In this document: positions 1 through 64,000 of the stretch, one piece after another
Layout: every line of letters starts with the position of its first letter
Numbering within the stretch: the first letter of the stretch is position 1
Made by a program: the position numbers and the translations under genes
Notes under the pieces: model-generated
Told to the model about the DNA's origin: nothing
The model's database searches: none
What the model saw: the letters and a program-made list of their open reading frames with translations, nothing else
NCBI RefSeq assembly: GCF_018919395.1
Contig: NZ_JAHLME010000003.1
Span: 930,001 to 994,000, forward strand
Source of the DNA: Geomonas azotofigens
Lineage (GTDB): Bacteria; Desulfobacterota; Desulfuromonadia; Geobacterales; Geobacteraceae
Direction of reading: 5' to 3'
DNA: 64,000 nucleotides

Positions 1-3000
1 AATCGGACCATGGGCGCCCTCGGCAGCGTGGTCGCCAGCCGGGTGGCGCGTGAATTCCGCTGCGGCGGCCCCAGCTTCACCATGTCCAGCGAGGAAAGCT
101 CGGGCCTGCGCGCGCTGGAAACCGCCGTGCGCCAGCTGCAGTCCAACGAAATCGACCGCGCCATCGTGGGCGCCGTGGACTTGGCCGGCGATTTCAGGGC
201 GGTCATCGGCCAGCACTTGAACCGTCCCTACTCCGGCTTTGGCAGTGCCACCCCCTTCGACCAGTCCGCCGACGGCACCGTGGTCGGCGAAGGTGCCGCT
301 ACCGTGATCCTGAAGCGCCTGGAAGATGCCGAGCGTGACGGCGACCGGATCTATGCCGTCATCGGCGGCATCGGCAGCGCAAGCGGCGAAGTCATGCTCC
401 CCGGCGTCCCCGCCTACCGTCACGCGCTAGAACGTGCCTACGGCGAGGCGGATGTCGCACCCGCAAGCGTCGGTCTCATCGAGGCCCACGGCAGCGGCAA
501 CGCGGCCGAAGACCGGATGGAAGCCGCCGCCCTTACTGAGTTCTTCGACGAACCGGGCCCCACGGCACAACCGAGACGTATCCCGGTCGCCAGCGTGAAG
601 GCCGATGTCGGTCACACCGGCGCAGCTTCCGGTCTCGCCTCGCTGGTGCGCGGCTGCCTGGCGCTGTACCAGGAGATCATCCCTGGAACCCGTGCCGGCG
701 AGCGACCCGTCAGCCAACTCTCCGGCAACGGCGCACTCTTTCTCCCCAACGGGTCGCGCTACTGGCTGAGAAACCGCAGCGAAGGCGCACGCCATGCCGG
801 TGTCAGCGTCTTCGGCGTGGACGGCAGCGTAAGCCACGTCGTGCTGCAGGGCTACGACAACGTGCCCGAGCGGGCCGCTATCGAGCGCGTGGCACCGCTT
901 GCCGGCTGGGACGAGTTCCTGTTCAGCGTCACCGGCGCAGATCGCCAGGAGCTCGCTGAAGGCATCAGGCAGTTGCGGGAGACAGCCGAGAAAAGGCCGG
1001 CACCCGATATGGCCACCCTTTCCCGGCGCGTCTGCAAGGAAAGCAGCGCTTCCGGCGCACCTTTGGCGGTATCCCTGGTGGCCCGCAGCGCCGACGAGCT
1101 CGTTTCCCTCTGCCAGCAGGGAGAGCGGATCCTCCGTTCCGACGCGGCCTACGCGGAGTCGGTGCTGCACCCGTCCCAGCGCGACCGCCTCTTCTTCAAC
1201 GCCAAACCGATCGGCAAAAACGGCAAGATCGGCTTCGTCTACCCCGGCTCCGGCAATCATTTCGCGGGCATGGGGATGGAACTTTCCGCCCGGTGGCCGG
1301 AGGTGTATCGCCGCCAGGACGCGGAGAACCTCTACCTGCGCGAGCAGTTCCAGCCGGAGCAGTTCTGGAACGGCGCGCCCATCGACAGCGTGCACGAGAA
1401 CCATCTCGCCGTGATCTTCGGGCAGGTGGCCACCGGATGCGCCGTCACCGACGTGGTGCAGCGCTTCGGGATCAAGCCGAGCGCAGTGATCAGCTACAGT
1501 CTGGGCGAATCCGCCGGGCTCTTCGCCACCCGCACCTGGACCGAGCGCGACCTGATGCTGACCCGCATGAAGGCCTCCACCCTCTTCACCCGCGACCTGG
1601 CCGGCGAATGCCGCGCCGCCCGCGAGGCCTGGGGCGAGCCGGACGGCAAAGAGGTCAACTGGAGCATCGGCGTCGTGGATGCGCCCGCGCGCGAGGTGCG
1701 GCGTGCCCTCAAGAAGACCAGCCGCGTCTACCTGCTCATCGTCAACACGCCGGACGAATGCGTCATCGGCGGCGACGTGAAGTGGGTGAAGCACCTGGTA
1801 GCCATGCTCGACTGCCGCTTCTTCCCGCTGCAGGGGGTGACCACCGTGCATTGCGAGGTGGCGCGCCAGGTGGCCAACGCCTACCGCGACCTGCATGTCT
1901 TCAATACCAACCCGCCGGCCGGCGTGACCTTCTACAGCGGCGCCGCCGGGAGCGCCTACCAGGTGAACCGCCGCAGCGCGGCCGAGTCGATCCTGGCCCA
2001 GGCTGTCGAGGGGATCGACTACCCGAAGGTGATCGAGGCCGCGTACGAGGAAGGTGTCCGCTATTTCATCGAGATGGGGCCCGGAGCTTCCTGCAGCCGC
2101 ATGATCGGGCGCATCCTCAACAACCGCCCACACATGGCCCGCTCGGTCTGCCAGCCCGGCACCGACGCCAACTCCGGCCTGTTGCGGCTTCTGGCCCAGC
2201 TCACCGCCGAGCGCGTCCCGGTCGACCTAGAGCCGCTTTTCGTCACTACGCCGGATATTCCGGTGCAGGCCTCGGTACTGGCATCCGAGCCCAAAGGGCT
2301 CCGCTTCTCGACCGGAGGAGCACCCTTCGTGCCGGGCTTGCCTCAGGCCGCACAGGTTGCCCAGGTTACGGTTGCTGCAGCTGCACCTGCCGCGGTCAAC
2401 GCTCCGGCCCAACCGTCTGCCGCACTGCAGCCTGCAGTGAGTCCTGTACCGGGCACTAGCGGCGTGCCGGTAATGCCCGGTACAAATAAACCGGTAAGTA
2501 CGATTGAAAAAATACCTGCTGCTGCTGGCTTTACGCCCGCTTCTGCTGCTGCGACGGTTGTTAGCGCTGTCCCGCAATCGGTCGTCCAACCGATGCAGGG
2601 TGCGGCGCCTCAGGTCAATGCGGCTCAGGCCCCTGTCGCCCAGGCGTCTACTGCTGAGCCGGTCGCCGATCCGCTCTTGAGCGATTTTGCCCGCGCCCGG
2701 GATGCGCACCAGCAGGCCCACGATGCCTACCTCCGGGTGGCAAACGATTTGAGCCAGTCAATCGCCGATGCTTTGGCGCTGCAGATCTCCATCCAGGAGC
2801 AGATGCTGGCTGCTGGGATACCTCTTGACCAGGATCTGCTGAACCAGTCTGCTTACGCTGGGGCGATGTCCGTGGCTGCACCCGCCGAAAGGCAAATCCC
2901 CTCTGTCTCCCCTTCGCAAAGGGGAGGACGTGAGGCGCGTGCTCCGTTTGATGGCGGCAACGCGGCGGTTTCGAGTCCCGCTCCTGCTATGGCTTCAGCA

Positions 3001-5415
3001 CCTGCTACGGTTCCGGATCCGGCTACTGCTACGACACCGGCCCCCTACCCTGGCGCGCTGCCGGCGCTGTACGACTACGATATGTGCCTGGAATTCGCCA
3101 TCGGTTCGGTGGCCAAGATGCTCGGTCCCGAGTTCGCCGAGGCGGACAGCTACCCGACCAGGGTGAGGCTGCCGGACGTGCCGCTGCAACTCGTGCACCG
3201 CATCGTGGCGCTTGAGGGCGAGCCGAAATCGATGACCAGCGGCCGCGTCGTTACCCAGCACGACGTCCATCCCGGCACCTGGTACCTGGACGGCGGCCGC
3301 ATCCCGACCTGCATCGCGGTCGAGGCGGGCCAGGCCGACCTGTTCCTGTCCGGCTACCTCGGCATCGACTTCATCACCAAGGGGCTCGCCGTGTACCGGC
3401 TCCTGGACGCCGTGGTGACCTTCCACCGCGAGCTTCCCGCGCCGGGCGAGACCATCAACTACGACATCCGCATCGAGCGCTTCTTCAGGCAGGGCGAGAC
3501 CTACCTGTTCCGCTTCCATTTCGAGGCGACCGTGAACGGGGAACCGCTCCTCTCCATGCGCAACGGCTGCGCCGGCTTCTTCACCCAGGAGGAGCTGGAC
3601 GCCGGCAAGGGGATCGTGCGCGGCGCCATCGACCTGCGCCCCAAGACCGGGAAGCTGCCGGCGGACTGGCAATACCTGGTTCCCGTGCAGCCCGCCACCT
3701 ACGCAGCGAGGCAGTTGGACGCCCTGCGCCGCGGCGACCTGGCCGGGTGTTTCGGCCCCCTCTTCGCCAATCTGCCGATGCAGCGGCCGCTCACCATCCC
3801 GGGCGGCAGGATGGAGCTGGTGCACCGCGTCATGGAACTGGTGCCCGACGGCGGTCGCTGCGGGCTTGGTTTCATTCGTGCCGAAGCGGACATCCACCCG
3901 GACGACTGGTTCATCACCTGCCATTTCGTCGATGACCGGGTCATGCCCGGCACGCTCATGTACGAGTGCTGCATGCACACGCTGCGCATCTTCCTGCTGC
4001 GCCTGGGGTGGGTTGCCGAGGCCGACGGCGCCGCCTGGCAGCCGGTCCCCGGTGTCGCCAGCCAGCTCTGCTGCCGCGGCCAGGTGCTGGAGACCACCAA
4101 GGTGGTGACCTACGAGGTCACGGTGCGCGAGCTGGGCTACCGCCCCGAGCCGTACGCCATCGTCGACGCGCTGATGTACGCCGACGGCAAGCCGATCGTC
4201 GAAATCACCAACATGTCCGCGCGGCTGACCGGCACTACCCGTGAAGCGCTGCTTCAGTTGTGGCAGTCCAACGTGGCGCATTCGCACAATATTGCCCCGG
4301 TTACAGTGCAGGCGCCGGCCTACGATCAAAAGCCGGCCATCTACACCAAGCAGCAGATCCTGGCATACAGCAACGGCAATCCGTCAGAAGGATTCGGCGA
4401 CCGCTACAAGGTCTTCGACAGCGAAAGGAAGATCGCCCGCCTCCCCGGCCCTCCGTTCCAGTTCATGGACCGGGTCACCGGCATCAAGGGTGAGCCGTGG
4501 CAGATGGTGCCGGGCGCCATGGCCGAGGCGCAGTACGACATCCCGGTGGACGAATGGTATTTCGCCGCCGACCGTCAGCCGCGCATGCCCTTCGCGGTGC
4601 TCCTGGAAGCCGCGCTGCAGCCGTGCGGCTGGCTTGCGGCCTACGTCGGCTCCGCCCTCACCAGCCCGACCGATATCTCCTTCCGCAACCTCGGTGGGAC
4701 GGCGGTGCAGCATCGCCCGGTGACACCGGAAAGTGGCACGCTGACCGCCACGGCGACACTCACCAAGGCGGCCACCAGCGGCGGCATGATCATTCAGGAG
4801 TTCGACTTCTCCGTGGCCGACCGCCACGGCGTGCTGTACGAAGGCGATACCATGTTCGGTTTCTTCGCCAAGGAGGCGCTGGCCAACCAGGTCGGTATCC
4901 GTGAAGCCGCTCCCTATCTCCCGAGCGCCGAGGAAGTGGGCCGGGGGCGTTCCCTCCCCTACCCCGAGCAGCGTCCTTTCCCGGACAAGATGCTGCGCAT
5001 GATCGACAGGATCGACCTGTACGTCGCCGACGGCGGCCCGGCCGGCCTCGGTTATCTGAGGGGGACCAAGACCGTGGTCGCCGAGGATTGGTATTTCAAG
5101 GCTCATTTCTACGAAGATCCCGTCACGCCCGGATCGCTGGGGCTCGAATCGTTCCTTCAGTTGATGAAGTTCGCTGCGGTCGAGCGCTGGGGATGGAACG
5201 AAGGGGATACCGTCGCGGCGGTTGCCTTGGAGCGCAAGCACCGCTGGCTCTATCGCGGCCAGGTCGTGCCGACCAACAAGGAAGTCACGGTCATCGCCTG
5301 GATTACCGCAGTCGATGACGCCAACCGCGTCATCACCGCCGCAGGCTTCCTGTACGTGGACGGCAGGGCTATTTACCAGATGAACGACTTCACCGTGCAG
5401 ATCGAGCAACCCTAA
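1..5415 (+). CDS. PUFA/polyketide synthase subunit, PfaC-like: CLF-AT-linker-DH-DH (5' end outside window)
   Basis: The reading frame is open from base 1, so the true start lies upstream. Numbering from the ATG at 10: residues 1-285 are a ketosynthase fold in which the nucleophile site (usual DTACSSS) reads SSEESSG, so Cys is replaced by Glu as in a chain-length factor; HGSG and KADVGH motifs remain. Residues about 400-720 are an acyltransferase with SYSLGES around the Ser. Residues about 757-1010 are an Ala/Pro/Val-rich linker with a helical segment. The rest is four FabA-like hot-dog units in two pairs, with catalytic-type motifs HPGTWYLDGG (about 1084), HFVDDRVMPGT (about 1305) and HFYEDPVTPGS (about 1699). 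PfaC proteins are KS-CLF-DH-DH; the inserted AT is the difference. No ACP motif or enoyl reductase is visible here. The ole genes follow directly, so the product probably feeds them. Confidence 0.85.
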   Translation, partial: NRTMGALGSVVASRVAREFRCGGPSFTMSSEESSGLRALETAVRQLQSNEIDRAIVGAVDLAGDFRAVIGQHLNRPYSGFGSATPFDQSADGTVVGEGAATVILKRLEDAERDGDRIYAVIGGIGSASGEVMLPGVPAYRHALERAYGEADVAPASVGLIEAHGSGNAAEDRMEAAALTEFFDEPGPTAQPRRIPVASVKADVGHTGAASGLASLVRGCLALYQEIIPGTRAGERPVSQLSGNGALFLPNGSRYWLRNRSEGARHAGVSVFGVDGSVSHVVLQGYDNVPERAAIERVAPLAGWDEFLFSVTGADRQELAEGIRQLRETAEKRPAPDMATLSRRVCKESSASGAPLAVSLVARSADELVSLCQQGERILRSDAAYAESVLHPSQRDRLFFNAKPIGKNGKIGFVYPGSGNHFAGMGMELSARWPEVYRRQDAENLYLREQFQPEQFWNGAPIDSVHENHLAVIFGQVATGCAVTDVVQRFGIKPSAVISYSLGESAGLFATRTWTERDLMLTRMKASTLFTRDLAGECRAAREAWGEPDGKEVNWSIGVVDAPAREVRRALKKTSRVYLLIVNTPDECVIGGDVKWVKHLVAMLDCRFFPLQGVTTVHCEVARQVANAYRDLHVFNTNPPAGVTFYSGAAGSAYQVNRRSAAESILAQAVEGIDYPKVIEAAYEEGVRYFIEMGPGASCSRMIGRILNNRPHMARSVCQPGTDANSGLLRLLAQLTAERVPVDLEPLFVTTPDIPVQASVLASEPKGLRFSTGGAPFVPGLPQAAQVAQVTVAAAAPAAVNAPAQPSAALQPAVSPVPGTSGVPVMPGTNKPVSTIEKIPAAAGFTPASAAATVVSAVPQSVVQPMQGAAPQVNAAQAPVAQASTAEPVADPLLSDFARARDAHQQAHDAYLRVANDLSQSIADALALQISIQEQMLAAGIPLDQDLLNQSAYAGAMSVAAPAERQIPSVSPSQRGGREARAPFDGGNAAVSSPAPAMASAPATVPDPATATTPAPYPGALPALYDYDMCLEFAIGSVAKMLGPEFAEADSYPTRVRLPDVPLQLVHRIVALEGEPKSMTSGRVVTQHDVHPGTWYLDGGRIPTCIAVEAGQADLFLSGYLGIDFITKGLAVYRLLDAVVTFHRELPAPGETINYDIRIERFFRQGETYLFRFHFEATVNGEPLLSMRNGCAGFFTQEELDAGKGIVRGAIDLRPKTGKLPADWQYLVPVQPATYAARQLDALRRGDLAGCFGPLFANLPMQRPLTIPGGRMELVHRVMELVPDGGRCGLGFIRAEADIHPDDWFITCHFVDDRVMPGTLMYECCMHTLRIFLLRLGWVAEADGAAWQPVPGVASQLCCRGQVLETTKVVTYEVTVRELGYRPEPYAIVDALMYADGKPIVEITNMSARLTGTTREALLQLWQSNVAHSHNIAPVTVQAPAYDQKPAIYTKQQILAYSNGNPSEGFGDRYKVFDSERKIARLPGPPFQFMDRVTGIKGEPWQMVPGAMAEAQYDIPVDEWYFAADRQPRMPFAVLLEAALQPCGWLAAYVGSALTSPTDISFRNLGGTAVQHRPVTPESGTLTATATLTKAATSGGMIIQEFDFSVADRHGVLYEGDTMFGFFAKEALANQVGIREAAPYLPSAEEVGRGRSLPYPEQRPFPDKMLRMIDRIDLYVADGGPAGLGYLRGTKTVVAEDWYFKAHFYEDPVTPGSLGLESFLQLMKFAAVERWGWNEGDTVAAVALERKHRWLYRGQVVPTNKEVTVIAWITAVDDANRVITAAGFLYVDGRAIYQMNDFTVQIEQP
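2898..2929. repeat. Palindromic repeat inside the synthase linker
   Basis: CTCCCCTT and AAGGGGAG (2907-2926) form an 8-bp stem around CGCA, within the coding sequence of the disordered linker. The 15 bases CTTCGCAAAGGGGAG recur at 21654-21668 in an intergenic region. It looks like an intergenic-type palindrome carried in frame inside a gene. Confidence 0.6.
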
Positions 5416-5420
5416 CTGCT

Positions 5421-5451
5421 GTTCTACGTTCTATGTTCTAGGTTCTACGTT
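5421..5451. repeat. Short tandem TTCTACGTTCTA-type repeat
   Basis: Variants of GTTCTACGTTCTA are repeated in tandem just after the synthase stop. A related block, GTTCTACGTTCTAGCGTTC, sits between bioD and bioA near 55500. The function is unknown; it looks like a dispersed intergenic repeat. Confidence 0.6.
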
Positions 5452-5510
5452 ACCCCCCCCTACACCTCGCATTCGCGGTCTTGGGCAGGATACGGTAAAT
5501 ACAACTTCTT

Positions 5511-5550
5511 TTCTCTGTGACCTCTGTGGACCTCCGTGTCCTCTGTGGTC
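5511..5550. repeat. Tandem CTCTGTG/CTCCGTG intergenic repeat
   Basis: Four close copies of a CCTCTGTGG / CCTCCGTGT motif lie upstream of oleA. The same CTCCGTGG / CCACGGAG words form the arms of the nifK-nifEN intergenic hairpin, and one copy lies at 27180. They look like fragments of one dispersed family. Apart from these repeats the 183-bp gap 5416-5598 holds only the oleA ribosome site. Confidence 0.45.
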
Positions 5551-5598
5551 ATGCTTTCGGCTTCTACAGTTTTCAGCTTCCGTTTCTTAAGGTGATTG

Positions 5599-6642
5599 AT
5601 GAAGTATTCTAAGGTATATATCGAATCTTTCGGTTACGAACTCGCTCCGGTGGTGGTTACTTCGGACGAGCTCGAGGCGCGGCTGGAGCCGCTTTACAAG
5701 ACGCTGCACTTTACCCCGGGACAACTGCAGGCCCTTACCGGGATCCGCGAACGGCGCTGGTGGGAACCGGGCTTCCAGCTTTCCAAGGGCGCCATCGCGG
5801 CCGGTAAGAAGGCGCTGGCAACGGCGGGCATCTCGCCCAACGAGATCGGCGCCCTGCTCTACACCGGCGTCTGCCGGGAACGCTTCGAGCCGGCCACCGC
5901 CTGCCGCGTCGCCGCCGGTCTGGGCGTCTCGGGCAACGCCGCCGTCTACGACCTCTCCAACGCATGCCTGGGCGTATTGAACGGCATCCTGGAAGTGGCG
6001 AACCGCATCGAACTTGGGCAGATCCGCGCCGGTCTGGTGGTCTCCTGCGAGAGCGCGCGCGACATCAACGACGTCATGATCGCCAAGATGCTGGAAGACC
6101 GCAGCATGGAGAACTTCGCCAGCTCGCTCGCAACCCTCACCGGCGGCTCGGGCGCGGTCGCGGTCCTTCTCACCGACGGCTCCTTCTCCAAGTCCGGCCG
6201 CAGGAGGCTCCGCGGCGGCATCGCCCAGGCAGCGCCGGAACACCACGGGCTCTGCCTCTGGGGCATGACGCCGGACGGCAAGGGTGGCTACGAGCAGTCG
6301 ATGAGCACCGATGCGGTGAGCGTCATGAATTACGGCGTGGAACTGGGACGCCGCACCTGGGACGAATTCCTTCCCGAGGTGGGGTGGCGGGAGACCGACG
6401 TGGATCGCGTCATCTGCCACCAGGTCGGCAGCGCGCACCAGAGCGCGATCCTGAAAACCCTCGGCATACCGCTGCACAAGGACTTCACCAGCTACGAGTT
6501 CCTGGGCAACATGGGGACCGTGTCGCTGCCGCTGACCGCCGCGCTGGCCGACGAGCGCGAAGTGCTTTCCGCCGGCGACCGGGTTGCCCTCTTGGGTATC
6601 GGAAGCGGGCTCAACTGCCTGATGCTGGGAGTGGACTGGTGA
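5599..6642 (+). CDS. oleA: OleA-type thiolase (head-to-head fatty acyl condensation)
   Basis: Thiolase-superfamily protein of the FabH/OleA branch. OleA condenses two fatty acyl thioesters non-decarboxylatively to a 2-alkyl-3-ketoalkanoate, the first step of long-chain olefin synthesis. The nucleophile Cys is in LSNACLGV, the His in VICHQVGS and the Asn in FLGNMGTV. The Glu characteristic of OleA is in RERFEPATA, which separates it from FabH. ATG 5599 is preferred over the in-frame TTG at 5596, because AAGGTG at 5589-5594 is better spaced for it. First gene of an oleABCD run, overlapping the next gene by 4 bases. Confidence 0.9.
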   Translation: MKYSKVYIESFGYELAPVVVTSDELEARLEPLYKTLHFTPGQLQALTGIRERRWWEPGFQLSKGAIAAGKKALATAGISPNEIGALLYTGVCRERFEPATACRVAAGLGVSGNAAVYDLSNACLGVLNGILEVANRIELGQIRAGLVVSCESARDINDVMIAKMLEDRSMENFASSLATLTGGSGAVAVLLTDGSFSKSGRRRLRGGIAQAAPEHHGLCLWGMTPDGKGGYEQSMSTDAVSVMNYGVELGRRTWDEFLPEVGWRETDVDRVICHQVGSAHQSAILKTLGIPLHKDFTSYEFLGNMGTVSLPLTAALADEREVLSAGDRVALLGIGSGLNCLMLGVDW

Positions 6643-7541
6643 GAGACGCAGTGAAAAAATACTACCCCTTCACCGGCCGCACCCTCGACCTCGACGGCCT
6701 CGCCTACCACTATCTCGACGAGGGGACCGGCGCGCCGGTGGTCATGGTGCACGGCAACCCGTCCTGGTCCTTCTATTACCGGAACCTGGTGCTGGCGCTG
6801 CGCGACAACTACCGCTGCATCGTGCCGGATCACATCGGCTGCGGTTTTTCGGACAAGCCCGGCGACGACCGCTACGACTACACCCTCTCGCGCCGCATCG
6901 ACGACCTGGAGCGCCTGATCGACTCTCTCGACCTGCAGGGGAAGATCACGCTCGTGGTGCACGACTGGGGCGGGATGATCGGCATGGGGTACGCGAGCCG
7001 CCACCCGGAAAGGATCGGCCGCATCGTGGTGCTCAACACCGCCGCCTTCCATCTCCCCAAGGAGAAGACCTTCCCGCTCGGGCTGAAGATCTGCCGCGAT
7101 ACGATGCTTGGCACCCTGCTGGTGCGCGGCTTCAACGCCTTCAGCGTCGGCGCCTCCATCGTCGGCTGCAAGAAGAACCCGATGTCGCAGGAGCTGATGC
7201 ACGCCTACCGCGCCCCCTACGACTCCTGGCAAAACCGCATCGCCACGCTGCGCTTCGTGCAGGATATCCCGCTCGCTCCCGGCGACCGCGGCTATGACCT
7301 CGTCAGCGAGATCGCTAACGGGCTGGATCGCTTCCGCGACCTCCCCATGGCCATCTTCTGGGGCGAGCTCGATTTCGTGTTCGACACCACGTTCCTGGCC
7401 GAGTGGCAGCGCCGCTTCCCCAAGGCGCAGGTGAAGAGCTACCCCGATGCCGGGCACTACATCCTCGAAGACATGAAGGAGGAAGTGGTGCCGATGATCG
7501 TCCAATTCCTGCAGCAGACCGAGACCGCGGAGACTGCCTGA
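6639..7541 (+). CDS. oleB: OleB-type alpha/beta hydrolase (beta-lactone decarboxylase)
   Basis: Alpha/beta hydrolase of the haloalkane-dehalogenase-like family. OleB decarboxylates the beta-lactone made by OleC to give a cis-olefin. Visible motifs are the oxyanion region MVHGNPSWSF, the nucleophile elbow VVHDWGGM with Asp as nucleophile, and a C-terminal catalytic His in AGHYILED. The frame is open well upstream, but homology begins near VKKYYPFTG. GTG 6639 overlaps the oleA stop as GTGA with GGGAG 8 bases upstream, suggesting translational coupling; GTG 6651 is an alternative. Three bases separate it from oleC. Confidence 0.88.
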   Translation: MRDAVKKYYPFTGRTLDLDGLAYHYLDEGTGAPVVMVHGNPSWSFYYRNLVLALRDNYRCIVPDHIGCGFSDKPGDDRYDYTLSRRIDDLERLIDSLDLQGKITLVVHDWGGMIGMGYASRHPERIGRIVVLNTAAFHLPKEKTFPLGLKICRDTMLGTLLVRGFNAFSVGASIVGCKKNPMSQELMHAYRAPYDSWQNRIATLRFVQDIPLAPGDRGYDLVSEIANGLDRFRDLPMAIFWGELDFVFDTTFLAEWQRRFPKAQVKSYPDAGHYILEDMKEEVVPMIVQFLQQTETAETA

Positions 7542-7544
7542 CCG

Positions 7545-9194
7545 ATGGCTGAGACCGAATTCGTCAACATTGCCGCGCACCTGCCGGAGATGGCCAAGCG
7601 CCAGCCGGAGACCAGGGCGATCATCTTCCCCAAGGGGAAGCGGAGCCTCACCTTCTCCGAACTGAACCGCATGAGCGATAAGATCGCGCGCGGGCTGATC
7701 GCCAACGGCATCCGCAGCGGCGTGCGCACGGTGCTCATGGTGACGCCGAGCCCGGAATTCTTCGCCCTCACCTTCGCCCTGTTCAAGATCGGCGCGGTGC
7801 CGGTGCTGATCGACCCGGGCCTTGGGATCAAGAACCTGAAGCAGTGCTTCGCCGAGGCGGAGCCGCACGCCTTCATCGGCATCCCCAAGGCGCACATCGC
7901 CCGCAAGCTCTTTGGCTGGGGCAAGGAAACCATCCGCACCTGCGTCACCGTCGGTCCGCGCCTGTTCTGGGAAGGGACCACCCTGGCGAAGATCATCGCC
8001 GAGCAGCAGGACGACACCCCTTTCACCCTCGCGCCGACCCAGAAGGAGGACGTAGCCGCCATCCTCTTCACCAGCGGCAGCACCGGCATCCCGAAGGGCG
8101 CCATTTACAGCCACGGCAACTTCGCCGCCCAGGTGAAGGCGCTCAAAGAGGTCTACGGCATCGAACCGGGCGAGATCGATCTCCCCACGTTCCCGCTCTT
8201 CGCCCTGTTCGCACCGGCGCTCGGCATGACGGCGGTGATCCCGGAGATGGACTTCACCCGTCCCGGCTCGGTCGATCCGCGCAAGATCGTGGGGCCGATC
8301 AACGAGTACGGCGTGACCACCATGTTCGGATCCCCCGCCCTCATCAACCGGGTGGGACGCTACGGCGTCGAGCACGGCGTGAAGCTCCCCACCCTGCGCC
8401 GGGCCATCTCGGCCGGTGCGCCGGTCCCGGCCTCGGTGCTGGAGCGCTTCACCAGCCTGTTGAACCCGGGCGTGCAGGTCTTCACCCCTTACGGCGCCAC
8501 CGAGGCGCTCCCGGTCTGCTCCATCGGCAGCACGGAAATCCTTCAGGAAACCCGCAAGATAACGGATGCCGGCGGCGGCGTCTGCGTCGGCCGTCCGGTC
8601 GAAGGGATTCGCCTGGAGATCATCCAGATCACTGACAACCCCATCTACGGCTGGGACGATCTGCTGCGCGTCCCCACCGGCAAGATCGGCGAGATCGTGG
8701 TGCAGGGAGAGCAGGTGACCCGCGGCTACTACAACCGTCCGGAATCGGACCACCTCTCCAAGATCATCGACCCGGCGACCGGCTCCTTCTTCCACCGCAT
8801 GGGGGACCTGGGGGGCAGGGACGAGGAAGGACGCGTCTGGTTCTGCGGCCGCAAGTCGCACCGCGTCGAGACCGAAAGTGGCCCGCTCTACACCATCCCC
8901 TGCGAGGCGGTCTTCAACACCCATCCCGCAGTCTTCCGCAGCGCCCTGGTCGGTGTCGGTGAGCCGGGGGCGCTCACGCCGGTGATCTGTATCGAACTGG
9001 AGAAGGGCGCCAAGGTGGACCGGGAACAGGTCCGCAACGAGCTGAAAACGCTGGCGGAGGAACACATCCACACCCGTTCCATCGAGACCATCCTGTTCCA
9101 TCCCGCCTTCCCGGTGGACATCCGGCACAACGCCAAGATCTTCAGGGAGAAACTGGCGGTCTGGGCAGCGGAGAGCCTGAAATGCGCGCGCTAG
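7545..9194 (+). CDS. oleC: OleC-type beta-lactone synthetase (AMP-dependent ligase family)
   Basis: ANL-superfamily enzyme of 549 residues. OleC activates the beta-hydroxy acid made by OleD with ATP and closes it to a beta-lactone. The phosphate-binding loop TSGSTGIPKGA is clear (about residue 175), followed by the adenine motif YGATEALP and a C-terminal GDLGGRDEEGRVWFCGRK hinge. Family members at other loci activate fatty acids, but position between oleB and oleD makes OleC the natural call. The 3' end overlaps the oleD start by 13 bases. Confidence 0.9.
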   Translation: MAETEFVNIAAHLPEMAKRQPETRAIIFPKGKRSLTFSELNRMSDKIARGLIANGIRSGVRTVLMVTPSPEFFALTFALFKIGAVPVLIDPGLGIKNLKQCFAEAEPHAFIGIPKAHIARKLFGWGKETIRTCVTVGPRLFWEGTTLAKIIAEQQDDTPFTLAPTQKEDVAAILFTSGSTGIPKGAIYSHGNFAAQVKALKEVYGIEPGEIDLPTFPLFALFAPALGMTAVIPEMDFTRPGSVDPRKIVGPINEYGVTTMFGSPALINRVGRYGVEHGVKLPTLRRAISAGAPVPASVLERFTSLLNPGVQVFTPYGATEALPVCSIGSTEILQETRKITDAGGGVCVGRPVEGIRLEIIQITDNPIYGWDDLLRVPTGKIGEIVVQGEQVTRGYYNRPESDHLSKIIDPATGSFFHRMGDLGGRDEEGRVWFCGRKSHRVETESGPLYTIPCEAVFNTHPAVFRSALVGVGEPGALTPVICIELEKGAKVDREQVRNELKTLAEEHIHTRSIETILFHPAFPVDIRHNAKIFREKLAVWAAESLKCAR

Positions 9195-10174
9195 TCACCG
9201 GGGGAGGCGGCTTTCTCGGTTCGGCCATCGTGCGGCAGTTGCGTGCCCGCGGCGACGAGGTGGTAAGTTTCTCGCGCGGCGACTATCCCGAACTTGCCGC
9301 GCTGGGCGTCGAGCAGCGTCGCGGCGATCTCTCCGACCTGAACGCCGTGGTCGAGGCGGCGCAAGGGTGCGACATCGTCTTCCACGTGGCGGCCAAGGCC
9401 GGGATCTGGGGCGATTTCCAGGAATACTACCTGGCTAACGTCGTCGGCACCGAGAACGTGGTCGCAGCGTGCCGCATCCTCGGCATAAGGCGCCTGGTCT
9501 ACACCGGGTCACCGAGCGTGGTTTTCGACGGATCCGACGTCGAAGGCGGCGACGAGTCGCTCCCCTACCCCACCCATTTCGAGGCGCCCTACCCGCACAC
9601 CAAGGCGCTCGCCGAAAAGGCGGTACTCGCCGCCAACTCGCGCGCCCTCTCCACCGTTTCGCTGCGGCCGCACCTGATCTGGGGTCCCAACGACAACCAC
9701 CTGGTACCGCGCATCGTTGCCAAGGGTCGCGCCGGCGCCTTGAGGCGCATCGGCACCCGTACCTGCCTGGTCGATACCGTCTACGTGGAAAACGCCGCCG
9801 AGGCCCACCTGAACGCGGCGGACCGGCTCACTGCCGATGCCCCGCCGGCCGGGAAGGCATATTTCATTTCCAACGGTGAGCCGATCGCACTGTGGGAGAT
9901 GGTGAACGCGATACTCGACGCGGCCGGCGTAGCGCCGGTCACCCGCACCATCCCTGCCGGAGTCGCCTACGCCGCCGGGGTTGCCTGCGAAATGGCATGG
10001 AAGACCCTGAGGCTTGCCGGCGAGCCTCCCATGACTCGCTTCGTCGCCAAGGAGCTTGCCACCTCCCATTGGTTCGACATCTCCGCGGCCCGCAGGGAGC
10101 TCGGCTACTCACCGCGCATCTCGACTCAGGAAGGGTTGAGGCTGCTGCGCGAATCGTTCGAGGCAGGGGCTTGA
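9182..10174 (+). CDS. oleD: OleD-type 2-alkyl-3-ketoalkanoate reductase (extended SDR)
   Basis: Extended short-chain dehydrogenase of 330 residues. OleD reduces the keto acid from OleA with NADPH to the 2-alkyl-3-hydroxyalkanoate. The N-terminal dinucleotide motif is VTGGGGFLGSAIV and the active-site YxxxK is YPHTK; the fold resembles 3-beta-hydroxysteroid dehydrogenase/isomerases. The start lies inside the oleC 3' end and the stop overlaps the next start as TTGA, so oleC, oleD and the transferase are probably co-translated. Confidence 0.88.
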   Translation: MRALVTGGGGFLGSAIVRQLRARGDEVVSFSRGDYPELAALGVEQRRGDLSDLNAVVEAAQGCDIVFHVAAKAGIWGDFQEYYLANVVGTENVVAACRILGIRRLVYTGSPSVVFDGSDVEGGDESLPYPTHFEAPYPHTKALAEKAVLAANSRALSTVSLRPHLIWGPNDNHLVPRIVAKGRAGALRRIGTRTCLVDTVYVENAAEAHLNAADRLTADAPPAGKAYFISNGEPIALWEMVNAILDAAGVAPVTRTIPAGVAYAAGVACEMAWKTLRLAGEPPMTRFVAKELATSHWFDISAARRELGYSPRISTQEGLRLLRESFEAGA

Positions 10175-10863
10175 CCCCGGTCGCCGGACTGGAGGCGGTA
10201 CGCGCACACTACCGGCTCGAACCGCTGCAGCGGCCGGATTTTGAGAAAACGCGGTTGATCGGTCATTTGAACGATGCGGAGCTCAGGCGCGGCGCGAGGT
10301 TGCTCGATAGCAGGAAGCGCGAAGAGTTCCTGGTAGGAAGGGGCTTGGTGCGGGAAATCCTGGGCGGCCTCACCGGCGAGGAACCGGGCCGTCTCCAGGT
10401 AGTGGAGGGCGAGTTCGGGAAACCCTATCTGCCGGCCCCGCAGCGCGAAGATGGCTTGCGCTTCAATGTTTCCCATGCCGGCGGATTCCTGCTGATCGCT
10501 GTGTGTTACGGCGCGGAGATTGGAGTCGATCTGGAGGAAGTGCGGCAGGACCTGGCGTTTCGCCCCATGGCGGAGCGCTATTTTTCTGTGCGGGAGCGGA
10601 AAGAGCTGTTCGGGCTGGAGTCTGGGCAGCAGTTGGAGGCCTTTTACCGTTGCTGGACCAGGAAGGAAGCTTATATGAAGGGGACCGGCAGCGGTTTCTC
10701 GCAGCCGTCCACCGGGTTCGACGTGTCGCTGCGGCCGGGTGAACCGGCGGCCCTGTTGTGGCATCAATCGGACCCCGCCGAGATCGAGCGCTGGCGCATT
10801 ATGGACCTGGCCGTCCCCGCCGGTTATTGTGGGGCTTTGGCAATGCAAAGGCAGGGCGAATAA
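10171..10863 (+). CDS. 4'-phosphopantetheinyl transferase, Sfp type
   Basis: Transfers phosphopantetheine from CoA to carrier-protein Ser residues. The signature motifs are FNVSHAGG, the Mg-binding GVDLEEV and WTRKEAYMKGTG, in the order and spacing of Sfp-type enzymes. The long frame opens upstream inside oleD; TTG 10171 overlapping the oleD stop is the only sensible start before the homology, so the protein is 230 residues. Its place at the end of the pfa-ole run suggests it activates the ACP domains of the synthase. The stop codon TAA lies within a dispersed palindrome (10854-10879), which supplies the last residues QGE. Confidence 0.85.
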   Translation: MTPVAGLEAVRAHYRLEPLQRPDFEKTRLIGHLNDAELRRGARLLDSRKREEFLVGRGLVREILGGLTGEEPGRLQVVEGEFGKPYLPAPQREDGLRFNVSHAGGFLLIAVCYGAEIGVDLEEVRQDLAFRPMAERYFSVRERKELFGLESGQQLEAFYRCWTRKEAYMKGTGSGFSQPSTGFDVSLRPGEPAALLWHQSDPAEIERWRIMDLAVPAGYCGALAMQRQGE

Positions 10864-10879
10864 TTATTCGCCCCTACAG
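10854..10879. repeat. Dispersed palindrome GGGCGAATAATTATTCGCCC plus CTACAG tail
   Basis: Near-perfect palindrome followed by CCTACAG; further copies are at 23085-23110, 23169-23194 and 54719-54744. This copy overlaps the 3' end of the transferase gene and provides its stop codon. Confidence 0.8.
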
Positions 10880-10881
10880 AG

Positions 10882-10935
10882 TCCCATCCTTCCCATCCTT
10901 CCCATCCTTCCCATCCTTCCCATCACTCCCATTGT
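10882..10935. repeat. 9-bp tandem repeat TCCCATCCT
   Basis: Four perfect head-to-tail copies of TCCCATCCT are followed by two degenerate ones. It lies between the convergent transferase and yhaV-like genes and shows no coding potential. Confidence 0.8.
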
Positions 10936-10940
10936 CCACC

Positions 10941-11330
10941 CTACTTCCCCTTCCCCCTGAACGCCCGGTACGCCTCCATGTGGCTTCGATACTTTACCAG
11001 GCTCACCTCGCTGTTGAGCCATGCGTAGATGATGGCGTTGGTCTCCTTGTCCCACTTGAAAAAGAGCCGGTGCTCCTTGGTCGGCTTGGCCCGGCGCCAT
11101 TGCCGGTAGGCATGCCCCTCGGCCTCCCCCTGGTAGTACCCGGCGTGCTGCGGGTCAGCTGGTATCTCGTCCTTTATGGCCCGGTACACGCGCGCCAGGA
11201 GCTTCGCCTGGGGCGAATCCTTGTAGGTCTGCGGGCTCCTCTCCTTCTCCTTGGCCACCACGACGATCAGTTCGTCCAGCACCTGTTCGAAGGCGGCGTG
11301 AAAGCGGATGCGCGACTCGTTGCTGACCAT
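10941..11330 (-). CDS. YhaV-family toxin (RelE/ParE-like mRNA interferase)
   Basis: 129-residue protein matching YhaV over most of its length. It has an N-terminal helix FHAAFEQVLDEL, the segment SPQTYKDSPQAKLLARVYRAI, the core HRLFFKWDKETNAIIYAWLN and a C-terminal MEAYRAFRGK. YhaV toxins are ribosome-dependent endoribonucleases normally paired with the AbrB-fold antitoxin PrlF encoded just upstream. No PrlF-like gene is present. Instead the start is 1 base from the stop of a 288-residue TPR-like gene, which implies translational coupling to that protein. The family call is firm; toxicity and partner are inferred. Confidence 0.8.
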   Translation of the reverse strand: MVSNESRIRFHAAFEQVLDELIVVVAKEKERSPQTYKDSPQAKLLARVYRAIKDEIPADPQHAGYYQGEAEGHAYRQWRRAKPTKEHRLFFKWDKETNAIIYAWLNSEVSLVKYRSHMEAYRAFRGKGK

Positions 11331-11331
11331 C

Positions 11332-12198
11332 TTAGACCTCCACGTCCCTGATCAGTTCCTCGATCAGCTTCATCTTGTCGGGATCCGGAACCTTGATGGT
11401 GTCGGCGCTGCAGGCGAGCTCCCGCTCCATGCAGTCGTACAGTTCGTACAGGGTGCCGTTCTCGACGGAAAAGGAGAACGCGTCGAAGATGCGGGGATGG
11501 CAGGCCATGGTCGACAACCTCTCGGAGACAACGTCCTCGTAGTAGGTGGCGACCAGGCTGTCCGGGAGCACGAAACGGTAGTGGATGAAGGCGGAGTCCT
11601 TGCCCCGAACCAGCTCATAGCTGTAATGCTGGAGCATGACGTCGGTCTCGGAAAAGGCGGTCCCGATTGAGCTCAGCACCGTCTTCAGGTCCTGCTCCGC
11701 CAGCCCCTGGCGAGCCAGCGCTTCGGTGACCGCCTCGTAATCCCCCTGGCGCGGGTGACGCACCCCTTCGTGATCCTCCTGCCACTGGGACAGCAGTTTG
11801 TTCAGCAGCGAAAACCTCCCCGTCAGCGGGGCGATACCGATGGCGGCATTGAGCAATTTCGATTCTTGCGGCGCCCGATCCAAGGCGAGCAGGGCGTACT
11901 TGGCGGCGTCGTTCCAAAGGCAGGATTTTTCCAGGGCGAAGGCGTAGTACATCAGGGATAGGTAGGAATCGGAGTGCTCGATGGCCTGGAGATACTGGGC
12001 GTGCATCGAGACGATGTCGTGTTCCAGGCAGGCCACCAGCCCAAGCAGGGCGTGGGCAGACGCCGGCTCCTTTTTCAGCAGCGTCTGTGCCGCCTTCTTG
12101 TACTTGGCCAGCTTGTGCCCCTGGGTCACGTCCCTACGCGTGAAGCTACCCAGTTCGCGCAGAAGCTCGCCGAAATCGGGCTGCCTGCGGAAGAACAT
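11332..12198 (-). CDS. TPR-like protein of unknown function, coupled to YhaV-like toxin
   Basis: 288 residues, not recognised as a named family. The N-terminal two thirds is helical with TPR-like spacing (KYKKAAQTLLKKEPASAHALLGLVA is one unit, LWNDAAKYALLALDRAPQESKLLNAAIG another). The C-terminal third (about 185-288) is a mixed region rich in Tyr and acidic residues that ends in a charged helix. No signal peptide or membrane segment is seen. The stop lies 1 base before the yhaV-like start, and the gene begins 8 bases after the previous stop. Position suggests it neutralises or carries the toxin, but the sequence alone does not show this. Confidence 0.7.
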   Translation of the reverse strand: MFFRRQPDFGELLRELGSFTRRDVTQGHKLAKYKKAAQTLLKKEPASAHALLGLVACLEHDIVSMHAQYLQAIEHSDSYLSLMYYAFALEKSCLWNDAAKYALLALDRAPQESKLLNAAIGIAPLTGRFSLLNKLLSQWQEDHEGVRHPRQGDYEAVTEALARQGLAEQDLKTVLSSIGTAFSETDVMLQHYSYELVRGKDSAFIHYRFVLPDSLVATYYEDVVSERLSTMACHPRIFDAFSFSVENGTLYELYDCMERELACSADTIKVPDPDKMKLIEELIRDVEV

Positions 12199-12206
12199 GG
12201 CCCGGC

Positions 12207-12473
12207 TCAGCTAAGCGCCGTGCCGCAGAACCTGCACGAGCTCTCGCGCCATTTGCTGAACTCGCTGCATTTCGGGCACTGCCGATAGTGCCCCTGCACC
12301 GTGCGCAGCGGACGCTGAAAGAGGGTGATCATGACGGTGGGAGCGAAAAGAGCGTTCAGCAAAAACCACAGCACAGGGTTGCGTCCCTTGCTGTAGGCGA
12401 CATAAGCGCCGATGGTTCCAGGCAGGAGGAAGAAAACGACGACGAATCCCCATTCCATCATGTTGCTAGGCAT
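12207..12473 (-). CDS. Small membrane protein with C-terminal zinc ribbon
   Basis: 88 residues. Two hydrophobic segments (about 8-26 and 33-52) are followed by a zinc-ribbon-like tail with CPKC and CRFC pairs. GGAG lies 5 bases before ATG 12473. It is the second gene of a compact four-gene minus-strand unit that ends with the YhaV-like toxin. No specific family was recognised; a membrane-anchored accessory protein is the most that can be said. Confidence 0.65.
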   Translation of the reverse strand: MPSNMMEWGFVVVFFLLPGTIGAYVAYSKGRNPVLWFLLNALFAPTVMITLFQRPLRTVQGHYRQCPKCSEFSKWRESSCRFCGTALS

Positions 12474-12503
12474 GTACGCTCCAGTGTTCGTGTAAAGGCG
12501 GGA

Positions 12504-12794
12504 TCAGGTTCTCGGTTCGGTCCTGGTGATGGTGCTGCGCAGCTCGAGCCCCAAAAGCCCTGCGGCTTCGTGGACCGCGTTCAAGTAGCGCTCCTTGAAG
12601 TGCGGCAGGGCGTCGGTCGGGCTGCCGTCCTCATCCCAGGGAAGCTCGGTGCGCGACAGCACGATCATGATCTCTTCCAGCGCGTCCCTTTGCCTTCTCA
12701 GTTCGCGGATCTCTTGCACAGCCTCGCGCAAAAGCTCTGCCGTGGCCGGATCATCGGACGTCGCCGCCTGCAGCTTGTGTAGTATATCGGTCAT
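12504..12794 (-). CDS. Small coiled-coil protein of unknown function
   Basis: 96 residues, counted from the ATG at 12794, which has GAGGAG 6 bases upstream; a longer in-frame extension to 12863 lacks a ribosome site. Residues about 15-55 (AELLREAVQEIRELRRQRDALEEI) form a strong coiled coil. The C-terminal part has DEDGSPTDALPHFKERYLNAV. First gene of the possible toxin-containing unit, 30 bases before the next gene. Function not recognised. Confidence 0.6.
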   Translation of the reverse strand: MTDILHKLQAATSDDPATAELLREAVQEIRELRRQRDALEEIMIVLSRTELPWDEDGSPTDALPHFKERYLNAVHEAAGLLGLELRSTITRTEPRT

Positions 12795-12926
12795 CGGTAG
12801 CTCCTCTTGAGTGGTGGCATGGTAACAGTGAGGCGTATACGAGTCAACAGCCTTTATAGGCACGATTTGCCGGCTCTTTCCCTCCCCTTGACGCCACTAC
12901 TGCGCATCCTTACGTATTTCTTTTAA

Positions 12927-12955
12927 TTGCCAAAGCGTAACAAAGGCTTTATGCT
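12927..12955 (+). promoter_or_regulatory. Sigma70-type promoter of the ompH-like gene
   Basis: TTGCCA and TATGCT are separated by 17 bp, ending 42 bases before the ATG at 12998. Confidence 0.55.
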
Positions 12956-12997
12956 CTCCCAGTCGCAGTCACCACTACTCAAATAAAGGACGATCAT

Positions 12998-13618
12998 ATG
13001 ACCAAGTTCGTGACACTACTTCTCGGCTCCGCCCTCACCTCCCTCATTGCCGCCAACGGTTTTGCCGCTGAGGCTGCCCCCGCTGCAGCTCCGGCAGCGG
13101 CGCCTGCCGCGGCGGTCGTTCCGGCTACTCCGGCTACGCCGGTCAAAGACGCAGATGCGGGCGCAGTCAAAATCGCGTTCATCGATATGGCCAAGGTCGC
13201 GTCAGAGTCTCCCGAAGGCAAAGCGGCTGGTGAATCGCTGAAGAAGAAGTCCGAGCAGTTGCGCGCCAAGCTCGATGCCAAGACCAAGCAACTCGAGAAG
13301 CAGAAGGCGGCCATCGAGGCCAAACTCCCCACCATGACCCAGAAGGAGCGCACTGCCAAGGCGGCCGAGTTCCAGAAGAAGGTCGAGGAGTACCAGAAGC
13401 TGGCGCGTGCAAGCGAATTGGAGGTTAACCAGCTGCAGGACAAGCTGACTACCGAAATCGGCGGCATCATCAAGAAGGCTGCCGGTGAGTACGCCAAGGC
13501 CAACGGCTACCTGCTGGTGGTCGAGGAAAAAGGGGTGCTGTTCGCGGATGAAAAGGTGAAGCCCAAAGACATCACCGAAGAGGTCGCCGCCGAGCTTTCC
13601 AAAAAAGGCAAGAAATAG
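12998..13618 (+). CDS. OmpH/Skp-family periplasmic chaperone
   Basis: 206 residues. Signal peptide at 1-24 (TLLLGSALTSLIAANGFAA), then an Ala/Pro-rich spacer of about 28 residues, then an OmpH/Skp domain that starts KIAFIDMAKV and continues as a long charged coiled coil (about 75-150) typical of the Skp tentacles. Skp holds outer-membrane proteins in the periplasm. The gene is alone between its own promoter and a strong terminator rather than in the bamA-lpxD cluster, so it may be a second paralogue. The Ala/Pro spacer is longer than in classical Skp. Confidence 0.8.
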   Translation: MTKFVTLLLGSALTSLIAANGFAAEAAPAAAPAAAPAAAVVPATPATPVKDADAGAVKIAFIDMAKVASESPEGKAAGESLKKKSEQLRAKLDAKTKQLEKQKAAIEAKLPTMTQKERTAKAAEFQKKVEEYQKLARASELEVNQLQDKLTTEIGGIIKKAAGEYAKANGYLLVVEEKGVLFADEKVKPKDITEEVAAELSKKGKK

Positions 13619-13658
13619 CCGGTCTGCCGAACAACCGCATCAACCTCACCGTTTCATC

Positions 13659-13696
13659 GTTTCGCCGCCTCGGATTCCCTGGCGGCGAAACTTTTT
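13659..13696 (+). terminator. Intrinsic terminator after the ompH-like gene
   Basis: GTTTCGCCGCC pairs with GGCGGCGAAAC (11-bp stem, 11-base loop), followed by TTTTT. Confidence 0.85.
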
Positions 13697-13824
13697 CCTG
13701 CTTCAGCCTTTACTCCTCTGTCCTCAATAAAAATTAACGTCTGTTAAGAAAAAAATACGATTGTTGCTAGAATGTCACCTTGTTTCTTGGAAGGACCAAA
13801 TTCCGAGCGGCACAGGGGACAACG

Positions 13825-14295
13825 ATGATGCTACGACCTTGTCTGATTTCGCTCTGCCTTGCGCTGGCCATCACCTTCCGCTGCGGGGGTGCCCGAGCGA
13901 CCCTGGGGGAACCGGCCGAGAGCATCACGAGGGACACCAGGAATTTCTCCGGCGTGCTCCTAAAGTCGGCGACGCGGGCCAGGTACCGCGTCCAGTCCAT
14001 CGCGTCAGGCACAACGGCCACCACGGTGCGGGAGTACGTGGGGCCTTCAGGGGTCGTCTTCGCTGTCGCGTGGAACGGCTTGGTGCATCCTGACCTGCAG
14101 GTGTTGCTCGGCAACTATCACCATGACTACCGCAAGGCGCTATCCCACGCCGTGCGCCTGCCTGGGCGCCGGGGAGCGAAGGTGACGACGGACAGGCTGG
14201 TGGTGGAAACCTGGGGACACATGCGCAACCTGCAAGGGCGGGCCTACCTTCCCGAACTCCTGCCCGAAGGAGTGAGCCTCGATGAGATCCGTTAA
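13825..14295 (+). CDS. DUF2844 family exported protein
   Basis: 156 residues counted from ATG 13825, which follows AGGGG by 6 bases; the longer TTG start at 13780 is less likely. The N-terminus (LRPCLISLCLALAITF) is a signal sequence. The body contains TTVREYVGPSGVVFAVAWNG and LLGNYHHDY, recognisable as the DUF2844 family, which usually sits next to DUF3443 genes, as here (the next gene starts 14 bases before this stop). Function unknown; the pair is probably exported and acts together. Confidence 0.75.
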   Translation: MMLRPCLISLCLALAITFRCGGARATLGEPAESITRDTRNFSGVLLKSATRARYRVQSIASGTTATTVREYVGPSGVVFAVAWNGLVHPDLQVLLGNYHHDYRKALSHAVRLPGRRGAKVTTDRLVVETWGHMRNLQGRAYLPELLPEGVSLDEIR

Positions 14296-15736
14296 GCTGT
14301 CGCTAGCCCTGGCCGTGGTTGCCGTACTCGTCGCGCTGGTGGGGTGCGGCGGCGGAGGGAAAAAGGGGCCAGCCCTCACGTCGATAACGGTAACCCCCAC
14401 GAATTCAACGCTCTCCGTGGGCACGACCTGGCGCTTCACCGCTACCGGCACCTACTCCGACAACAGCACGCGTGACATCACCAACCTTGTTTCCTGGAGT
14501 TCGTCCAGCGAAGCGGTGGCGACCATAAGCAACGCGTCGGGGACCAAGGGATTGATCACCGCGGTCTCGGTGGGGACCGCGACCGTGAGGGCAACCCTGG
14601 GCGCCGTGACCGGGACCACCGGCCTCACCACCACGCCCGCTTCGAGCCCCACCGCCAATGTCATGCCCCTCACCGTGAACGGCTCGCTCTGCTCCACTGG
14701 AAGTTACCTGAACAAGGCCTGTGTCAGCGTCACCATCTGCAACCCCGACCTCTCCGCCTGCCAGACGGTTAACGACATCCTGCTCGACACCGGCAGTTAC
14801 GGGCTGAGGGTCTTCCAGCAAGCCATCCCCAGCCTGACCCTGCCCCCGGTGGCAAGCGGTGCAGGTTCACTCACCGGTTGCGTCCAGTTCGCCGACGGCA
14901 GTTCCCTGTGGGGGCCGATCAGGACCGCGATGGTGAAACTTGGCAACGAACCGTACGTTTCCGTGCCGATCCAGGTGATTAACTCAAGCTTCGGGTCGCT
15001 CCCCCTCCCCTGCTCCAACGCGGATCCCACCCCGGTTTCGTCGGGGTTCGCCGGCATCCTCGGCGTCGGGGTCTTGAAGGAGGACTGCGGCCTTGGCTGT
15101 GCCTTCAACGCTGCCAACGGTGTGTATTACAGTTGCAACGGGACCACCTGCGTTGGCGCCTCGGTGCCGCTCACAGACCAGGTGCAAAACCCGGTCGCCG
15201 CGCTGCCGGTGGACCACAACGGGCTGATCGTGAGCCTGCCCTCGGTTCCCGTGGGTGGGGTGCCCTCGCTTGATGGATCCGTCATCCTGGGCATCGGCAC
15301 CAGTACCAACAACACCCTTTCCGGACCGGTTGTGCTCAAGACTGACGCGGCGGGCGACTTCACTACCGTCTACAACGGGGTCACCACGAACGGATTCGCT
15401 GATACGGGATCAAATGGTTTGTTCTTCCCGGACACGAACCCGAGCGTCCTCCCGGTATGCCCGTCGCCCAGCACCGACTGGTACTGCCCACCCGTGACCA
15501 GGTCGCTTCTGGCCACCAACGTCGGTGCGACGGGCTCACCCTCGTCCGCAGTGAGTTTCAATCTCTCTAATGTCAACACGCTGCTGAGCAGCCCCAACCG
15601 GGTTTTCAGCGACATCGGCGGGCCATCGGGTTTCGGATTCGACTGGGGCCTCCCCTTTTTCATGGGTCGCAACGTAGCCTTCGGCATCGAAGACGAGACC
15701 TCCGCGCTCGGTACCGGCCCCTACGTCGCCTATTGA
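14282..15736 (+). CDS. DUF3443 family lipoprotein with N-terminal Ig-like (Big_2) domain
   Basis: 484 residues. A lipoprotein signal (VLVALVGC, Cys at about 22) precedes a Big_2-like domain (about 30-115, TSITVTPTNSTLSVGTTWRFTATGTY split by loops) and then the DUF3443 region. Two DTGS motifs are visible: LLDTGSYGLRV (about residue 165) and FADTGSNGLFF (about 378). Paired DTG[S/T] motifs are the hallmark of bilobal pepsin-like aspartic proteases, so a protease fold is possible but not established. Several Cys pairs fit an exported protein. It overlaps the DUF2844 gene by 14 bases, so the two are co-translated. Confidence 0.75.
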   Translation: MRSVKLSLALAVVAVLVALVGCGGGGKKGPALTSITVTPTNSTLSVGTTWRFTATGTYSDNSTRDITNLVSWSSSSEAVATISNASGTKGLITAVSVGTATVRATLGAVTGTTGLTTTPASSPTANVMPLTVNGSLCSTGSYLNKACVSVTICNPDLSACQTVNDILLDTGSYGLRVFQQAIPSLTLPPVASGAGSLTGCVQFADGSSLWGPIRTAMVKLGNEPYVSVPIQVINSSFGSLPLPCSNADPTPVSSGFAGILGVGVLKEDCGLGCAFNAANGVYYSCNGTTCVGASVPLTDQVQNPVAALPVDHNGLIVSLPSVPVGGVPSLDGSVILGIGTSTNNTLSGPVVLKTDAAGDFTTVYNGVTTNGFADTGSNGLFFPDTNPSVLPVCPSPSTDWYCPPVTRSLLATNVGATGSPSSAVSFNLSNVNTLLSSPNRVFSDIGGPSGFGFDWGLPFFMGRNVAFGIEDETSALGTGPYVAY

Positions 15737-15758
15737 CGCGAAGACGTAGATGACAGTG

Positions 15759-15795
15759 AAAAAAGCACCCTGTTCAATCAGCAGGGTGCTTTTTT
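15759..15795 (+). terminator. Intrinsic terminator after the DUF3443 gene
   Basis: AGCACCCTG pairs with CAGGGTGCT around a 9-base loop, flanked by an A-run before and a T-run after. Confidence 0.88.
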
Positions 15796-15851
15796 ATCAT
15801 CCGCGTCCTCGATCGAAACGTATCCTTTTCCTCTCCCCGCACTCCTTGAGT

Positions 15852-15880
15852 TTGACCTGGTGCGCGCCATCAGATAGTAT
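15852..15880 (+). promoter_or_regulatory. Sigma70-type promoter of the S10 peptidase gene
   Basis: TTGACC and TAGTAT are separated by 17 bp, ending 55 bases before the start codon. Confidence 0.6.
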
Positions 15881-15935
15881 CCTCAGTGTCATGTCATGTC
15901 TGCAATGTAATTCCTAATCGAGGGAGGGATTTCCT

Positions 15936-17468
15936 TTGTTCAAATCCTCACTGTTTGTTTCTGCATTGCTCTTCGCCTTATGCCAAGTGCCGGCGCTGGC
16001 CGCTCCTCCGGTCCCGGATAGCAAGCCGCAAGTTCCTGAACAGCAGGAACCACACGCGAAACCAGCAGGGGGGGCACGTCCGGCGTTCAGCACCCACCAG
16101 GCGCGCATAGGCGGCAAGGAGATCTCCTACCAGGCATTGGCCGGCACGCTCCCGGTACAAAACGACGCGGGCGAGACCGAGGCGGAGATCTTCTACGTCT
16201 CCTACCGCGTGCAGCAACCCGCCACGGCCAAGTCCCGCCCCCTGCTCTTCGTCTTCAACGGCGGCCCCGGCGCGGCGTCGGTCTGGCTGCACTTGGGCGC
16301 GCTGGGACCCAGGCGGGTGCAGATGCTTCCCGACGGGAACATGCCTGCTCCCCCCTTTCATTTGGTCGATAACGCGTCAAGTTGGCTCGATGTCGCCGAT
16401 CTCGTCTTCGTGGATCCCGTCGGCACCGGCTACAGCCGCGCCGTAAAGCCCGACCTCACCAAGAAATTCGCCGCGGTGCAGGGCGACATCGATTCGCTGG
16501 GGCGCTTTATCAGGCTGTACCTTACCCGCAACGCGCGCTGGGACGCTCCCGTGTTCCTGGTCGGCGAGAGCTACGGCACCTTCCGCTCAGCGGGGCTGGC
16601 GGAGTACCTGGCCGAGCACGGCGTTGCCCTAAACGGTCTGATTCTCGTTTCCAGCATCCTCAACATGCAGACCGTCTCCTTCGATTACGGCAACGACCTG
16701 CCCTACCAACTGTTCCTTCCCAGTTACACGGCGACGGCCTGGTACCACCGAAAGCTCGCACCCGAACTGCAGGCCGACCTGAACCAAACCTTGGCGCAGG
16801 CTGAGCAATGGGCGGCAACGGAGTACCTGTGGGCGCTTAACAAGGGGGACCGGCTCACTGCTGCGGAGCGCAAGGCGGTAGCGGAAAAGCTGGCTGGCTT
16901 CACGGGGCTTAGGGCGGACCTGGTGCTGAACAGGAACCTACGGGTGGACAACCGGGATTTTGCCAAGGAATTGCTGCGTGGCGAGGGGCGCATGGTCGGC
17001 TTGATGGACAGCAGGTTCAACGCCGAGAACCCGGAACCGGGCAGGCATCTCGGTTTCGATGCGACGGTGGCGACCATTCGCCCACCATTCACAAGCGCGG
17101 TGAACGCATACCTGCGGGAGGAGCTTGGCTACCAGTCCGATCTCGAGTACTTCGTGCTGGGCGGCGGCATCGGCCGCTGGGACTGGGAGGCGAAGAACGG
17201 CTACGCCGATACCGGCGAAAACCTGCGCAACGCGATGGTGAAGAATCCTTACCTGAAGGTGTTGATCGCCTCGGGGCTTTTCGACCTGGCCACCCCGCAT
17301 TTCGCCACCGACTACACCGTTGCGCACCTGGGGCTTGGGGAGGAACTGCAACGCAACATCTCGGTGAAGCGGTACCGCTCGGGGCACATGATGTACCTGG
17401 CGTCAGACTCCCTGGCAGAGCTCAAGAAGGATGCGGCGGACTTCATCAGCGCAACGTTGAAGCGTTAG
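15936..17468 (+). CDS. Exported serine carboxypeptidase-like protein (peptidase family S10)
   Basis: 510 residues from a TTG start preceded by GAGGGAGGGA. Signal peptide at 1-22 (LFVSALLFALCQVPALA). The S10 catalytic set is complete: Ser in GESYGTFRSAG, Asp in GLFDLATP and His in SGHMMYL. The oxyanion motif NGGPGAASVW and the VDPVGTGYS segment are also typical of the family. It would act in the periplasm on peptide C-termini. It stands alone with its own promoter and converges with the nuclease gene 6 bases away. Confidence 0.88.
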   Translation: MFKSSLFVSALLFALCQVPALAAPPVPDSKPQVPEQQEPHAKPAGGARPAFSTHQARIGGKEISYQALAGTLPVQNDAGETEAEIFYVSYRVQQPATAKSRPLLFVFNGGPGAASVWLHLGALGPRRVQMLPDGNMPAPPFHLVDNASSWLDVADLVFVDPVGTGYSRAVKPDLTKKFAAVQGDIDSLGRFIRLYLTRNARWDAPVFLVGESYGTFRSAGLAEYLAEHGVALNGLILVSSILNMQTVSFDYGNDLPYQLFLPSYTATAWYHRKLAPELQADLNQTLAQAEQWAATEYLWALNKGDRLTAAERKAVAEKLAGFTGLRADLVLNRNLRVDNRDFAKELLRGEGRMVGLMDSRFNAENPEPGRHLGFDATVATIRPPFTSAVNAYLREELGYQSDLEYFVLGGGIGRWDWEAKNGYADTGENLRNAMVKNPYLKVLIASGLFDLATPHFATDYTVAHLGLGEELQRNISVKRYRSGHMMYLASDSLAELKKDAADFISATLKR

Positions 17469-17474
17469 TAGAAG

Positions 17475-18242
17475 TTATTGCCAGAGTGAAGGCGGCGTCG
17501 GCGTCTCGATCCGGTCCTGCTCCTCCCTGGGGAATGCGGAAAAGAAATCGAGCCCCGTCTGCCGCTCCACCTCGCGCACCGGCACCAGGTACTTCGGCAT
17601 ATCCTCGCTCCGCAGCGGCTGGTTCGGCATGATCAGGGCGAGCGCCTCGTGCCTTGCGGGATCGAGGATGACCTTGTACAAGGCCGATGGCACCGCGACA
17701 CGGTTGCGGCCGATGGTCTTAAACGCGCCTTTTTCATAGACCGGCCCGCTGTAGATGAAGAGTTCCCCCCGCTTCTCCACCCACTTGCGCACCTTTCCCT
17801 CCAATTCCGACCAGATGCCGCGGTTCATCCCCTCGCCCGCCTGAGGTACCATATTGGAGAGGTAGAAGCTCTCCGACATCGCCTGCTCGTCCCACGCCAT
17901 GTCCGCCGCGGGCGCCATGTGCCCCCGGTCGTAGCCCGAGCCCCTGTAGTCCGAGAGTTCGGCGCGCTGCCCTCTGGGGATGTCGAGGTCCGGGCGGAAG
18001 TTGTTGGAACGTTTCAGTTTCACCTTCAAGCGTTCCCTGGTCATCCTCTCGACGACCCAGACCGGCGTCTTCTTCTCGGCATCGTGGCTCAACAGGTACC
18101 CCCTTCGGCAGAGCAGATCGCCGCTCACCCCGGGAACACCGTAAGCTGCGAACTCCTGGCACTCCTCGAGAGGACCGCCGAACGCGGGAAGGGTCGACAA
18201 CAGGAAGAGGAATACGAATGTGATGAGATGGCTACGAGGCAT
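17475..18242 (-). CDS. Exported DNA/RNA non-specific endonuclease (NUC1/NucA family)
   Basis: 255 residues. Signal peptide at 1-22 (LITFVFLFLLSTLPAFG). The beta-beta-alpha-metal nuclease core has the diagnostic DRGHMAPAADM with the general-base His, followed by LSNMVPQAGEGMNRGIW carrying the metal-binding Asn. Such enzymes degrade extracellular or periplasmic nucleic acids. The gene is monocistronic as far as can be seen. Convergent with the S10 peptidase gene. Confidence 0.88.
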   Translation of the reverse strand: MPRSHLITFVFLFLLSTLPAFGGPLEECQEFAAYGVPGVSGDLLCRRGYLLSHDAEKKTPVWVVERMTRERLKVKLKRSNNFRPDLDIPRGQRAELSDYRGSGYDRGHMAPAADMAWDEQAMSESFYLSNMVPQAGEGMNRGIWSELEGKVRKWVEKRGELFIYSGPVYEKGAFKTIGRNRVAVPSALYKVILDPARHEALALIMPNQPLRSEDMPKYLVPVREVERQTGLDFFSAFPREEQDRIETPTPPSLWQ

Positions 18243-18326
18243 CGGACCGCCGGAAAGTTCCGCCCTAGGCGGGAATCACGCGGCAGTGTAGCAGGTGGAA
18301 GCGGTGCCGTGCAACGGTTATGACAT

Positions 18327-18521
18327 TCAGAGGAGGTCCCGCTCTGTCTCCACGTTGTTCAGGTTCAGCTTCCTGTTGATCTCGCGCACGTATTGCGGTT
18401 CATCACCGCGGCAGCTGTCCCCTTTGAAATCAAGCAGTAGTTTTAATAGGTAGCAGAAAAGCCCGAGTCCCAAGCAGGGAAGCACTCCCCCCAACACCAG
18501 CATAACCCCTGAATATCCCAC
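18327..18521 (-). CDS. Small membrane protein of unknown function
   Basis: 64 residues if GTG 18521 is used. GGAGG lies 5 bases upstream of this codon, and a promoter-like TTGACA/TATTAT pair lies further up, overlapping what would be the longer frame starting at TTG 18593. One hydrophobic segment of about 25 residues (VMLVLGGVLPCLGLGLFCYLL) is followed by a charged tail ending in ETERDLL. No family recognised. Confidence 0.55.
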   Translation of the reverse strand: MGYSGVMLVLGGVLPCLGLGLFCYLLKLLLDFKGDSCRGDEPQYVREINRKLNLNNVETERDLL

Positions 18522-18565
18522 GTCGGCCTCCTTCGCAAGAATGTTCAGAACTGCAGCGGGAACAA

Positions 18566-18593
18566 ATAATATATTAACTAGCGTTAATGTCAA
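18566..18593 (-). promoter_or_regulatory. Sigma70-type promoter of the small membrane protein gene
   Basis: Reading the minus strand, TTGACA (18593-18588) is followed after 16 bp by TATTAT (18571-18566), about 45 bases before GTG 18521. Confidence 0.6.
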
Positions 18594-18684
18594 GGGGCCC
18601 GGGCTTTAATGTTGGCGGATGAAGCGGTGGTGAATGCGAACGGGAGGGATTGCGGGCATTTCTGAAAAAAATAACGTTAAAATG

Positions 18685-18712
18685 TTTACACAAGGCAAAT
18701 CTCGTTTATCAT
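18685..18712 (+). promoter_or_regulatory. Sigma70-type promoter of the three-repeat protein gene
   Basis: TTTACA and TATCAT are separated by 16 bp, ending 48 bases before ATG 18761. Confidence 0.5.
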
Positions 18713-18760
18713 CACATAGTGAAGCCGGCCTAACGCTCACCACGCGAGGTACCACTGACA

Positions 18761-19663
18761 ATGCACGAGGGATTCCACTCCGAACACAGCCAAAGGACTG
18801 CCGCACAGACTTTCCATCGGACCGGTATGACCGAGCAGATCGCAGAGGTTAAGGCAAAGCTGGTTCACAATGTCAGACGCAACTCGAAGAGGTATGGCGC
18901 GTTAACCTCGTCGCGTATTCTAACCGTACTTGCCAAAGGACTGCCGGGAGAACTGCAACACGGGGTGCTGGAAGCAATCTCAGCAGGCGCCCTCGCCAGT
19001 GACATACGGACCCTGGTAACCCCGTCGGGACAGTTATTTCTCTATTCCCAGGACTACATGAGCAGTGACGATGCCGCCGCCAAGGGGAAGCTGGAAGAAG
19101 TGAAGCATGCCATGGCGGGGAAAATCCGCAGAGATTCCAGGGTGCTGACCGCCCTCACCCCGCTGAACAGCATGTTCGCGCTGTGCCCAGACATCAAGCC
19201 GGTAAAGATCTGTTCCCTGCTCAACGAGATGCAGGGTCAGGTTCAATACTGGGACATCAAGACCGTTTCCGCCTTCAGCGGCGAGCTTTACCTCTATTGC
19301 GACGCCCACATCACCGAGAAATACGCCGTGCTGCTGGTTCGCTCAGCCGTTACCGACGCCTGCAGCACCATCGTGGACACCGTACGGGAGGAATCACGCA
19401 TCTATCCCAGGCCCACCAGGGTAAGCCTTTTTACCAGCCACGTTTACGGCATTCCTGCCGCCACCCTCCAGCCCTGCATCGTCCGGGTCCTCAACTCACC
19501 GCAATACGCCGATATCCGCAAGCTGGTGCACCCGGAAACCGAGGCGGAGTACCTCTATTCCACCCTGCACATGAACGAGGAACAGGCCTACTCGCTTATG
19601 AAGTGGATGGAGGAAGAAGGGACGGCTGAAGGGAGAGCGCTACCACCTCCGCGATGTCCCTGA
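18761..19663 (+). CDS. Unknown protein built of three ~75-residue repeats
   Basis: 300 residues, no family recognised. After about 25 residues it falls into three similar units: about 30-105, 113-188 and 200-278. Each has an R..S basic start (RRNSKRYGALT; RRDSRVLTALT; REESRIYPRPT), a helical middle, then a D-I-R/K strand (DIRTLVTPSGQLFLYS; DIKTVSAFSGELYLYC; DIRKLVHPETEAEYLYS) and a short helix. Helix-helix-strand-turn-strand units of this size resemble winged-helix folds, which is only a suggestion. GAGGT lies 10 bases before ATG 18761; ATG 18827 is an alternative. The last 68 bases overlap the convergent Fe-S oxidoreductase gene. Confidence 0.7.
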   Translation: MHEGFHSEHSQRTAAQTFHRTGMTEQIAEVKAKLVHNVRRNSKRYGALTSSRILTVLAKGLPGELQHGVLEAISAGALASDIRTLVTPSGQLFLYSQDYMSSDDAAAKGKLEEVKHAMAGKIRRDSRVLTALTPLNSMFALCPDIKPVKICSLLNEMQGQVQYWDIKTVSAFSGELYLYCDAHITEKYAVLLVRSAVTDACSTIVDTVREESRIYPRPTRVSLFTSHVYGIPAATLQPCIVRVLNSPQYADIRKLVHPETEAEYLYSTLHMNEEQAYSLMKWMEEEGTAEGRALPPPRCP

Positions 19664-21599
19664 CCTGGGTGGTGCTCCCGGGCACCTCCTTGATACCGTC
19701 CTCGAACATGGTCATGCAGAAGGGGCAGCTGACGCAAACGGTCTCAGGTTGTTGCGCCAGCGCCTCCTGCACCCGGTTGCGGTTGATCGGGGTCCCTTCG
19801 TGCTCCTCGAGCCACATGCGCCCGCCCCCCGCACCGCAGCAGAAGGCGTTTTCGCGGCTACGCCCCATCTCCAGGACATCCTGCCCGGTAACCATCCTCA
19901 GTACCTCGCGCGGGGCTTCATAGACGTCGTTGTGCCGCCCCAGGTAACAGGAATCGTGAAACACGACCCGCCCCGGTTCCGCACTGCCGGAGGTCTCAAG
20001 CCTCCCTGCCTTGATGAGGTCGCTGATCAGCTCACTGTGGTGAATCACCTCCAGTTCCAGGCCGTACTGGCGGTAGTCGTTCTTCAGCGTCGTGAAGCAG
20101 TGCGGGCACTGGGTAATCACCTTGGTGACGCCCTTGGCCAGGAACTGCCGCACGCTCTCGTTGGCCATCTGGTCGAACAGGTATTCATTGCCCAGGCGCC
20201 GTACGCTGTCGCCGCAACACCTCTCCTCCTTGCCCAATACCCCGTAGGAAACGCCCGCGGCGTCCAGCACGCGGGTCAGGGCTATGGAAACCTGCTTGTT
20301 GCGCGCATCGAAGGCGCCGGAGCAGCCGACAAAGAGCAGGTATTCGGTCACCCCCGCCTCGAAGGGGCGCAGACTTAACAGTGAGCTCCACTTGCTCCGT
20401 TCCGACGGCGCCATACCCCAGGGGTTGGAGCGCTGTTCCATGTTTTCGAAGAGATTCAGAAGCTCCTCGGGGAAACGGGCTTCCATCTGCACCAGGTAGC
20501 GCCGCATCTTGACGATCTTGGGGAGATGCTCGATGAAAACCGGGCAGACCTCCATGCAGGCGCCGCACGAGGTGCAACTCCACAGGGCGGCCTCCCTGGT
20601 ATTCCCCCTGTCCCCGTTGCCGATCAAGGAAATCTCGCGCTCCGCCTCGACATCCCCGGAAAGCTTTTCCATGACAGCGCCGTTTTGAAGCAGGTTCTCC
20701 TTGATGGCGTGAATGACCTCGCGCGGGTTGAGGGCCTTGCCGGTGCCGGCAGCGGGACAGGATTGCTGGCAGCGACCGCACTCGGTACAGGAAAAGGAAT
20801 CGAGCAGGTCTTTCCAGGAAAGCCCCTCCACGGTGGCCGCTCCAAAGCTGTTTCCTTCCTGGAAGGTCTCGCGCTCTTGGGTATTGCACTTCTCCATGTT
20901 GCGCAAGAATACGTTGGGTATGGCGGTAAGTATGTGCATATGTTTGCTGTAGGGGAGGAAGTTCATGAAACCAAGCAGAACAATGGCGTGGATCCACCAG
21001 AAGACGTTGCCCGCCGTCTCCAGGTGTGCCGCGGCGGGTGTCGTCCGGATCAGGCCGGCAACCAGGTTCGACACCGGTGGGGCGGATGTCGACGGCAGGA
21101 TCCCCTGGGCTATGCGCACACCGTTCAGCCCGAAGTAGGCCAGCATCAGGGTGCCGATCATCGCGAGGATGAAATAGGCCTCGAAGGTGCGGGCACCAGC
21201 GAAGGGCGGGTTGATCGTGCGGCGCAGCGCCGCGATTGACACCGCCACCAGGGTTGCCAGCGAGCAGATGTCGCAGAGGAACAGGAGCGCGCCGTGCAAG
21301 GGCGCCGGGAGTTGCTCGAATGAGATCATCGGAAATAGGCCGCTGACCAGGAATTCCAGGTTAGCCAGCGCCAGCACCAAAAAGGCCCAGAAGATGACGC
21401 CATGGTTCAGGCCGAAGGGGCGGCTTACCACCCTCTTCTGCCCGAACGCGTACACCAGCATACCTTTGAGACGGTCGACGGGTCGGTCGAAGCGGCACTC
21501 GTTCGTGCCTACGCTGACCAGAGCCAGTTTCCGGTAACAGCTGAAGGTAAAAACCGAGAGTGACAGAGTCAATATTGCGAAGAATAGTGTATGTTCCAT
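19596..21599 (-). CDS. Membrane-bound Fe-S oxidoreductase (HdrD/CCG-domain; Etf-quinone oxidoreductase type)
   Basis: 667 residues from ATG 21599, with GGAG 5 bases upstream. The N-terminal ~240 residues hold about six membrane segments of the NarI-like/b-type kind. Next come two 4Fe-4S motifs (CTECGRCQQSCP and CTSCGACMEVCP), then two CCG domains (ERCCGDSVRRLG and NAFCCGAGGG). Proteins of this architecture accept electrons from Etf and pass them to (methyl)menaquinone, or run in reverse. It is encoded downstream of etfB and etfA, which fits. Presence next to nifB suggests a role in electron supply or disposal during nitrogen fixation (inference). Confidence 0.85.
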   Translation of the reverse strand: MEHTLFFAILTLSLSVFTFSCYRKLALVSVGTNECRFDRPVDRLKGMLVYAFGQKRVVSRPFGLNHGVIFWAFLVLALANLEFLVSGLFPMISFEQLPAPLHGALLFLCDICSLATLVAVSIAALRRTINPPFAGARTFEAYFILAMIGTLMLAYFGLNGVRIAQGILPSTSAPPVSNLVAGLIRTTPAAAHLETAGNVFWWIHAIVLLGFMNFLPYSKHMHILTAIPNVFLRNMEKCNTQERETFQEGNSFGAATVEGLSWKDLLDSFSCTECGRCQQSCPAAGTGKALNPREVIHAIKENLLQNGAVMEKLSGDVEAEREISLIGNGDRGNTREAALWSCTSCGACMEVCPVFIEHLPKIVKMRRYLVQMEARFPEELLNLFENMEQRSNPWGMAPSERSKWSSLLSLRPFEAGVTEYLLFVGCSGAFDARNKQVSIALTRVLDAAGVSYGVLGKEERCCGDSVRRLGNEYLFDQMANESVRQFLAKGVTKVITQCPHCFTTLKNDYRQYGLELEVIHHSELISDLIKAGRLETSGSAEPGRVVFHDSCYLGRHNDVYEAPREVLRMVTGQDVLEMGRSRENAFCCGAGGGRMWLEEHEGTPINRNRVQEALAQQPETVCVSCPFCMTMFEDGIKEVPGSTTQVRDIAEVVALSLQPSLLPPSTS

Positions 21600-21639
21600 A
21601 GGTGCTCCATAGAATCGAGACTGAAAGCAGATGGTCAAA

Positions 21640-21742
21640 TCCCGCAGTCCTCACTTCGCAAAGGGGAGAACTTTGGTTCACGTGCGTGGGATGTGGCGGC
21701 GTCTTCCGTGGGAAGGGCTTCGCCCAACAGACGGGGAAGCTT
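21640..21742. other. etfA to Fe-S oxidoreductase spacer with palindrome remnant
   Basis: The 143-bp gap 21600-21742 carries CTTCGCAAAGGGGAG (21654-21668), identical to part of the palindrome inside the synthase linker, and GGGAAGGGCTTCGCCC, which can fold. No gene or promoter is recognised. Confidence 0.4.
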
Positions 21743-23056
21743 TTAGGCAGCAGCGCGCTCCTTCATCTCCCGCACCCGCGCGGTGAGTGCCGGGATGACC
21801 TGGAACAGGTCCCCCACGATGCCGAAGGTTGCCACCTCGAAGATGGGCGCCTCGGGGTCGCGGTTGATGGCGATTATCACGTCGGAATCCTGCATCCCCA
21901 CCAGGTGCTGTATGGCGCCCGAGATACCGCAGGCGATGTAGATCTTGGGTCGCACCGTTTTTCCGGTCTGTCCGACCTGCCGATCCTGCGGCAGCCAGCC
22001 AGCATCCACGGCGCTGCGCGACCCGCCGACAACACCTCCCAACTCCTCGGCAAGTTCCTCCAACATGGCGAAATTATCCTTGGCCATGAGCCCACGGCCG
22101 CCCGAGACGATGAATTCGGCCCCGGCAACATCGACCTTGTCCTTCGCGCCCTTTTCGGTGATCACCTCCAGTACGCGAGTGAAGATGGACGATTCCGAAA
22201 TCGGGCAATGCTCATGGATAACCGCACCGGTCCTGCCGTGTTTCTGCTGCGGCATGGGCATCACGTGCGGGCGCACCGTCGCCATCTGTGGGCGGAAGCG
22301 GTCGCACATGATGGTGGCCATTATGTTGCCGCCAAATGCGGGGCGTGTCTGCATGAGGTTTCCCTTGGCGTCGATGCCGAGGCCGGTGCAGTCCGCGGTG
22401 AGGCCGGTCTTGACCCTGGTCGCGACCGCGCCTGCCAAATCGCGCCCCATACCCGTCGCTCCCATCAGCACCACCTCCGGCTTGTGCTTGTCGATCAGGT
22501 GGCACATCGCCTCAAGGAACGGTTCGGTTCGATACTGACGGAATACCGGGGCGTTGACCAGGTAAGCCCGATCCGCGCCGTAGCTGAAGGCGAGGTCCGC
22601 GAGGTGCTCGACCCCGCTCCCGATGATGACCGCCGACAATGGCACCCCCAGCTGGTCGGCAAGCTCGCGCCCCACGCCGGTCAGCTCCCAGGAAACCTTG
22701 GCCGCCTCGCCGTCATTGTGTTCGATGAAGACCCAGACACCCTTGTACGCCGCGGTCCTGCGGCGGCGCTCCAGTTCTTCCTCGTCCACCTCTTCGCCGC
22801 CGTGCATCTCGAAACTGGCGATGATGGCGAGTTCCTCCGGGGTGTAGAACATCTCAAGAGCGCCCGCCGGGCAGACTTTGACGCATTTTACACAGCCGAT
22901 GCATTTTTGCGCCTCGATGATCGGTTCGCCCTGCTCGCTCATCTCCACGCCGTTCACCGGGCAGACGCTTTGGCAGCGCGCGCCGCAGGCAATGCACTTG
23001 ACAGCTATGACCCGGGCCTTGCCGCGGGGTTTCTTTTGTTTCTGTGGTTCAGTCAT
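21743..23056 (-). CDS. etfA: Electron transfer flavoprotein alpha subunit with N-terminal diferredoxin domain
   Basis: 437 residues. Residues about 18-75 carry two 4Fe-4S motifs (CIACGARCQSVCP and CIGCVKCVKVCP); the rest is Etf alpha with the C-terminal FAD domain, seen as GGSRSAVDAGWLP, QTGKTVRP and IYIACGISGAIQH. Classical EtfA lacks the ferredoxin extension, which is found in anaerobes and may connect the flavin to another Fe-S carrier. Partner of the etfB gene upstream, separated by a 143-bp gap that holds an inverted pair of dispersed palindromes. Confidence 0.9.
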   Translation of the reverse strand: MTEPQKQKKPRGKARVIAVKCIACGARCQSVCPVNGVEMSEQGEPIIEAQKCIGCVKCVKVCPAGALEMFYTPEELAIIASFEMHGGEEVDEEELERRRRTAAYKGVWVFIEHNDGEAAKVSWELTGVGRELADQLGVPLSAVIIGSGVEHLADLAFSYGADRAYLVNAPVFRQYRTEPFLEAMCHLIDKHKPEVVLMGATGMGRDLAGAVATRVKTGLTADCTGLGIDAKGNLMQTRPAFGGNIMATIMCDRFRPQMATVRPHVMPMPQQKHGRTGAVIHEHCPISESSIFTRVLEVITEKGAKDKVDVAGAEFIVSGGRGLMAKDNFAMLEELAEELGGVVGGSRSAVDAGWLPQDRQVGQTGKTVRPKIYIACGISGAIQHLVGMQDSDVIIAINRDPEAPIFEVATFGIVGDLFQVIPALTARVREMKERAAA

Positions 23057-23084
23057 GGGCTACCTTCTCTTGTCCTGTGATGTC

Positions 23085-23194
23085 CTGTAGGGGCGAATAA
23101 TCATTCGCCCTGTTCTTCCTCCCTCGTCCTTCAGGAGAGGGTTGGGGTTAGGGCGTTTGTGGCGGCGTGGGCGAATAATTATTCGCCCCTACAG
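23085..23194. repeat. Inverted pair of dispersed palindromes (REPIN-like element)
   Basis: CTGTAGGGGCGAATAATCAT at 23085 reads inward and its inverted partner, ending ATTCGCCCCTACAG, closes at 23194. They flank about 58 bp containing GGAGAGGGTTGGGGTTAGGG-like sequence. Each arm is itself a palindrome, so the 110-bp unit looks like a short non-autonomous mobile element with terminal inverted repeats. Confidence 0.7.
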
Positions 23195-23199
23195 CTCAC

Positions 23200-24012
23200 T
23201 TAAACTGCCAGCATGTCGCTGTCGATCAACCGGTCGAGCAGCATGCTTGCGGCACCCGCCGGGTCGTTCATGCCGTCGCCGATAATCTCCCCTTCCTTGC
23301 GCTCCGGGGAGAAGATGCGGCTCACCCAGGTCGGTGACCCTTTCAAGCCGACGCTGTTCACATCCAACTGCAGTTGCTCATTGCTCCAGCACTCCACCTG
23401 CGCCTTCGCTGAGGAGAGCCGCATGGGCACCGTCGGGTAGCGCGGCCGGTTCAGTTCGCGCACCACGGTGATCATCGCGGGGAGCCGCGCCTCGACAATC
23501 TCGTAGCGACCCTCCAGCTTGCGTCGCACCACGATAGTCTTTTGCACCAGGTCGATCTTTTCGATCCGGTCCACCAGCGTCAACTGGGAGTACCCCAGGC
23601 GAACCGCAATCCCCGGTCCCACCTGCGCGGTGTCGCCGTCTATGGTCTGCTTGCCGCAGAATACGATCCCCACCTCTTCCTGTTCGCCCAGCTTTTTGAT
23701 GGCAGCCGCAATAACGTTACTGGTAGAAAGGGTGTCGGCGCCGCCGAAAACGCGGTCGGAAAGGAGGATGCTGCGGTCGACCCCTAAGGCCAGAGCTTTC
23801 CTGAGCGTAGCCTCGGCGTTGGGTGGCCCCATGGAAAGGGCAACGGCCTTGAAGCCATGGCTGTCCTTTAGACGTAAGCTTTCTTCCAACGCGTGGCTGT
23901 CATAGGGGTTGATGATGAACGGTATGCCGTCCCTGATGAGAGTGTTGGTGACGGGATCTATCTGTACTTGTGTGGTGTCCGGAACCTGCTTGATGCAGGC
24001 AATGACTAACAT
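23200..24012 (-). CDS. etfB: Electron transfer flavoprotein beta subunit
   Basis: 270 residues from ATG 24012 (AAGGAGTG upstream; the longer frame to 24051 has no ribosome site). The Etf beta signature is clear: LVIACIKQVPDT at the start, NPYDSHALEESLRLKD, and the AMP/FAD-binding FCGKQTIDGDTAQVGPGIA. It pairs with EtfA to carry electrons from dehydrogenases. Whether this pair bifurcates cannot be decided from the motifs seen. Upstream neighbours are the GNAT gene and nifB on the same strand. Confidence 0.92.
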   Translation of the reverse strand: MLVIACIKQVPDTTQVQIDPVTNTLIRDGIPFIINPYDSHALEESLRLKDSHGFKAVALSMGPPNAEATLRKALALGVDRSILLSDRVFGGADTLSTSNVIAAAIKKLGEQEEVGIVFCGKQTIDGDTAQVGPGIAVRLGYSQLTLVDRIEKIDLVQKTIVVRRKLEGRYEIVEARLPAMITVVRELNRPRYPTVPMRLSSAKAQVECWSNEQLQLDVNSVGLKGSPTWVSRIFSPERKEGEIIGDGMNDPAGAASMLLDRLIDSDMLAV

Positions 24013-24106
24013 GGGGTCACTCCTTGTCGCGACTCTCTGAATTTGGTGCATTTACTTACCGGCGTATTGTTTTACCGGAGTATCTTGCTGCCTTGATCTC
24101 GCCTGC

Positions 24107-24910
24107 TTATCCCATACTCCCCATGCTGGCGAGGGCAAATACCTTCTGTGGTGCATATTTAGGCCGCGCGCCAAAGTACATGAGGGTGTTGCTCCCCTTG
24201 ATGGAAAACCCTTTGCGGGTGAGTAACGCTGCAGCCGTCAGGTTGCCTGCGGGGACGTCGAGGAACACGGATCTGGCCGCCACAGCGAGGGCCTCATCAA
24301 GCAGCGCCGCCGCCTGCCCTTCGAAAAGTGCGCCCCATGGGCCGAGTTGCGTACCATGCGGCCATTGCTGCAGGCAGACGAACGAGTTGTTGCCGCAGAT
24401 GACTTGACCCCGGCCGAAGGTTACCTGCAAGAGCGCACCACGATGGTCGCCCCACCCGGCGCTGTCCACCTGGGTGATCATTTCCCAATGGCAAGGGGCG
24501 GAACGACACTGATCCAGAGCACCACTCCCCTCACCCGCCCAACGGTTGATGCTGTCGATAGGCACAAAGCCGAGTTTCCTGTATAGCTCGACCCCCTTCG
24601 CCGAAGCCGTCAGCCAAACAGTTTCCACACCCGCATCGACCAGCGCGTGCAAAGCTCCCTGCATCAACTCTGTGCCGATACCACCCCTGCGCGCATCGGG
24701 GGAGACCAGGAGGTTTCCGATCCAGCCGCTTTTGTCGTGGCGTAGCGAGGTGATGTACCCCAACGTCTCGCCGCCGGCGCGCTGCACCAGACAGCCTTGT
24801 GGGAAAGTCCGCAGCAGGAAGTCCATCTCCCATTGCCCGCAGACCCACCCCTCCTCCAGGGCCAGCCTGAGGAACGGGTTAACGTCGGAGCTGACAAACG
24901 GGGTCGGCAT
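24107..24910 (-). CDS. GNAT-family N-acetyltransferase, two-domain
   Basis: 267 residues from ATG 24910, which follows the nifB stop by 1 base, so the two are translationally coupled. The first GNAT domain (about 10-125) has the acetyl-CoA loop VSPDARRGGIGTELM and the C-terminal LYRKLGFVP. The second half (about 130-255) ends with GNLTAAALLTRKGF and YFGARP, typical of the DUF1248/Acetyltransf_18 tail. The substrate is unknown. Tight coupling to nifB is notable, but a role in cofactor synthesis is not shown. Confidence 0.75.
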   Translation of the reverse strand: MPTPFVSSDVNPFLRLALEEGWVCGQWEMDFLLRTFPQGCLVQRAGGETLGYITSLRHDKSGWIGNLLVSPDARRGGIGTELMQGALHALVDAGVETVWLTASAKGVELYRKLGFVPIDSINRWAGEGSGALDQCRSAPCHWEMITQVDSAGWGDHRGALLQVTFGRGQVICGNNSFVCLQQWPHGTQLGPWGALFEGQAAALLDEALAVAARSVFLDVPAGNLTAAALLTRKGFSIKGSNTLMYFGARPKYAPQKVFALASMGSMG

Positions 24911-24911
24911 G

Positions 24912-25769
24912 TCAGTCAACCGTTGCAACCGCGAGTTGCAGATTCTCGCCGATCAGTCCAACCGCGTCGGCGCGGCACTGCTTGCAATGCTTGAATTGCC
25001 CTATCGTCTTCTCGTTGTCGCGGCGCAACGCGTCCAGGCACTCCGCCGAGGGGGGCGCGATGTGGGCGAAGTCCGCCTGCGGGATGAGCGGCATGATGTT
25101 CATCACGAATGCGCCCAACTCCTTGACCTGTTTCGAGATGAGCGGTATCTGGGCGTCGTTGACTCCGGGGATCAGCACGGTGTTGATTTTTATGGTCATC
25201 CCCAGTTCCGCCGCCATGCGGATCCCTTCCAGCTGGTTGCGCACCAGGATCTCCCCCGCCTCGGTGCCGCTGTAGGTCGTGCCCCGATAGTGCACGTAGG
25301 AGTAGATTTTTCCGCCGATGACCGGGTCGAGCGTGTTCAGTGTCACGGTCAGGCTATGCAGCCCAAGCGCCTTGAGGATCGGCATCTTGTCCGGCAAAAG
25401 GAGGCCGTTGGTGCTCATGCACTTGATCAGTTCCGGAAACTCCTGGTCCACCAACTGGAAGGTCTCGAAGGTCTCGTCGTTGAAGAGGGGATCGCCGGGG
25501 CCTGCAATGCCGATGACCTTGATGATGGGACCGGTGACCGGGCTTGCCATAACCTCCCGCACCCTGATGATCGCCTCCTCTGGCGAAAGCAACCGACTGG
25601 TCACGCCCGGCCGCGACTCGTTGGCGCAATCGTGGCGCCTGGTGCAGTAGCCGCACTTGATGTTGCACCTCGGGGCCACCGCCAGATGCATCCTGCCGTT
25701 TTTGTGGTGGTTGCCACCGAAGCAGGGATGCCCCTGGATCTTCTTCATCTTCTCGCACGAGGTTGCCAT
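24912..25769 (-). CDS. nifB: NifB, radical SAM FeMo-cofactor precursor synthase
   Basis: 285 residues. NifB fuses two 4Fe-4S clusters with insertion of carbide to make NifB-co, the core of FeMo-co. The N-terminus HPCFGGNHHKNGRMHLAVA and the radical SAM motif CNIKCGYCTRRHDC are diagnostic. IAGPGDPLFN is the SAM-binding GGE-like stretch. The C-terminal CKQCRADAVG pair is present. This is the short form without a fused NifX domain; separate NifX-like proteins are encoded downstream of nifEN. A sigma54 promoter and a terminator-bearing leader lie upstream. Confidence 0.95.
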   Translation of the reverse strand: MATSCEKMKKIQGHPCFGGNHHKNGRMHLAVAPRCNIKCGYCTRRHDCANESRPGVTSRLLSPEEAIIRVREVMASPVTGPIIKVIGIAGPGDPLFNDETFETFQLVDQEFPELIKCMSTNGLLLPDKMPILKALGLHSLTVTLNTLDPVIGGKIYSYVHYRGTTYSGTEAGEILVRNQLEGIRMAAELGMTIKINTVLIPGVNDAQIPLISKQVKELGAFVMNIMPLIPQADFAHIAPPSAECLDALRRDNEKTIGQFKHCKQCRADAVGLIGENLQLAVATVD

Positions 25770-25801
25770 GGTATCCTCCTTGACCCGTTCAGGCCTGGCC
25801 T

Positions 25802-25842
25802 GAAAAAGAAAATGCCCGGTCGGAGATCTATCCGCCGGGCAT
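25802..25842 (-). terminator. Intrinsic terminator inside the nifB leader
   Basis: In the minus-strand transcript ATGCCCGG and CCGGGCAT close a stem extended by CGGA/TCCG, followed by TTTCTTTTT. It lies between the nifB promoter and the gene, so it can only act as an attenuator. Confidence 0.8.
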
Positions 25843-25875
25843 CGTTGCCGTCACTGTCAGATACTTCGTTGTACC
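25838..25875 (-). promoter_or_regulatory. Candidate ANTAR antitermination target in the nifB leader
   Basis: Hairpin P1 (25875-25860): GGTAC and GTATC pair around the hexaloop AACGAA, with A at loop position 1 and G at 4. Hairpin P2 (25849-25838): GGC and GCC around AACGAT, again A1 and G4, but only 3 bp. The P2 right arm is part of the 5' arm of the terminator, so P2 and terminator exclude each other, as in known ANTAR targets. Confidence 0.6.
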
Positions 25876-25889
25876 TTTGCCACCTATGA

Positions 25890-25904
25890 GCATTTAGCGT
25901 GCCA
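25890..25904 (-). promoter_or_regulatory. Sigma54 promoter of nifB
   Basis: The minus strand reads TGGCACGCTAAATGC: the -24 GG and -12 GC are correctly spaced and only the first T of the TTGC box is missing. It lies about 120 bases upstream of nifB. Confidence 0.75.
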
Positions 25905-26264
25905 TAGACATGGTACGGTGCTGTCTACGATATTGTGGGGCAGTACCGGCTGATAGCTGCCTGGAGAAAGCATGGATGGAAAAGTATGCAGAATAGGCTG
26001 GTTAGGGGAGTATCGCTGTTTTAACGGGTGGGCTGTTCGCACTACAGAGGAAACGACATAAGCGCTGCTGGCTCGCCTGTTACTTTTAATGATTTTTCTG
26101 CCTCACGCCACCGGCTCTCGTCTATTTTTTGGGCATTGCCTAACGTCGCGGCAGCCCCCCCAACATCTTCGGGTCTGGTGTTCACACTGCAAAGGCCGGC
26201 GAACCAAGCGTTCCTGTGAGGCTCATCGAATCGTCCGGAACAACGGATTGGATATTGCAGCATC
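25905..26264. other. Intergenic region between nifB and draG promoters
   Basis: This holds the upstream activation region expected for the nifB sigma54 promoter and the start region of divergent draG. I found no perfect TGT-N10-ACA NifA site, no second sigma54 element and no convincing gene; a 63-codon frame at 26028 lacks a ribosome site. Confidence 0.4.
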
Positions 26265-27179
26265 GTGGCTATGCCCAGTCCATCCGCACATAGAGACGTT
26301 ATCAGTCGGGCCCGGGGAGCCTTCCTCGGCCTCGCGGCTGGCGATGCGCTTGGGGCTCCGGTCGAGTTCATGACCCGCGGCGAGATAAAGGACAAGTACG
26401 GTGTCCTGAAGGAGATGGTCGGAGGCGGCTGGCTCAGGTTGAAACCCGGGCAGGTCACCGATGATACCGAGATGTCTCTTTGCCTGGCGCGGGCAACCGT
26501 CGGGGCGGGGGGATGGAACCTGAAGGCGGCGGCTGAGCACCTCGCGGGATGGCTTAAGTCAAAGCCCATCGACGTCGGTGACACCTGCCGGCGCGGCATC
26601 AGGAATTATATGCTGCACGGGATGTTGGAGACTCCCCCCAACGAATGGGACGGCGGCAACGGTGCCGCCATGCGGACGCTGCCCGTCGCTCTCTGCACCG
26701 TTGGCGACGATCTGTTACTGGAGCGCTTGACTCTCGAACAGGCCCATCTAACCCACAACCATCCCTACTCCGATGCGGCCTCCATATACCTTGGTCGACT
26801 GCTGCATTTGGCGCTTACAGGGCGCTCCATGCTGCAACTGCGCAGGGAGGCGGACCAACTCATCTCCCTGCACCCTTCCTTTTCATTTGATCCGTACAAA
26901 GGCCTGGCCACGGGCTACGTGGTGGACACCATGCAAACCGTCTTTCACTGTTTCTTCCGGTCGCGCTCTTTTGAAGGGTGCGTCATCGAGACCGTCAACC
27001 AGGGTGGCGATGCGGACACGACTGGCGCCATAGCAGGCGCCCTTGCTGGTGCCTATTATGGAGAAGAGGGCATACCAGTCCGATGGAGGAAAAAACTGGC
27101 AAAGGAGATGGCTGCCGAGGTCTCAGATCTTGCCGAACGCTTGGTCCGCTTGTCGCCTTTGTTGCAGGATGGACGGTGA
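26265..27179 (+). CDS. draG: DraG, ADP-ribosyl-[dinitrogen reductase] glycohydrolase
   Basis: 304 residues; start is GTG 26265 or ATG 26271, with no strong ribosome site. DraG removes ADP-ribose from the regulatory Arg of NifH and so reactivates nitrogenase. The ARH fold is shown by the N-terminal ARGAFLGLAAGDALGAPVEF, the metal-binding VTDDTEMSL and the C-terminal NQGGDADTTGAIAGALAGAYYG, which carry the dimanganese ligands. Encoded opposite and convergent to draT, with a 21-bp repeat array between them. DraT and DraG are usually co-transcribed in other diazotrophs, so this arrangement is unusual. Confidence 0.92.
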   Translation: MAMPSPSAHRDVISRARGAFLGLAAGDALGAPVEFMTRGEIKDKYGVLKEMVGGGWLRLKPGQVTDDTEMSLCLARATVGAGGWNLKAAAEHLAGWLKSKPIDVGDTCRRGIRNYMLHGMLETPPNEWDGGNGAAMRTLPVALCTVGDDLLLERLTLEQAHLTHNHPYSDAASIYLGRLLHLALTGRSMLQLRREADQLISLHPSFSFDPYKGLATGYVVDTMQTVFHCFFRSRSFEGCVIETVNQGGDADTTGAIAGALAGAYYGEEGIPVRWRKKLAKEMAAEVSDLAERLVRLSPLLQDGR

Positions 27180-27225
27180 CCACGGAGAGCGCAGAGACGG
27201 ATCGTGTGCCCGGTCAGATAACACG

Positions 27226-27624
27226 TCTATCGCGGTCGACAACTTGTTTATCGCGATAGATAACTTCTCTACCGGGATTTATAACTTATATATCGCTCTT
27301 CAGAAGTTGTGAATCGCTGTTTAGAAGTTATGAACAGCCCTCCAGAAGTTGTAACTCGCTCTCCAGAAGTTGTAACTCGCTCTTCAGAAGTTCTGAACCG
27401 CTCTGCAGAAGTTCTGAACCGCTCTTCAGAAGTTATGAATCGCTCTTTAGAAGTTATGAATCGGTCTCCAGAAGATGTAACTCGCTCTCCATAAGTTATG
27501 AATAGCTCTTCAGAAGTTATGAATCGGTCTCCAGAAGATGTAAATCGCGGTCAATAAAACCTGAATCGCGATTGAGATGTTGTGACTCGCGGTTGATAAC
27601 TTCTGAATCGCGATACATAACTTA
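27226..27624. repeat. Array of nineteen 21-bp tandem repeats between draG and draT
   Basis: Nineteen consecutive units of exactly 21 bp with no insertion or deletion. Central units begin TGAATCGCTCT and end CAGAAGTTA. The outer units (1-3, 18, 19) instead contain ATCGCGAT palindromes and end ATAACTTC-like, which is the reverse complement of the central GAAGTTAT. One frame has TGA or TAA at the start of nearly every unit. The other two plus-strand frames are interrupted too, so long coding is unlikely; a 61-codon frame of heptads (EVMNRSP-like) exists at 27309-27494. The flanks 27180-27225 and 27625-27738 hold no recognised gene. Confidence 0.9.
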
Positions 27625-27738
27625 TGTGCAGGAATTGATGATTTTTACTGCCGCGATTAATGAATCGTCAGTCGCCAATGATGACCTATCACTCGCGACA
27701 GACGAGTCGGGCTGTCCTATCGGTGAGTTGGAACGAAC

Positions 27739-28530
27739 CTAAACCGTGCACATGAGCCGCTTGACCCGGTACTCTCCGCCGATTACGAGGCATTCTCCCT
27801 CACCCTTCAGGATGGAGTTGGGCAACAGCTCGCTGTAGAAGAACACCTTCGCCAGTGGAACTTGCACCTGCCACACGACGAAGCCGAACTCCCAGGCGCG
27901 CTCCTCGTCCGTCGTGAACGAGTTGAGGTTGTTGAGGCGCACGATCTCCTCCCGCTTCGATATGGTCTCCAGGACATCATATTCGGAACGGTCGAAGGTG
28001 CCGCGGTACAGGGTGAGGTGCTTCCGGTCGGGGTACCTCTTGGTAAGCTCGTACTGGGAGTATTCGTAGAGGAGGTCGAGTTGGGAATTGATCGCCGAAG
28101 TGCGGGCGCTCCCCTTGGTACGGTCCACCGCGTATTGAAGGTAATTTTCGTCGTGGATTCCCGTGATGCGCACGTTGTGAAAGGTGGGCGCCAGCCCCAT
28201 CCTGCTCTCGACCCACCCCTTCAGCACCGCCCCCTCCACCGAGTTCGAGTCCATCATCCAGCCCCGTAGAAAACGCAGGTAGCTGTTTTTGAGACTCTTG
28301 CGGGCGGTAGCGGTTTCCTGCTGCCATTGGTGCAACTGGAACTTGACGGACATGTAGTCGTTAAAGACCGAGGCGCGTTCCTCATGCGACGCGATGCCGT
28401 CCAGTTTTTCGAACAGGAACCGGTTCACGGCACGCACGCCCTGGATCTCCAAGAGCTGTGGGTTGTCGTTGAAATGGCGGGAAGCGATGACCCAAGGTGG
28501 GAGGTTGCAGTGGTTGAATGAATTCTCCAT
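27739..28530 (-). CDS. draT: DraT, NAD+-dinitrogen reductase ADP-ribosyltransferase
   Basis: 263 residues. DraT ADP-ribosylates the Arg next to the NifH 4Fe-4S cluster when ammonium or darkness/energy signals appear, switching nitrogenase off. The family opening FNHCNLPPWVIASRHFN and EIQGVRAVNRFLF is clear. Candidate R-S-E catalytic elements are LYRGTFDRSEYD, NSFTTDEERAWEFG and GECLVIGGEYRV. It follows the nifX-like gene by 65 bases on the same strand, so it is probably the last gene of the nifH operon. Confidence 0.92.
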   Translation of the reverse strand: MENSFNHCNLPPWVIASRHFNDNPQLLEIQGVRAVNRFLFEKLDGIASHEERASVFNDYMSVKFQLHQWQQETATARKSLKNSYLRFLRGWMMDSNSVEGAVLKGWVESRMGLAPTFHNVRITGIHDENYLQYAVDRTKGSARTSAINSQLDLLYEYSQYELTKRYPDRKHLTLYRGTFDRSEYDVLETISKREEIVRLNNLNSFTTDEERAWEFGFVVWQVQVPLAKVFFYSELLPNSILKGEGECLVIGGEYRVKRLMCTV

Positions 28531-28546
28531 TGAATCACCACTAAAT

Positions 28547-28575
28547 CAGATTGAGATTAAGACTCAGATTGAGAG
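28547..28575. repeat. CAGATTGAGA direct repeat upstream of draT
   Basis: Two direct copies of CAGATTGAGA lie 7 bases apart. It matches one arm of the larger palindromes in the nifD-nifK and nifEN-nifX gaps and looks like a partial copy of that family. Confidence 0.45.
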
Positions 28576-28595
28576 AAAAAATGCACGGCCAGCAT

Positions 28596-28925
28596 CTACA
28601 GTACCTTGGCGAGATCCTTCAAGATCGGCTCGATCTCGCCTTCGACTACATACGGTTCTACCCCCAGACGGTCGAGTTCCATCCTCGGAGCTTCCCCGAT
28701 CATCGAACAGACCACAGCACGGCAGCCTGTGAGGGCGTCGGCGGTGTCTTTGAGCGTGTGGGCGCGCAGCGGATGGTCCGGATCGAAACGGCAGTATTTC
28801 TCCACAGGCCGCTCCTCCAGGAAGGTCACCTCATCGTCCTCCACCCGGTAGATAAGAAAACGCTCGACGTGCCCGAAGTGCTGGTTGACCTCTTTGCCAT
28901 CTTTGGATGCTACAGCGAAAAGCAT
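28596..28925 (-). CDS. NifX/NafY-like FeMo-cofactor carrier protein
   Basis: 109 residues, with GGAGG before ATG 28925. It belongs to the dinitrogenase iron-molybdenum cofactor biosynthesis family, single domain: FAVASKDGKEVNQHFGHVERFLIY at the start with the conserved HFGH-type motif, and a C-terminal TGCRAVVCSMIGEAPRMELDRLGVEP. Such proteins bind FeMo-co or NifB-co during transfer. Two paralogues are present in this cluster (also 29410-29799); which one matches NifX in function cannot be told from sequence. Confidence 0.8.
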   Translation of the reverse strand: MLFAVASKDGKEVNQHFGHVERFLIYRVEDDEVTFLEERPVEKYCRFDPDHPLRAHTLKDTADALTGCRAVVCSMIGEAPRMELDRLGVEPYVVEGEIEPILKDLAKVL

Positions 28926-29028
28926 GGTAAACCTCCATCAAACTCCCCCCTCACCTTGCGGGAGGGAGGAGTCCGCGCGCAATTTTCCCGATACCCCGGA
29001 ACGAACCAAGGGAATGGAGTTACGGTTC
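28926..29028. other. Spacer with GC-rich palindrome
   Basis: Contains CTCCCCCCTCACC and GCGGGAGGGAGGAG, a member of the CCCTC/GAGGG intergenic palindrome family also seen near 29380, 41670, 53540 and 57060-57175. No gene. Confidence 0.4.
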
Positions 29029-29292
29029 TTACGCCTCTATCGGGGCAAAGCTGAAGCACTTCTTGGAGCAGGTCCGGCCGCAGGCACCGCAGCCGATACA
29101 GTTGCCGGGATTCTCCACCTTCATAAACATCTTCGCCGAATCGTCCTCGTCTACCTCTTCAAAGCTCAGCACGTCGTGGGCACAGACCTTGTAGCAGCGG
29201 CCGCAGCCTATGCAGGTCTCGTCGTCAATGGCGACGATGAATTCGGGGGTCCACTCTTTCTTGCTCTTGGTCAAGCCTGTGATGTAAGCCAT
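29029..29292 (-). CDS. nif-specific 2[4Fe-4S] ferredoxin
   Basis: 87 residues, AAAAGGAG upstream. It has two cluster motifs, CIGCGRCYKVCAHDVL and CIGCGACGRTCSKKCF, with a long acidic insertion between them (EEVDEDDSAKMFMKVENPG), as in the FdxB/ferredoxin III nif-specific family. Probably an electron donor for FeMo-co assembly or to the Fe protein. It lies between the two NifX-like genes in the nifH operon. Confidence 0.85.
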   Translation of the reverse strand: MAYITGLTKSKKEWTPEFIVAIDDETCIGCGRCYKVCAHDVLSFEEVDEDDSAKMFMKVENPGNCIGCGACGRTCSKKCFSFAPIEA

Positions 29293-29409
29293 GATGAATC
29301 TCCTTTTGTTATGTAGTTGTCAGTCGACAGTTAATGCATTGAATGAATATGTCGCGCGCTTTGCCGGCCTTGTCCCCTCCCCGGAGGGTAAGGGTTAGGT
29401 AGGGGGAGA

Positions 29410-29799
29410 CTAGTCCTCTTCGAGGAACGAGCTCACGTTGTCCTTGTTCATCGCCTTACGCAGCCACGGCGGCGGGTTGCCACGCAGCACCTCCTGCATC
29501 TTCTCGATGGACTCCTTCAGCCCCACCTCGACGTTGGTCTTCATCGGGTGGATCCGCTTGGCCACCAGCTTTGCCGCAGCCGGACCGCCGATCTGCATGG
29601 TATAGACGATGGCGCACTCGGAGAGAAGGTTCGCTCGCGCGGCGATGCGGTCTTCCTCGTCACTGCCGTGCTCACCGACGGAGAGGGTCTGGACGTAATG
29701 TGCCTCGTCCGGCCCCACCTCCCAGATGTGGAACGAATCCGCCTGGCCGAAGTGCATATCGATGGTGTCGCCTGTCTTGCTGGTAAAAGCGATCTTCAT
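29410..29799 (-). CDS. nifX: NifX, FeMo-cofactor carrier
   Basis: 129 residues, AAGGAG before ATG 29799. Dinitrogenase iron-molybdenum cofactor biosynthesis fold: KIAFTSKTGDTIDMHFGQADSFHIWEV split across the first strand and the cofactor-binding DMHFGQAD, then CAIVYTMQIGGPAAAKLV. The C-terminal extension NPPPWLRKAMNKD is typical of NifX. It follows nifEN directly, the usual place for nifX, which is the reason for the symbol. Confidence 0.88.
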   Translation of the reverse strand: MKIAFTSKTGDTIDMHFGQADSFHIWEVGPDEAHYVQTLSVGEHGSDEEDRIAARANLLSECAIVYTMQIGGPAAAKLVAKRIHPMKTNVEVGLKESIEKMQEVLRGNPPPWLRKAMNKDNVSSFLEED

Positions 29800-29818
29800 A
29801 GCTCGGTCTCCTTAAATG

Positions 29819-29886
29819 CAGATTGAGATCAGGATAAAGATTTAGTAAAGCCGTACTTCCTTAGTCTTTATCTTGGTCTAGATCTG
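29819..29886. repeat. Imperfect palindrome between nifEN and nifX
   Basis: CAGATTGAGATCAGGATAAA at one end and TTTATCTTGGTCTAGATCTG at the other form a stem of more than 20 bp with a few mismatches. It is related to the palindrome at 34320-34403. Confidence 0.7.
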
Positions 29887-29890
29887 TCTA

Positions 29891-32647
29891 CTAGTTGTGC
29901 GCCAGCTTCTGCGCTTCCTTGGCGTTGGCCTGGAAGATGTTGGCCAGCTCGAATATCAGGTTGAGCGTCCCTTGGTAGCCGACCCACATTTTGTGGTGCG
30001 CGCCGAGCCGGTCGAACACCGGCATGCCGGTGCGCAGGTGTGCGCCGATGCCCAACTTCTTCGCGGCCTGGCGGCCGTTGGAATTGGCCACCAGCAGATC
30101 CGCCCCGGCCGCCGTCTGCTCGAGGTCTTCGAGATCCCCGACGAAGAGATTCTCGACCGGCAACAAGTCAAGTCCGCGGGTCCTGGTTGCCGCGATGGCG
30201 ACGTGGATATCGCAGCCGAGACTGGCGAGGAACGTGGTCATCCCCTTCAGGTGATCGGCCTCCAGCGCCAGAGCGACCTTCTTCTGCCCGAACTGGTAGT
30301 GGCAATCGACCATGGCGTCCATGAGGCGGCTTCTCCAACGCCTGAACTTCTCCGGCGTCGGCCGTCCGGACACCGCCGAGAGCGTGGTCATCAAAAGATC
30401 GGATTCCATGAGGCCTGTTATCGACATGAATCCGTAACTGGGGATGCCGAACCTCTCTTCGAGGATGCCGGCGGCGTCGGCCAGCGAATCGCCGAAGTAC
30501 AGGGTGGCCACACTGCTGCCCGCCGCCTTGATCCTCTCGACGCTGATCCCTCCAATGGACAAGGCCGAAACGGTGGCATCGATATGGCCATCCAGTGCGT
30601 TGGAGATGTCGGGTACCACCAGCGGATCGAGACCGAATGCACGGCATATTTCCGAGATTTCTTCCACCTCTGCAGGAGTTAAGTGGCACCCGGGCAAGAT
30701 ATTTACCTGTGTAGGTATTGCGATACCGTCTTGCGGAACGGTGGCAACGATCGCTTCTACCGCCGCGGCATACCCCTCCTGCATCGAGCCACAGTAATCC
30801 GGGGTGGACGCGTGAATCACGGGAATATCGGCATGCTCGGGGTGCGCTTCACGAAACTGCACGATGGCGCTTCTGACGTCGTCCCCCATGGTTTCGGTCA
30901 GGCCTGTGGTCATCACCCCTACCACGGCCGGCTTGAATTTCTCCATGACCCGGTTCAGGCCTGCCTTCACATTCTCCCAGCCGCCGAAGATGGCGGCGTC
31001 CTCACTCATGCTGGTCGAGTTGAGCGCGATGGATTCCTTGAAATGCCGGGAAAGCTGCAACCTGATGAAGGTGGAGCATCCCTGCGCGCCGTGCAAAAGC
31101 CCGAGCATCCCGTCGATGCCGAGGTACGCAAGCGTAGCCCCCAGCGCCGGGGAGTTCTTCTGCGGGTTCACGGTCGCGTTTTTGGTCGGCACTTTGACCC
31201 GCGATTCCTTCATGTCCATGGCGGCCAGGCGGGCCGCGTGTCCCGTACTGAGGGCAAGGTCCGTTTCCAACCCTGCAGCATCCTTCTCCCAGGGCGCCTT
31301 GCCGTTGAGAGCCGGCCAGATCGGGTTGTTCACCGTCAAGTCGAGCTGTTTGGCGAAGGTGACCATGCCGGCGTATCCGGCGTAGGGATGCGAACGGCCG
31401 TGGTTGATGTCCAAAAACGGAGTCTTGGTCTTCAACGCAAGGTACTTGGTCTTGCCTCCCGCCACGATCAGGTCGGGGAGCTTGTCGTACATCACGGAGA
31501 GAAGACCGGCGGTGCTGGTGTCGGTGATGATGGAGGCATCCTCGTGCATCAAAGCCTTCATGCGGTAGAAGTCTTCCAGGGTGGAATTCTGGGTACCGGC
31601 GGCGAGGATCTCGACTCCCAGTTCGGCCAGGGCATTGACCATGGACCAGGTCTTCACTCCGCCGGTAAAGAGCACCGCCCGCTTCCCTTCCAGCCGGGCG
31701 CGGTAGGGAGCAAGTTCGGCGCGGCAGGCGGCCTCGCGTTCCTCGATCAGTTGCTCCACCCGGTCCTGCATCACCCTTTTCTCCAGGCCGTTGACCCGGT
31801 CATCGAGTTCGCGCGCTATGTCACGCAAGGCCTTGGCCACGTCGGTCATACCGTAAAAGGATTCCTCAAGGTATGGGATGCCGTAGTTCTTCTGCATCTT
31901 CTTGGCGAGGTTGGTGAGGCTCTTGGAGCAGACGATGACGTTCAACTTGGCGCGGTGCGCGTAACGGAGGTCCTCGAACTTCGAGTCGCCGCTGATGCAG
32001 GAGAGAACCCGGATGCCAAGCTGATCGAAGAGCGGCAGCATCCCCCAAAGATCCCCGGCAATGTTGTACTCGCCGATCAGGTTGATGTCGTAGTCCGTGG
32101 TGTACTCGGGCTCGGCGGTCCCGATCACGTATTTGAAGAGGGTCTCGCCCGCCAGGCGGTTGCCGATGTTCTTGTCACCGATGAAACCCGGCGTATTGAC
32201 CGGGATGACCGGGACGCTCACCTTGTCAGCGGCGGCCTTGCAGACGGTCTCGATATCGTCGCCGGTCATGGAGGTTACGCAGGTGGCATAGACGAAGATC
32301 GCTTTCGCCTCCGGGTAGCGCCCGGCCAGTTCCTGGATGGCGCGGTACAGCTTTTTCTCGCCGCCGAAGATCACGTCGTTTTGCAGCATCTCCGTGGTGA
32401 AGCCGCGGCGGTAGATCTGGGAGTCGGAGGAGCGGGCCCCGCGGTTGTCCCAGGAGTTCCCGGCGCAGGCGATGGGACCGTGCACCAGGTGAATCACGTC
32501 GGTGATGGGCATGAGGACGACGCGCGCGCCGTCGTAGGCGCAGCTTCGTTCCGTCCCCTCGCCCGGTTCGGATTTCTTGCAGAACTTGGGAGCCCCGGCG
32601 TCATGTGTGTCGCAATCTGTCGTGTCGTACCAATCCGGCTTCGCCAT
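29891..32647 (-). CDS. nifEN: NifEN fusion, FeMo-cofactor scaffold
   Basis: 918 residues, about the sum of NifE and NifN. The N-terminal part (about 1-460) is NifE-like, with CAYDGARVVLMPITDVIHLVHGPIAC broken by the P-cluster-like Cys region, GDDIETVCKAA and HGRSHPYAGYAG. After a short linker (about 465-495) the NifN part begins, with NPQKNSPALGATLAYLGIDG, LLHGAQGCSTF, TGLTETMGDD and a C-terminal PVFDRLGAHHKMWVGYQG. The scaffold matures NifB-co to FeMo-co. Such fusions are known from Geobacter and a few other anaerobes. AAGGAGG precedes the start. A long hairpin separates it from nifK. Confidence 0.95.
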   Translation of the reverse strand: MAKPDWYDTTDCDTHDAGAPKFCKKSEPGEGTERSCAYDGARVVLMPITDVIHLVHGPIACAGNSWDNRGARSSDSQIYRRGFTTEMLQNDVIFGGEKKLYRAIQELAGRYPEAKAIFVYATCVTSMTGDDIETVCKAAADKVSVPVIPVNTPGFIGDKNIGNRLAGETLFKYVIGTAEPEYTTDYDINLIGEYNIAGDLWGMLPLFDQLGIRVLSCISGDSKFEDLRYAHRAKLNVIVCSKSLTNLAKKMQKNYGIPYLEESFYGMTDVAKALRDIARELDDRVNGLEKRVMQDRVEQLIEEREAACRAELAPYRARLEGKRAVLFTGGVKTWSMVNALAELGVEILAAGTQNSTLEDFYRMKALMHEDASIITDTSTAGLLSVMYDKLPDLIVAGGKTKYLALKTKTPFLDINHGRSHPYAGYAGMVTFAKQLDLTVNNPIWPALNGKAPWEKDAAGLETDLALSTGHAARLAAMDMKESRVKVPTKNATVNPQKNSPALGATLAYLGIDGMLGLLHGAQGCSTFIRLQLSRHFKESIALNSTSMSEDAAIFGGWENVKAGLNRVMEKFKPAVVGVMTTGLTETMGDDVRSAIVQFREAHPEHADIPVIHASTPDYCGSMQEGYAAAVEAIVATVPQDGIAIPTQVNILPGCHLTPAEVEEISEICRAFGLDPLVVPDISNALDGHIDATVSALSIGGISVERIKAAGSSVATLYFGDSLADAAGILEERFGIPSYGFMSITGLMESDLLMTTLSAVSGRPTPEKFRRWRSRLMDAMVDCHYQFGQKKVALALEADHLKGMTTFLASLGCDIHVAIAATRTRGLDLLPVENLFVGDLEDLEQTAAGADLLVANSNGRQAAKKLGIGAHLRTGMPVFDRLGAHHKMWVGYQGTLNLIFELANIFQANAKEAQKLAHN

Positions 32648-32681
32648 TGGAGCCTCCTTTTCGTGTGGGGCCGAGGGGTAA

Positions 32682-32801
32682 AACCATCAGCCACGGAGAA
32701 CTTCTGAGAACATCTGAGAAACCCAAAAACTTTTACAGGTAAACTATCAGTCTTTGCTTCTCTCCGATTCTCTCAGATTGCCTCCGTGGCCAATGGTTTT
32801 C
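32682..32801. repeat. Long inverted repeat between nifK and nifEN
   Basis: AAAACCATCAGCCACGGAG at 32680-32698 pairs with CTCCGTGGCCAATGGTTTT at 32783-32801 with two mismatches, and TCTGAGAA/TTCTCTCAGA words extend the stem. It would form a stable hairpin in the nif transcript. Confidence 0.7.
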
Positions 32802-32807
32802 AGGTTG

Positions 32808-34271
32808 TTATCTCATCATCTCGAAGTGACGGTCATCGCAGGTTTCGTCACGAACTTCGATGAATTTGTTGCAGATGGTGGTCAGCATGTTGATGGCACC
32901 CTGGTAGCCGATCAAGGGAGCACGGTGCAGGTTGACGCGGTCGAAGACCGGGAAGCCGAAACGGAACAGCGGGATCTTGGCGTCGCGTGCGGCGAACTTG
33001 CCGTGGGTGTCGCCGATCATGGCGTCCACAGGGTCGGTCATCAGCAGGCTTCTCATGTGCCAGAGATCCTTGCCCATGTAGATCTTGCACCCCTTGCCGT
33101 CCGGGGACGCGTCCAGTAGCGCCTGAATCTCTTTCTCAACCTTCTTGGTCCCCTTGCTGCAGAGGATGTGGTGCGGTCTGGCGCCCATCTCCAACAGGAA
33201 GGAAACGTAGCCCAGCAGGTAATCCGGGTCGCCGTAGAGGGCGAACTTCTTGCCGTGGATGTACTGGTGCGCGTCGGTCATGGCGTCGACGGCGTTGCCG
33301 CGCTCGGCCTTCAACGACTCCGGCACCGGCTTGCCGAACAGCTCGGACAGCTTCAGCAGCAGGGCATCGGTCTTGGCGACGCCGAACGGTGTCGGCAGGG
33401 ATGCGTGGATGCCGGAGTAGTTGTCCTTGATCCAGCTGAAGGTCTTGGCGCTGGCGAAGGGGGCTACGGTCAGCGTCGCCTTGCCGTTGATGGAATCCGC
33501 CGCGTCCTCCAGCTTGGTGCCTCCCGGATAGGGACGGTAGGTGCCGTCCAGGGGCGAATCGAAGGTCTCGGAAATATCGGCGAGCAGCGTGTAGGGGATG
33601 CCGAATTCCTTGAGGATCCTCTTGTACTCGCGGTAGTTGCCGGTGTTGCAGTCAAAGCCCGGGATCAGGTTCAGCTTCCCGGTGCAGCGCCCCTCGACTT
33701 TCCTGTCTTCGGTCAGCGTCTGCAGGATGGAGAGCAGCATCGAGTCGTAGCCGTGAACGTGGGAGCCGTTGAAGCTCGGGGTGTTGGCGTAGGGGAGCGG
33801 GTAGTCCTGCGGCACGATCCCCTTGTTCCTCGCGTTCTTGATGAACGCGGTCAGGTCGTCGCCGATGACCTCCGGCATGCAGGAGGTGAAGACCGCCATC
33901 ATCTTGGGCTTGTAGATGGTGTAGGCGTTCTCCAGTGCCTCGTGCAGGTTGTTCTGTCCCCCGAACACCGCGCCGTCCTCGGTCATGGAGTCGGACACGG
34001 CCGGAGCCGGCTCGCGGAAGTGGCGGTTGAAGGTGGAGCGGTAGTACGAGGCGCACCCTTGCGAGCCGTGCACGAAGGGGAGCGTCCCCTCGAAGCCGTG
34101 CGCGGCGAGCTCTGCACCCAGCGGCTGGCAGGCGTGCGGCGGGTTGATAACCAGTGCCTGGCGGGCGAAGTTCTTTTCCTTGTACTCCTCGGTATTGATC
34201 CACGCGGAAACCCGTTTCACTTCCTCTTCGGGTATCTCGGTGACGTATTTCACGGCAGCTTCTGCAGTCAT
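32808..34271 (-). CDS. nifK: Nitrogenase MoFe protein beta chain
   Basis: 487 residues. NifK with NifD forms the alpha2beta2 dinitrogenase. P-cluster Cys sites are visible in VINPPHACQPLGAE, FVHGSQGCASYYR and FTSCMPEVIGDDL. The Ser-containing region and the C-terminal FRFGFPVFDRVNLHRAPLIGYQG match the molybdenum form. It follows nifD with a 133-bp gap that holds a palindrome. The upstream ribosome site is AAAGGAG. Confidence 0.96.
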   Translation of the reverse strand: MTAEAAVKYVTEIPEEEVKRVSAWINTEEYKEKNFARQALVINPPHACQPLGAELAAHGFEGTLPFVHGSQGCASYYRSTFNRHFREPAPAVSDSMTEDGAVFGGQNNLHEALENAYTIYKPKMMAVFTSCMPEVIGDDLTAFIKNARNKGIVPQDYPLPYANTPSFNGSHVHGYDSMLLSILQTLTEDRKVEGRCTGKLNLIPGFDCNTGNYREYKRILKEFGIPYTLLADISETFDSPLDGTYRPYPGGTKLEDAADSINGKATLTVAPFASAKTFSWIKDNYSGIHASLPTPFGVAKTDALLLKLSELFGKPVPESLKAERGNAVDAMTDAHQYIHGKKFALYGDPDYLLGYVSFLLEMGARPHHILCSKGTKKVEKEIQALLDASPDGKGCKIYMGKDLWHMRSLLMTDPVDAMIGDTHGKFAARDAKIPLFRFGFPVFDRVNLHRAPLIGYQGAINMLTTICNKFIEVRDETCDDRHFEMMR

Positions 34272-34319
34272 GGTTATGCTCCTTTAGGCCGGCGACTAAT
34301 CCGTCGCACGGCGGTAAGT

Positions 34320-34403
34320 CAGATTGAGATTAAGATCGAGATAAAGAAGTCATAAACAGGCACTGTCCTCTTGCTTTAAATCTTTATCTTTGTCTAAATC
34401 TGC
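34320..34403. repeat. Imperfect palindrome between nifD and nifK
   Basis: CAGATTGAGATTAAGATCGA at the left pairs imperfectly with the reverse complement of TCTTTATCTTTGTCTAAATC at the right. Same family as 29819-29886. Confidence 0.7.
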
Positions 34404-34404
34404 T

Positions 34405-35847
34405 CTAAAACGGCGCCTTCACGAGCTTCCAGGTCGGGCTGTTGACGGCCATATCGACGTCGCGGGCGAAAATCGGGAAGCCGTTGTAGGCGTGGTATGG
34501 GCCTGAGTAATCCCAGGAATGCATCTGGCGGAACGGGATGCCCATCTTCTGGAACAGGTACTTCTCTTTGATGCCGGAGCCGACCAGGTCGGGACGCAGC
34601 TCGTCTACAAACTGCTCAAGCTCGTGCTCGGAGGCGTCGTCGTAGATGACGGTGGCTTCCGGCATCTCCACCGAGGTCCTCTCGTAGTCGTCACCGTGGG
34701 CGAATTCGTAACCGGAACCGACCACCACCATCCCGAGGTCCGCGTAGGCGTTCACGGTGTGGCGGGGGCGCAGGCCACCGACGTAGAGCATCACCTTCTT
34801 ACCCTCCAGACGCGGACGGTACTCGTCGATCACCGCCTGCATGATCGGGTCGTACTTGGCGATGGCCGCCTCCACCTTCTCCTTGATGGTGTCGTCGAAG
34901 TACTCGGCGATCTTCCTCAGGCTTTCGCGGATCTTGGTGGGGCCGAAGAAGTTGAATTCGAGCCAGGGGATGCCGTATTTTTCTTCCATCACGCGGCACA
35001 TGTAGTTCATGGAGCGGTAGCAGTGGATCAGGTTCAGCTTCACCTTGTGGGTCGCCGCGATCTTCTCCAGCTCGCCATCGCCGGTCCAGACCGCCTTGAC
35101 GTTGAGACCTATTTCCTCAAGCAGAGGTTTAACGCTCCAGACGTCGCCGCCGATGTTGTAGTCGCCGATGAGGGCGATGTCGTACGGGGATTCCGGCTCG
35201 GCGAACTCGCGGGTGCCGATGATGTGGTCGCGGATGGTGTCGTTGGAGATGTGGTGCCCAAGCGACTGCGACACGCCGCGGAAACCCTCGCAGTTGCAGG
35301 GGATGACCGGGATCTGCAGCTCCTCGGAGGCGATCTTGGCTACCGAGTTGATGTCGTCGCCGATGAGGCCTACCGGGCATTCGGAGAGTACCGAGATCCC
35401 CTTGGCGAGCGGAAAGAGCTCGTGCGCCTCGTTAAGAAGCGTCTTCAGCTTCTTGTCGCCCCCATAGACGATGTCCTTTTCCTGGAAGTCGGAGGTGAAC
35501 TGCATTGCGAACTGGCTGACGCCGTTCACTCCGGTGACGAGGTTGCGACGTGTGCCCCAGGAGTACCAGCCGCAGCCGACCGGGCCGTGGGAGACGTGTA
35601 CCATGTCGCGGATCGGCCCCCAGACCACCCCTTTGGCTCCTGCATAGGCGCAGCCGCGTGCGCTCATGATGCCGGGAACGGTCTTGCGGTTACTCTTGAC
35701 GCAGGCCCCCTCCCCTTCGTTGGGAGCCAGGTGCGGCGCCCTCTTCTTCTTGGCCTTATCCGGATAAATCTCCATGGCGTGATCGATCATGGCCTGGGTA
35801 GATTCCTTGGTGATCCCTGCTACCTTCTTTACGGGTGCTTCAGACAT
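34405..35847 (-). CDS. nifD: Nitrogenase MoFe protein alpha chain
   Basis: 480 residues. P-cluster ligands lie in [27 protein letters not shown] and [12 protein letters not shown]. The FeMo-co His is in [16 protein letters not shown], and a FeMo-co-site Cys region is near [14 protein letters not shown]. Length and motifs match the molybdenum enzyme rather than vanadium or iron-only forms; no anfG/vnfG gene is present. 48 bases separate it from nifH. Confidence 0.96.
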
Positions 35848-35895
35848 ATAAGGCTCCTTTTCAGGGGCGGCTGCCGATTCCGCCCCTGCAGAAAA

Positions 35896-36804
<909 letters not shown>

Positions 36805-36924
36805 CTACCGGTGAACGCTCGACCGACTTCGTCAGCCATTCTGACGAACCCGCCGGTCTCGTCCGATCACCTCAGATGCGAAGGCGGCGCGGTGCCCTTT
36901 TGGTTTTCGAGGCCAATTCCAAAT

Positions 36925-36957
36925 AAAAAAGGCGCTCCGTACTGCTACGGTGGCGCC
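36925..36957 (-). terminator. Intrinsic terminator inside the nifH leader
   Basis: In the minus-strand transcript GGCGC and CCGTA pair with TACGG and GCGCC around GCAG, followed by TTTTTT. It lies 160 bases upstream of nifH and downstream of its promoter, so it is an attenuator. Confidence 0.82.
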
Positions 36958-36996
36958 CTTGCCTTGTTGCTCTGGATGGAATACCTCGGTGTATCC
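36952..36996 (-). promoter_or_regulatory. Candidate ANTAR antitermination target in the nifH leader
   Basis: P1 (36996-36979): GGATAC and GTATTC pair around hexaloop ACCGAG, with A1 and G4. P2 (36963-36952): GGC and GCC around AAGGGC, again A1 and G4, 3 bp only, overlapping the 5' arm of the terminator. The order and overlap are the same as in the nifB leader. Confidence 0.62.
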
Positions 36997-37021
36997 CTAT
37001 TCGGTTTTCATTCTACTCTAA

Positions 37022-37036
37022 GCAGCTACCGTGCCA
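37022..37036 (-). promoter_or_regulatory. Sigma54 promoter of nifH operon
   Basis: The minus strand reads TGGCACGGTAGCTGC, with GG and GC at the -24/-12 spacing. The rest of the 36766-37163 gap holds the nifH leader and, at 37146-37163, a GCCGG/CCGGC stem just after the nifV stop. Confidence 0.78.
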
Positions 37037-37163
37037 ATTTGTAAGTTGCTGCTTTTCCGTTGTTATATCGTTTACGGAATCTGGTTTCTTTGCTGTGTCG
37101 GGCTATGCGTCGAGGCAGCTGCCTAACTTTTGTGCACCCAATCGGGCCGGTTTGGATCCCGGC

Positions 37164-38306
37164 TCATGCTGCCAGCGAGACGGTACGGGCGCGGTGCAGC
37201 TGGAGCAGGTCTTTCGGCGCCAGCGGTCCCTTGAGGCGCTGTGCGGTGCTCCTTACCAATTCCATCAGTTCCTGCGCCTCGTCGCGCGAGATCGGTATCC
37301 CAATCTGGCGGTAGCTCTCCACGATGCCATTGGTACCGGAATGCTTGCCGGCCACGATGTGCCTGGTGAGCCCTACCTCTTCAGGGGTGAAGACCTCGTA
37401 GTTGCGCGGGTCCTTCAGCACCCCGTCCGCGTGCAGCCCTGACTCGTGCGCGAACACCCTTTCCCCCACCACCGCCTTCCATGCCGGCACCTCGCGCTTG
37501 GAGGCGCGCCCGACCAGCTTGGAAACGGCGCGCAGGCGCCTGGTGTCGATGCCGACGTCGATGCCGCAGGCGATCTTGAGGGCCATGACCACCTCTTCGA
37601 GGGCCGCGTTGCCGGCGCGCTCTCCCAGACCATTCACCGTCGTGCTGATGTAGCGCGCCCCTCCCCTCACCCCGGCCAGGGCGTTGGCGGTGGCGAGCCC
37701 CAGGTCGTTGTGGGTGTGCACCTCGATCTCCAGTTCCGGCACCGCCGCCTTCAGGCGCGCCACCTTTTCATACATGGCAAAGGGATCGAGGATGCCGAGC
37801 GTGTCACAGAACCGGAAACGGTCGGCGCCGCTATCGTGTGCGATCCGCATCAATTCGACCAGGAAGTCGCCGTCTGCGCGGCTGGCGTCCTCGCCCCCAA
37901 CGCAGACGTACAGTCCCTTCGCCTTGGCGAACCCCAGCGCGCGCTTCAGTTGTTCGCGCACCCACCCCCTGCTCTTGTTGATTTTGTGCTCGATCATGAT
38001 GTCCGAAACGCTCAGCGAGATATCTACGGCCTCGATGCCGCAGGCGATGCTCGCCTCGATGTCCGTTATCACGGCGCGGTTCCAGGTGATGAGGCGTGCC
38101 GACAGCCCGAGGTCGACCAGGGCCCGGATCGATTGGCGCTCCTCCTCACCCATGGCGGGGATGCCACACTCCAGCTCGTGCACGCCCATGTCATCCAGGT
38201 GCCTGGCGATGGCAATCTTTTCGCGTGCGCTGAAGACAACCCCTGCAGTCTGTTCGCCGTCGCGCAACGTGGTGTCGCCGATAAAAACCTTCTTTTGCTC
38301 ACCCAT
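37164..38306 (-). CDS. nifV: Homocitrate synthase
   Basis: 380 residues. NifV condenses acetyl-CoA and 2-oxoglutarate to homocitrate, the organic ligand of FeMo-co. The DRE-TIM motif is GDTTLRDGEQTAGV, the metal-binding HTHNDLGLATANALAG and the GLGERAGNAALEEV segment are complete, and HESGLHADG follows. Proximity to nifH favours NifV over LeuA or AksA. GGAGG precedes ATG 38306, and a sigma54 promoter lies 84-98 bases upstream. Confidence 0.93.
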   Translation of the reverse strand: MGEQKKVFIGDTTLRDGEQTAGVVFSAREKIAIARHLDDMGVHELECGIPAMGEEERQSIRALVDLGLSARLITWNRAVITDIEASIACGIEAVDISLSVSDIMIEHKINKSRGWVREQLKRALGFAKAKGLYVCVGGEDASRADGDFLVELMRIAHDSGADRFRFCDTLGILDPFAMYEKVARLKAAVPELEIEVHTHNDLGLATANALAGVRGGARYISTTVNGLGERAGNAALEEVVMALKIACGIDVGIDTRRLRAVSKLVGRASKREVPAWKAVVGERVFAHESGLHADGVLKDPRNYEVFTPEEVGLTRHIVAGKHSGTNGIVESYRQIGIPISRDEAQELMELVRSTAQRLKGPLAPKDLLQLHRARTVSLAA

Positions 38307-38389
38307 GTCGCCTCCCTCCGAAGCGGATGCTTCGTTAACAAAGCGCAGCGGGCGTCATTGCCCTGGAACTGCTTACGTAGCTGTAAAGA

Positions 38390-38404
38390 GCAGAAGCTGT
38401 GCCA
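38390..38404 (-). promoter_or_regulatory. Sigma54 promoter of nifV
   Basis: The minus strand reads TGGCACAGCTTCTGC, with correct -24 GG and -12 GC spacing. The short leader also contains GGGC and GCCC around hexaloop AATGAC (A1, G4) but no terminator. Confidence 0.7.
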
Positions 38405-38768
38405 GCGGGCGGGTAAAAATCGGTATACATAGCGCAGGAACACGTCAAGCCATAGACATCACAGGGGAAAATATCGTTCATGGTTGCGGATCGGCTTTAG
38501 GGGCGACTGCGAGGAGAGCGGTAAGGGGGCAAAACTGGCGCCTAAATATGTGGCACTGCGATCTCAAATTCCGCGCGCACATCACAGGGCTATCTCTAAC
38601 CCCTGACCACGGCGGCTCGCGGGGAAATCAGATCAAAGTGGTAGGGAACATTGCCCGGTACTAAACCGGTGTTTTTTTACTACTAAAGTCGGGAAATGTA
38701 TTACCGAAAAGGGGTGAGCAATCAGAATCATCTGTGGTCAATCAACCGCAAATTAAAGGAGTCGTAGA
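38405..38768 (+). other. Upstream region of the chemoreceptor gene with terminator-like hairpin
   Basis: No gene recognised. CCGGT and ACCGG (38655-38669) around ACTAA are followed by TGTTTTTTT (to 38678), a short terminator-like element about 90 bases before the chemoreceptor. With no upstream plus-strand gene it would act on a leader RNA. No known riboswitch core was recognised. Confidence 0.4.
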
Positions 38769-40268
38769 ATGTCTATTTCAAAAAGGTTGTTCCTAATGCT
38801 GTTCGTCTCGGTGTTCGCTATGGTGGGACTCACGGTGTTCAACGAGTTCCAGTCGGAGCGTGTCTACAACGCTGCAAACTACGGGAATATCAACAGTGTC
38901 CCGAGTATCACCGTGTTAAACCGGGCTTCCATCGCGATGCGCGACGTGCAGACGGAGACCTTGATCCACATTCTCAATACCGACGAATCCAAGATGGCGG
39001 AGTTGGACCGGTTGATCCAGGAAGGTAGGTCCGAGGTCGATAAGGCGCTAAAGGAGTACGAGGCGCTTCTATCTGACGACAAGGACCGGCAGCTTCTGGC
39101 CGATGACCGCGCCGCCACCGCGGAACTGTACGCCATGTTGGACAAGGTACTTGGCCTGTCGCGTGCAAACAAGAACAGCGAGGCGAGGGAGGTGTTCACC
39201 TCGAACCGCGCCGTCTGCACCAAGGCCGACAACGTATTTGCCGCGCACCTGAAGTACAACCTCGCGCTGTCGGACAAGGGGAGCAAAGAGGCCATCGCCA
39301 TCAAGAAGTCATCTCTGGTATTGGCGGTCACCTCTACCCTGGTCGTGGTGGCCATCGTCATCGCGGTGGCTCTCTTCATCATCCGCTCCGTGCGCGCGGT
39401 CGTCGGCGAGGTGATGAGCGCTGCGGATAACGTTTCCTCCGGAAGTCAGCAGATGTCTCAAGGTGCTGAGGAGTTGTCCCAGGGGGCGACGGAGCAGGCT
39501 TCGGCAGCCGAGGAGGCGTCCTCAGCCATGGAGCAGATGTCGGCCAACGTGCGCCAGAACGCGGACAACGCCATGCAGACCGAGAAGATCGCCCTGAAAA
39601 CGGCAGCCGACGCCAAGGAGAGCGGCGAGGCGGTGACCAAGACGGTGCAGGCCATGCGGGAGATCGCCGGAAAGATCTCCATTATCGAGGAGATCGCGCG
39701 CCAGACCAACCTGCTCGCCTTGAACGCGGCCATCGAGGCAGCGCGAGCGGGGGAACACGGCAAGGGGTTCGCCGTCGTGGCAAGTGAGGTGAGAAAGCTC
39801 GCGGAGCGGTCCCAAAAGGCAGCCGCTGAGATCTCCAACCTGTCTCAAGGGAGCGTGGAAGTGGCGGATAGGGCGGGAGAGATGCTGGCGCAGATGCTTC
39901 CGAACATCCAGAGGACCTCTGAACTGGTGCAGGAGATAACCGCCGCCTGCAAGGAGCAGGACACCGGCGTGCTGCAGATCAACCAGGCCATCCAGCAGCT
40001 CGACCAGGTGATCCAGCAGAACGCTTCCGCCGCCGAGGAAATGGCGAGCACCGCGGAGGAGCTCGCCAGCCAAGCCGAACAACTGCAAGGCGCCATTTCG
40101 CTGCTGACTGCGGGGGATAAGGGCGTGAACGTGACGGTACCTGAGCGCCGGTCCGCTGCCAAGCCGGTTCCGAGAAAGGTCACGCCGAAAAAACAAGACA
40201 GCCGTCTCACCTTCTCGGGAGCGGCACTGGACCTCGAAGATCACGACGTGCGTTTCGAGAAATATTAG
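38769..40268 (+). CDS. Methyl-accepting chemotaxis protein
   Basis: 499 residues. Transmembrane helices at about 7-25 and 178-203 frame a periplasmic four-helix-bundle sensor of about 150 residues. The cytoplasmic signalling tip is [42 protein letters not shown] (quoted in pieces: [35 protein letters not shown]). Long Ala/Gln/Glu-rich coiled coils hold likely methylation sites. No CheR-binding pentapeptide at the end; the C-terminus is [13 protein letters not shown] lies 7 bases before ATG. No che genes adjoin, so its array and ligand are unknown. Confidence 0.92.
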
Positions 40269-40290
40269 CAAATCACGTCCACCACTGATT

Positions 40291-40327
40291 CCGGCGCGCC
40301 TGCCCTTTGAACGGTCGGGCGCGCCGG
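40291..40327 (+). terminator. Inverted repeat after the chemoreceptor gene
   Basis: CCGGCGCGCC and GGCGCGCCGG form a perfect 10-bp stem with a 17-base loop, 23 bases after the stop. There is no T-run, so termination is likely but not certain. The rest of 40269-40566 holds no recognised gene. Confidence 0.55.
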
Positions 40328-40566
40328 TACTTCCAGCGTTCCCGCCACACCGTACCGCCCGTCCTGTCGGTGAGCGAGGGGGCCCAATACACCAGGCATT
40401 TGCATACGGCGTCTGTCATCGTGTAGGCGCTTTTCCGACAAACTTCTCTTAATGTGATCCAAGATACATCTAAATCATCGAAACTACTGCAATCTGCCCT
40501 TAACTGGTGGATGCTTTCTGTCTCATGGTATGGCGTACAACGTCATTGGCTGTAAAGGAGGACGTG

Positions 40567-40788
40567 ATGGCTTCCAAAGATCGCAGCGGCGGGGCCCGGT
40601 TGGATTCGGCTGATTTCTGTGTCCTGCAGGTGGAGCTTGCCAGCAAGGGGGCGATGGCGAACACCGCGCCCCAAACGCTCTTCGTGACGGTCGACAACCG
40701 CATGGAGACACTTACCTTCGTCCAGAGTAACCTGGATCTCTGCGCGAAAAACATCCTCAAGCTGATCCGCGGCAAAGGCGACAAATAA
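40567..40788 (+). CDS. Small conserved-looking protein of unknown function
   Basis: 73 residues from ATG 40567, which follows AAAGGAGG by 6 bases; upstream in-frame ATG 40507 lacks a ribosome site. It has a strand-rich middle (FCVLQVELASKG, LFVTVDNRMETLTFV) and a helical C-terminus DLCAKNILKLIRGKG. The start resembles none of the families I know. It converges with the DUF1499-like gene and shares the terminator hairpin region. Confidence 0.6.
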   Translation: MASKDRSGGARLDSADFCVLQVELASKGAMANTAPQTLFVTVDNRMETLTFVQSNLDLCAKNILKLIRGKGDK

Positions 40789-40816
40789 AAATCCCCGGGG
40801 AGCCTTACCCGGGGAT
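40784..40816 (-). terminator. Intrinsic terminator of the DUF1499-like gene
   Basis: ATCCCCGGG (40791-40799) pairs with CCCGGGGAT (40808-40816). On the minus strand it is followed by TTTTTATTT. On the plus strand no T-run follows, so it acts mainly leftward. Confidence 0.75.
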
Positions 40817-40865
40817 GAAAAGATCACACAGCCGCGTTCTCGCACCGCTGGTGCCGCGGCGCGCC

Positions 40866-41624
40866 TTACGTGTGGGGTGGCGCTATCTTCGCGAGGAAAG
40901 CGCGTACCCGTTTGGCGTTGGTGCCGAGGTCGGAGATGCCGACCCGCGACACGGAGCGGATGTCGAGCAGCGACCGGTCACCGGCGGGGACGATGCGGAT
41001 CACGATGTCGTCTTTGAAGCCGAACCACCTGGTGGTGTCGGTCGCCTCGATGGTCCCTTCCGCCGGGCGCTCAGCCACGATATCCCACCCCAGATCCCTC
41101 GCCGTCAGCAGTGCCGTCTTGTAAGCCTCGTTCGCAGGGAGCGCCAAAACAACCGTCTTCACTTCCGGGTACGCCTTCATCTGCTGTGTGGCGACCTCCA
41201 CCCCGCCATATCTCACTCCTGCACCGCGCTCCGTGCTGATAGCGACGAAACGCGGCGGGTTGTTGAGATCCGTGCTGATGTCATGGATGCGCGGATAGCT
41301 TTGCGCCTGTACCTTCCAGTACAGAGGTATCCCGAACGAGATCAGGGCGAGGACAAGGGCGACCAGCGACACCAAGATCCCCCTGAAGTCCCTTTTCCTG
41401 GCGGCGATCACGCTCGAGGCGAGCGCCACCACGGCGCACCCTAGCCCGATGTATCCCGCCGCCTTGATCATGGCGAATCCGGTCCTGAAGCTCCAGGCGT
41501 GCAGCCTGGCGCCGGGGCCGGAGGAAAAAAGCAGCAACGCCGCGAAAACGGCACAGGCGACTGCGAAAAGCGGCAGCACCATGGCGGTGCTGCGGACGGA
41601 AGTCTTTCTCTCCTCCTGTTCCAT
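40866..41624 (-). CDS. DUF1499 family membrane protein
   Basis: 252 residues. Three membrane segments (about 13-33, 50-72, 82-103) are followed by a soluble C-terminal domain recognisable as DUF1499: RIHDISTDLNNPPRF, GWDIVAERPAEGTIEATDTTRWFGFKDDIVIRI (two adjoining motifs) and DIRSVSRVGISDLGTNAKRVRAFL. The function of DUF1499 is not established. GGAG lies before ATG 41624. Monocistronic, with a terminator downstream. Confidence 0.75.
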   Translation of the reverse strand: MEQEERKTSVRSTAMVLPLFAVACAVFAALLLFSSGPGARLHAWSFRTGFAMIKAAGYIGLGCAVVALASSVIAARKRDFRGILVSLVALVLALISFGIPLYWKVQAQSYPRIHDISTDLNNPPRFVAISTERGAGVRYGGVEVATQQMKAYPEVKTVVLALPANEAYKTALLTARDLGWDIVAERPAEGTIEATDTTRWFGFKDDIVIRIVPAGDRSLLDIRSVSRVGISDLGTNAKRVRAFLAKIAPPHT

Positions 41625-41663
41625 GTCGCCTCCCTTCCCGGAGATGTTCTCCCCGGTTTAATT

Positions 41664-41712
41664 CCCCCCTCACCCTCCCTGCCCGTCCGGGGCGGGAGAA
41701 GCACCGCCCGTT
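41664..41712. repeat. GC-rich intergenic palindrome
   Basis: CCCCCCTCACCCTCCCTGCC and GGGGCGGGAG words, a member of the CCCTC/GAGGG palindrome family, between the DUF1499-like and methyltransferase genes. Confidence 0.45.
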
Positions 41713-41746
41713 TACTTCACGAGAGTACCCGCCCCGCAGCTGTACT

Positions 41747-42748
41747 TCAGGGCACGACCCCGACTATGACTCCGGCTCCGTTGGGCAATTCGATGGGAAG
41801 CCGCCTCACCTCGGTCGCCCCCGCCTTTTTCAGCATGTCGCACAGTTCGCCCTGGCTGTAGGCTTGCCCATCCGGCGTGCCGAGCAGCATGTTGAGCGAG
41901 AACAGCGCCGGGAATACGGGTGCGTCCTTCTTGTCGTCCAGGATGAACTCCTGGATCAGTATCAACCCTCCGTGTTCCAGGGCCGCCACGGCCTTTGTCA
42001 GCACCCTGGCGCAGGCATCGGGGCCGATACCGTGCAGCACGTGGGACAACCAGGCCACGTCGAACCCCTCGGGCAGGTCCTCCTGCTCGAAGTCGGCGGC
42101 GACAAAGCCGATACGGTCCGACAGCTCGAAACGCGCCACGGTCTGCTCGGCGAAGCTCCTGGTGGTCGGGAGGTCGCAGATGACGGCATCGAGTTGCGGG
42201 TTATGCCGGCAAAAATGGATGGCGTAGGTGCCCGGTCCACCGCCCAGATCGAGCAAACGCCTGCGTCCCTGCAGGTCGATCTGGGGAACGATCTTCGGGG
42301 CCAGGATCATGGCCAGGTTGAACATCCCCATCAGGAAGCTCTCGCGCGAGCTCTCGACGTCCTCGTGGGATACCCGCTCACGCACCGGTTGCCCGGTCTT
42401 GACCGCCTCGTCGAGGCGGCTCCAGCCGGCGACCAGGTGATGGTGGTGCATGATGATGTGTCCCAGGTATTCGGGGGAGGTGCGGCTGAGGAACTTGGCG
42501 GAAAACGCTGTCGCGGAGTAGAGGCGGTCTTCCTTTTTCAGAAGGCCGAGAGCGGCGAGCGCGTCCAGCAGCATGGCGAGCCCGCGCGCGTCGCAGGTCA
42601 GCGCGCCGGCCAGTTCCACCACCGTCATCGGGGTCGAGGCAAGCGGGGTGAAGATGTCCAGTTTCACCCCGGCGTGCAGGGTGCAGGTGCTCCAGTATGA
42701 TCCGGATAGTTCCAGAAGAGTTGCCGGCGTCCACTCTTTCAATTCCAC
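41747..42748 (-). CDS. SAM-dependent O-methyltransferase (plant COMT-like family)
   Basis: 333 residues from GTG 42748, with GGGAGG upstream. The N-terminal winged-helix dimerisation domain (LHAGVKLDIFTPLASTPMTVVELAGAL in two parts) precedes a Rossmann methyltransferase with motif I LLDLGGGPGTYAIHF, VICDLPTT, and AWLSHVLHGIGPDA where the catalytic-type His lies. The C-terminus is MLLGTPDGQAYSQGEL. The family methylates small aromatic, polyketide or quinone-like substrates; the substrate here is unknown. Neighbours give no pathway context. Confidence 0.82.
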   Translation of the reverse strand: MELKEWTPATLLELSGSYWSTCTLHAGVKLDIFTPLASTPMTVVELAGALTCDARGLAMLLDALAALGLLKKEDRLYSATAFSAKFLSRTSPEYLGHIIMHHHHLVAGWSRLDEAVKTGQPVRERVSHEDVESSRESFLMGMFNLAMILAPKIVPQIDLQGRRRLLDLGGGPGTYAIHFCRHNPQLDAVICDLPTTRSFAEQTVARFELSDRIGFVAADFEQEDLPEGFDVAWLSHVLHGIGPDACARVLTKAVAALEHGGLILIQEFILDDKKDAPVFPALFSLNMLLGTPDGQAYSQGELCDMLKKAGATEVRRLPIELPNGAGVIVGVVP

Positions 42749-42881
42749 AATTCCCTCCCTCGAAGGTGTATCGGATATCCCCGATTCACATGAAATACAG
42801 CGATGCTGCTGAAATCATTAGACGGGGCAAGTCTACCCGGCCGTGTCATGGGCGTCAAGCCGCGTGAGCCGGGCAGCGGAC

Positions 42882-42914
42882 AAAAGAAGAGGGTGCACCC
42901 GTCGGCACACCCTC
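42882..42914 (-). terminator. Intrinsic terminator after nrfA
   Basis: On the minus strand GAGGGTG and CACCCTC pair around a 12-base loop, followed by TTCTTTTG. Confidence 0.65.
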
Positions 42915-42942
42915 CCCTGACCTCCTTCCCGCCGTCTTGGGG

Positions 42943-44424
42943 CTACTTGACCAGCGTCGGCGGGAGTATCTCGTGTTCCTTCTTGAACTGCAGCTTCTTG
43001 GTGCCGCGGTTGTTCTCGTATTTCGACAATTCCAGGTCGACCTTTTCCGGCACCCGCTCGCCCGCCTTGGCCAGCAACTGGCGCAGGTGCATGTCGGCGC
43101 CGGCGGCGTGGTTTGCCGCATCCTCGATGACGCGCATCGCCTCGGCCGGGTTATGGAAGCCGGTGGAGTTCTCGGCCCCGAGGAAGATCAGGCGGTAAAA
43201 GGCCTGTTCGTAGTGCTCCCTTGCCATCCCGTACAGCTCCCTGTCGATCTGCTTGCCGGCGGCTGCGGCCTTGTTCGCCATCTCGAAAAGCTTGGCATCG
43301 CTGGCGACGGCATAACCGGTCTTCAGGTAGCGGTCGATGAAGCGGTCCTGGATGTCGATCACCTTCTGCCGCAACTGTGCCGGGGTCTCGCTGTGGCAGG
43401 CGGCGCAGGCCGACATGCTCCCCTTGAGCGGGCTCATGATCCTGTGATCGGTCAACTCCTCGTTGTTGGAGGTCATCATCGGCATATGACAGTCGGCGCA
43501 GGTAACCCCCGCCTGGTAGTGGGGGCTCTGGTTGGAGTAGAACTCGTACTCGGGATGCCGTATGAAGGCAAGCTTGAACCCTGTCACCGCCTGGGTCCAT
43601 TCCAGGTTGGCAGGCGAACTCTTGATCTGCCTGATGATGTTCTCGATGGTGATATGCCCTTCGCTGCTCCCCGCCCACGGGAAGACGACGTCGGTGGAAT
43701 GCATATCCTTGTCCTTGGGGATCATGTAGGTGACATGGCACTGGGCGCAGACGAACGTCCTTTTTTGGTCCGCCGTCAGCCTGGCTTCGTCAAGACCGAT
43801 GACCTTGAGGGCCTTGCCCAGCGTGAAGCCGCGCGAGATCCTGAGCGTCATCCCACGGTTGTCGTGGCAATCGATGCAGGCGACGCCGAGGGTCTGGTTG
43901 GCCTTGGGGAGGCGCGCCAGCACCTCTTTGTAGGGAGTGGAGAAATAGGCCGGTCCCATCTCCCTGGCGAGTTTCGGCGCGTAGGGAGTCTTGCAGGTGA
44001 GGCAGGCGCCCCCGGCCTTGATCCGGCCCGGGTCGACCTCGAGCTGGTCCTGCACCATGTAGTAGTGCCCGCGCGGCTCGTTGTACTCAGCGCCGAACCC
44101 CCAGCCGTTGTACAGCAGCGCCAGGAAAGGGTACTCGTCCAGCTTGTCGCGCCGCTCCTCGCCAACGTCGTACCCCCTCTTGTACTTGCTGAGGCCGGCC
44201 GGCGTCGGTTCGCTGGTGAGTTTCCACTGCTGGTAATGGACCGGATACAGTTTGCCCCAACGCGCCGGATCAATGGCCGCATCGGCCGGGTCCAGCGCTG
44301 CTTCTGTCACCTGCTGGCCGGGTGGTACCTCGGCGGCACGGTGGCTGCAGCCGGCCCAGATTGGGGTGGCCGCCAACGTAGCAAGGACGGCGACAGTGCA
44401 TCTCGTGGCGATCTTTACACCCAT
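42943..44424 (-). CDS. nrfA: Ammonia-forming cytochrome c nitrite reductase, apparently calcium-independent type
   Basis: 493 residues, periplasmic pentaheme enzyme reducing nitrite to ammonium. The active-site heme motif is CLTCK; the four others are CIDCH, CAQCH, CADCH and CAACH. An N-terminal signal ends near IWAGCS; a lipoprotein is possible, but the lipobox is poor. Where most NrfA have K-x-Q-H-P supplying calcium ligands, this one reads FIRHPEYE: Lys is replaced by Phe and Gln by Arg, as in the calcium-independent Geobacter lovleyi enzyme. No nrfH gene is adjacent, so its electron donor is encoded elsewhere or differs. Confidence 0.93.
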   Translation of the reverse strand: MGVKIATRCTVAVLATLAATPIWAGCSHRAAEVPPGQQVTEAALDPADAAIDPARWGKLYPVHYQQWKLTSEPTPAGLSKYKRGYDVGEERRDKLDEYPFLALLYNGWGFGAEYNEPRGHYYMVQDQLEVDPGRIKAGGACLTCKTPYAPKLAREMGPAYFSTPYKEVLARLPKANQTLGVACIDCHDNRGMTLRISRGFTLGKALKVIGLDEARLTADQKRTFVCAQCHVTYMIPKDKDMHSTDVVFPWAGSSEGHITIENIIRQIKSSPANLEWTQAVTGFKLAFIRHPEYEFYSNQSPHYQAGVTCADCHMPMMTSNNEELTDHRIMSPLKGSMSACAACHSETPAQLRQKVIDIQDRFIDRYLKTGYAVASDAKLFEMANKAAAAGKQIDRELYGMAREHYEQAFYRLIFLGAENSTGFHNPAEAMRVIEDAANHAAGADMHLRQLLAKAGERVPEKVDLELSKYENNRGTKKLQFKKEHEILPPTLVK

Positions 44425-44621
44425 CTTTAATTCCTCCCTTTCATGGCGTTGGAACAGCGGCTCTGCAGGAAACCAAACGACATGAGTCTACCATCAAATT
44501 TTTCAATGGCTCAGCGCGGGCGGGATAAAGGCAAGAAAAAGGTCAAGAGTGGCGCAAACGGGAACAGACAGGAGTTGTCACAGGATTTTCGTGGATGGGG
44601 TGCGGTGACGGATGGGTAGAG

Positions 44622-45524
44622 TCAGCCGATGGTGAGCCGGTTCTTGCCGGCGGCCTTGCTCTGGTACATCAGGGCGTCGGCCCGTGCCAGCAACGTCTGC
44701 ACGGTGTCCTTTTCGACGGCCATGGTGGCGCCGATGGAGATGGTGACCCTGAGGGCCTCACCTTCCACCAGCACGAAGGATTTTTCCACCAGGCGACGCA
44801 AACGCTGCCCCAGGTGTTTCAGGTTGGCGGCGGTCACGTTGCGGATGATGCCGACGAACTCCTCCCCTCCCCAGCGTCCGTAGAGGTCGAATGGGCGGGA
44901 GTTTGCGCTCAGGGTCCCGGCGACGAACTGCAGCACGCGGTCTCCGGTCTCGTGACCGTAACGGTCGTTGACGGCCTTGAAATCGTCCAGGTCCATGAAG
45001 AGGATCCCGAACGGGATTTCGTAACGGTTCAGCTCCTCGAGGCGGGACTCGAGCTCGCGGTCGAGGTAGCGGCGGTTGGCGAGTTGGGTGAGCCCATCCA
45101 GCAGGGCGAGCTTTTCCAGCTCGAGCAGCCGAACGTCGTTGTCGATCTGGCCGCTGTTGTCAGAGAACATCTCCACGCCGCCTATCACCTTGCCGTTGTC
45201 GTCGGTCAGCGGGATGACGCGCACCAGCACGGGAATCCGGTGCCCGTTCTTGTGGTGCAGAAACACCTGGGCGTCGTGCGGGTCTCCAGAATCGATAGTG
45301 GACGCCAGGGGACATTCGCTGCAGCAGAGGTTGAGGCCGACGTCGTCGACGTGGCACAGGATGTTGTCGGCGCAGGGCCTCCCGATCACCTCATCCGCAC
45401 GGTACCCGGAGATCCTTTCAGCAGCATGGTTCCAGAACACGATCCTGCGGTCCAGGTCGACGATGTAGAGCCCGTCACGCAGGTCTTCTATGATCTTTTT
45501 ATAGGAATCTTTGCTGAGATACAT
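44622..45524 (-). CDS. PAS-GGDEF diguanylate cyclase
   Basis: 300 residues from ATG 45524 (a longer frame to 45596 is probably not translated). A PAS domain (about 5-125) contains the unusual Cys-rich loop CHVDDVGLNLCCSEC, which suggests a redox or metal-sensing variant. GGDEF domain at about 140-300: active-site motif GGEEF and the inhibitory I-site RPFD 5 residues upstream, so an active, feedback-inhibited c-di-GMP synthase is expected. No membrane segments. AGGAG lies 11 bases before the start. Confidence 0.88.
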   Translation of the reverse strand: MYLSKDSYKKIIEDLRDGLYIVDLDRRIVFWNHAAERISGYRADEVIGRPCADNILCHVDDVGLNLCCSECPLASTIDSGDPHDAQVFLHHKNGHRIPVLVRVIPLTDDNGKVIGGVEMFSDNSGQIDNDVRLLELEKLALLDGLTQLANRRYLDRELESRLEELNRYEIPFGILFMDLDDFKAVNDRYGHETGDRVLQFVAGTLSANSRPFDLYGRWGGEEFVGIIRNVTAANLKHLGQRLRRLVEKSFVLVEGEALRVTISIGATMAVEKDTVQTLLARADALMYQSKAAGKNRLTIG

Positions 45525-45674
45525 CGACAACAGGCTCCTTCGGCAGGAAAGGGAGGCCGACCGCTTCCCGAAGGATGGACGGAGGCAACCGGTCATTAAA
45601 AAGTTCTGGCTGAACGCTTAATGAGTATAGCGTCCAACACTGCTTTGTCAAAACAATAAAGGCTCGGGGAGCGC

Positions 45675-46577
45675 CTACACGCCGAGGATGAGCCCTTCCA
45701 GCAGTCCGGCGTCGCTCACCTTGAAGGTCTCGAAGCCGAATTCGCGCATCGTCGTGAGCACCACGAGGATCCCGGCGATGATGAGATCCTCGCGCCCCGG
45801 TTCCAGCCCCGGCACATCCAGGCGCTGGCACGGAGTGAGCGGCAGCAGCCTTTGGAACATCGCCTCGACCTTGGCCAGCGGCAGGGTGTGGTTGTTCACC
45901 TTTTTGTAGTCGTAGTCGGTCATGCCGAGGTCGATGGCCGCCAGGGTCGTGGCCGTCCCGGCCGTCCCCACCAGGGTCGCCCCGCTGAAACGCTCGGCCA
46001 GTCCCTCCCCGGCCAGCTCGCTCCTGAAGGCGCGCAGCTCGCGCCGGATCTTGTCCTCCATCTCGGCGACCCCAACCTTCCCCTCGGTAAGGCGCACCAC
46101 CCCTATCGGCAGACTGCGGGAGAAGAGCGGTTTTCGCTCCGCTGCCAGCGTGTACTCGGTGCTCCCTCCCCCTACGTCGAACACGGCCAGGTCCTCGTTG
46201 CTGTTGTCAAGGATGGAGGCCACCCCCCTCAGGGTCAGCATGGCTTCTTCGTTGCCGTCGATGATCTCAAGGGCGATGCCGGTCTCCTCGAGTACGCGCC
46301 GGCAGAACTCGGCGCCGTTTTTCGCGTCGCGAACCGCCGAGGTCGCCACCGCCCTCAGCCGCGCCACGCCGTGACTCGCCATGTCGGCGGCGAACTCCCT
46401 CAGCGCGGCCAGGGAGCGCTCCTGCGCCTCCTGAGACAGGCCGGCCTCGCGGGTGAAGCCGCCGCCGAGCCTGGTGATGATGCGCTTCAAGAGCAGTTGC
46501 TGATAAGGAGCTTGGGTGGCGATGAGAAGTCGTGCGGTGTTGGTGCCGAGATCGATGGCGGCTACCTTGTCGGTCAT
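45675..46577 (-). CDS. Ppx/GppA-family phosphatase
   Basis: 300 residues; ATG 46577 overlaps the upstream stop as ATGA. The ASKHA fold shows AAIDLGTNTARLLIA, VFDVGGGSTEY and GTAGTATTLAAIDL. Family members degrade polyphosphate or hydrolyse pppGpp. The protein consists of the core two domains only; no C-terminal HD domain is present. Translational coupling with a Na/phosphate transporter favours a role in phosphate or polyphosphate balance. Confidence 0.88.
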   Translation of the reverse strand: MTDKVAAIDLGTNTARLLIATQAPYQQLLLKRIITRLGGGFTREAGLSQEAQERSLAALREFAADMASHGVARLRAVATSAVRDAKNGAEFCRRVLEETGIALEIIDGNEEAMLTLRGVASILDNSNEDLAVFDVGGGSTEYTLAAERKPLFSRSLPIGVVRLTEGKVGVAEMEDKIRRELRAFRSELAGEGLAERFSGATLVGTAGTATTLAAIDLGMTDYDYKKVNNHTLPLAKVEAMFQRLLPLTPCQRLDVPGLEPGREDLIIAGILVVLTTMREFGFETFKVSDAGLLEGLILGV

Positions 46578-48244
46578 GGGTTGAGTCCTTTGCGCTGGGC
46601 GATGATGGAGAAGCAAAGCTGGGATATCTTGGAAAAACTGATGATGATGTCACCGTAGAGCAGCCCCGCGACGATGTTGCACTTGCCGCTTTTAAGACGG
46701 CGCAGATGGCTCGTCTGCAGTTCGCTCTCCATCGAGGCGATTTCGAGCTTGAGATCGGTCACCTCGGGGACCGGCTCACCCTTCAAGGCGGTCTCGCACA
46801 GAGCGACCACCTCCCCCACCTTGGCGGCGACACGCTTCAACTCCTCCATGGCACTGGCGGAAAACCTGAGCCGCTCCTCCTTCTTGCGCATGAGATAGTT
46901 GAGGATGGCCTCTGCCTGGTCCCCCACCTGCTCGATCTCGTTCACCAGTTCCAGCATGGTCGGAATCTCGACGGCCCGCTCGAGCGAGAGCGTCTCCCGG
47001 GAGAGCGCCACCAGGAACTGGGACATGTCGCGGTGCAGCACGTCCAAAACGACCTCCTTGTCGCGCACGGCCGCGGCGACCTTGGGGTTGAAGCCGTCGA
47101 ACTGCGACACCAGTTCCGTGTACATCGCCGCCGCGATGCCGCCCATCCGGGAGAGTTCGTTCCACGCCTGCACCAGCGCGATGGTGGGGGTCTTGATGAC
47201 GCGCAGATCGATAAAACGCGGACGCGGTTCGCTCTCGGAGCGCCTGGTGGGGAGCAGCGTCTCGGCGGAACGGGCGAAAAAGCCAATGGTCGGGAGGAAG
47301 ATGAACAGCGACGCCACCGTGAAGACGGTATGTGCGTTGGCCAGGTGCCGGGCGATATGGGGGCGCAGGGCCTGCACCACCGCTTCCGGCGGCGCTCCGC
47401 GGTGCAGCAGGGACACGTCCCCGGGTGAGACCAGCGCCACGACCTTCAGGAACAAGGGGAAGAAGACCAGGGCCAGGGATATGGCCACCAGGCTGATGCC
47501 GAGATAGATCACCACGGCGCGCTTCGCGGTCTGGCTGCCGCCGATGGAGGCGATCAGCGGTATCAGGGCCGCCCCGGCCACCTCGCCGATCACCATGGCG
47601 ATCGCGGCGTCATAGGACAAGACCCCCGCCGAGGCGAGCGCGATAACGATACCCAGGGTGGCGCTGCCGGACTGAACCAGGAACGTGAGCAGCGCGCCGA
47701 GGAGGACCGCGACCAGGCGCAGCGAGGGAATCCCCTGGTGCAGCCCGGCGATGATGGCGCTTTCGCTTAAGGGAAGGCAGGCCCCTTCCAGGATGGAGAG
47801 GCCGAAAAAGACCAGGCCGATACCCAGCAGCATGCCGCCGGCCTCGGAGAGCTTGCGGCTGCGGGAGAAGAAGTTGAGGAACACGCCGATGGTGATGGCG
47901 GGGAGCGCCACGGCGGAAACGCGGAACGCGATGAACTGTATGGCGAGGGTGGTGCCGATGCCGGTACCGAGCAGCACGCCCAGCGCCTGGTACAGGGAGA
48001 GGAGCCCCGCGTTGACGAAGCCGACGACGAGGACCGAGGCCGCGGAGCCGGACTGCAGGATCGAGGCGAGACAGCTGCCGATCAGGGGGGCGGTAAGACG
48101 GTTGCCGGTGGACTTCTCCAGCACGCGGCGCAGGCGCTCACCGGTGACCTTCTGCAGCCCCTCCGACATGGTGCGCATGCCGAGTATGAAGAGCGCCAGG
48201 CCGCCGAGAGCCTCGACGATGTATGACCAAGAGGTGGGAAACAT
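46574..48244 (-). CDS. Na+/phosphate cotransporter with C-terminal PhoU-like domain
   Basis: 556 residues. Two inverted NptA/Na-Pi-II repeats carry QSGSAASVLVVGFVNAG-like and QSGSATLGIVIALASAG motifs, with about eight to ten membrane helices in residues 1-310. The C-terminal 200 residues are helical and PhoU-like (ELVNEIEQVGDQAEAILNYLMRKKEER). Imports phosphate with sodium. No clear ribosome site before ATG 48244. Coupled to the Ppx/GppA gene downstream. Confidence 0.88.
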   Translation of the reverse strand: MFPTSWSYIVEALGGLALFILGMRTMSEGLQKVTGERLRRVLEKSTGNRLTAPLIGSCLASILQSGSAASVLVVGFVNAGLLSLYQALGVLLGTGIGTTLAIQFIAFRVSAVALPAITIGVFLNFFSRSRKLSEAGGMLLGIGLVFFGLSILEGACLPLSESAIIAGLHQGIPSLRLVAVLLGALLTFLVQSGSATLGIVIALASAGVLSYDAAIAMVIGEVAGAALIPLIASIGGSQTAKRAVVIYLGISLVAISLALVFFPLFLKVVALVSPGDVSLLHRGAPPEAVVQALRPHIARHLANAHTVFTVASLFIFLPTIGFFARSAETLLPTRRSESEPRPRFIDLRVIKTPTIALVQAWNELSRMGGIAAAMYTELVSQFDGFNPKVAAAVRDKEVVLDVLHRDMSQFLVALSRETLSLERAVEIPTMLELVNEIEQVGDQAEAILNYLMRKKEERLRFSASAMEELKRVAAKVGEVVALCETALKGEPVPEVTDLKLEIASMESELQTSHLRRLKSGKCNIVAGLLYGDIIISFSKISQLCFSIIAQRKGLNP

Positions 48245-48293
48245 GGTAAGGCCAGTCCAGCAAGGTTAAGGCTGATGATGCTTCGAGAATAAT

Positions 48294-48326
48294 GGGCGCC
48301 CGTCGGCCATGGCGGCCGGCGGGCGC
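48294..48326 (-). terminator. Strong hairpin downstream of the HU gene
   Basis: GCGCCCG-TC-GGCC pairs with GGCC-GG-CGGGCGC around ATGGC. On the minus strand it follows the HU stop; the following T-run is weak (CCATTATTC). Confidence 0.55.
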
Positions 48327-48376
48327 AGTAGTGGTGTCGAGATCCGTTACTCCCGTGACGGTAAGGGCGGAAAGGG

Positions 48377-48652
48377 TTAGCCGGAGACCTTCTCCTTCAG
48401 CTCCTTACCGACCTTGAAGAAGGGCAGCTTCTTCGCCTTGACGGAGATGGACTCGCCCGTCTTGGGGTTTCTGCCGGTATAGGCGTCGTATTCCTTGACC
48501 ACGAAGCTGCCGAACCCCCTGATCTCGATCCGGTCACCGGAAAGCAGGGCCTCGGTCATCGAGGCGAACACGGCGTTGACGACTTCCTCGGCCTTCTTGA
48601 AGGAGAGGGTCTTTTTAGCTGCGAGAGATTCAATGAGTTCTGATTTGTTCAT
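48377..48652 (-). CDS. HU/IHF-family DNA-binding protein
   Basis: 91 residues from ATG 48652, with GGAGG 6 bases upstream; the longer frame to 48811 overlaps the next gene and is not used. The family signature GFGSFVVKEYDAYTGRNPKTG contains the DNA-binding arm with the Pro that intercalates. Starts MNKSELIESLA as HU-beta types do. Binds and bends DNA; relevant locally because sigma54 promoters often need IHF/HU bending. Confidence 0.93.
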   Translation of the reverse strand: MNKSELIESLAAKKTLSFKKAEEVVNAVFASMTEALLSGDRIEIRGFGSFVVKEYDAYTGRNPKTGESISVKAKKLPFFKVGKELKEKVSG

Positions 48653-48678
48653 TGTCCACCTCCGAAAAACAGCTTCTT

Positions 48679-49725
48679 TTAACAACATCCCTTTAGATAT
48701 TTCTTGGACAGATACTTCACGTCGTCGCTGCGCCCCTGGCGGTTCAGGATCGGGATGAGCCGCTCGGCGGCCGCCTTGGCAACGCCGGGGTGTTCCAACG
48801 ACTTGGTCCACAACTCAACAGCCCGATCGATATCGCCTATCGTCTCGTGCAGCTCGCCCAGCATGAATTGGGCCTGGTCAGGGAGAATGTCCAGTTCCAG
48901 CATTTTCTGCACGGTGGCTATCGCCTGCGGGTAGCGCCCGCCGCCGGCAAACAAATGAACGAGTGCTATGTAGACGGCTGCGTTTTGCGGATTCAGCGCC
49001 AGTGCTCGATTCAGGAGCGCCTCGCTCTCATGAATTTGCCCCGCACGGAACATTATAAGTGCCACTTCGTATAATACAATGTCATTTTCACCAGATAACA
49101 ACATTTCTTGCAAAATCGGGAAGGCGTCGCGGTCGTTGCCGTCATGAATCATGAGGTACGCCTTGGCGAACTGGGGGCCGAGGGTGGCGTAGCGGGCGGG
49201 AAGATCGCCGGGGAGCGGCTGCACCATGAGGAAGAACTGGTCCTCCTCGGAGAGGCTCATCTCCATCGGCGCGGGCTCCTCGTGGTGGTGGTCGCCGTGC
49301 CCCTTGCAGGTGGTGCAGGAACCGCCGCTGTGCGGCTTGTAGTTCCCCCCTCCCGCCGGTGCGGCTGCCGGCTTGACCGCGGCCTCGGGAGCTTCGAGTT
49401 TGGCGGCTTCGGCACGGGCGCGCGCCTTGAGGGAAGGGTCGGCGGCGAGGTCGGCGGCGAGGCAGAAATGGTCGTGGGCTTTCTGGGCCTCGCCGGCGCG
49501 CAGGGCGTGCTCACCTTCCTGCAGGTTCAACTCGCCCAGTTGGTCGCAGGCCTGGTCGAGCCCCTGGCGGATGGCGGCTGCTTCGTGCGAGGCTTCCGCC
49601 GGGCAGAGCTTCAGCGCCTCCTGGAAATCGACGCGAGCGTCCGAGTAACGCTCAGCGGCGAGGTGCTTGGCACCCTGGTTCTGGTAGTGACGAAAATCCT
49701 TCTTGCCGAACAGTCCGAAAAACAT
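48679..49725 (-). CDS. TPR protein with central His/Cys-rich metal-binding segment
   Basis: 348 residues. N-terminal TPR-like helices (about 10-105), a Pro/Ala/Gly linker with CTTCKGHGDHHHEEP (about 136-150) that looks metal-binding, then a C-terminal TPR array (about 180-330: ILQEMLLSGENDIVLYEVALI, ALALNPQNAAVYIALVHLF quoted in part). It ends in GCC. Starts MFFGLFGKKDFRHYQNQG. A scaffold or assembly factor is plausible; the metal and partner are unknown. Confidence 0.75.
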   Translation of the reverse strand: MFFGLFGKKDFRHYQNQGAKHLAAERYSDARVDFQEALKLCPAEASHEAAAIRQGLDQACDQLGELNLQEGEHALRAGEAQKAHDHFCLAADLAADPSLKARARAEAAKLEAPEAAVKPAAAPAGGGNYKPHSGGSCTTCKGHGDHHHEEPAPMEMSLSEEDQFFLMVQPLPGDLPARYATLGPQFAKAYLMIHDGNDRDAFPILQEMLLSGENDIVLYEVALIMFRAGQIHESEALLNRALALNPQNAAVYIALVHLFAGGGRYPQAIATVQKMLELDILPDQAQFMLGELHETIGDIDRAVELWTKSLEHPGVAKAAAERLIPILNRQGRSDDVKYLSKKYLKGCC

Positions 49726-49750
49726 GCAGCCTCCGATAGGTGGATTGAAT

Positions 49751-51064
49751 TCATATACGCACGAGCTCGGTGACGCTCTCGAGGTGGTAGGTCTGGGGGA
49801 ACATGTCCACCGGTTTCGAGCGGGTCACCTGGTAGCCGTTACCGCAAAGTGAAGCGAGATCGCGGGCCAAGGTAGCCGGATCACAGGAAACATAGATGAT
49901 CTTTTGCGGGGCCAGGCCGGCCAGTTCGGCGGCGGCCTCGGCGCCTCCGCGCGGAGGGTCGAGCACCACGAGGTCGAACCGCTCCTTCCGCTTGACCAGC
50001 CGCCTGACGGCCTGGGCCGCGTCGCTCACCTGGAAGTTGGCGTTTTCGATGCCGTTCGCCTCGGCGTTGGCGACCGCGTCGGCGATGGATGGCGCGTACC
50101 CCTCAATGCCGAGCACCTGCGCCGCGTTGAGCGCCAGCGGCAGGGAAAGGTTGCCGTTGCCGCAGTAGAGGTCAAGCACCCGCTCCTTCCCGGTGAGCCC
50201 GGCCCACGCGCAGGCGGTGCGGATCAGTTCCAGGTTCTGGCGATAGTTCACCTGGGAAAAGCCCCCCTTGCCGAACCGAAGCTCCAGCTCCCTCGAATCC
50301 GGCGCGATATCGGCGGGCACATGGTAGCTCAACGCCTCGATGCCGAATGCCTTCTCCAGTTCCCCTTTGCGCCCGACAGAAACGAAGGCGCCGGCGACCG
50401 AGGGAAGCTCGGCGCGGGCCCGGGCCAGGCGCTCGACCAACGCGTCCCCGCCTCCCCTGCTGTGCACGATGGCAATCCCCTCCCCGCTGTCGCCGACGGA
50501 GAGGTCGACCTGGTGGATCCATTCAAGCTGCGGCAACGTCGGCAGTAACGCCCGGAATTCCGCGGCCATACGGTTCAACGGCGGTTGCGCGAGCGGACAA
50601 CCGGCGCCGAAATCAACGACGTCATGGGAGCCGGTGCGGAAAAAGCCCAGTTGCACCCGGCCCGCCCGCACCGTGACCTTCACCTGCACCCGGGAGCGGT
50701 AACCGTAGTCGTCAGGCGACGCAGCGACCGGCATCACCTTGTCCCGGGGCACCTTGCCGATGCGCGCCAGGGTGTCGGTGAAAATGGTCCCCTTCTGCGT
50801 CAGCTGTTCGGGATACGGCAGGAACTGCCACTGACAGCCGCCGCATTCGGTGAAGACCGGGCAGTCAGGCGCGATGCGCAACGGTGAAGGCTCGAGGAGT
50901 TCGACCAGCTCCCCTTCCAGAAAGGAGCTCTTCTCCTTCACCACGCGGATCCTGGCCAGGTCACCCGGGGCGGTGAAGGGGACGAAGCAGGCCTTCCCCT
51001 CCGCCCTGCCGAAACCGGCGCCGCCGTAACAGAGGCTCTCTATAGCGACGACAAGCTCAGCCAT
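49751..51064 (-). CDS. 23S rRNA (uracil-5-)-methyltransferase, RlmD/RumA-like
   Basis: 437 residues. A TRAM-like N-terminal beta-barrel (about 1-55) is followed by a 4Fe-4S Cys set (CPVFTECGGCQW), a motif-I region VLDLYCGNGNLSLPLA, and the catalytic nucleophile Cys in IIYVSCDPATLARD. VVLDPPRGGAEAA carries the conserved Pro-rich SAM motif. RlmD methylates U1939 of 23S rRNA; RlmC and TrmA paralogues cannot be excluded. Its start overlaps the end of the upstream gene by 8 bases. Confidence 0.88.
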   Translation of the reverse strand: MAELVVAIESLCYGGAGFGRAEGKACFVPFTAPGDLARIRVVKEKSSFLEGELVELLEPSPLRIAPDCPVFTECGGCQWQFLPYPEQLTQKGTIFTDTLARIGKVPRDKVMPVAASPDDYGYRSRVQVKVTVRAGRVQLGFFRTGSHDVVDFGAGCPLAQPPLNRMAAEFRALLPTLPQLEWIHQVDLSVGDSGEGIAIVHSRGGGDALVERLARARAELPSVAGAFVSVGRKGELEKAFGIEALSYHVPADIAPDSRELELRFGKGGFSQVNYRQNLELIRTACAWAGLTGKERVLDLYCGNGNLSLPLALNAAQVLGIEGYAPSIADAVANAEANGIENANFQVSDAAQAVRRLVKRKERFDLVVLDPPRGGAEAAAELAGLAPQKIIYVSCDPATLARDLASLCGNGYQVTRSKPVDMFPQTYHLESVTELVRI

Positions 51065-51449
51065 TCATACCACGCGGGACGAAGGCGCTCCTGCGCCCAC
51101 GGGCGCGGGTCAGTTCGGAAAGGACCAGTTTCCTGGGGAATGCCGGGGTGTTGAAATAGCCAAGGGAATGCGCGGCGAAATCGTCGATGACCCGTGCCAC
51201 GGTCTGGTCCACGCAGAGCGTGGCCACCCCCTGGTGCTCGATGTCCTTCTTATAGGTCACACTGGCGCCGATCAGTTTCAGGGCCGCCTGGTGGGATTCC
51301 TCGTCGGGGAAAAGGTCCGGCGTAACCGGAACTTCACAGCATATCTGGATGCGGACCTGGTGGTAATCGCCGAAGTAACGGCGCGTGGCATCGAAGAAGC
51401 GAACGGTGAGCCCGTTGGACAGGGGGATCTCCCTGATCAGTTTTTGCAT
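51057..51449 (-). CDS. Conserved-looking protein of unknown function
   Basis: 130 residues, AAGGAG before ATG 51449. It is soluble and strand-rich: LSNGLTVRFFDATRRYFGDYHQVRIQICCEV (in two strands), LIGASVTYKKDIEHQGV, and a basic tail TRARGRRSAFVPRGM. I do not recognise the family. It is coupled to the rRNA methyltransferase by an 8-base overlap, so a link to RNA or translation is possible. Confidence 0.65.
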   Translation of the reverse strand: MQKLIREIPLSNGLTVRFFDATRRYFGDYHQVRIQICCEVPVTPDLFPDEESHQAALKLIGASVTYKKDIEHQGVATLCVDQTVARVIDDFAAHSLGYFNTPAFPRKLVLSELTRARGRRSAFVPRGMNG

Positions 51450-51559
51450 GTAAAGTCGGTGCTCCTTGGTAAAATCTGGTCATTTTTTTAGCATGTTATG
51501 GGAGTTCTGTAAATAGCGATGATATCGAAGAGAAAATGGCAGCCGCCGTGAAATGCAGC

Positions 51560-51588
51560 TTGCTTTTTGCAGGAAAAATTTGTAGACT
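51560..51588 (+). promoter_or_regulatory. Sigma70-type promoter of infA
   Basis: TTGCTT and TAGACT are separated by 17 bp, 41 bases before ATG 51630. Confidence 0.5.
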
Positions 51589-51629
51589 CACAGATTGTTA
51601 AAAGATGCCACAAACTCCCAGGAGCAAAA

Positions 51630-51848
51630 ATGAGCAAGGAAGAAGCAATAGAAGTAGAAGGGACGGTCATCGAGCCGCTTCCCAACGCGATGTTCAAGGT
51701 CAAGCTGGAAAACGACCACATGGTGCTGGCGCACATATCCGGCAAGATGAGGAAGTTTTTCATCAAGATCCTGCCTGGCGACAAGGTGACCGTGGAGCTC
51801 TCTCCCTACGATCTCAGCCGCGGCCGCATCACCTATCGCGCCAAATAG
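51630..51848 (+). CDS. infA: Translation initiation factor IF-1
   Basis: 72 residues, the usual length, from ATG 51630 with AGGAG 7 bases upstream. OB-fold with [21 protein letters not shown] split over the first strands, [17 protein letters not shown] and the C-terminal [15 protein letters not shown]. Binds the 30S A site. It stands apart from the usual ribosomal-protein operon, so a second infA copy may exist elsewhere. Confidence 0.93.
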
Positions 51849-52008
51849 ACCCCTTCCCCGTACGTCACCCGGCGTCTGTCCCTGCCACCCTCAGCATCGC
51901 TGCAAGGCACATACGGATAACATAGGACCCAATACCGGTTTAGCTGCGTGCTCCGCGCGCAGCACACTGAACCTTTATTCAATCCCACAGTAAGAAGAGG
52001 AAGAACCA

Positions 52009-52572
52009 ATGTACACTGCAGCCGATCTGAGAAAAGGGCTTAAGATCACCATCGATAACGAGCCTTACATCATCACTCACTTTGACTTCGCCAAGCCGGG
52101 CAAAGGGCAGGCCCTTTACCGCACCAAGATGAAGAACATGATCACCGGCTCCACCCTGGACCGCACCTACCGCTCCGGTGAGACCTTCGAGCCCGCCAAC
52201 CTGGAAGACCGCGTGATGCAGTACCTCTACAAGGAAGACGACCACTACTGCTTCATGGACAACACCACCTTCGAGCAGATCCACATCAGCGAAGACGCCA
52301 TGGGCGACGCCAAGAACTACCTGATCGACAATCTCCAGGTGGACGTGCTCCTGTTCAGGGAGAAGGCGATCGGGGTGGACGTGCCCAACTTCGTCAACCT
52401 GCGCGTCGTGCAGACCGACCCCTGGGTCAAGGGCGACACCTCCGGCAGCGATTCCAAACCCGCCACCGTCGAGACCGGCTACGTGCTGCGCGTGCCGCCG
52501 TTCATCGAGGAAGGCGAGCTGATCACCATAGACACCCGCACCGGCGAGTACTCCACCAGGGTCAAGGGGTAA
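52009..52572 (+). CDS. efp: Elongation factor P
   Basis: 187 residues, three beta-barrel domains. EF-P relieves ribosome stalling at polyproline. The domain I tip reads KPGKGQA, with Lys at the position modified by EpmA in gamma-proteobacteria. The C-terminus VETGYVLRVPPFIEEGELITIDTRTGEY (in parts) is the domain III signature. epmA follows 3 bases after the stop, so beta-lysylation is expected. AAGAGGAAG precedes the start. Confidence 0.95.
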   Translation: MYTAADLRKGLKITIDNEPYIITHFDFAKPGKGQALYRTKMKNMITGSTLDRTYRSGETFEPANLEDRVMQYLYKEDDHYCFMDNTTFEQIHISEDAMGDAKNYLIDNLQVDVLLFREKAIGVDVPNFVNLRVVQTDPWVKGDTSGSDSKPATVETGYVLRVPPFIEEGELITIDTRTGEYSTRVKG

Positions 52573-52575
52573 CCG

Positions 52576-53487
52576 ATGTCGGGAAGTTGGCCACTGGCCA
52601 GGCGCTCCCAAGCCCTGGCCCAGCGTGGCGCGATCTTCACCAGGATCAGGATGTTTTTCCAGGAAAAGGGGTATCTCGAAGTCGAGACCCCTTTTCGCAT
52701 ACCTGCTCCCGCCCCCGAGGCCCAGATCGACGCCATCCCCAGCGACGGCTGGTTCCTGCAGACCTCGCCCGAACTCTGCATGAAGCGGCTTTTGGCCGCC
52801 GGCTACCCGCGCATCTTCCAGATCTGCCGCTGCTGGCGCGCCGGCGAGCGCGGCTCGCGCCACCTGAGCGAGTTCACCATGCTCGAGTGGTACCGGGCCG
52901 AGGCCGACTACCGCGATCTCATGGACGAGACCGAGGAGATGGTCAGGGCGGCGGCCGGAATCGACAGCATCACCTACCGCGGCGAAAAAATCGACCTCTC
53001 GCTTCCCTGGGAGCGGGTCACCGTCCGAGACGCCTTCCTGCGCCATACCGACACCACGGCGGAAGCAGCCCTTGCCGCAGGGACCTTCGACGAAGTCATG
53101 GTCGAAGCGATCGAGCCGCGATTGGGGATCGGCCGCCCCACCTTCATTTACGATTACCCCGCCAGTTGTTCCGCCCTCGCCCGCCTCAATGCCGAGGACC
53201 CTTCCGTGGCCGAACGTTTCGAGCTCTACCTGGGCGGCCTGGAGATCGCCAACGCGTTCTCCGAGCTGATCGATCCGATTGAGCAGCGCGCCCGGTTCGT
53301 GGCGGAGGCGGCGCAGCGGGCCAGCGACGGCAAACAGGGCTACCCCATGCCCGAGAAGTTCCTCGCCGCCCTGGCCGACATGCCGGAAGCAGCCGGCATC
53401 GCCCTCGGGCTCGATCGACTGGTGATGGTACTGCTCGACGCCGGGAGCATCGACGACGTCGTCGCCTTCACCACCGAGGAGCTTTAA
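52576..53487 (+). CDS. epmA: EF-P--(R)-beta-lysine ligase (PoxA/GenX)
   Basis: 303 residues, a truncated class-II lysyl-tRNA synthetase catalytic core without an anticodon domain. Class II motif 2 is FQICRCWRAGERGSRHLSEFTMLEWY (in two parts) and motif 3 is ALGLDRLVMVLL. The E-I-A-N substrate region is GGLEIANAFSEL. Attaches beta-lysine to EF-P. Directly downstream of efp. The lysine 2,3-aminomutase EpmB needed to make beta-lysine is not in the window. Confidence 0.92.
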   Translation: MSGSWPLARRSQALAQRGAIFTRIRMFFQEKGYLEVETPFRIPAPAPEAQIDAIPSDGWFLQTSPELCMKRLLAAGYPRIFQICRCWRAGERGSRHLSEFTMLEWYRAEADYRDLMDETEEMVRAAAGIDSITYRGEKIDLSLPWERVTVRDAFLRHTDTTAEAALAAGTFDEVMVEAIEPRLGIGRPTFIYDYPASCSALARLNAEDPSVAERFELYLGGLEIANAFSELIDPIEQRARFVAEAAQRASDGKQGYPMPEKFLAALADMPEAAGIALGLDRLVMVLLDAGSIDDVVAFTTEEL

Positions 53488-53525
53488 GGGGACTACCCGG
53501 TTTTCACCGGAAAGCACCTGCCGGC

Positions 53526-53563
53526 GCCCTCACCCCGCCCCTCTCCCGGACGGCGAGGGGGAA
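53526..53563. repeat. GC-rich intergenic palindrome
   Basis: GCCCCTCTCCCGGACGGCGA followed by GGGGG folds on itself; member of the CCCTC/GAGGG palindrome family, located between epmA and bioB. Confidence 0.5.
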
Positions 53564-53585
53564 TCACACACCCTCCCTCGCCCAA

Positions 53586-53617
53586 TCGTCAACCACCTCC
53601 TCCGAATTGGTTGACAA
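53586..53617 (+). promoter_or_regulatory. BirA-type biotin operator upstream of bioB
   Basis: TCGTCAACC and GGTTGACAA are inverted halves separated by 14 bp, one mismatch from symmetry and close to the known BirA consensus TTGTAAACC/GGTTTACAA. The right half contains TTGACA, which with TAAATC 18 bp downstream (53635-53640) gives the bioB promoter, so bound BirA would block it. Confidence 0.78.
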
Positions 53618-53659
53618 CTACCTCTCGCGCGTGCTAAATCACCCGCTGGAGGATCTCTC

Positions 53660-54646
53660 ATGGAAAAATTCATCGCCGAAATAGCTGAAAGAATCATCGC
53701 AGGCGGCTCCATCACCCCGGAGGAGGCCGTCCGCCTCTCCGAAACACAGGGTTCGGAGCTCTTCGACCTGTTCCGCGCCGCAACCCGCGTCAAGGAGCAC
53801 TTCGTGGGCAACGAGGTGCACCTTTGCTCCATCATCAACGCGAAGTCCGGCCGCTGCGCCGAAAACTGCGCCTTCTGCGCCCAGTCCGCGCACCACAGCA
53901 CCGACGCGCCGGTTTACCCCCTGGTCCAGGAGGACCAGATGGTGGAGTGCGCCAAGACGGCCGAGACCAACGGCTCCGCCTGCTTCGGCATCATCACCAG
54001 CGGCACCACGGTGAAGGGGCAGGAACTGGAACAGATCCTCGCCGCCCTGCGCCGCATCCGCAAGGAAACATCCATTCTCCCCTCCTGCTCCCTCGGCATC
54101 ATCGACGAGGAGACCGCCCTGAAGCTCAAGGAAGCCGGGATGGACACCTACCACCACAACCTGGAGACCGCTGAGAGCTTCTTCCCCAACATCTGCACCA
54201 CGCACGAGTACCAGGAAGACGTCAATACCGTCCGCGCCGTCAAGAAAGCCGGCGTCAAGGTCTGCTCCGGCGGCATCTTCGGCATGGGCGAGAGCGCGGC
54301 GCAGCGCGTGGAGATGGCCTTCACGCTGAAGGAACTCGACGTCGACTCGGTGCCGATGAACTTTCTGAACCCCATCGAGGGGACCAGGCTCGAGGGGGCC
54401 CGCAACATCACCGCCCGGGAGTGCCTGCAGACGATCGCCATCTACCGCCTGATCCTGCCGCAGAAAAGAATCACCATCTGCGGCGGGCGGGAAAAGAACC
54501 TGCGCGACCTGCAGTCCTGGATCTTCTTCGCCGGCGCCAACGGCACCATGATCGGCAACTACCTGACCACCCTGGGGCGCAACGTCGACACCGATCTGAC
54601 CATGTTCAGCGATCTCGGCCTCAACACGGTGATGTGCGCGCACTAA
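53660..54646 (+). CDS. bioB: Biotin synthase
   Basis: 328 residues. Radical SAM enzyme inserting sulfur into dethiobiotin. Cluster motif GRCAENCAFCAQSAHH, then GIITSGTT, the YHHNLETAESFFPNICTTHEY region (in parts) with 2Fe-2S Cys, and the C-terminal ITICGGREKNLRD with the Arg that completes the 2Fe-2S site. GGAGG precedes ATG. First gene of bioB-bioD-bioA on the plus strand, under the BirA-type operator. Confidence 0.96.
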   Translation: MEKFIAEIAERIIAGGSITPEEAVRLSETQGSELFDLFRAATRVKEHFVGNEVHLCSIINAKSGRCAENCAFCAQSAHHSTDAPVYPLVQEDQMVECAKTAETNGSACFGIITSGTTVKGQELEQILAALRRIRKETSILPSCSLGIIDEETALKLKEAGMDTYHHNLETAESFFPNICTTHEYQEDVNTVRAVKKAGVKVCSGGIFGMGESAAQRVEMAFTLKELDVDSVPMNFLNPIEGTRLEGARNITARECLQTIAIYRLILPQKRITICGGREKNLRDLQSWIFFAGANGTMIGNYLTTLGRNVDTDLTMFSDLGLNTVMCAH

Positions 54647-54718
54647 ACCACGACCGCTTGCCCCCTCGCTCATAAGGACATCCCCTCTACCCCCGGGAGA
54701 GGGATGGGGCAACCGGCA

Positions 54719-54744
54719 GGGCGAATGATTATTCGCCCCTACAG
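54719..54744. repeat. Dispersed palindrome GGGCGAATGATTATTCGCCC plus CTACAG tail
   Basis: Fourth copy of the family (one mismatch), between bioB and bioD. A GC-rich palindrome of the other family lies next to it at 54681-54710. Confidence 0.75.
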
Positions 54745-54772
54745 GTGAACCTGACTGAAAGGAAAACAGCAC

Positions 54773-55492
54773 ATGCCTGCCAAAAGCATCTTCATCACCG
54801 GCACCGATACCGGTGTGGGAAAAACCATAGCGTCCGCCACCATCGCCATGCTGCTGCGCCGGATGGGCCATAGCGTCGGCGTCATGAAACCGGTCACCAG
54901 CGGCTGCATCGAGCGCGACGGCGCCCTCATCTCCGAGGACGCCGAGCTGCTCGCCTTCGCGGCCGGCGTCCCGGTCACCGAGGACTCCGCCCCCTACCTG
55001 CTCCGTGCGCCCTTGGCGCCTTCCGTCTCCGCCACACAGGACGGTGTGCGTATCAGTTTCGACGTCATCAAGGAGGCGTACCAACGGCTCGCGGCCCAGT
55101 ACGACTTCGTCATCGTCGAAGGGGCCGGCGGCCTGATGGTTCCCCTGGCCGGGGGACTGCTGGTGGCAGACCTTGCCCTGCACCTGAACCTCCCCATCGC
55201 CGTGGTCGCCCGCCCCAACCTGGGCACCATCAACCACACCCTGCTCACCACCTTCACCGCGCGCACGCTCGGGCTCAAGGTGAAGGGTGTCATCGTGAAC
55301 CGGTACCCGGACACTCCCGACCAGGCGGAGTCCTACGCGCCGCACATGATCGACTCCCTCTCCGGGGCGCAACTCCTCGGCCTTTTCCCCGATCTCCAGG
55401 GCGAGGGCGAGCGGGACGTGGTCACCAAGCTGGCCGACCGCCTGCTGCAGATGCCGGCTACCGGGATCATGCTCAGGGAGATGTTTGAATGA
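54773..55492 (+). CDS. bioD: Dethiobiotin synthetase
   Basis: 239 residues. ATP-dependent carboxylation of 7,8-diaminopelargonate. P-loop FITGTDTGVGKTIASA, then MKPVTSGC, the VEGAGGLMVPL motif and the NRYPD region. AAAGGAAA lies upstream of ATG. Second biotin gene, separated from bioB by a 126-bp gap carrying two palindromes. Confidence 0.95.
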   Translation: MPAKSIFITGTDTGVGKTIASATIAMLLRRMGHSVGVMKPVTSGCIERDGALISEDAELLAFAAGVPVTEDSAPYLLRAPLAPSVSATQDGVRISFDVIKEAYQRLAAQYDFVIVEGAGGLMVPLAGGLLVADLALHLNLPIAVVARPNLGTINHTLLTTFTARTLGLKVKGVIVNRYPDTPDQAESYAPHMIDSLSGAQLLGLFPDLQGEGERDVVTKLADRLLQMPATGIMLREMFE

Positions 55493-55499
55493 CAGGAAC

Positions 55500-55530
55500 C
55501 CGTTCTACGTTCTAGCGTTCTACGTTGACG
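55500..55530. repeat. TTCTACGTTCTA-type repeat
   Basis: GTTCTACGTTCTAGCGTTC block, related to the copy at 5421-5451. Confidence 0.5.
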
Positions 55531-55565
55531 GCTTTACATCTTTGACGGAGACTTCATCCTGCCGT

Positions 55566-55610
55566 GCCACCGCTTGATGCCACAAAAGGCGCGGCGGTGG
55601 CTCTTTTTTT
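55566..55610 (+). terminator. Terminator-like hairpin just upstream of bioA
   Basis: GCCACCGC pairs with GCGGTGGC, followed by TCTTTTTTT. The T-run ends at the bioA Shine-Dalgarno GGAGG (55611-55615), so it can both end bioD messages and limit bioA expression. Confidence 0.7.
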
Positions 55611-55620
55611 GGAGGACAAA

Positions 55621-56982
55621 ATGGTCGAACTGGATACCGAAACACTCAGACGCTACGACAGCGAATACCTCTGGCACCCCTTCACCCAGATGAGCGAATG
55701 GGAAAACGCGGAGAACATCATCATCACCAGGGGTGAAGGCTCCTACATCATCGACTCCGACGGTAACCGCTACCTGGACGGCGTCGCCGCCATCTGGACC
55801 AACGTGCACGGCCACTGCCGCAAGGAGATCAACGAGGCGGTCAAGGAACAAGTGGACCGCCTGGAGCACTCCACCCTCCTCGGGCTTTCCAACGACCGGG
55901 CCGCGCTCCTTGCCAAGCGCCTGATCGACATCGCTCCCCCGGGCCTCGCCAAGGTCTTCTACTCCGACAATGGCTCCACCGCCGTCGAAATCGGCGTGAA
56001 GATGGCCTTCCAGTACCAGCAGCAGACCGGCAACACCAAGAAGCAGAAGTTCATCCGCTTCGACAACGCCTACCACGGCGACACGGTCGGCTCGATGAGC
56101 GTGGGCGGCATCGCCATCTACCACGAGGTCTACGCCCCCCTGCTCTTCCCCACCATCAAGGCCCCCTCCCCCTACTGCTACCGCTGCGCCCTTTCCCCGG
56201 AAGGTGACTGCCACAGCTGCGGCCTCTTGTGCCTGCAGGAGCTCGAGCGGCTCATGAAGGAGCACGCGCACGAACTGGCGGGACTCGTGATCGAGCCTTC
56301 GGTGCAGGGAGCCGGCGGCATGATCGTGCAGCCTCCCGGCTTCGTGAAAGGGGTGCGAGAACTCTGCGACCGCTACGACGTCCTCATGATCGCCGACGAG
56401 GTCGCGGTCGGCTTCGGCCGTACCGGCGCCATGTTCGCCTGCGGCAAGGAAGGGGTGACGCCGGACATCATGGCGATATCCAAAGGGATCTCGGCGGGCT
56501 ACCTGCCGCTTGCAGCAACCCTCACCACCCGCAAGGTCTACGACGCCTTCTGGGGCGCCTACAGCGAACTGAAGACCTTCTTCCACGGCCACACCTTCAC
56601 CGGCAACCCGATCGCCTGCGCCGCGGCCCTCGCCAGCCTCGACCTGTTCGAATCGGAGCGCCTGCTGGAGCAGCTCCCCGGGAAGATCGACTACCTCCAG
56701 GACCGCCTGCAGCGTCTCATGGAGCTGACCCACGTGGGCGACGTGCGCCAGGAAGGGATGATCGCCGGCATCGAGCTGGTCCGCGACCGGCACAGCCGCG
56801 ACCCGTACCCGTGGGAGGAGCGCGTCGGCGTGCGCGTCTGCCTGGAAGCGAGAAAGCGCGGGATCTTCATCCGTCCCCTGGGGAACGTGATCGTCGTGTT
56901 CCCTCCCCTCTCCATCTCCCTCGACGAGCTTGCCATCCTCATGGACGGCATCGAGTCCTCCATCCGCGACGTCACCGAATAA
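55621..56982 (+). CDS. bioA: Adenosylmethionine-8-amino-7-oxononanoate aminotransferase
   Basis: 453 residues from ATG 55621 with GGAGG upstream; the longer frame from 55564 runs through the hairpin and is rejected. Class III PLP aminotransferase: substrate region YLWHPFTQMSEW, YHGDTVGSMSVGG, metal-like DEVAVGFGRTG, PLP Lys in ISKGISAGYLPLA, and GHTFTGNPIACAA. Converts KAPA to DAPA with SAM as amino donor. Third gene of the biotin set; bioF and bioC/H are not here. Confidence 0.95.
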   Translation: MVELDTETLRRYDSEYLWHPFTQMSEWENAENIIITRGEGSYIIDSDGNRYLDGVAAIWTNVHGHCRKEINEAVKEQVDRLEHSTLLGLSNDRAALLAKRLIDIAPPGLAKVFYSDNGSTAVEIGVKMAFQYQQQTGNTKKQKFIRFDNAYHGDTVGSMSVGGIAIYHEVYAPLLFPTIKAPSPYCYRCALSPEGDCHSCGLLCLQELERLMKEHAHELAGLVIEPSVQGAGGMIVQPPGFVKGVRELCDRYDVLMIADEVAVGFGRTGAMFACGKEGVTPDIMAISKGISAGYLPLAATLTTRKVYDAFWGAYSELKTFFHGHTFTGNPIACAAALASLDLFESERLLEQLPGKIDYLQDRLQRLMELTHVGDVRQEGMIAGIELVRDRHSRDPYPWEERVGVRVCLEARKRGIFIRPLGNVIVVFPPLSISLDELAILMDGIESSIRDVTE

Positions 56983-57059
56983 AACTTCGATCCGCAGCAC
57001 CGATAAAAAGCGCTGGCATCCGGTAAATTCATCCAGTACTATAATCGACTTCGCCTCTG

Positions 57060-57175
57060 GTCCCCTCTCCCGCCGGGAGAGGGGCAGGGGTGAGGGCGTC
57101 GCCATCTGCGCCAACGTTGCCGACAGCATCCCTCGCCCGCCCTGCGGGCACCCTCTCCCGGAGGGCGAGGGGATG
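57060..57175. repeat. Two GC-rich palindromes between bioA and the tatD fusion
   Basis: TCCCCTCTCCCGCCGGGAGA (57060 onward) and CCCTCTCCCGGAGGGCGAGG (about 57151-57173) are adjacent members of the CCCTC/GAGGG palindrome family. Confidence 0.6.
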
Positions 57176-57247
57176 GTCGGCGCCACTCACCAATCGGCAA
57201 CATCACCAACCGGAGCAGGTTTCCGCTTGCGTTTCAAGGAGTACTTC

Positions 57248-58624
57248 ATGGAACTGATCGACAGCCATTCCCACATATACGGCGCTGAATTCGCTGAGGA
57301 TTTCGAGGAGATGATGGACCGGGCCCGGGAGGCGGGGGTCGGCACCATCATGGCCGTCGGCGCCGACATGGAGTCGAGCCGCGAGGCGGTGGCGCTGGCT
57401 GCAAGGCGCCCGAACATCTACTGCTCGGTGGGGATCCACCCTCACGACGCGGCCGGGGTGACCGAGGCGGACTACCAGGCCGCGCGCGAACTGGCCCTGG
57501 GGAACCCCAAGGTGGTCGCCATCGGCGAGGTGGGGCTCGACTTCTTCCGCGACCGTTCGCCCCGCCCGGCCCAGGAGGAGGTGTTCCGGCGCTTCATCCG
57601 GATGGCCCGCGAGCTCTCGCTGCCGCTCATCATCCACGACCGTGACGCCCATGACCGCATCGTCGCCATCCTCAAGGAGGAAAAGGCCCACGAGGTGGGA
57701 GGGGTGCTGCACTGCTTCTCGGGAGATCTCGCCATGGCGCAGGAGTGCATCGAGATGAACTTCATGATTTCCATTCCCGGCACCGTCACCTACCCCTCCA
57801 ACGAGGCGCTCAGGGAGGTGGTCCGGGGGGTGAAGATCGAGAAGCTCATGGTGGAGACCGACGCCCCCTACCTCACCCCGGTGCCGCACCGGGGCAAGAG
57901 GAACGAGCCGGCCTATGTCAGATTCGCGGCGGAGCGGATCGCGGAGCTGAAGGGGCTCTCGCCGGAGGACGTCGGCCGCATCACCTCGTTCAATACCCGC
58001 AGGCTGTTCGGGATCGAGGAGGCTGCGCAGGAAGACACCATCGCCTACAAGATCCGCAACTCGCTCTACCTCAACATCACCAACCGCTGCTCGAACCGCT
58101 GCACCTTCTGCCCGAAGTTCGAGGAGTTGTCGGTCAAGGGACACGAGCTGAAGCTCTCGCACGAGCCGAATTTCGCCGAGGTGATCGCCGCCGTGGATGC
58201 CGCATCGGAGTACGACGAGGTGGTATTCTGCGGGTTCGGTGAGCCGTTGATCAGGCTGGACCTGGTCAAGGAGGTGGCCGCCGAGCTGAAGCGGCGCGGA
58301 TTACGGGTGAGGATCAACACGGACGGCCAGGCGAACCTGGTGCACGGCCGCAACATCCTGCCGGAACTGAGCGGGCTGGTGGACGCCCTGTCGGTGAGCC
58401 TGAACGCGGCCAACGCCGCCGACTACGACAGGCTCTGCAACACCCCGTTCGGCGCGGCGGGTTTCGCCGGCGTGTGCGATTTTCTGAGGGAGGCTCCCAA
58501 GCACGTGCCCCAGGTGACCGCGAGCGTGGTGACGGTACCCGGCCTCGACGTGGACCATGTCCGCGAACTCGCCCTGTCGCTCGGGGTCGAGTTCCGGGAG
58601 CGGGAGTATTCCGAGGTCGGCTAG
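57248..58624 (+). CDS. TatD-family metallohydrolase fused to a radical SAM domain
   Basis: 458 residues from ATG 57248, with AAGGAG upstream. Residues 1-258 are TatD: metal site HSHIYG, GEVGLDFF, HDRDAH, HCFSGD and ETDAPYLTPVPHRGKRNEP, a 3'-5' DNA exonuclease/hydrolase fold. Residues about 265-458 are a radical SAM protein with NRCSNRCTFCPKF (CxxxCxxC) and FCGFGEPLIR (SAM-binding). Separate TatD-linked radical SAM proteins are known; here they are one chain. The radical SAM substrate is unknown. The stop shares CTAG with the convergent kinase gene. Confidence 0.9.
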   Translation: MELIDSHSHIYGAEFAEDFEEMMDRAREAGVGTIMAVGADMESSREAVALAARRPNIYCSVGIHPHDAAGVTEADYQAARELALGNPKVVAIGEVGLDFFRDRSPRPAQEEVFRRFIRMARELSLPLIIHDRDAHDRIVAILKEEKAHEVGGVLHCFSGDLAMAQECIEMNFMISIPGTVTYPSNEALREVVRGVKIEKLMVETDAPYLTPVPHRGKRNEPAYVRFAAERIAELKGLSPEDVGRITSFNTRRLFGIEEAAQEDTIAYKIRNSLYLNITNRCSNRCTFCPKFEELSVKGHELKLSHEPNFAEVIAAVDAASEYDEVVFCGFGEPLIRLDLVKEVAAELKRRGLRVRINTDGQANLVHGRNILPELSGLVDALSVSLNAANAADYDRLCNTPFGAAGFAGVCDFLREAPKHVPQVTASVVTVPGLDVDHVRELALSLGVEFREREYSEVG

Positions 58625-60705
58625 GGGGCGTCGGCCGGCGGGAGCGTGAAGTAGAAGGTCGCGCCCCTGCCCGGCTTCCCCTCGCCCCACACCTTGCCCC
58701 CCATCCGCTCCAGCATGCGCCGCACCATGGAGAGCCCGAGGCCGTGGCCGGCGAAGCGGCCGCCGTCGTGCAGTTTCCGGAACGGAACGAAGAGTTTCCC
58801 CGCCTGGGCCATGTCGAACCCCTCCCCGTTGTCTTTCACGTAGCAGACCCCGTCGTTGCGGCCGAAAGCGATCCTGGTGCAGCTCTTCAGGGCGCTGTAC
58901 TTCCAGGCGTTCCCCAGCAGGTTTTCCATCACGCTCTCCAGCAGCCTCTCGTCGCCGGTGACCAGCACGCCGTCCTCAATGTCAAGCTCCACCTCCCGTT
59001 TCGGATCGGTGACCCTCAATTCGCCCAGGATGCGCCGGGCCAGCAGGCTCAGGTCGACGGGCTGCAGGACCGGGAGCACCGAGTTCACCTCGGAGAAATC
59101 AAGCATCCGGTCCAGGGTCTGCTCCATCCGCTCGCCGCCGCTGATGATGCTGGCCAGGTACTCCTTGCCGGCGTCGTCGAGCCGGTCCCCGTAGCCTTCC
59201 CGCAACAGTTCGCCATAGCCGTAGATCACCCGTAACGGGGTGCGCAGGTCGTGAGAGACCGAGTCGTAGAGGAACTCGAGCTCGGCGTAGGCCTGGGTCA
59301 ACTCCGAGGTCCGTTCCGCCACGCGCCGCTCAAGGTGTTCCGAGGCTTTCCGGAGCTGTTCCGACAACCTCCTCTCGTTGGCGAAGCGCATCGCATTGCG
59401 GACGCTGACCCCGATCACCGGCGCGATCCCCTGTATCAGGTTGAGATCGCTTTGCAGCAATCCCCCTTCCCGGCTGGCGTCGTCGACGGCAAGCACCCCC
59501 ACCGCTTCCCCTTCGCAGACGATGGGCGCGCAGATGAAGGACCGGACCCCGAGCGCACGGATCAGCGCGTAGTTCTCCGGCACCGCCTGCCCCCGGATCT
59601 GCTCGATGTCGTCGATCAGCACCGGCCGCTGGGTATTGAAACAGGTGACCAGCACGCCGCTGGGCGCCGCTCCGAATAGCGGGAACTCGATGGCGCGGAC
59701 CCGCTCCTCGTCTTCCGGGGCCAGCCCGAAACAGCCCCGCAGCACCAGGACGTTACGCTGGGGGTCGAGCAGGACCACGATGCCCCTGCCGTACCCCAAC
59801 CGCTTATGCAGCACCTGGTTGACGCTGGAGACGATTTCGCCGAGCTCGGTCCTGGTCGAGACTACCTGGCCGATTTCGTTGACGGCGAGGGCGCGGTCGA
59901 AATTCTCCTGGACCTGGGAGAGGAGCCGGTCGCTGGAGTTGCGCATACTGGTGAGCGAGGAAAGCAGGGCCTTGCGCTCGAAGTGGTGGCTCAGCAGGGT
60001 GAAGACGAGGTACGACAGGAGCGCCAGAAAGAGGGCCGGCGCCAAGATCGTCGGGCTCCAGTACAGCGCGCCCAAAAGGCCGGCGAGCAAAAGCAGCGAG
60101 CAGGTGCGCTGCGCGAGCAGTAACCGCGAGGTCAGCGACGGCCGCCACCGGATCAGGTAGCGACACACCTCTCCCCCCTTGAAGACGCACTCGGGGTGCT
60201 CGATCTCGGGAAAGTCGTGGTCGAAAAGCAGGAAGGCCGCCTCGAAGAAGCCGGTCCGGTTCTCGCACTGGCGCGGGTTTTCCCGTACGCCCTCCCGGAA
60301 GGCGACGGTGAGCTCGATTTCCCGGGGCCCGATCTTGCGGGCACTGCAGCGTGAGGAACGGGTGAACCGGGGGGCTATCTTGTTGATGAAGTAGAAGATG
60401 TACTCGGGGCCGACCATGCCGAGAAAGAAGGACCTCAGGGGCCCCAGCACCTCCGGCGACGCGGCGTAGCGGCCAGCCTCGCGGGCTATCCCCTGGTCAC
60501 CGGTCACCTGTACCAGTTGGTCGTGAAAGCGGTCCACCTGGCGCTGGCTGAACCACTGCCCCGGGTCGGACACCTCATGCTGTTTCATGCCGGCATGGGC
60601 AAGCAGCGCCAACGTATCGACGTGGGGGTACTTTTTCCGAAGCAGCTTCAGGTAGGAATCAAAAATGCGGCTGTTATAGAGGGGAGTGTCTGGGGACGTG
60701 GGCAT
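58621..60705 (-). CDS. Hybrid-input sensor histidine kinase: N-terminal sensor, two TM helices, GAF, HisKA, HATPase
   Basis: 694 residues from ATG 60705 (AAAGG 6 bases upstream; ATG 60723 is an alternative). Residues about 25-185 form a soluble domain with FFLGMVGPEYIFYFINKIAPRF and a Cys/His-bearing end (HPECVFKGGEVCRY), similar to heme-NO-binding/V4R-like sensor modules. Two membrane segments (about 197-240), a GAF domain (about 285-440), a coiled coil, HisKA with SVSHDLRTPLRVIYGYGE and an HATPase with ENLLGNAWKYS, DNGEGFD and GHGLGLSMVRR. No response regulator adjoins, so an orphan kinase. Confidence 0.88.
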   Translation of the reverse strand: MPTSPDTPLYNSRIFDSYLKLLRKKYPHVDTLALLAHAGMKQHEVSDPGQWFSQRQVDRFHDQLVQVTGDQGIAREAGRYAASPEVLGPLRSFFLGMVGPEYIFYFINKIAPRFTRSSRCSARKIGPREIELTVAFREGVRENPRQCENRTGFFEAAFLLFDHDFPEIEHPECVFKGGEVCRYLIRWRPSLTSRLLLAQRTCSLLLLAGLLGALYWSPTILAPALFLALLSYLVFTLLSHHFERKALLSSLTSMRNSSDRLLSQVQENFDRALAVNEIGQVVSTRTELGEIVSSVNQVLHKRLGYGRGIVVLLDPQRNVLVLRGCFGLAPEDEERVRAIEFPLFGAAPSGVLVTCFNTQRPVLIDDIEQIRGQAVPENYALIRALGVRSFICAPIVCEGEAVGVLAVDDASREGGLLQSDLNLIQGIAPVIGVSVRNAMRFANERRLSEQLRKASEHLERRVAERTSELTQAYAELEFLYDSVSHDLRTPLRVIYGYGELLREGYGDRLDDAGKEYLASIISGGERMEQTLDRMLDFSEVNSVLPVLQPVDLSLLARRILGELRVTDPKREVELDIEDGVLVTGDERLLESVMENLLGNAWKYSALKSCTRIAFGRNDGVCYVKDNGEGFDMAQAGKLFVPFRKLHDGGRFAGHGLGLSMVRRMLERMGGKVWGEGKPGRGATFYFTLPPADAP

Positions 60706-61141
60706 CCGTAACCTTTCGGGCATCGATGGCGCAGGATTTTACCGGTATCGCGGGCGAGAATCAATCAGTTTGTGCGCGCGTTTTGGGTACGACTACCCCC
60801 ATCCGCGGACCCCGCCACTCCTTCTCGCAAAAAACACATTAGAATGTGATTCAAATTACTGACTTTATTGCCTTGAACTCCGATATTAACATCGCGCAAT
60901 CCCCGTTATCCGGATCCGGAGCCGTACCGGAACCTGGTGCGGGGCCCGCGGGAGCACCCCCGGCTAGAAAGCGGTAATGATCCATTTGTAATCGCCCCGG
61001 GAACGGGTCGCCTCGCCTCCGTGAGCGGCTGAATTGCGCGCGGCGCTGGCGCGGAACGTGCAGAAGATTCTTGTTTTTTACAAGCATGCCGGGCATCACT
61101 CGTCCGGGCATGCATGCGTAACTGGTGATGGAGCCTTTGCC
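60706..61141. other. Divergent intergenic region between kinase and cyclase
   Basis: No gene recognised. It holds a small CACATT/AATGTG hairpin near 60836, GC-rich sequence at 60900-61010 able to fold, and GCATGCC/GGCATGC (61084-61113) close to the cyclase start. I could not match it to a c-di-GMP riboswitch core. Divergent promoters are expected here. Confidence 0.35.
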
Positions 61142-63286
61142 GTGAAACAGGAACTCGCGAACATGCCATTTGGGGATCTGCTGGCCGACTTGAAGGCCCT
61201 CCCTGCACTGGCGCGCTACAGCCTAACGCTCTATCGCCGGCGTAACGGCACGGTAGCGTCCGCGCAGCGTTTCGAGTCCTGTGCCACCGTGGTGGAGGAT
61301 CCCCTGTGCCGGGAGGTGTCGCGTCAGTTCTTCGAGGAGAACATGGAGGTCTTCTTCGACGAGGCGACTCCTTCGGTCTGCCGCTACGGCGGAGGGTTCT
61401 TCGGCTTTCTCATCCCCTTCACCCTCTCCGGCGAGGATCTCTGCCTGGTCGGCGACGGCGTGCGCGAGGAATCCATCGACCTTTGGCAGCTGGCGTCACT
61501 GGCCCGCAACGGCGGCGATGCCTTTTCGCTGCTCCCTTACGTGGAATCGCTTGCCACGGCGAGCTACGAGGAGGTCGAGGAGGTCGCCGAGCAGGTCAGG
61601 CGCAGGATCGAGCTGTACCTGCTCCCGGCGCGCACCGAGCCCCCGGTCCCCCCCCCGGCGCATCCCCAGGACGCGCTGGGCGACGCCGCGCTGAGCGTGG
61701 TCTCACAGGCCATGGAAAGGCTGGACAAGGTGAGCACCGTCACCGCCTGCGTCGCCATCTGCTGCGAGACCATCGTCACCGCGTTCCAGCCCGCACGCAT
61801 GGCGCTCGCCCTTCCCGACGCCGAGGGGAAATCGTTCCCGGTGACCGGCGTATGGGGGCTTCCCGAGGAGCTGGGAACGCTCACCCCCGAGACGCTGCAA
61901 CTGTTCGTGGCGCCGGACAAGGCGAAAAGGACCGTGCTCTGGGACGGCAAGATGCGCGCGGCCCTGCCCGATCTTCGCGCCACCGTCTGCACCCCCTTCC
62001 CCCTCAAGGCGCAAGGCGAGCGCCTGGGCTTTCTTGCCATATTCGACACCGACGTCGCCCCCAACCAGGCGCTGCTCATCTCCATGCTGGTGGGCGCCAT
62101 GGCGGGCAAGCTGGCCACCATCGACAAGGACGCGACGCGCAGTAAGGAAAACGCCCTCTCCGAGCGCCTCATGTCGCTCACCGACACCCTGCTGCAGATC
62201 GACAGCAAGGACCTCCTCTACGAATCGATACTGAAGATCGCCTCGGAGCTGATCGACGCGACCCAGGGATCGATCATGCTGATCGACAAGGACGGCGTCG
62301 GCATGCAGATCGTGTTCACCCTCGGGATGACGCTCAACATCGCGCGCTGCCTGCAGCTCAAGGTCGGCAAGGGGATCGCGGGCATGGTCGCCAAGACCGG
62401 GCAGCCGCTGCTGGTCAACGACGTCGAGAAGGACAGCAGGGTCGCCATGGCCAACCGGATGCGTTTCAAGTCGAAGTCGCTGATCTGTATCCCGCTCAAG
62501 CTGAAAGAAAAGGTGATCGGGGTGCTGAACCTCTCGGACAAGAAGAACCTGCGCCCGTTCACCCACTCCGACCTGCAGCTGCTGACCTCTTTCGCGAACC
62601 TCGCCTCCCTCATGATCGAGCGCACCGAGGTGCTCGAGGAGTCGGAGCGTTTCGAGCAGCTCTCCGTCACCGATCCCCTCACCGGCCTCTACAACCGCCG
62701 CTTCCTGAAGAGCAGGCTGGAGGAGGAGCTGAACCGGAGCATGCGCCAGGGGCTGAACCTCACCGTCATCTTCATCGACCTCGATTTCTTCAAGAACTAC
62801 AACGACCTCTGCGGCCACCTGGCCGGCGACGAGGCGCTCAAGCTGACCGCGGACATCATCAAGGAGTCGCTGCGCGAGATGGACATCGTCGCGCGCTACG
62901 GCGGCGAGGAGTTCTGCGCCGTATTGCCGGGCACCTCCAAGGCCGAGGCGATGATCGTGGCGGAGCGGATTCGCTGCGAGATCGAGAACAAGCGCTTCCC
63001 CGGCGCGAGCGACATCCCGCTCAGAAGGCTCACCGCGAGCCTCGGCATCGCCTCCTTCCCCGAGGACGGCAGAACATTCAACGATCTGGTGCACGCCTCG
63101 GACGTCGCGCTCTACGAGGCCAAGGCGCGCGGCCGCAACCGCATCGTCGCTGCGCGCACCTCCGCCGACCGTGGCGAGGCGGTGCACGAGCTGTCCGACC
63201 AGCGTCCCGCGCAGACGCAAAGCAACCTCGCCAAGACCCTGGATTTCAACACCTATCTCGAGGCTTCGCTGCAGTCCAAGGGGTAA
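61142..63286 (+). CDS. GAF-GAF-GGDEF diguanylate cyclase
   Basis: 714 residues from GTG 61142, with GGAG 9 bases upstream; the frame from 61034 crosses hairpins and lacks a site. An N-terminal unidentified sensor (about 5-160, CRYGGGFFGFLIPF) is followed by a first GAF (about 190-345), a second GAF (about 355-520, KVGKGIAGMVAKTGQPLLVNDV in part) and GGDEF (about 535-700). Active site YGGEEF with an intact I-site REMD 5 residues before. Cytoplasmic. It would raise c-di-GMP, and a PilZ effector begins 245 bases downstream. Confidence 0.9.
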   Translation: MKQELANMPFGDLLADLKALPALARYSLTLYRRRNGTVASAQRFESCATVVEDPLCREVSRQFFEENMEVFFDEATPSVCRYGGGFFGFLIPFTLSGEDLCLVGDGVREESIDLWQLASLARNGGDAFSLLPYVESLATASYEEVEEVAEQVRRRIELYLLPARTEPPVPPPAHPQDALGDAALSVVSQAMERLDKVSTVTACVAICCETIVTAFQPARMALALPDAEGKSFPVTGVWGLPEELGTLTPETLQLFVAPDKAKRTVLWDGKMRAALPDLRATVCTPFPLKAQGERLGFLAIFDTDVAPNQALLISMLVGAMAGKLATIDKDATRSKENALSERLMSLTDTLLQIDSKDLLYESILKIASELIDATQGSIMLIDKDGVGMQIVFTLGMTLNIARCLQLKVGKGIAGMVAKTGQPLLVNDVEKDSRVAMANRMRFKSKSLICIPLKLKEKVIGVLNLSDKKNLRPFTHSDLQLLTSFANLASLMIERTEVLEESERFEQLSVTDPLTGLYNRRFLKSRLEEELNRSMRQGLNLTVIFIDLDFFKNYNDLCGHLAGDEALKLTADIIKESLREMDIVARYGGEEFCAVLPGTSKAEAMIVAERIRCEIENKRFPGASDIPLRRLTASLGIASFPEDGRTFNDLVHASDVALYEAKARGRNRIVAARTSADRGEAVHELSDQRPAQTQSNLAKTLDFNTYLEASLQSKG

Positions 63287-63530
63287 GGCCGGCACGGCTT
63301 TCCCCTTTTCTCCCTCACGACCTCTCCCGTCCGCACATTCCATTGATTAACCGCGTGATTTTTTTATCACGACACATCGTTTTATAGTGAAAAACCTGAC
63401 GAATCATGCTAATAATCCCTACGCATAATGGATGGAAGCCCTGCATCCCTTTGAGAAGCGTTGGCAGATAGCTAGTTCGCCGTACCGCCATAGTTTCTCC
63501 TGTCGTCACCATGCGGCCATGAGGTAGTGG

Positions 63531-64000
63531 ATGAAAGACGCCAGCAAGATTTTACAATTTGCCCGGCCCGACACTGTAATAGAATTTTCTCCCGGCACCG
63601 AAAAGGAGGTCGGGCTCAATAAGCTGATCAACAAACTTAACTTCATCAACTTCCAAGAAGAATCCATCCTTGTCAATTTCAGGCACACGAAATACCCTCG
63701 CACGGTAACACTCGAAGCAGCCCCCCTCCCCTGTCTCAACAACAAGCTTGAATGCCGCTGGGTTTCCGTCGACTCCATCAACACGGCGACCAACGGCTGC
63801 TCCTTCGACAACATCTTCGTGGTCAGCGGCCACCGCATGATCACCGCCACCCCGGAACTGATCAGCATCAGCGACGAGGGGGCCGTCTTCCTGCTCCCGG
63901 AGAAGTGCATCGAGGTGAACTACCGTAAATCCCGGCGCCATCCCTGCCAGGGGGTGTCGGCGGAACTGTTCCAGAACGGCGCCCGGTTCCAGGGAACGCT
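63531..64000 (+). CDS. PilZ-domain c-di-GMP effector (3' end outside window)
   Basis: ATG 63531 follows GAGGT by 5 bases and the frame is open for 156 codons to the window edge. Residues about 10-115 resemble the N-terminal beta-barrel of YcgR-like proteins (IEFSPGTEKEVGLNK, SILVNFRHTKYPRT, CLNNKLECRWVSVD). Then YRKSRRHPCQGVSAEL begins the PilZ domain with its RxxxR c-di-GMP-binding motif. The rest of the barrel lies beyond 64000. The 244-bp gap upstream (63287-63530) has a CGTGAT/ATCACG hairpin around a T-run at about 63354-63376. Confidence 0.8.
   Translation, partial: MKDASKILQFARPDTVIEFSPGTEKEVGLNKLINKLNFINFQEESILVNFRHTKYPRTVTLEAAPLPCLNNKLECRWVSVDSINTATNGCSFDNIFVVSGHRMITATPELISISDEGAVFLLPEKCIEVNYRKSRRHPCQGVSAELFQNGARFQGT

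Follow-up and report, generated by a model that had tools for sequence, protein, structure and literature searches.

A 21-bp tandem array between draG and draT of Geomonas azotofigens is an orphan of an array family mostly located behind genes of one uncharacterised protein family

The array between draG and draT

The convergent genes draG and draT are separated by 559 bp in the window (the whole stretch of Geomonas azotofigens DNA analysed here, 64,000 nucleotides long; its source is genome G000 in our comparisons). In Geomonas, draG, fdxN and draT have been described as members of a nif cluster (PMC10746287). The gap holds a tandem array of 19 consecutive 21-mers, which tile 399 bp with zero indels (Table 1). 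TRF called period 21 with 0% indels in two calls (27292–27548 and 27561–27623). Identity at lag 21 amounted to 280 of 378 positions, whereas 200 dinucleotide-preserving shuffles averaged 96 and never exceeded 117. Elsewhere in the window, with 399-bp segments sampled every 21 bp and 26.8–28 kb omitted, the highest value was 170. The tiling, the TRF calls and the shuffles thus bear out a preliminary description of this DNA, which had reported 19 exact 21-bp units in register between the two genes. Further degenerate units in the same register seem to extend the array to about 27205 and 27729; the periodic island measures 455 bp. Outer and central units differ visibly in their blocks, as had been described: several outer units carry ATCGCG(AT) and ATAACTTC/A, and GAAGTT is found in the central ones. 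Elsewhere in the window, at 10882–10932, TRF found a tandem repeat of TCCCATCCT (5.7 copies, 95% matches).

Table 1. Features of the draG–draT locus, with positions counted from the first letter of the window
Feature	Positions	Strand	Basis
draG, ADP-ribosyl-[dinitrogen reductase] hydrolase	26265..27179	+	TIGR02662 E 1e-133; PF03747
Tandem array of 19 units of 21 bp, an orphan within the genus-wide array family	27226..27624	.	TRF, unit tiling, shuffles
Left outer units, ATCGCG-like block + AACTT block	27226..27288	.	sequence
Central units (12), consensus by TRF ATCGCTCTTCAGAAGTTATGA, orientation of second block complementary (GAAGTT)	27289..27540	.	TRF, sequence
Right outer units, ATCGCG-like block; last two also ATAACTTC/A block	27541..27624	.	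TRF, sequence
Five extra degenerate 21-mers, same register, CGCGAT / GACTC-like remnants	27625..27729	.	sequence listing; periodic island
draT, dinitrogenase reductase ADP-ribosyltransferase	27739..28530	-	PF07357 E 4.9e-116

The 21-bp units are contiguous and free of spacers, which sets the array apart from a CRISPR array with its constant repeats and unique spacers. Head-to-tail units (TRF period 21) and a copy number that differs among relatives place it among minisatellites (VNTRs). Stop codons interrupt all three plus-strand frames, as previously stated, and the longest open run on that strand is 81 aa; the minus strand, which the preliminary description had left aside, is open for 93 aa.

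A bidirectional terminator or buffer had been among the roles proposed, and might have evolved specifically between the convergent draG and draT. The position between convergent genes suits such a role, and the gap folds well as RNA on both strands when compared with shuffles (z -5.5 on the plus strand, -3.3 on the minus strand). A search of 27100–27800 for intrinsic terminator-like sites (a GC-rich hairpin plus a T run) returned 0, however, and this argues against the terminator. An Rfam scan of the same interval gave zero matches up to E 1, and no promoter-like site was found at draG–draT.

Linked and orphan arrays across the genus

All 19 genomes of the genus have DraT, and the draG–draT gap could be read in 18 of them, G008 being omitted at a contig edge. 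Nine of these 18 species have a 21-bp array in the gap (G000, G002, G005, G006, G007, G009, G010, G011 and G013), and in eight the gap is 1–117 bp long and has no array. The remaining gap, in G014, consists of 1320 bp of other sequence and was omitted from the array comparison; it is filled by a repeat of another kind (AAAAGTGAAGCTTTTT-like) and by what looks like an additional ORF. The nine arrays have 11–22 units, whose sequences differ strongly between species, and where a frame is open it is not the same one from species to species. Random copy number and broken register at homologous loci had been named beforehand as grounds against a constrained array: these grounds apply in part, since copy number does vary and the register is broken by three 20-bp steps in G011 and by a single 22-bp step in G002. 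Because half of the species have the array and the open frame varies among them, we conclude that the draG–draT locus is neither coding nor universal, and that unit length mostly stays at 21 bp even though unit sequence is replaced.

Used as a query in its own genome, the draG–draT array returned two more arrays at strong E-values, one on contig 15 and one between two genes that we take from their sequences to be mnmE and mnmG. Across the own genome and 18 relatives, 17 distinct array places were located at this step, and in the flank examined 7 of them had an ORF of one family; an eighth such place (L145) goes with a divergent family member. A protein search of the own genome with a family member gave 5 copies, each followed by a 21-bp array that begins 131–179 bp past the stop codon. 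The units of these five arrays differ between copies, and behind the most divergent copy the array is short, with about 4–6 units. Among 19 control chunks of the window, a value of 0.62 at lag 21 was reached solely by the query array (next best, 0.60), and one other chunk gave 0.71 at lag 18.

To count the linkage we used a profile of 11 rows (A2), which had 92 matches in 19 of 19 genus genomes. The tally comprised 90 of these and 8 from two other genera, with the partial matches G005:C10:53986 and G016:C15:495900 left out. Copies were split into well conserved (E below 1e-28) and divergent (E above 1e-15), a division set post hoc on seeing the gap in E-values, and one of the 71 well-conserved copies (L188) lay too near a contig end to be judged. 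An array was present within 1 kb downstream of 60 of the 70 assessable well-conserved copies, or 53 of 63 once the seven seeds found through their arrays are excluded. The corresponding counts, to which a Fisher test was applied, were 4 of 27 for divergent copies (periods 20, 20, 21 and 41) and 2 of 29 for upstream controls of well-conserved copies. With periods from 12 to 60 bp scanned, all 60 linked arrays came out at 21 (55 arrays) or 42 (5 arrays). The distance from stop codon to array start had a median of 142 bp (10th–90th percentile 83–219, n=61). The arrays of L187, L224 and L236 belong to genome G003, and the 20-bp arrays are those at L266 (G017) and L275 (G041).

Ten well-conserved copies were without an array in the downstream stretch that was scanned: 2 have one upstream, 1 has one about 900 bp downstream, 1 has a degenerate one, 2 are followed by only 208 and 319 bp of sequence, and 4 have nothing. 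At L197 the linked array is degenerate (0.62 at lag 21); this copy belongs to G018, a genome also without arrays at draG–draT and mnmE–mnmG. A wider profile (A4) raised the number of own-genome copies to 14, of which 10 were examined: 7 are followed by an array of period 21 or 42 (two of them weak), 1 by an array of period 41, and 2 by none. Four of the copies (L283, L284, L285 and L289) were inspected outside the tally, with a weak 21/42 signal downstream of L284 and L285 and an upstream signal only at L283. The two copies without a downstream array, at C12:328k (L282) and C15:25.7k (L283), have an upstream 21-bp signal of 0.75 and 0.89 at lag 21. L289 (G000:C4:34778-35404), a divergent paralog with an FnIII domain, precedes a near-perfect 41-bp array (0.984 at lag 41, about 2 x 20.5 bp).

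The protein family that neighbours the arrays has no Pfam or NCBIfam assignment. For the N-terminal domain a helical bundle is predicted, followed by a disordered tail (pLDDT 83), and a longer form has a C-terminal FnIII domain (pLDDT 92). Basic tails occur in several members (KRGRARAK, RRGRPRVKK) and are reminiscent of AT-hooks; net charge over 38 tails runs from -2 to +4, some being neutral or negative. No structural relative of the helical domain stands out, and no known DNA-binding domain was found in Pfam or NCBIfam scans of family members. Transposase domains (Y1/HUH) were likewise absent from Pfam (8 members), NCBIfam (2) and PADLOC (3) scans, though one weak homing-endonuclease row appeared (E 0.061). 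Similar helical–FnIII proteins may occur in Bacteroidetes and Verrucomicrobia.

With A4, genomes of the genus contain at least 9–21 copies each, and at least 14 in G000. An order-wide search of 141 genomes matched 21 with A2 and 22 with A4; in the A4 search scoring covered at most about 21 candidates in each genome, which makes the copy numbers minimum values. Among 297 genomes sampled from the phylum, from which other members of the genus were absent and in which about 10 candidates were scored per genome, A4 matches were confined to the own genome. Plasmid and phage collections gave zero matches to the family proteins, and viral contigs gave 10 pattern matches, none of them confirmed. A short unit pattern searched against genome contigs yielded, among the matches listed, single ones in scattered taxa, which we took as chance.

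A hairpin lies between stop codon and array in most linked genes (41 of 60 have a z below -2 against mononucleotide shuffles), so that the linked array may fall outside the mRNA of its gene. A strong hairpin recurs between the stop codon and +75 bp, often as GGGRTGCC-loop-GGCAYCCC (L184, L190, L213, L226 and L233). These hairpins bear on a second role proposed in the preliminary description, a structured RNA. In such a role a transcribed array might bind the adjacent protein as a multivalent RNA, or be a source of about 21-nt RNAs. The better-than-shuffled folding of the draG–draT gap stands in its favour, but the effect over the family is small, with a mean z of only -0.5 in sense (-0.50 to two decimals) and -1.0 in antisense, and tandem quasi-palindromic units fold well anyway. 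In addition, the hairpin separates gene from array in most cases, an Rfam match and a promoter-like site are both missing at draG–draT, and the matches of that array in its own genome are only other arrays and stretches of 15–18 bp. We therefore consider an RNA-level element improbable.

Gene-less arrays were sought in the own genome with three arrays as queries, and four were found: the draG–draT array (C12), one between mnmE and mnmG (C1:583k), and two that belong to other array types, at C13:133.5k and C1:1142k. The family gene is absent from the stretches examined around them. Arrays between mnmE and mnmG, which lie on the same strand, are present in 9 of 19 genomes; G011 was borderline there and scored as having no array (0.62). 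Presence at the two sites coincides (8 genomes with both, 8 with neither, 1 and 1 with a single one, n=18), a pattern that may be phylogenetic. Orphan arrays at both sites are similar to linked arrays of the genome in which they lie. For draG–draT, the species permutation, in which phylogeny is uncontrolled, gave p 0.003, with the best own-genome array ranking 1, 1, 1, 2, 3, 4, 5, 13 and 26 of 59 (the poor ranks being those of G007, 13, and G010, 26). For mnmE–mnmG, phylogeny being again uncontrolled, the permutation p was 0.010 and the ranks were 1, 1, 1, 2, 2, 3, 5, 9 and 15 of 59 (poor in G013, 9, and G006, 15). The arrays on C16 and C13 match almost equally well at every unit shift tried (0.80–0.86) and therefore look unlike recent positional copies.

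We conclude that the draG–draT array is an orphan of a 21-bp array family that is mostly located behind genes of one uncharacterised protein family. A role specific to the nitrogenase switch, as suggested in the preliminary description, is not supported for an array that half of the assessable species lack at this site and that recurs in kind behind the family genes and between mnmE and mnmG. The same two observations, the second including a pair of same-strand genes, weigh further against a terminator evolved for draG and draT, which we regard as extremely unlikely.

Conserved length, changing sequence

Unit length is kept more strictly than sequence throughout the family, as it is at draG–draT and as had been claimed for that array. 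TRF, run on 69 arrays preselected for period 21 or 42, called 66, of which 59 had 0% indels; best periods were multiples of 21 in 65 of the 66 and 83 in one, with 42 and 63 accounting for 21 of 66. Because of the preselection, the TRF periods are not independent evidence, and the indel figures and the open 12–60 bp scan are the better guides. Unit chaining, which penalises spacings other than 21, found exactly 21 bp in 1006 of 1014 spacings and another value in 8, against at least 1521 substitutions. Copy number over the family ranges from 4 to 27 units, and indels are few against many substitutions even where units agree with the consensus of their array at only about 70%.

Common to the 59 linked units is a skeleton of two blocks, CGCG and AAGTT, which lie about 10 bp apart. 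Its score was 427, compared with 192–219 for eight column-shuffled sets that were given fewer restarts than the real search; when both strands were permitted, 21 of the 59 units matched the skeleton better in reverse. Common descent contributes to this skeleton. Array similarity tracks protein similarity (r 0.65, Mantel p 0.0005), so that array and protein diverge together, and mean array similarity is 0.41 within a genome, 0.40 between distant paralogs across genomes and 0.62 between close relatives across genomes.

A length of 21 bp is also seven codons, and in 38 of the 53 arrays with at least nine units one or more of the six frames is open from end to end, which would suit a coding heptapeptide repeat, actual or remnant. 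The open frame is not a consistent one, however: each skeleton-phased frame is open in 4 to 20 of 53 arrays, and that even the most frequently open frame is open in just 20 extends to the whole family the earlier claim that no coding frame is fixed. Peptides differ between orthologous arrays, and chance alone predicts open frames where an array is homogeneous (calculated at about 0.71 per frame). One long translated frame in a relative had been named as a sign that the array is coding after all; some relatives are indeed open throughout, yet such frames are chance-expected and vary between species. The probability that we attach to a coding repeat is negligible.

The main rival to the binding-site reading set out below is a neutral or selfish minisatellite, which would arise by slippage and unequal exchange, travel with duplicated genes and be homogenised by gene conversion, 21 bp being kept by copying and not by selection. 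The wide range of copy number agrees with this, as does the patchy presence at draG–draT (9/18) and mnmE–mnmG (9/19); the TRF best periods of 42 and 63 point to duplication of groups of units, and gene conversion would likewise make arrays of the same genome alike. Four observations fit it less well. Indels are scarce against many substitutions, also in the arrays that are about 70% like their consensus; overall, paralogous arrays within one genome show no homogenisation, being no closer (0.41) than distant pairs (0.40); arrays keep to one place, downstream of one gene family; and those on C16 and C13 lack positional homology. We judge the minisatellite explanation unlikely, though by no means far-fetched.

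A putative protein–DNA pairing and its nearest known counterparts

The gene linkage, the fixed length, the co-divergence and the orphan sites lead us to favour, tentatively, the reading that 21-bp arrays are helically phased binding sites of the linked proteins, with orphans acting as boundaries. A helically phased protein-binding array had been proposed for draG–draT alone; it is retained as our leading reading, and the binding itself is putative. The 21-bp unit, two DNA turns long with two blocks about 10 bp apart, would be the site that the cognate protein recognises, repeated along the array, and about 20 such units on one face of the DNA would seed a cooperative nucleoprotein patch. A patch at a gene-linked array could serve in autoregulation or anchoring; at an orphan site it would form a boundary or road-block between adjacent transcription units. 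Protein and site would co-diverge, and length and position would therefore stay fixed despite a fast-changing sequence. Against binding, neither a clear structural relative nor a recognised DNA-binding fold was found for the helical domain, and FnIII forms carry that domain in place of the tail. The modest net charge of the tails also counts against this reading, as do the ten well-conserved copies and the two own-genome copies lacking a downstream array, the 41-bp period behind another own-genome copy, the two orphan arrays at each site that match their own genome poorly, the units that fit the skeleton better in reverse, and the nine species with no array at draG–draT.

A broader proposal, which we advance with still more reserve, is that of a new protein–DNA system: paralogous helical-bundle proteins with an FnIII domain or a short tail, each with a private, co-diverging 21-bp array behind its gene and matching arrays in trans between other genes, would form several orthogonal, helically phased patches per chromosome, one of them lying between draG and draT, the two arms of the ADP-ribosylation switch of nitrogenase. 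Were the linked proteins to bind their arrays, each genome would hold many orthogonal protein–site pairs derived by duplication with a fixed two-turn spacing, a natural experiment on the divergence of protein–DNA specificity and perhaps a new class of chromosome-organising element. The array amid a nitrogen-fixation switch would then be explained without nitrogen regulation, and the 'multicopy' repeats listed in 2010 for intergenic regions of G. bemidjiensis would become a testable system.

Those repeats are the closest precedent within the group. In G. bemidjiensis (now Citrifermentans bemidjiense), multicopy intergenic direct repeats of 6–42 nt were reported, and most of their families have no counterpart in G. 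sulfurreducens or G. metallireducens (PMC2996986). Some of the present arrays were probably included in that catalogue. In G. metallireducens, heptanucleotide and octanucleotide elements are described (PMC2700814). The likeness to the G. bemidjiensis repeats lies in their being intergenic direct repeats, whereas the strict 21-bp rule, the link to a protein family and the match between orphan and linked arrays are found only here, as far as the accessible sections of that report go (PMC2996986). The sections accessible in the open-access literature (PMC2700814, PMC3403914, PMC10746287, PMC8049555, PMC2996986, PMC2907700) tie 21-bp arrays to no protein.

REPINs, which form hairpins and are duplicated by a single-copy tyrosine transposase (PMC8049555), resemble the present system in combining a population of repeats with a cognate chromosomal gene, vertical inheritance and gene-less dispersed copies. 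A comparable dispersal, in which a domesticated mobile system's protein copies or maintains arrays at new sites, would account for the gene-less copies of a repeat family that has a cognate gene, and the persistence of arrays at fixed sites in several species is consistent with the vertical inheritance described for RAYTs (PMC8049555). Here, by contrast, the repeats are 21-bp tandem arrays, the gene family is multicopy (at least 9–21 per genome) where RAYTs are single-copy, and no transposase domain was found in the Pfam, NCBIfam and PADLOC scans of a few members. With only four gene-less arrays found in the own genome by three query arrays, we hold such dispersal to be very unlikely.

In ParB–parS, ParR–parC and iteron–Rep systems, too, a gene adjoins a short direct-repeat array that is bound by its protein; these are known DNA-binding families with few copies per replicon. 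Adjacency of gene and direct-repeat array is shared with the ParB–parS and iteron systems (60 of 70 copies), though not by the draG–draT orphan. The present system differs in having at least 9–21 paralogs per genome, often about 20 units per array and no recognised DNA-binding domain, binding being presumed. BIME/REP gyrase sites are repeats between convergent genes in enterobacteria, and in this intergenic position the draG–draT repeats are like them; BIME/REP elements are, however, neither 21-bp tandem repeats nor linked to a cognate gene. Although repeats of such a class had been noticed before, the nearest known kinds each fail a tested defining feature, which suggests, within a limited literature search, that the pairing of gene and array is new.
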